Positions 1 through 23,764 of a stretch of 23,764 nucleotides of DNA are shown in pieces (within the stretch, counting starts at the first letter, position 1; every line of letters begins with the position of its first letter). The notes beneath the pieces were generated by a model. That model did not search any database, was not told where the DNA came from, and was given only the letters and a program-made list of their open reading frames with translations. The DNA comes from a virus, in IMG/VR virus record IMGVR_UViG_3300009409_000053, positions 1-23,764 of that record. The stretch is one strand, 5' to 3'. The translations under genes were made by a program, and so were the position numbers.

Positions 1-15
1 CACCCTACCCATAGC

Positions 16-38
16 AATACATAGGTATCACCTGTATT
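16..38. repeat. Inverted repeat, bulged hairpin
   Basis: AATAC (16-20) and AGGT (23-26) pair with ACCTGTATT (30-38). There is a two-base bulge at 21-22 and a three-base loop ATC, giving nine pairs in total. A second, weaker bulged hairpin follows at 44-64 (AGAGG pairing with CCTCT). Confidence 0.5.
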
Positions 39-127
39 CGCTTAGAGGGGCTATTTGAGCCTCTGAGGGGTATGCAGTAGAAGTCAAGGTATTTATGCAT
101 TCTTCCCTGCGGAAGCCTTGCCGTCGA

Positions 128-190
128 TAGGCCCGCGTAAATGGAGAGCCTACCCATACCGTATAGAGGATACTCCCAAGTACATGGGAG
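128..190. repeat. Two short inverted repeats
   Basis: TAGGC (128-132) pairs with GCCTA (148-152) across a 15-base loop. CTCCCA (173-178) pairs perfectly with TGGGAG (185-190) across the loop AGTACA. Neither is followed by a T-run, so they do not look like terminators. Confidence 0.45.
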
Positions 191-223
191 GAGGGTGCAG
201 GTTACGTTGTCCTGATCCGAAAT

Positions 224-295
224 GGGGGTTGAGTGGAATAGATTAGGCGGGCGGGGGTGGGGAAAATTACTAGACTGGGGATGGGTGAGGCAGGG
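224..295 (+). other. G-rich tract with G-quadruplex potential
   Basis: Seven runs of three or more G occur on the + strand: 224-228, 249-251, 253-257, 259-262, 277-280, 283-285 and 293-295. At 246-262 four G-runs are separated by single bases, but the first is only GG. A compact fold would therefore have two quartets, while a three-quartet fold needs a 14-base loop. A role in RNA or DNA structure is possible but unproven. Confidence 0.4.
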
Positions 296-326
296 CAACA
301 GCCAGCAACAGCACCCCCCAGTACCG

Positions 327-459
327 GGCCGAGGGGTCTTTCGGCCTGATGATCGAGCGATCCACCGGCCAGCGTCTAGGGAATATCCCGCACACTCTCC
401 GCACACCGGGACATTATCCCCAGCACTGGGGCCATTGCCCGCTGATTATGGGTAAGCGG
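327..459. repeat. Cluster of five perfect inverted repeats
   Basis: Five perfect stems lie in 133 bases. GGCCGA (327-332) pairs with TCGGCC (341-346). GATCG (351-355) pairs with CGATC (358-362). GGGA (379-382) pairs with TCCC (386-389). CCCCAG (418-423) pairs with CTGGGG (426-431). CCGCT (439-443) pairs with AGCGG (455-459). Between them CCGCACAC occurs twice, at 388-395 and 399-406, an 11-base period. The arrangement suggests a structured RNA or a protein-binding region. Confidence 0.5.
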
Positions 460-610
460 TTGCCCTAGAGTACTTCGCAGAAAAAAGGGGTCCCACGCGG
501 CAACTATTTTTGAGTTCGCAGGGGTGATAGCGACCGCCCGCTGCCACCCACGGGGGGCTTGGCGGCTCATTCCGTATAACCCCCTTCTATGGGTCAGGCA
601 ACTTTCTGAA

Positions 611-853
611 ATGTTTAATACAAGTCAACCCTCTGACTGTGATCGCTTCTCCAAATGCGACGCCCCCATCTGTCCTTTGGACGGTAATTGGGAGGATAGG
701 GTAATGATTCAGAACGAGGCTATCTGTCGGTACCTAAAAGATGCCCTTAGAGGCCGATTTCTATGTACCTACCCGGACAATTGGGACTCCGGGGTAGTAG
801 GGGCCATCTTAGATAAGTACCCCCATGTTGGTACACGAATTTTAAGATTATGA
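611..853 (+). CDS. Small Cys-rich hypothetical protein
   Basis: An 80-residue protein of unknown function. Cysteines at 10, 16, 21, 39 and 52 form a pattern C-x5-C-x4-C around the segment CDRFSKCDAPICPLD, followed by GNW and an NEAIC motif. Small phage and alphaproteobacterial hypothetical proteins with a similar C..F..C.AP.CPLD signature are familiar to me, but I know no function. The spacing could bind a metal. The reading frame is open from 524, but the residues before Met at 611 are Arg/Trp-rich and unlike the rest, so I place the start at 611. There is no strong ribosome binding site. The stop overlaps the ATG of a 12-codon frame (850-888) that is probably not a gene. Confidence 0.6.
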   Translation: MFNTSQPSDCDRFSKCDAPICPLDGNWEDRVMIQNEAICRYLKDALRGRFLCTYPDNWDSGVVGAILDKYPHVGTRILRL

Positions 854-887
854 AAAATATTTATAAGAGTTGGTCCGGCGTTTCTTA

Positions 888-1109
888 ATGCCTTATACCC
901 TTGCGGTCTACGTTATGTTGGGCGGAGTGTGGGTTGCTGGGGGTGATGGGTGGCGAGATGTGGATTACCCCACTAAAGAAGAGTGTATAGAGCAGGCGTC
1001 ATTTGCTGCTGATGTGGCTATAACCGCCACAAACGGGCCTTGGATGATTTTTGAATGCTCAAAGAAGAAACAGGAAATCGATGACATACAACGTAATTCG
1101 GCAAACTGA
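888..1109 (+). CDS. Small putative secreted protein
   Basis: A 73-residue protein of unknown function. Residues 1-18 are hydrophobic and end in VWVAGG, resembling a short signal peptide or membrane anchor. The remainder has DYPTKEECIEQASFAAD and a second Cys near the C-terminus (FECSKKK), which might form a disulphide in the periplasm. I chose the ATG at 888 over the upstream TTG at 870 because it begins the hydrophobic stretch; the Shine-Dalgarno sequence is weak. Its 3' end overlaps the following methyltransferase gene by 29 bases, in another frame. Confidence 0.5.
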   Translation: MPYTLAVYVMLGGVWVAGGDGWRDVDYPTKEECIEQASFAADVAITATNGPWMIFECSKKKQEIDDIQRNSAN

Positions 1110-1806
1110 AGAAGGGTACCTTCTTTATAACCCCAACGATACTTATGTTGGGAGGTCGGTTGAGCATTACGGGGATTACCAGAGAGAAGAATTGAAATTT
1201 TTCTCTGACTATGTGAAGCCTGGAGACACCGTCTTGGATATCGGGGCGAATATCGGAACCCACACACTGTGGTTTGCGAATCGAGTCGGTTCAAAAGACG
1301 AAGGAAGGGTTCTGGCGTTCGAGCCGCAAAGGCTTGTCTACCAGACGCTATGCGCCAATATGGCGCTTAACTCCGTTGTATGCGTTGACTGTAAACATAT
1401 GGGTGTTGGTTCAGCGCAGAAAATTGTGAAGGTTCCTATTTTGGACCCAGATGTTGAAAATAATTTTGGTGGGCTTTCCATCAAAGAACAGGATCAGGGC
1501 GAAGATGTTGCTGTTGTTCCTATAGACCATATCAACCTCTCACGGTGTGATTTTATAAAGATCGATGTTGAGGGCATGGAGCCAGAGGTTCTCATGGGTG
1601 GTTTGAAAACGATTTACAACCACAAGCCTGTTATCTACATGGAAGTTGATCGTGGAGAGAATACGCCGCTAGTGGCTGAGATCATGGACTCATTGGGCTA
1701 CGAGATGAATATGCACACGCCACCCCTGCATTCCCCAGATTATGAACAAGAAAATATCTTCGGTGAAACTGTTTCTATCAACGCTATTTGCACTCCTCGC
1801 CATTAG
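1081..1806 (+). CDS. FkbM-family methyltransferase
   Basis: A 241-residue SAM-dependent methyltransferase of the FkbM type. These enzymes typically methylate hydroxyls on sugars or other small acceptors. The SAM-binding motif I, VLDIGANIGTHT, is at 51-62. FEP follows at 80-82, with its acidic residue positioned to contact the cofactor. The family's C-terminal signature IKIDVEGMEPEVL is at 159-171. Start at 1081 because AGGAA lies six bases upstream; an ATG at 1051 would add ten polar residues. Phages carry FkbM enzymes near glycosyltransferases, and a GT9 enzyme lies at 13475. Virion or host surface glycan modification is a reasonable inference, but the acceptor cannot be read from sequence. 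Confidence 0.85.
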   Translation: MTYNVIRQTEEGYLLYNPNDTYVGRSVEHYGDYQREELKFFSDYVKPGDTVLDIGANIGTHTLWFANRVGSKDEGRVLAFEPQRLVYQTLCANMALNSVVCVDCKHMGVGSAQKIVKVPILDPDVENNFGGLSIKEQDQGEDVAVVPIDHINLSRCDFIKIDVEGMEPEVLMGGLKTIYNHKPVIYMEVDRGENTPLVAEIMDSLGYEMNMHTPPLHSPDYEQENIFGETVSINAICTPRH

Positions 1807-2068
1807 TTACGGCGTATTTGGCGAATATCGGAGGGATGGATTGTGCGACGAAAGACCTTCGTGTTATGGAGAGAAAGAGTACGGGGAGAGTTCTTTGGTC
1901 GCTGGGGTCGCGATGGCGTCTCTTTACGCAGTATCTCGCCACGATCTACTTCCGCCGACGGAAGAGAGTTATCAGATAGGGACTCGGAAGAGTACCCGGA
2001 ATCATTCGGTAGGGATTACCTACAGGAGTGACAACACGGTAATCCTCGATTACCACTTTTCATTTTAG
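1742..2068 (+). CDS. Putative exported small protein
   Basis: A 108-residue protein of unknown function. It has a convincing signal peptide: MNKKISSVK followed by the hydrophobic run LFLSTLFALLAISYGVFG, with likely cleavage near residue 27. Two cysteines (CDERPSC) follow at once. The C-terminal VILDYHFSF, with aromatic alternation and a terminal Phe, resembles the last strand of an outer-membrane beta-barrel, but the chain is too short for a barrel on its own. The gene overlaps the methyltransferase by 65 bases in a different frame. No clear Shine-Dalgarno is seen, so it may be translationally coupled. Shorter open frames at 1788 and 1843 lack these features and look like shadows. Confidence 0.6.
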   Translation: MNKKISSVKLFLSTLFALLAISYGVFGEYRRDGLCDERPSCYGEKEYGESSLVAGVAMASLYAVSRHDLLPPTEESYQIGTRKSTRNHSVGITYRSDNTVILDYHFSF

Positions 2069-2079
2069 GGGGCGAAACC

Positions 2080-2355
2080 GTGGCCGGTTTAATAAAGGCA
2101 AGAAACTCAAGCGAGTACAGGTCGGGCGGCGGAAAGCCTCGAAACTACAAAAGTGAATACAATAAATTCCATGCCTCTCCCAAAGCAATTGAGGAGAGGA
2201 GTTCTAGAAACAAAGCCAGAAGGAAATTGGCAAAGACGGGTCGTGTGAAGAAGGGTGACAACAAAGATATACATCACGCTAATCGACGCCCCACGGATAA
2301 CAGTGCCGGGAACCTTAGAGTTATGCACAGATCAGTAAATCGTTCGATTAAATAA
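2080..2355 (+). CDS. HNH-like small phage protein
   Basis: A 91-residue basic protein starting with GTG, preceded by a strong Shine-Dalgarno (AGGGGG, 2067-2072). The order of motifs matches a common phage family often annotated as HNH endonuclease: YKSEYNKFHASPKAIEER, then RNKARR, then KKGDNKDIHH, then NSAGNLRVMHRSVNRS. The putative HNH residues are His65/His66, Asn78 and Asn87 or His83. The usual first D-H pair is IHH here, and there are no zinc-binding CxxC pairs, so catalysis is uncertain. HNH proteins near terminase genes assist packaging in some phages (HK97-like); here terL is 2.3 kb downstream. Confidence 0.65.
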   Translation: MAGLIKARNSSEYRSGGGKPRNYKSEYNKFHASPKAIEERSSRNKARRKLAKTGRVKKGDNKDIHHANRRPTDNSAGNLRVMHRSVNRSIK

Positions 2356-2357
2356 TT

Positions 2358-2855
2358 ATGGCTCTTTCAAAAGAAGAACAAAGGAGACTGCTTAAGGCTC
2401 TTGCTAAGAAGGACAAGCAAAAGGGTCGCTCTGGCAAGTCTGCACAGAAAAAAACGTCTACTCCACAGGTTCGCTCTGAGAGTGATCTTGAAAAACTGCT
2501 GCGTGAAGGAAAGATAACCGAAAGGCAATATCGTTTACGCAAAACAGCGAGGGCGGAAGTTGATCGCACCAATAAGAACTCGAAGGACCGTAAAAAGAAG
2601 CAGGAGTCATTCAACTCCTCTACAGAGAAGCAGAAAGCGCAGGAGAAGAGTACGGTCAGCGCCGTAGAGAACGAAGAGTTAAAGAAAAAATATAGGGCAC
2701 GCGACGGTCGCGAGCAGAAAGGAGCGGCGAAAAAGACCCAACTCTCAAAGATGTTGAGGAGGAAGAAATTAACCGCCTCTCAATACAAATTGAAAATGGA
2801 TGAAACCCGGAAAAGACTAAAGGCTGCGAAAGCCACAAGAAGGTCGTTCTTATGA
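2358..2855 (+). CDS. Lys-rich protein, two SHOCT-like motifs
   Basis: A 165-residue, extremely basic protein. A SHOCT-like helix-turn segment occurs twice: residues 44-70 (LEKLLREGKITERQY onward) and 129-155 (LSKMLRRKKLTASQY onward). The two share the pattern L-x2-(L/M)-L-R-x2-K-(I/L)-T-x2-QY-(R/K)-L. SHOCT segments are short C-terminal oligomerisation or binding motifs in many bacterial proteins. The region between is Lys/Arg/Gln-rich, probably helical or disordered. The basic charge suggests nucleic acid binding, which is inference. It begins two bases after the HNH-like gene and its TGA overlaps the next ATG (ATGA), so it is probably in one operon. No known phage family was recognised. Confidence 0.7.
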   Translation: MALSKEEQRRLLKALAKKDKQKGRSGKSAQKKTSTPQVRSESDLEKLLREGKITERQYRLRKTARAEVDRTNKNSKDRKKKQESFNSSTEKQKAQEKSTVSAVENEELKKKYRARDGREQKGAAKKTQLSKMLRRKKLTASQYKLKMDETRKRLKAAKATRRSFL

Positions 2856-3130
2856 CAGCAGAAAATATTCAGCGCGAGCAGCGGCGGCGACAGCAGGAGC
2901 AGGAAAGATCTGGTGAGATGGATTTATCACCTAGCGGAATAGATATTGGTCATAAAGGTCGGCCACCACCGACAGATTTCGACGCCCCGACTAAAAACAT
3001 GCTTAATATCGTGCGTACCGCAAGCGCGATGGAAGATAGCACTGAGAGAGCGATTAAAGATATTGAGGCTCTGCGGAGAAACACATTGAATTTGGCAGAA
3101 GAAGAGAGAAAGAGGAGAGCCGGGGCATGA
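2852..3130 (+). CDS. Small charged hypothetical protein
   Basis: A 92-residue protein of unknown function. An N-terminal Arg/Gln/Glu-rich helix (residues 4-20) is followed by a Pro/Gly linker (24-45). The C-terminal amphipathic helix, about 47-90, has heptad-like Ile/Leu spacing (IKDIEALRRNTLNLAEEE). It is probably a coiled-coil protein. The gene is coupled to both neighbours by four-base ATGA overlaps, which supports it being real and co-translated. Its place before the terminase would fit a packaging accessory role, but nothing in the sequence shows that. Confidence 0.65.
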   Translation: MTAENIQREQRRRQQEQERSGEMDLSPSGIDIGHKGRPPPTDFDAPTKNMLNIVRTASAMEDSTERAIKDIEALRRNTLNLAEEERKRRAGA

Positions 3131-3912
3131 ATCAGCAATTTCTTCAGGCTTTGGCCGATTTGCGAAAAACCCGCCAACGAACTTTTGATTGGGACAAGTG
3201 GAAGGGTGTTGAGCCCGGTGCTAGTGGGTGGAAGGCTATGCCGTGGCAGGGCAACACTCCGCAGGTCATTGTTTATGACCCCAAGACGGGCAAGGCGTAT
3301 CCAAATCCGCAGGCGGCTACGTCTGCTGGGGTTATAAATTTTGCTTATAACCTTCCTTCGGGAATGACCGTCGATTGGTCTTATTGGGATCAGTTTACTC
3401 AACCAATGGCGCCGTCTACCACGGCTTCTCCAATGATTGCGGATCAAACTTTGCCGTTCAATCCGGCACCTTATTCTCCAAATCAGTACCCAGCCGCTAC
3501 TCCCCCAGTAAACAGCAGCCTCGCGCAAGATGAGCCCGAGGAAGAGCCCGAGGAAGAGCCAGTAGCGCCGGTTGATCCTTTTGCGGGGGTTAGCGCAGGA
3601 AGGCTCGCGGAAGCGAAAAGATACGCTGATGCAGGGATGTTTGGTCGAGCCAAACAGCAAATTGAATTGGGTGGCGGAACATGGGACGAGTCCGCCGACC
3701 TAAGTCAGACACTTAGGTCTGAAGCCTCCACCACGGATAATTATGGTGGCGACTTTAAGGACCAAGAGGGAATTAATGCCGTTGTTTCGAAAATAACATC
3801 TGACGGAAAGGTGGGTAAGGCTAAGAAAGCGTATGTGGCTGCGGGCGGTACTTGGAGTAAAGCGGTGCATAAGAGGCTGAAGGCCACTTATAACAGACAG
3901 AATAATAGTTAG
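3127..3912 (+). CDS. Paralogue A, unknown virion-cluster protein
   Basis: A 261-residue protein and the upstream member of a tandem pair with the gene at 3923. Residues 47-124 form the shared core: VYDPKTGKAYPNP, GVINFAYNLPSGM, DWSYWDQF, then MIADQTLPFNPAPYSPNQYPAA. An acidic-proline linker with EEEPEEEP (138-145) follows. The C-terminus has two copies of a short repeat: AGMFGRAKQQIELGGGTW (168-185) and DGKVGKAKKAYVAAGGTW (226-243). No known domain was recognised. The Pro/Tyr-rich core and the linker suggest an elongated structural or scaffold-like protein. The start is coupled by ATGA to the previous gene, and AGAGGAGAG upstream is a good ribosome binding site. Confidence 0.75.
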   Translation: MNQQFLQALADLRKTRQRTFDWDKWKGVEPGASGWKAMPWQGNTPQVIVYDPKTGKAYPNPQAATSAGVINFAYNLPSGMTVDWSYWDQFTQPMAPSTTASPMIADQTLPFNPAPYSPNQYPAATPPVNSSLAQDEPEEEPEEEPVAPVDPFAGVSAGRLAEAKRYADAGMFGRAKQQIELGGGTWDESADLSQTLRSEASTTDNYGGDFKDQEGINAVVSKITSDGKVGKAKKAYVAAGGTWSKAVHKRLKATYNRQNNS

Positions 3913-3922
3913 GCGCTTAAAT

Positions 3923-4684
3923 ATGACCTTCTCTCAAGATTTCTTAAAGAAGTACGCGCAGATAGCGGCACAGAATCAGCAACAGGCGGCTGCAACAACC
4001 GGCGTGGCTGGCGAGATCGATGTAAAAACGAAGAAGGAGAAGGGCGGCAGGGTCGGGTGGAATTATTCGCTCCCAACTGATGTGGATGTGGTTGTGTACG
4101 ACCCTTACTCTGGCAAGGCGTTCCCAAGCCCGTCAGTAGCAAGGGATCAGGGCGTTACACGGTTTGTTTATAACCTCCCGCCGGGAATGAAGATTGATTG
4201 GTCATATTGGGAGCAATTTTCACAGCCGAAAGCGCCCGTTGCGGGGGCTGGAATGCCTATTGCGGATCAAACTTTGCCATTCAAGCCCGAGCCGTATTCT
4301 CCAAATGAATACCCAGCAGCGCAAACTGCGGCGCCCGCATCCAATAATGATGATGGCCCTGCGGCAATTGACTACACCAATACAAGCGCTGATTACTGGA
4401 GAGATATTGCGGCTAACCGCGCTGACGAAGTATGGATACCTAATCTTGAGAAGACTGGTGCCGCTCAAACGGTGGGTGGAATCGCTAAAGCGGCTGGTAT
4501 ACGCGCCGTCACTGGAAGCAATTATGCGTCCAATGACACCTCACAGACCCAGAAGGAGATTGTTGTAGCGAGGAGGGACCGCATGGGCGTATTGCCTGGA
4601 AATGCTGGTTATGACCCGAATACTTATGAGGGCGATCCCGCTAATAATCCCAATGCCGATTGGGAAGCGGGTGGGGGAGCGTAA
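3923..4684 (+). CDS. Paralogue B, unknown protein before terminase
   Basis: A 253-residue protein. Residues 57-133 match the core of the upstream gene almost position for position (VVVYDPYSGKAFPSP, RFVYNLPPGMKIDWSYWEQF, PIADQTLPFKPEPYSPNEY). The N-terminus is Gln/Ala-rich and helical. The C-terminus (about 140-253) is unrelated to the partner: it lacks the GGTW repeats and is Asn/Asp/Gly-rich. The gene ends immediately before terL, the position usually held by the small terminase subunit, but I see no helix-turn-helix or typical TerS layout. The function is unknown. Confidence 0.75.
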   Translation: MTFSQDFLKKYAQIAAQNQQQAAATTGVAGEIDVKTKKEKGGRVGWNYSLPTDVDVVVYDPYSGKAFPSPSVARDQGVTRFVYNLPPGMKIDWSYWEQFSQPKAPVAGAGMPIADQTLPFKPEPYSPNEYPAAQTAAPASNNDDGPAAIDYTNTSADYWRDIAANRADEVWIPNLEKTGAAQTVGGIAKAAGIRAVTGSNYASNDTSQTQKEIVVARRDRMGVLPGNAGYDPNTYEGDPANNPNADWEAGGGA

Positions 4685-6292
4685 TTGGACTCTGTTGAGT
4701 TCATAAATAAAGCCAAAAGTTACCTGCCTACGGCCTCTTTGCAGGAGGCGGGTATTTTTTATAAAAACCTGCTAACCAAGAACTATGATTTAACCCTCAT
4801 TGCCGAATTGGCGAAGGTGGATCGTTGGTTTCTCTTGCTTGTTGTTTTGAATAGAAAGGACGCCGTACACCCTTGGTTGTACGACCGATGTAGAGAGGTG
4901 GAGGCTAACCCCGATGGGATGCTAGATCTCTGGGCGCGAGGCCACTACAAGTCAACGATCATTACTTATGCGGGAACGATTCAGGAGATCGTAAGGAATC
5001 CTAATATAACGATTGGAATTTTCTCGCATACGAGGCCCATAGCGAAAGGGTTCCTCAAGCAGATAAAGCGCGAATTTGAGATCAATGATTTTTTACGGCA
5101 GTTATTTCCTGAAGTCTGCTACCAGAATCCTCGGCAGGACTCTCCGCAGTGGGGCGAAGAGGCTGGGATTATTGTTCGACGCAAATCCAACCCAAAGGAA
5201 GCGACGGTAGAAGCGTGGGGCTTGGTTGATGGGCAGCCCATATCCCGCCATTATGATTTGCGAATATATGATGACGTTGTAACGAGAGACTCTGTAAACA
5301 CGCCAGAGCAGATATCGAAGACAACGGAAGCGTTAGACCTTTCCCAGAACTTGGCCGGAGGCCAAAACAGGGAATGGTATATAGGGACTCGGTATCACTA
5401 TGCTGATACTTATCGCGAATTGATAGATCGTGGTACGCAAACCAGAATCTATCCCGCGACAAAAGAAGGAACCCCGGATGGAAGCCCCATTCTCTTCACG
5501 CAAGATGAGTGGGATAAGAAGAAAACATCTATGGGGCAGTACGTTTTGGCTTGCCAGATGTTACAGAATCCAATCGCCGGGTCTGAGCAGGTCTTTGACC
5601 CAGAGTGGATTAGGCGAATAGAAGTTCGCCCACGCATTTTAAATATTTACATCATGTGTGACCCCGCGCATTCAAAGAAAGCATCGTCCGATAAAACCGC
5701 TATTGCGGTAGTTGGTGTTGATCACGCTTTTAATAAGTACCTGCTGGATGGCGTGTGCCATCGAATGAATCTTAAAGAGCGGTGGCAAACTCTAAGAAGG
5801 ATTCGCGAAAGGTGGGTGAAGCAGACCGGGGTGCAGACGGTAAAGGTTGGTTACGAGCGATACGGAAAGGATTCCGATATCGAGCATTTTCAGGAAATGA
5901 TGAAAATTGAAAGTCATTATTTCCCAATAAACGAATTGGCGTGGCCAAGAGAAGGGCCAGGTTCTAAACGGGATCGCGTTCAAAGACTACAGCCCGACTT
6001 TGAGAACTGGCGCTTCTTCTTGGCCCCGTCTTCGGACAGCCTAACTTCACGCCAGAAGAAGGCATTTGAGATGGGAGATGGTTCGCTGATTGTTAGACCC
6101 ATTAGATACAAAGATGAGAATGGTCGCATGTATGACCTTACTCAGAAAATGATCGACAATGAGTACAACCTTTTCCCCGCAGTCCATGTTGACATGCTGG
6201 ACGCTATGTCGAGAATTTATGACATGAAGGCATCCCCGCCACAGACTCTATTCGGTGACGATCTGGAGCCAGAAGCGGTTCCCGCTTATTGA
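4685..6292 (+). CDS. terL: Terminase large subunit
   Basis: A 535-residue packaging motor protein. The ATPase domain pumps DNA through the portal into the prohead and the nuclease domain cuts the concatemer. A Walker A-like motif ARGHYKST is at 84-91, with Lys89 as the likely phosphate-binding residue. Walker B LRIYDDVV (192-199) has Asp196/Asp197, and a possible coupling segment GTRYHYAD is at 234-241. The RNase H-like nuclease follows, with candidate metal ligands Asp326 (MCDPAH), Glu391 (GYERYG) and Asp503/Asp506 (HVDMLDAMSR). The length is typical. The start is TTG, supported by GGGGGAG just upstream. The Walker A departs from the classic GKT/S form, as is common in terminases. The gene sits before the portal, unlike T7. 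Confidence 0.93.
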   Translation: MDSVEFINKAKSYLPTASLQEAGIFYKNLLTKNYDLTLIAELAKVDRWFLLLVVLNRKDAVHPWLYDRCREVEANPDGMLDLWARGHYKSTIITYAGTIQEIVRNPNITIGIFSHTRPIAKGFLKQIKREFEINDFLRQLFPEVCYQNPRQDSPQWGEEAGIIVRRKSNPKEATVEAWGLVDGQPISRHYDLRIYDDVVTRDSVNTPEQISKTTEALDLSQNLAGGQNREWYIGTRYHYADTYRELIDRGTQTRIYPATKEGTPDGSPILFTQDEWDKKKTSMGQYVLACQMLQNPIAGSEQVFDPEWIRRIEVRPRILNIYIMCDPAHSKKASSDKTAIAVVGVDHAFNKYLLDGVCHRMNLKERWQTLRRIRERWVKQTGVQTVKVGYERYGKDSDIEHFQEMMKIESHYFPINELAWPREGPGSKRDRVQRLQPDFENWRFFLAPSSDSLTSRQKKAFEMGDGSLIVRPIRYKDENGRMYDLTQKMIDNEYNLFPAVHVDMLDAMSRIYDMKASPPQTLFGDDLEPEAVPAY

Positions 6293-6302
6293 GGATCGAT
6301 TA

Positions 6303-6488
6303 ATGCAAAACTCTCCAGAGCAACTTGCTACGCTTTTTCTTTCGCACTTTATCGATGTTCCGTTAGAGGAGTTAGAGAATTTAGAGATTACTCGCGCTTT
6401 GAGCGCGTTGTTTGCCAAGATTGCTGAAGAGACGATGGAAGCAATACAGGACTTTGAAATAGACATAACAGACAGGACACTTCATTGA
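6303..6488 (+). CDS. Small acidic hypothetical protein
   Basis: A 61-residue, Leu/Glu-rich protein of unknown function, predicted helical throughout (PEQLATLFLSHF, VPLEELENLEI, LFAKIAEETMEAIQDFEI). The start at 6303 is chosen because GAGG overlaps the terL stop at a normal distance. Upstream in-frame codons lie inside terL and encode an unlike sequence. It sits between terL and portal, where phages often keep small non-conserved genes. Confidence 0.6.
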   Translation: MQNSPEQLATLFLSHFIDVPLEELENLEITRALSALFAKIAEETMEAIQDFEIDITDRTLH

Positions 6489-6489
6489 C

Positions 6490-6639
6490 ATGGCTGGGAA
6501 GAAGGTAAAAACGCAAAATTATAGTTGGAAGGAAATGTGCGACAAGAAATCTGGAACGCCAGAGCCTATTGACGCCTATCGTTTCTCGACAAGGACGTTT
6601 AGAGAGAACCCGCATCGCCCTTATGGGCCAAAGAGGTAA
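6490..6639 (+). CDS. Very small basic hypothetical protein
   Basis: A 49-residue frame beginning MAGKKVKTQNYSWKEMC and ending RENPHRPYGPKR. It fills the space between two neighbours exactly, starting one base after the previous stop and ending two bases before the next ATG. The composition is basic and rich in Tyr, Pro and Arg. The Shine-Dalgarno is weak (AGGA 13 bases upstream). No family was recognised. The gap-filling position is the main support. Confidence 0.5.
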   Translation: MAGKKVKTQNYSWKEMCDKKSGTPEPIDAYRFSTRTFRENPHRPYGPKR

Positions 6640-6641
6640 CT

Positions 6642-6740
6642 ATGGATTTTAGAAAGTTCTTAGAAAAAAACAAAACTAAAGTGGTTCTTGCGGTCATTGC
6701 CGTTATTGTTGTGATTAACCTGATTCAGGGACTGATGTGA
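6642..6740 (+). CDS. Single-pass membrane micro-protein
   Basis: A 32-residue peptide: a charged N-terminus (MDFRKFLEKNKTK) followed by one hydrophobic helix (VVLAVIAVIVVINLI, 14-28) and a stop. AGAGG six bases upstream is a good ribosome binding site. It overlaps the next gene by GTGA. Small single-helix proteins of this kind can be holin-like or other membrane-active peptides, but its position between terL and portal gives no direct clue. Confidence 0.55.
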   Translation: MDFRKFLEKNKTKVVLAVIAVIVVINLIQGLM

Positions 6741-7081
6741 AGGTCATCATCGACTCCCATAAGGGGAGCATGATGAACGAAGCGACAGTGACCTCTCTTG
6801 TGAAAAATGTTGCGGATACTCTTTATAAGAATTATCCAGGTCACCTGTGGGCCGTTGGGCCGAGCAATGATTATTCAATGCTTGCGATTTGGAATGAAGC
6901 CTTATCCATGAGATATGGGATGTGGATAAGAATCGAGGATATCGATTTAGACTACAAAAACATAGCAGCCTGGGCCGGGGAACTTCTTGAGAGGGCGAAG
7001 GTGTCGAGAGGTGCAGCCAATTTCGATGAACTAAATAGCCTAGAGCGGAACATTGTTGGGGACGTAAAATTCGATGAATGA
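6737..7081 (+). CDS. Hypothetical protein upstream of portal
   Basis: A 114-residue protein of unknown function starting with GTG, coupled to the preceding stop (GTGA) with AGGGA upstream. It appears globular and mixed alpha/beta: MKVIIDSH, a helix around residues 15-33, LWAVGP, the aromatic strand YGMWIRIEDIDL, and the helix AAWAGELLERAKV. It overlaps the portal gene start by eight bases (ATGAATGA), indicating one translation unit. No family was recognised. Confidence 0.7.
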   Translation: MKVIIDSHKGSMMNEATVTSLVKNVADTLYKNYPGHLWAVGPSNDYSMLAIWNEALSMRYGMWIRIEDIDLDYKNIAAWAGELLERAKVSRGAANFDELNSLERNIVGDVKFDE

Positions 7082-9320
7082 AGAAGTTCCACTGAATGAA
7101 GGGTCTGAAAGATCGCCTTGGCTAAAACTGGCTAGTGACGCATACCGGTCATCTACCAGTTACCTAGACGCGAATTATCGCAGGCAATGGGAGCGCAACA
7201 TCTCTCTTTTCCAGTCTAACCATCCGAGCGGATCGAAGTACCATACGTCGCAGTACACCCATAGATCGCGCTTGTTCAGACCGAAGACTCGTTCTGCCAT
7301 ACGCACTAATGAGGCGGCGATTGCGTCAGCGTTTTTTGCCACAGAAGATGTTGTAACAGTCTATCCAATGAATGACTCTGATATAGAACAGAGGGAGTCA
7401 GCCTTAGTCTTGAAGCATCTTCTTCAGTATCGCCTAACCAAAACGATACCGTGGTTTCAAACTCTTATCGCGGCCTATCAAGAGGCGTTGGTGTTTGGGA
7501 CTGTTATCTCTCACCAATATTGGGAGTATAAAGAAGAGAAGGCTAAGGCCGAAGAGCCGATTATCGATTACGAGGGGAATCCGGTTATTGGTGATGACGG
7601 GCTAGAGGCGACAAATACCGTGACCACGAAGCGGGTGGTGAAGGACTGCCCGTATGTCCGCCTTATCGCGTCTGAGAATTTTCGCATTGATCCCGCTTCG
7701 GATTGGAATGACCCTATCGGGTCGTCCCCTTTTGTTATAGAAGTTATCCCGATGTATGTTCAGGATGTTCTGGAAAAGATGTCGGACATCGATCCCAAGA
7801 CCCTAGAGCCGAAATGGAAAACACTTAAAGTTGCTCAATTGTTAGAGGCTTCTAAGAAGTCTGAGTTTGACTCAACGAGGCAGACTAGGCAGGGCAAGAG
7901 GCAAGACCCGCTTGCTGAACGACATAACGATATATCTGAATACACCACTGTCTTCGTTCACAAAAACATTATAAGGAAGAACGGCAAGGATTGGCTATTT
8001 TATACAGCCGGTACACAGCATCTCCTGACTGACCCAAAGCCGTTGTCGGATGTTTATCCTCATCTAGCAGCGGGCGAGCGACCTTATGTGATGGGGTCGG
8101 CGACTTTAGAAGCGCACAAGGTGTACCCGTCATCTATGGTTGAGATGACTCAGGATTTACAGACTGCTGCAAACGACATTGCGAATCAACGAAACGACAA
8201 CGTTCAATTAGTTCTAAATAAGAGATATCACATACGTCGCAGCGCGAATATAGATATTCACGCATTAAAGAGAAGTGTTCCGGGTGGTTCAGTGATGATG
8301 GACGACCCCATGACGGACGTGCAGATCGTTAACACGCCGGATGTCACCGCGTCAGCATACGAAGAGCAGGATCGGCTAAATGTCGATTTTGATGATATTG
8401 CTGGCAACTTCTCTCAGGGAACGGTTCAAAGCAACCGCATGATGAATGAAACGGTTGGCGGGATGGAGATGCTTGGGGCGAGCGCCAATTCGCAAATGGA
8501 GTTTATGGTACGCACATTTGCCGAAACATGGGTTCAGCCCGTTCTAATGCAGTTGATTAAGTTGGAGCAGTATTATGAAACAGATGAGGTTGTGCTGAAC
8601 GTCGCGACTAATCGAGCCGCCGAAGAGAACAGTCAATCCGCTGCCGATTACCAGAGATTTACAGGAAGTGATGGCGATGAATTATTGCGTCACGAAATGA
8701 CTGTTGGCGTTAATGTTGGTATTGGAGCAACTGATCCTATCAAGAAAATTGAGCGGTTACTTCTTGGCATCCGCACGATGGGAGAGATTAATCCAGATAT
8801 CATTGGGTCACTCAATCAACCAGAGGTTACGAAAGAGGTTTTTGGCGCTCTTGGGTACAAGGATTCCAAGCGGTTCATTACTGAAGAGCAGCAGCCTCGT
8901 TTAGACGAGATGGCTGGTCAGTTGGAGGAGATGGGCGCCGCTATTCAGCAACTGATGGACCAGGGTGCATCGAAACAGATCGACGCAAACGCGAAGATTC
9001 TTGCTGCGACGATAAAGGCTCAGTCCGATGTTTCTTCCGCGAAGGAGAAGGCGCTGGGCGAGATCACGTCTACCTCTATACAGACAGATTCAAACGAGCG
9101 CATGAATCAACTGCGTCATTCAGTCAGCATTATCGATTCTAGGCTGAAGGCCGAGAAGAATGATATCGCTCGCGGAGAACTGTTGCTTCAGAAGGAGGCA
9201 TTAGTCCACAAGATGCTGATGGATACGGAGCCGGAGATTGGCATTGATCCTGAAGGCAAGAAGATGAGTGAGGTTCTTATGAATGACCAGTATGGATCGA
9301 TTCCGGGAGCAGACGGTTGA
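7074..9320 (+). CDS. Portal protein
   Basis: A 748-residue protein, in the size range of large P22-like portals. The portal is a dodecameric ring at one capsid vertex through which TerL drives DNA. The N-terminus (WERNISLFQSNHPSGSKY, then RSRLFRPKTRSAIRTNEAA) and the following helical region are typical of podovirus portals. So is the segment LQTAANDIANQRNDNVQL. The last ~130 residues are Ala/Lys/Glu-rich with heptads, forming a helical barrel or coiled coil. It lies in the canonical place between terL and scaffold/capsid. The assignment rests on pattern, size and context rather than one diagnostic motif. Confidence 0.88.
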   Translation: MNEEVPLNEGSERSPWLKLASDAYRSSTSYLDANYRRQWERNISLFQSNHPSGSKYHTSQYTHRSRLFRPKTRSAIRTNEAAIASAFFATEDVVTVYPMNDSDIEQRESALVLKHLLQYRLTKTIPWFQTLIAAYQEALVFGTVISHQYWEYKEEKAKAEEPIIDYEGNPVIGDDGLEATNTVTTKRVVKDCPYVRLIASENFRIDPASDWNDPIGSSPFVIEVIPMYVQDVLEKMSDIDPKTLEPKWKTLKVAQLLEASKKSEFDSTRQTRQGKRQDPLAERHNDISEYTTVFVHKNIIRKNGKDWLFYTAGTQHLLTDPKPLSDVYPHLAAGERPYVMGSATLEAHKVYPSSMVEMTQDLQTAANDIANQRNDNVQLVLNKRYHIRRSANIDIHALKRSVPGGSVMMDDPMTDVQIVNTPDVTASAYEEQDRLNVDFDDIAGNFSQGTVQSNRMMNETVGGMEMLGASANSQMEFMVRTFAETWVQPVLMQLIKLEQYYETDEVVLNVATNRAAEENSQSAADYQRFTGSDGDELLRHEMTVGVNVGIGATDPIKKIERLLLGIRTMGEINPDIIGSLNQPEVTKEVFGALGYKDSKRFITEEQQPRLDEMAGQLEEMGAAIQQLMDQGASKQIDANAKILAATIKAQSDVSSAKEKALGEITSTSIQTDSNERMNQLRHSVSIIDSRLKAEKNDIARGELLLQKEALVHKMLMDTEPEIGIDPEGKKMSEVLMNDQYGSIPGADG

Positions 9321-9529
9321 AACATTTAAGGGTCGTCGGATTAAATTATTTTACTCACGCGGGCCGCGCATTGTTTTATAGCGGGTGGCTTCTAGCATTG
9401 TCAGTGGCTGCTTTTGTCCATGCTTTATTCCCGACTGTGTTTATTGACACAACCAGTGATGGGGTCGCAAAAATTGATATCAGCATGGGGCATAACCCGG
9501 AAGACATTAGGCCGGAGTTGACTGATTAA
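9317..9529 (+). CDS. DUF6356-like membrane protein
   Basis: A 70-residue protein resembling DUF6356, a family of small bacterial membrane proteins known mainly from alphaproteobacteria. Shared features are an N-terminal H..VG..Y..H motif (MKHLRVVGLNYFTH), a hydrophobic helix (23-37) ending in FVHALFPTVF, and the short tail segment TTSDGVAKIDISM. The family role is not established to my knowledge. The start is TTG, overlapping the portal stop (TTGA), with GGGAG upstream. A host-derived gene placed inside the capsid cluster is unusual and hints at the host group. Confidence 0.65.
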   Translation: MKHLRVVGLNYFTHAGRALFYSGWLLALSVAAFVHALFPTVFIDTTSDGVAKIDISMGHNPEDIRPELTD

Positions 9530-9804
9530 TGGAAGAAGAGGAACTGTTGGTCGCGGAAGCGAGGCTCGGCCTTCAGGCAAAGGAATTTTTGAAGTCTCCT
9601 ATTGGTAGGTACATGGTTGGAAGGGCCGATAAAGCCAGAGAAGAGGCGTTTGAAGCCTGGACAACGGCGGACCCCTCTAATGAGCAACTCATCAGTGAAC
9701 TTCAATTTCGCGCTAGGTTACCTGCTTTAGTCATTGGATGGCTAAGTGAGGCAGTGAACCGAGCACAATACGCAGAGGAAACTCTATCTGATATCCGGGA
9801 GTAA
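9529..9804 (+). CDS. Small protein of capsid cluster
   Basis: A 91-residue helical, acidic protein. The layout LG-x2-A-x2-FL-x-SPIGRYMVGRAD, then AFEAWTTADP, then IGWLSEAVNRAQYAEE is familiar from small conserved phage proteins encoded between portal and scaffold. Their function is not known to me. It starts at TAATG directly after the DUF6356-like gene and ends two bases before scaffold, so all three are in one unit. Confidence 0.7.
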   Translation: MEEEELLVAEARLGLQAKEFLKSPIGRYMVGRADKAREEAFEAWTTADPSNEQLISELQFRARLPALVIGWLSEAVNRAQYAEETLSDIRE

Positions 9805-9806
9805 AT

Positions 9807-10784
9807 ATGACTGCTATCCAAAGTGATGAGGACGTAGCCCAAGAAGTACTCGACAGTATAACCAATGACAATTTATCGGAGCATCAATCCGAGATAGAGC
9901 GGATTGCCGCGAAAGTGGAAGAAGATCACGTCTTCGATGGAGACGGCCAAGAAGGAACACAGGAAGAGCAAGGAAGTTCTACCTCTCCAATGTACTTAAA
10001 AGACGATGAGTGGTACGTCAATGCAAAAGTAAATGGAGAAGATATGGAGTTGCCGTGGGACCAAGTAGTCGCACAGTTTCAAAAAAACTCTTCCGCAGAT
10101 CGTAGGCTTCAGGAAGCCTCAGAAAGGCAGCGTCAGTTGTCTGAGTATGAGGAAAAACTGAATTCCTATAGGGCCAATATGGAGGCCCGTTATGCCCAAT
10201 CATCTTCGGACGTTGGGGATCAACAATCGCCATCCGGTAACACGGACGCGACTGACGCTCTTTATGAGAGTTACCACGATGCCCTCTTTAATGGCGATGA
10301 ATCTAAAGCAAGTAGTTTGCTGAAGAAGATTCGCGCTTCAGATAGGCCGCAGTCCAATGTCGATGTTAGTAGCATCGTCGAACGGACTAAATCCGAAATG
10401 AGGCAAGAGGAGACAGAGAGGCGGGCGCATGGCTATGAGGAACGGAGAAAGCAGGCCGTTGATATGTTTAACAACGAGTATCCTGAAATCACCGCAGATC
10501 CTTCATTGCTTGCAGTCGCTGATCGACGTTCTGCTGAACTTTATCAATCCGATCCTACCCGAGACCCGTGGGAAATAATGCAAGAGTGCGCGGACTATGC
10601 TCGCGAATGGCTATTTCATTATGTTGACGACTTGAGCGGATCAAACGATAGAAAAGAGAGAAAGCAGGGCATGGATGACGTTTCTCCCGTGAATGTTCGC
10701 GCCCGTATAGGCGAGGACCAATCGGAGCAAAGTTATTCAGACATCATCTCGGAGATGAAGAAGGAGCGAGGACAACTCGCGTAA
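9807..10784 (+). CDS. Putative capsid scaffolding protein
   Basis: A 325-residue, acidic, strongly helical protein directly before the major capsid gene, the standard place for the scaffold that templates procapsid assembly. The N-terminal ~70 residues are acidic and low in complexity. The segment KDDEWYVNAKVNGEDMELPW is followed by coiled coil (DRRLQEASERQRQLSEYEEKL). Helical, charged stretches run to the C-terminus, ending in a basic/Gln patch. The VNGE...PW.Q...Q.QK..SAD.RL pattern is seen in other phage scaffold or minor head proteins. The Shine-Dalgarno GGGAG is good. No protease motif was seen. Confidence 0.78.
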   Translation: MTAIQSDEDVAQEVLDSITNDNLSEHQSEIERIAAKVEEDHVFDGDGQEGTQEEQGSSTSPMYLKDDEWYVNAKVNGEDMELPWDQVVAQFQKNSSADRRLQEASERQRQLSEYEEKLNSYRANMEARYAQSSSDVGDQQSPSGNTDATDALYESYHDALFNGDESKASSLLKKIRASDRPQSNVDVSSIVERTKSEMRQEETERRAHGYEERRKQAVDMFNNEYPEITADPSLLAVADRRSAELYQSDPTRDPWEIMQECADYAREWLFHYVDDLSGSNDRKERKQGMDDVSPVNVRARIGEDQSEQSYSDIISEMKKERGQLA

Positions 10785-10832
10785 CCCTTCCGATTCTCTC
10801 AATTAACAATTTAGCAAAAAGGAAATAAGTTC

Positions 10833-11822
10833 ATGGCTGGACAAGTATGGGGAACCAGTAGCCTAGGCGGCTATATGTACTCCCTAAATCTCTCCAAGGA
10901 ACTCAGAATTTCCCTGCGCCCGATTGTGAAATTTCGTCAGTTTGCCGACGTTAAAGACGCTGCTCATCAGGGCTTGTCGAAGGGTGACACATTCCATTGG
11001 AACGTGTACTCGACGGTAGCCGCTGGTGGCGGAACCTTAACTGAAGGTACGGCTATTGGTGAAACCAATTTCACGATTACGCAGGGTACGATGAGTATCG
11101 CAGAGTGGGGCAACTCACTTCCATTCACTTCAAAACTAGACGACCTTTCGGAGCAACCCGTAAAGGAGATCATCCACAAGGTTTTGAAAATCGACGCAGC
11201 GCAGGCGCTGGACGATATGATCGCTGATCAGATCGACACAACTCCGTTGCGAGTCGTTCCCGCTGGGCCTACCGCTGGTGGCACCTCAACCGATTCGGTT
11301 GTTCTAACCACTAATGGTGTCTCAACCACGACTAATGATGTAGCCCTTGGTAAGGATCACGTTAAGGCGATTGTTGACGTAATGAAGGAACGTAATATTC
11401 CGAGTTACGAAAATGATGATTATTTCTGCCTTGCATGGCCTACCACGTTCCGCACATTGAAGAATAACTTGGAATCAATCTCACAGTACGTTGAGAGCGG
11501 TTTCCAGATGATTCGAAATGGCGAAACAGGCCGCTACGAAGGTGTACGCTTCGTTGAGCAGACGTATCGTGCCAAAGGCGGATCTGGTGATGGTATGGGT
11601 ACTGCTACTGCTGCATGGTCTAAGGGTAAGTCGGATTGGGCAGTCTTCTTTGGCGCGGATACCGTTGCTGAAGCGGTTGCTATCCCCGAAGAGATTAGGG
11701 GTAAGATACCGACAGACTACGGTCGTAGTCGAGGCATCGCATGGTACTACCTAGGTGGAGCCGGTTTGGTTCATTCAACTGCCGCACAAGCCCGAGTGGT
11801 TTTGTGGGATAGCGCGGCTTAA
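10833..11822 (+). CDS. Major capsid protein
   Basis: A 329-residue protein after scaffold, with a strong ribosome binding site (AAGGAA). The N-terminal region has LRISLRPIVKFRQFADVKDA, a Gly/Thr-rich loop (GDTFHWNVYSTVAAGGGTLTEGT), then a strand-rich segment and a helix with AAQALDDMIADQIDTTPL. This matches the HK97-fold capsid layout (N-arm, E-loop, spine helix, P-domain), near the P22/N4-type groups. Which coat family it belongs to cannot be settled by eye. It sits in the longest intergenic gap of the head cluster (48 bases), so it may have its own promoter. Confidence 0.85.
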   Translation: MAGQVWGTSSLGGYMYSLNLSKELRISLRPIVKFRQFADVKDAAHQGLSKGDTFHWNVYSTVAAGGGTLTEGTAIGETNFTITQGTMSIAEWGNSLPFTSKLDDLSEQPVKEIIHKVLKIDAAQALDDMIADQIDTTPLRVVPAGPTAGGTSTDSVVLTTNGVSTTTNDVALGKDHVKAIVDVMKERNIPSYENDDYFCLAWPTTFRTLKNNLESISQYVESGFQMIRNGETGRYEGVRFVEQTYRAKGGSGDGMGTATAAWSKGKSDWAVFFGADTVAEAVAIPEEIRGKIPTDYGRSRGIAWYYLGGAGLVHSTAAQARVVLWDSAA

Positions 11823-11836
11823 AGGGGGCTTACAAC

Positions 11837-12007
11837 ATGCATTCGACTAATGGTGTAGGTGTAAAGTCGGGACTTTCTGATCAACAGAAAATCTCTTCTT
11901 CAAATAAGGAACTTGGACTTGACTCCAAGGGGAAGGACCAGAAGCCGCTAGGCACTGGCACTTCTTCGAGTGCGCCTAACGGCACACGATTGGACGGCGG
12001 TAGATAA
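11837..12007 (+). CDS. Small Ser/Gly-rich protein after capsid
   Basis: A 56-residue, low-complexity protein rich in Ser, Gly, Lys and Thr (GTGTSSSAPNGTRLDGGR at the end), probably disordered. A strong AGGGGG nine bases upstream and its place between capsid and terminator support expression. It could be a capsid accessory or decoration peptide. No homology was recognised. Confidence 0.6.
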   Translation: MHSTNGVGVKSGLSDQQKISSSNKELGLDSKGKDQKPLGTGTSSSAPNGTRLDGGR

Positions 12008-12015
12008 GTACCGGG

Positions 12016-12043
12016 AGGGGGCGGGCTGAACCGCCCCCTTTTT
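12016..12043 (+). terminator. Rho-independent terminator
   Basis: GGGGGCGG (12017-12024) pairs perfectly with CCGCCCCC (12031-12038) around a GCTGAA loop, flanked by an extra A-T pair and followed by a T-run to 12043. It lies nine bases after the small gene that follows the capsid gene and closes the head transcription unit. Confidence 0.92.
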
Positions 12044-12056
12044 ACTTTGAACTATT

Positions 12057-12071
12057 GGAAAAACTTTTTCC
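12057..12071. repeat. Perfect palindrome, possible operator
   Basis: GGAAAAA and TTTTTCC flank a single C in the 15-base element GGAAAAACTTTTTCC. It lies between the terminator and the next start codon, where a promoter for the downstream unit could be. It might be a regulator site or part of a weak hairpin. No -35/-10 pair was identified with confidence. Confidence 0.4.
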
Positions 12072-12091
12072 TTGCCGCTGGAGCGGGGCAT

Positions 12092-12289
12092 ATGAAAGAA
12101 AATAATTACGCTGGAAAAGATAAAGAAATCGAAAAATCTTCTATTGTTTGTCGCGGAGAGAACGGACCGCACATGGTGGATGATTGGGAGAAGGGCGAGG
12201 TGTATCGGGAAGAGTTGTATCCAGCCCCCAAGGTTTACTCGTTCTCGTTTCCGCCTTTTCGCCGAACACGACCATTGAATAAGAGTTAA
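12092..12289 (+). CDS. Small hypothetical protein
   Basis: A 65-residue polar protein of unknown function with GENGPHMVDDWEKGEVYREELYPAPK and a basic, aromatic C-terminus (YSFSFPPFRRTRPLNKS). The start at 12092 is preceded by GGAGCGGGG. The frame is open from a TTG at 12047, but that start lies just after the terminator tail. It is the first gene after the terminator. Confidence 0.6.
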   Translation: MKENNYAGKDKEIEKSSIVCRGENGPHMVDDWEKGEVYREELYPAPKVYSFSFPPFRRTRPLNKS

Positions 12290-12293
12290 GGGT

Positions 12294-13289
12294 ATGGCTA
12301 CAGCAGACGACTCGGGTGCTAGTACAGAAGGGGAAATAGACGGAACAACAGACGGAGGTCACCCAGATCATGGAATGAGTGGCATTAGTGGTCCTACCGC
12401 TGGTTCTGGAATGGAAAGTGATGTAGGTGGTGCGGCTTCAATGGGTCTGGCTGGCACCTCTGGTGGCGGCCCCACACAGTCTGAGGGCGATCCTACATCC
12501 GCAGATTTGGCTGCGAGCAGGACGGCGCTTGATAAGGCTGCCACGAGTGCCCGCCGTAGCGCATTGCTGCGGGGGATGCCAGCGTATGGGAAAAAAAGCC
12601 CTTTTTCTAAAGCCACCGCGAAAAATCCTTCTGGAACTCCCGCAGGCAAGTACGACGCGTATGACCAGTCTGAGTCTCATAAAAACAAAGAATCCATACA
12701 CGCAAAACAAAATCCCGCAAAACAAACTCACGCTAAAGGGCCGCACTTCGATCCAAAGCAAGCGTACATGGATAAGGTTGATGATCAGAAGCAAAGGGAT
12801 TACGACACAAACATAGAAAACATGAAGGTTGACGTTAAACAAACGCTGGCGAAGGTTAATCAAGTGACGGTAGTCACATACTTTGGCATCCCACATAACA
12901 AGAACGTAATGAGCAAGTATGACCGCGAGAATGCATTAAAGGGTTTGCGGGACAAGTGGGGGACCACACTTGATGCCTACTCCAAGGATTTCAATAAAGC
13001 GGCGAAGTCAGCGCCTAAAGACCCTAATGTAAAAGGATTGCTGGGCACCATTATGGGGATGATCCCCGGTATGTCTGCGGCACAGGCACTTAGCGGCTAT
13101 GCCACGGAACATGGATGGGGTTACACCGAAAGCGATATTGAATCCGCAATACATGATGCTGAAGACTCGGCTGGAATGCATGAGGGGGACCATGGTGCGG
13201 GCGGAGAGGATGAATGGAGAAAGGAGAAGGATGTTGACCTCAACTCTTCTGGCGGCGGCATCATAATGGACGTAATCAACCCTACCTAA
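12294..13289 (+). CDS. Gly/Lys-rich probable virion protein
   Basis: A 331-residue protein of unknown function. Residues 1-70 are Gly/Ser/Asp-rich and disordered. Residues 95-170 are Lys/His/Asn-rich and very basic. A more ordered part follows: VTVVTYFGIP (191-200), a helix with RENALKGLRDKWGTTLDAYS (211-230), and a hydrophobic helix GLLGTIMGMIPGMSAAQAL (248-266). The last 60 residues are acidic and Gly-rich. A membrane-active helix within a flexible chain would suit an internal or ejected virion protein, but that is inference. GTATG follows the previous stop within four bases, so the two are co-transcribed. Confidence 0.6.
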   Translation: MATADDSGASTEGEIDGTTDGGHPDHGMSGISGPTAGSGMESDVGGAASMGLAGTSGGGPTQSEGDPTSADLAASRTALDKAATSARRSALLRGMPAYGKKSPFSKATAKNPSGTPAGKYDAYDQSESHKNKESIHAKQNPAKQTHAKGPHFDPKQAYMDKVDDQKQRDYDTNIENMKVDVKQTLAKVNQVTVVTYFGIPHNKNVMSKYDRENALKGLRDKWGTTLDAYSKDFNKAAKSAPKDPNVKGLLGTIMGMIPGMSAAQALSGYATEHGWGYTESDIESAIHDAEDSAGMHEGDHGAGGEDEWRKEKDVDLNSSGGGIIMDVINPT

Positions 13290-13307
13290 GTGCCGCTGGG
13301 AGGGACG

Positions 13308-13478
13308 ATGGAGAATGAATTAAGCGGCCTTGTCGTCCTTGATGTGATTTCTAGTTTATGGCCTATTTTCTTAGGCATTGTTACTTTGATCTTTGTTTTG
13401 AGTCGGCTTTGGACTGATGTTGAGGGCCTGAAGGAGAAAGTGAAAACTCTGTTCAACCTCTTTAACGAGAAAAAATGA
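13308..13478 (+). CDS. Membrane/coiled-coil holin-like protein
   Basis: A 56-residue protein with one transmembrane helix (residues 14-33, SSLWPIFLGIVTLIFVLSRL) followed by an amphipathic helix (34-54, DVEGLKEKVKTLFNLF). This layout resembles small phage holins or XhlA-like membrane proteins. I place the start at 13308 because GGGAGGG lies just upstream; an in-frame TTG/GTG-type start near 13290 is possible. It overlaps the glycosyltransferase gene by four bases (ATGA). Confidence 0.6.
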   Translation: MENELSGLVVLDVISSLWPIFLGIVTLIFVLSRLWTDVEGLKEKVKTLFNLFNEKK

Positions 13479-14551
13479 AAATAGTTCGAGTTCCAGAAAA
13501 GTATTGGCAAAATCTTTCTGATGAAGAACTTGGAGGCAAGAGGGAGAATACCGTCTGCGTTATCCGTTATGGCGGATTTGGTGATGCCCTGCAAATAAGC
13601 CCAGTACTTAAGTTGCTTAAAGATAGCGGCAAGAGGGTCTGCGTTAATGTGACGGAACGCGGTGAAGATGTTCTTATAAATGACCCAAATGTAGATGAGT
13701 TGTTTACCCAGAAGAGCGATCAAGTGCCGAACTTTGAACTCGGCCCATATTGGGAGCGCATTACCCCGTTGTTCGACGCGGTGTATAACTTGGGCGGGAT
13801 TGTCGAGCAAGGGTTGCTTTCTCTGGCGGGAGACCCAATTTACGACGCACCTCACACAGAGCGCCACGCCAAACTTAACAAGAATTATTCCGAAGCACTG
13901 CATGATGCTGCCGGGGTGCCTCATGTCTTTAAAACAAAGTTCTACCCTAGCGCCTCGGAGCATAAATGGGTGAGGGCACAAAGGCGGAATATGCGGATCG
14001 GCCTATCTCATTACGTTGTGCTTATTACGCTCTCTGGCTCTTCTGTTCATAAGGCGTATCCGCATATGGACGCTGTAATGGCGCATATGCTCATTAAATG
14101 GCCCGATGTCAGGTTTATTATGGTTGGCGACTCTATGTGCCAAATGCTGGAAGTTGGCTGGGAGTCAGAGCCAAGAGTATTTTTACGAAGCGGCAAATGG
14201 AGCATTAGACAGACCCTCGCGTTTGCTCAAACCGTTGATTTAGTAGTGGGACCAGAAACTGGTGTTCTCAATGCTGTCAGTTCAGAGGAGGTAGCCAAGG
14301 TGGCTCTCCTCTCGCATTCCTCTAAAGAGAACCTGACTAAGCATTGGGTTAACACCTCACCCATAGGGGCGGAAGGGGTTGATTGTTTTCCTTGTCATAA
14401 GATGCATTTTGGCTTTGCGACTTGCAGAAGGGATGTCGAAACAGGCGCCTCCATGTGCGCCGCAAAAATACATCCAGATGATATCGCAACCGCAATTGAA
14501 CACCATAGGAAATTGAAAGATGAAACTAGACAGATCGCTTCCGTTCGGTGA
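13475..14551 (+). CDS. Glycosyltransferase family 9 protein
   Basis: A 358-residue enzyme related to ADP-heptose:LPS heptosyltransferases (GT9, GT-B fold). The N-terminal domain opens with CVIRYGGFGDALQISPVLKLL (positions 28-48), the GT9 signature. The C-terminal nucleotide-sugar domain has GSSVHKAYP (188-196) and VVGPETGVLNAV (257-268). A late Cys/His cluster CFPCHKMHFGFATC (304-317) is typical of a GT9 subgroup seen in phages and bacteria and may bind metal or form disulphides. It would transfer a sugar to an acceptor, perhaps a virion protein or host surface glycan. The acceptor cannot be read here. The FkbM enzyme at 1081 could act in the same pathway. Confidence 0.85.
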   Translation: MKIVRVPEKYWQNLSDEELGGKRENTVCVIRYGGFGDALQISPVLKLLKDSGKRVCVNVTERGEDVLINDPNVDELFTQKSDQVPNFELGPYWERITPLFDAVYNLGGIVEQGLLSLAGDPIYDAPHTERHAKLNKNYSEALHDAAGVPHVFKTKFYPSASEHKWVRAQRRNMRIGLSHYVVLITLSGSSVHKAYPHMDAVMAHMLIKWPDVRFIMVGDSMCQMLEVGWESEPRVFLRSGKWSIRQTLAFAQTVDLVVGPETGVLNAVSSEEVAKVALLSHSSKENLTKHWVNTSPIGAEGVDCFPCHKMHFGFATCRRDVETGASMCAAKIHPDDIATAIEHHRKLKDETRQIASVR

Positions 14552-14822
14552 AGTCTATGGCAACGCCTCTTGGCGCTATATTCAGGATGAAAGGTTTTTT
14601 AATGTAGTGGGCGAAGAAGTCGCAGAGGATGGAAGCCCCATTAAGCACGCTGATAAAACAATGACCCGCGACGAGCATGGTCAGGCGGACAACGTCAAAT
14701 TGGATGATCTATCTTGGAGGGCGGTTAGGAAACTTGTTGAGAAGAATGATGGGAACTGGACGAATAAATCGGATGGCATTGCATTCTTGTCAAAAATTGA
14801 TTCACCGGACTTTGAAATATGA
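14520..14822 (+). CDS. Small hypothetical tail-cluster protein
   Basis: A 100-residue protein of unknown function. It has ASWRYIQDERFFNVVGEEV, a polar middle, then DDLSWRAVRKLVEKNDGNWTNKSDGIAFL. The last part resembles a small phage family with an R-x2-(R/K)-KLVE...G.W.......A..FL pattern found near head-tail genes. It overlaps the glycosyltransferase by 32 bases in another frame and ends four bases into the next gene (ATGA). Confidence 0.65.
   Translation: MKLDRSLPFGEVYGNASWRYIQDERFFNVVGEEVAEDGSPIKHADKTMTRDEHGQADNVKLDDLSWRAVRKLVEKNDGNWTNKSDGIAFLSKIDSPDFEI

Positions 14823-23764: not shown

Follow-up and report, generated by a model that had tools for sequence, protein, structure and literature searches.

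The internal proteins of bacteriophage T4 (IPI-III and Alt) combine diverse bodies with one capsid targeting sequence (PMC3012670). Here we describe two phage proteins, encoded by the adjacent genes A and B, that may be likened to them in architecture: A, B, and several mini-ORFs of related phages have a short common N-terminal segment and are otherwise diverse, and the C-terminal modules are unrelated. Unlike the T4 proteins, A and B have an additional conserved core of about 45 residues and long linkers, and their genes lie at the gene for the large terminase (TerL). The T4 proteins have a prohead protease site and a head location, whereas A and B are known from their genes alone. The slot directly upstream of TerL is shared with the small terminases (TerS; PF03592, PF20901, phrog_51, phrog_309, and phrog_1206), from which A and B differ in having no HTH match, in being longer (253 to 261 amino acids [aa]), and in that modular genes of the same kind coexist with a separate TerS in a sister group of phages. 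A core-like segment (VVVYDPNTGQQYGSPQQANQAGVSNPVMSLPPG) occurs in the N-terminal part of the homologues of HMO-2011 gp25 (YP_008320287.1) in contigs L021 to L024; these proteins, however, have 700 aa or more, the rest of their sequence is unrelated to A and B, and HMO-2011's own copy lacks the segment. Finally, like tail fibers and decoration proteins with swapped tips, A and B have a conserved base, a repetitive linker, and tips exchanged by recombination, but they show no fiber, lectin, or Ig-like match and lie in a packaging cassette.

The pair is located in a virus record of 23,764 bases, analyzed over its whole length (referred to as the window) and derived from an uncultured and probably marine phage. 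From about 1 kb, the gene order is FkbM-type methyltransferase, HNH-like gene, a 165-aa gene, a gene here called MED, A, B, TerL, portal, and capsid. Both open reading frames (ORFs) were present where the initial annotation had placed them, A (P0001, 261 aa) at 3127 to 3912 and B (P0002, 253 aa) at 3923 to 4684, both on the plus strand. Also on the plus strand are the borders of the slot, namely, the constant HNH-like gene upstream (2080 to 2355; phrog_4590, with an HNH_3 E value of 2.4e-5, just under the Pfam cutoff) and TerL downstream (4685 to 6292; phrog_38, E 4e-52), as well as MED (2852 to 3130; 92 aa), the small gene that most constantly accompanies the cassette. The portal is of the SU10 type (PF23899, E 3e-36), and the capsid protein matches phrog_1357. 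The 165-aa protein (2358 to 2855), encoded between the HNH-like and MED genes, is basic and contains two similar segments (LEKLLREGKITERQYRLRK and LSKMLRRKKLTASQYKLKM); among the neighborhoods listed, its gene was found only in the window and in L016 (1982 to 2476). A short ORF at 1742 to 2068 joins a signal-peptide-like start to the C-terminal end of a gene of about 360 aa found in relatives (L016, 533 to 1618; L027, 1830 to 2933; ...YGSRASFL...), with about 250 residues between them missing, and looks like an internal deletion. Farther downstream, two large proteins (15502 to 18429 and 19472 to 22489) have common Gly/Thr-rich repeats of the type GGTGYTSVPTVTITGGGGSGA.

Each protein of the pair consists of an N-terminal helix of about 19 residues, a core of about 45 residues, a flexible acidic or Pro-rich linker, and a variable C-terminal module. 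The helix is predicted; the weak structural models show one N-terminal helix and then loop. In A, the N-module (residues 1 to 19; 3127 to 3183), common to gene B, is followed by the core (residues 47 to 91; 3265 to 3399), an acidic/Pro linker (3400 to 3567), and a GGTW C-module of two repeats, predicted to be helical (3598 to 3903). In B, the N-module (residues 1 to 20; 3923 to 3982), the core (residues 56 to 100; 4088 to 4222), and the linker (4223 to 4354) lead to a C-module of the DEVWIPNLEK type (4355 to 4600).

The core similarity reported in the initial annotation is real. BLASTP aligned residues 47 to 137 of P0001 with residues 56 to 146 of P0002 at 53 of 91 identical positions (58%; E 8e-34), a stretch that takes in the linker in addition to the conserved core proper of 45 residues, and the local alignment score was 301, compared with a mean of 41 (standard deviation, 7.3; maximum, 69) in 500 shuffles. 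A 20-base stretch (ATTGCGGATCAAACTTTGCC) is exactly the same at 3436 to 3455 and 4259 to 4278; when synonymous codons were drawn independently in simulations, 0.3% of the runs contained an identical stretch of at least 20 bases. The ends of the proteins, first described as unrelated, are so at the C termini, where 755 of 1,000 shuffles aligned as well, but not at the N termini. Pairwise comparison alone gave no significant result there (88 of 1,000 shuffles), yet with relatives added the first 19 or so residues match (hhalign 95.9%, E 6.1e-9; 0 of 5,000 column permutations). The GGTW pair of P0001 is a genuine internal repeat (1 of 1,000 shuffles as good). The Asn/Gly-rich tail ascribed to P0002 is confined to about the last 30 residues, whereas residues 145 to 226, approximately, form a conserved module common to relatives and to two other phages; it is present in L003 to L007 and, without the core, in L008 and L009. 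C-terminal ends of the type (E/G/F)SDR (FESDR, WESDR, GFSDR, and RGSDR) occur in several proteins among L003 to L007, L008, L009, L016 B, and L068 (327 to 701) and are perhaps a C-terminal tag; P0002 of the window ends otherwise.

The family had been called unknown, in agreement with our searches: for the core, Pfam, NCBIfam, and PDB gave no match and PHROGs no significant one. Likewise, P0001, P0002, and their relatives found no meaningful match in Pfam, PHROGs, or NCBIfam, nor did the pair match PDB sequence profiles. Hits to phrog_18294 (0.019) and phrog_3655 (0.3) were short and below significance and were dismissed. The AlphaFold models of P0001 and P0002 are of low confidence (pLDDT, 60 to 61; pTM, 0.31); with these weak models, Foldseek gave no fold match (best E values of 1.8 in pdb and 0.25 in the viral set), and the best VIA hit of P0001 had a Z score of 3.4, with no hit returned for P0002. 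A likeness of the core to NUMOD/IENR-like DNA-binding domains (a hairpin and then a helix, YDP..GK.Y..P..A...GV) was considered but was unsupported by Pfam scans of 12 cores and was dropped. Neither protein was matched in a tblastn search of cultured phages (50,697 phage records), a scan of genome contigs with the core returned no match, and literature searches found virion proteomics neither for this phage group nor for HMO-2011 gp25, and no experiment on virion location, binding partner, or C-module action.

Relatives were collected from scans with both proteins, the core, and TerL, yielding about 80 loci; the profile of the 45-residue core detects it in some thirty contigs. Type A proteins (P0001) start with MMSPxFLxxLxxLRQxRxR, are mostly basic, and usually end in GGTW repeats, mostly two, with more in L040 and L049. 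Type B proteins (P0002) start with MYSxDFLxRYAxL and have a Pro-rich or acidic linker (up to 29% Pro), followed by a C-module that belongs to one of seven or more groups; relatives reach 401 aa. Where the slot is in view from the HNH gene to TerL (28 contigs, including near-copies, among them the window's own twin), 13 contigs have A and B, 13 have B only, and 2 have neither; overall, the relatives do not present a single gene without sign of duplication. The pair is widespread in this phage group, and A is optional. B directly follows MED wherever both are complete. A lies upstream of MED in L018, L035, L037, L040, and L049 and at or after it in L016, L036, L039, and L065; in the window, both A and B come after MED. 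Among cultured phages, Vibrio phage 219E41.1 and Escherichia phage HelliStehle_Bas95 are the nearest in capsid (about 51% identity); the genes that they carry upstream of TerL are TerS or unrelated ones, not relatives.

In a phylogenetic tree of the cores, which comprises 50 columns only and is weak in within-group detail, a single branch (94/87 support; 0 of 500 label shuffles) divides the A cores from all others, with P0001 grouping with L016 A and P0002 with L016 B. The P0001 core has a mean identity of 70% to A cores of other phages, compared with 54% to the P0002 core. Judged from these sequences, the separation of the A and B groups and the greater closeness of P0001 to foreign A cores than to P0002 indicate that the gene was duplicated before these phages diverged, and hence not recently. 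The initial annotation had suggested duplication with end replacement. The two genes are indeed paralogues, and C-terminal replacement is visible at the DNA level in relatives, but the duplication is old. One such mosaic is L040 B, which is 95 to 100% identical in DNA to L049 B from the N-module to the end of the core, over about 420 columns. Beyond the Pro-rich linker, it is mostly 85 to 100% identical to L027 (69% in the final 39 columns); over the N-module and core, the L027 protein is only 44% identical to that of L040 B. The changeover point lies inside the Pro-rich linker. The mosaic demonstrates directly that recombination around the linker exchanges C-modules.

Parts of these proteins recur in other settings. 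A scan with the GGTW module revealed a sister group (L129 to L134, L137, and L139 to L141; the TerL of L129 is 52% identical to that of the window). In this group, the gene that immediately precedes TerL has a different N-domain, which probably represents a divergent form of the core (hhalign 76%, E 2e-5), and carries the same GGTW and KGT modules (scores of 129 to 179 and as high as 601, with shuffles reaching maxima of 52 to 66). The NPDL module probably recurs in these TerL-adjacent genes as well, and L140 has two such genes in tandem upstream of TerL, the second with an L020-like module (a modest score of 73 against a shuffle maximum of 59). The window gene at 12294 to 13289 showed weak kinship to the sister-group upstream genes in one single comparison (E 0.003) and none in another. 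Within the slot, mini-ORFs carry the N-module without the core (L005, 8729 to 8932; L007, 3070 to 3264; L059, 311 to 514), and L060 retains the N-module alone. Outside the group, where core-like matches were preselected by the YDP motif, such a domain is found in the relatives of HMO-2011 gp25 in L021 to L024, beside tail-fiber genes, and at the N terminus of a 461-aa gene of L109 (4935 to 6320; VIVYGPDGKAYPSPAAAQAAGV), among virion structural genes and beside a phrog_3287 protein. The C-module of P0002 appears at the end of the late block in L008 and L009, after a gene of about 2,400 aa.

The reading that we tentatively favor, at a little short of an even chance, is that A and B are an old paralogous pair whose anchor and core attach interchangeable cargo to the apparatus of packaging or of the capsid, in the manner of the T4 internal proteins. 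The shared helix and core would act as an anchor that recruits A and B to a common partner, located on the capsid during its assembly or on the packaging vertex. The linker would tether a swappable payload going into or onto the virion, much as a common targeting sequence serves the diverse bodies of the T4 proteins; the target of the payload may be the host, DNA, or envelope. That mini-ORFs in the slot retain the N-module alone suggests that this module works as an independent anchor. The presence of core-like domains beside virion genes and of the P0002 C-module in the last late gene of L008 and L009 suggests that the proteins are associated with the particle. A virion location may be proposed on the basis of gene neighborhood and of core-like matches preselected by YDP.

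It is possible, although unlikely, that the proteins serve instead in surface decoration or adhesion, the core binding the outer capsid or tail and a Pro-rich stalk presenting a variable binding domain. The long Pro/Thr-rich stalks of B, the swapping of tips, and the proximity of the core-like domain to tail-fiber genes in L021 to L024 are compatible with this; the tips, however, are small, are predicted by the weak models to be mostly helical, and are basic in A, and the genes are in the packaging cassette rather than with fiber genes. Pfam and the fold search with these models gave no lectin, Ig, or fiber match, although such a domain may escape these searches.

The slot also houses genes unrelated to the pair. 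In about one-third of the loci, a 2OG-Fe(II) oxygenase (PF13640, E 7e-16; e.g., L037, 5373 to 5996) lies between B and TerL, although not in the window. Two close TerL relatives, L070 (69 to 1283) and L071 (932 to 2554), have unrelated ORFs of 404 to 540 aa with HExxH motifs (HEPMH and HELAH) in the pre-TerL slot, possibly metallopeptidases by this motif, with no Pfam match. Such company would fit A and B being nonvirion accessory proteins, acting in host takeover or counterdefense from a variable slot. We consider this distinctly unlikely because a partner common to all versions is implied by their shared N-module and core, the setting is that of late genes, and core-like domains lie beside virion genes in other phages.

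The initial annotation had placed the pair where the small terminase is expected, and as to position this is correct: phages with a TerL at 43 to 54% identity carry a true TerS immediately upstream of it (L073, PF03592, 3e-30; L075, phrog_1206, 8e-47; L077, PF20901, 3e-28). The four TerS families tested were not found in ten records of the window's group, all possibly incomplete, and A proteins are, as noted, mostly basic. It is nevertheless improbable that A, B, or both are the small terminase or a functional replacement that recognizes phage DNA for TerL. Searches of Pfam and PHROGs gave neither an HTH nor a TerS match for them, even at an E value of 10, and the core is not helical in the weak models (pTM, 0.31), which say little about the helical, ring-forming oligomerization core of a TerS. 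At about 27 to 28 kDa, estimated from length, they exceed a TerS protomer (about 15 to 21 kDa [PMC9611059]). Moreover, the modular proteins coexist with TerS: where the sequence of the sister loci reaches far enough upstream (L131, L137, and L141), it encodes a separate TerS-like HTH protein (phrog_309, E 7e-8 to 8e-9), and L142 has the order GGTW-bearing protein, true TerS (PF03592, 1e-13), TerL. In L066 and L068, it is MED, not a core gene, that precedes TerL. MED is more constant than the core genes in the window's group and, by conservation, would be a better TerS candidate than A or B. More doubtful still is the idea that the group has no HTH-type TerS, with MED, the HNH-like protein, and A/B starting packaging and C-module swaps changing DNA or capsid specificity.

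The initial annotation had also raised recent gene conversion of the core. For the core this is not borne out, but there is moderate support for an exchange of the linker segment of about 33 residues that holds the 20-base identity (residues 92 to 124 of A, which resemble the B linker in codons). This segment is 64% identical between A and B of the window, and foreign B linkers fit less well (12 of 720 permutations). Its same-codon excess is high within the window (z, 3.3 to 3.5), compared with 0.4 to 1.2 between the window and its L016 orthologues and 1.8 between window A and L016 B. Both the codon excess and the 20-base identity are explained if the linker was swapped between A and B after the split from L016, as the codon comparison moderately supports. 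Similar linker sharing is seen at the protein level in the L036/L039/L065 group. A recent tandem duplication whose ends diverged in this one phage, with no special function, could account for the adjacency of the genes, the 20-base identity, and the codon-level likeness of the linkers, but it can hardly be correct, being contradicted by the core tree with its separate A and B groups, by the same pair in 13 contigs, and by the lineage-dependent position of A before or after MED.

Our findings show that the core and the GGTW module, undescribed in the family libraries searched, are recurrent across many uncultured phage contigs, where they mark a slot beside the packaging motor in which phages freely trade tail modules. 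The comparison also warns that the place of a gene alone is poor ground for the name "small terminase." If the proteins do become part of virions, the unit of N-module and core would offer a natural vehicle for bringing varied proteins into particles, and the C-modules would be a candidate collection of phage effectors or binders.
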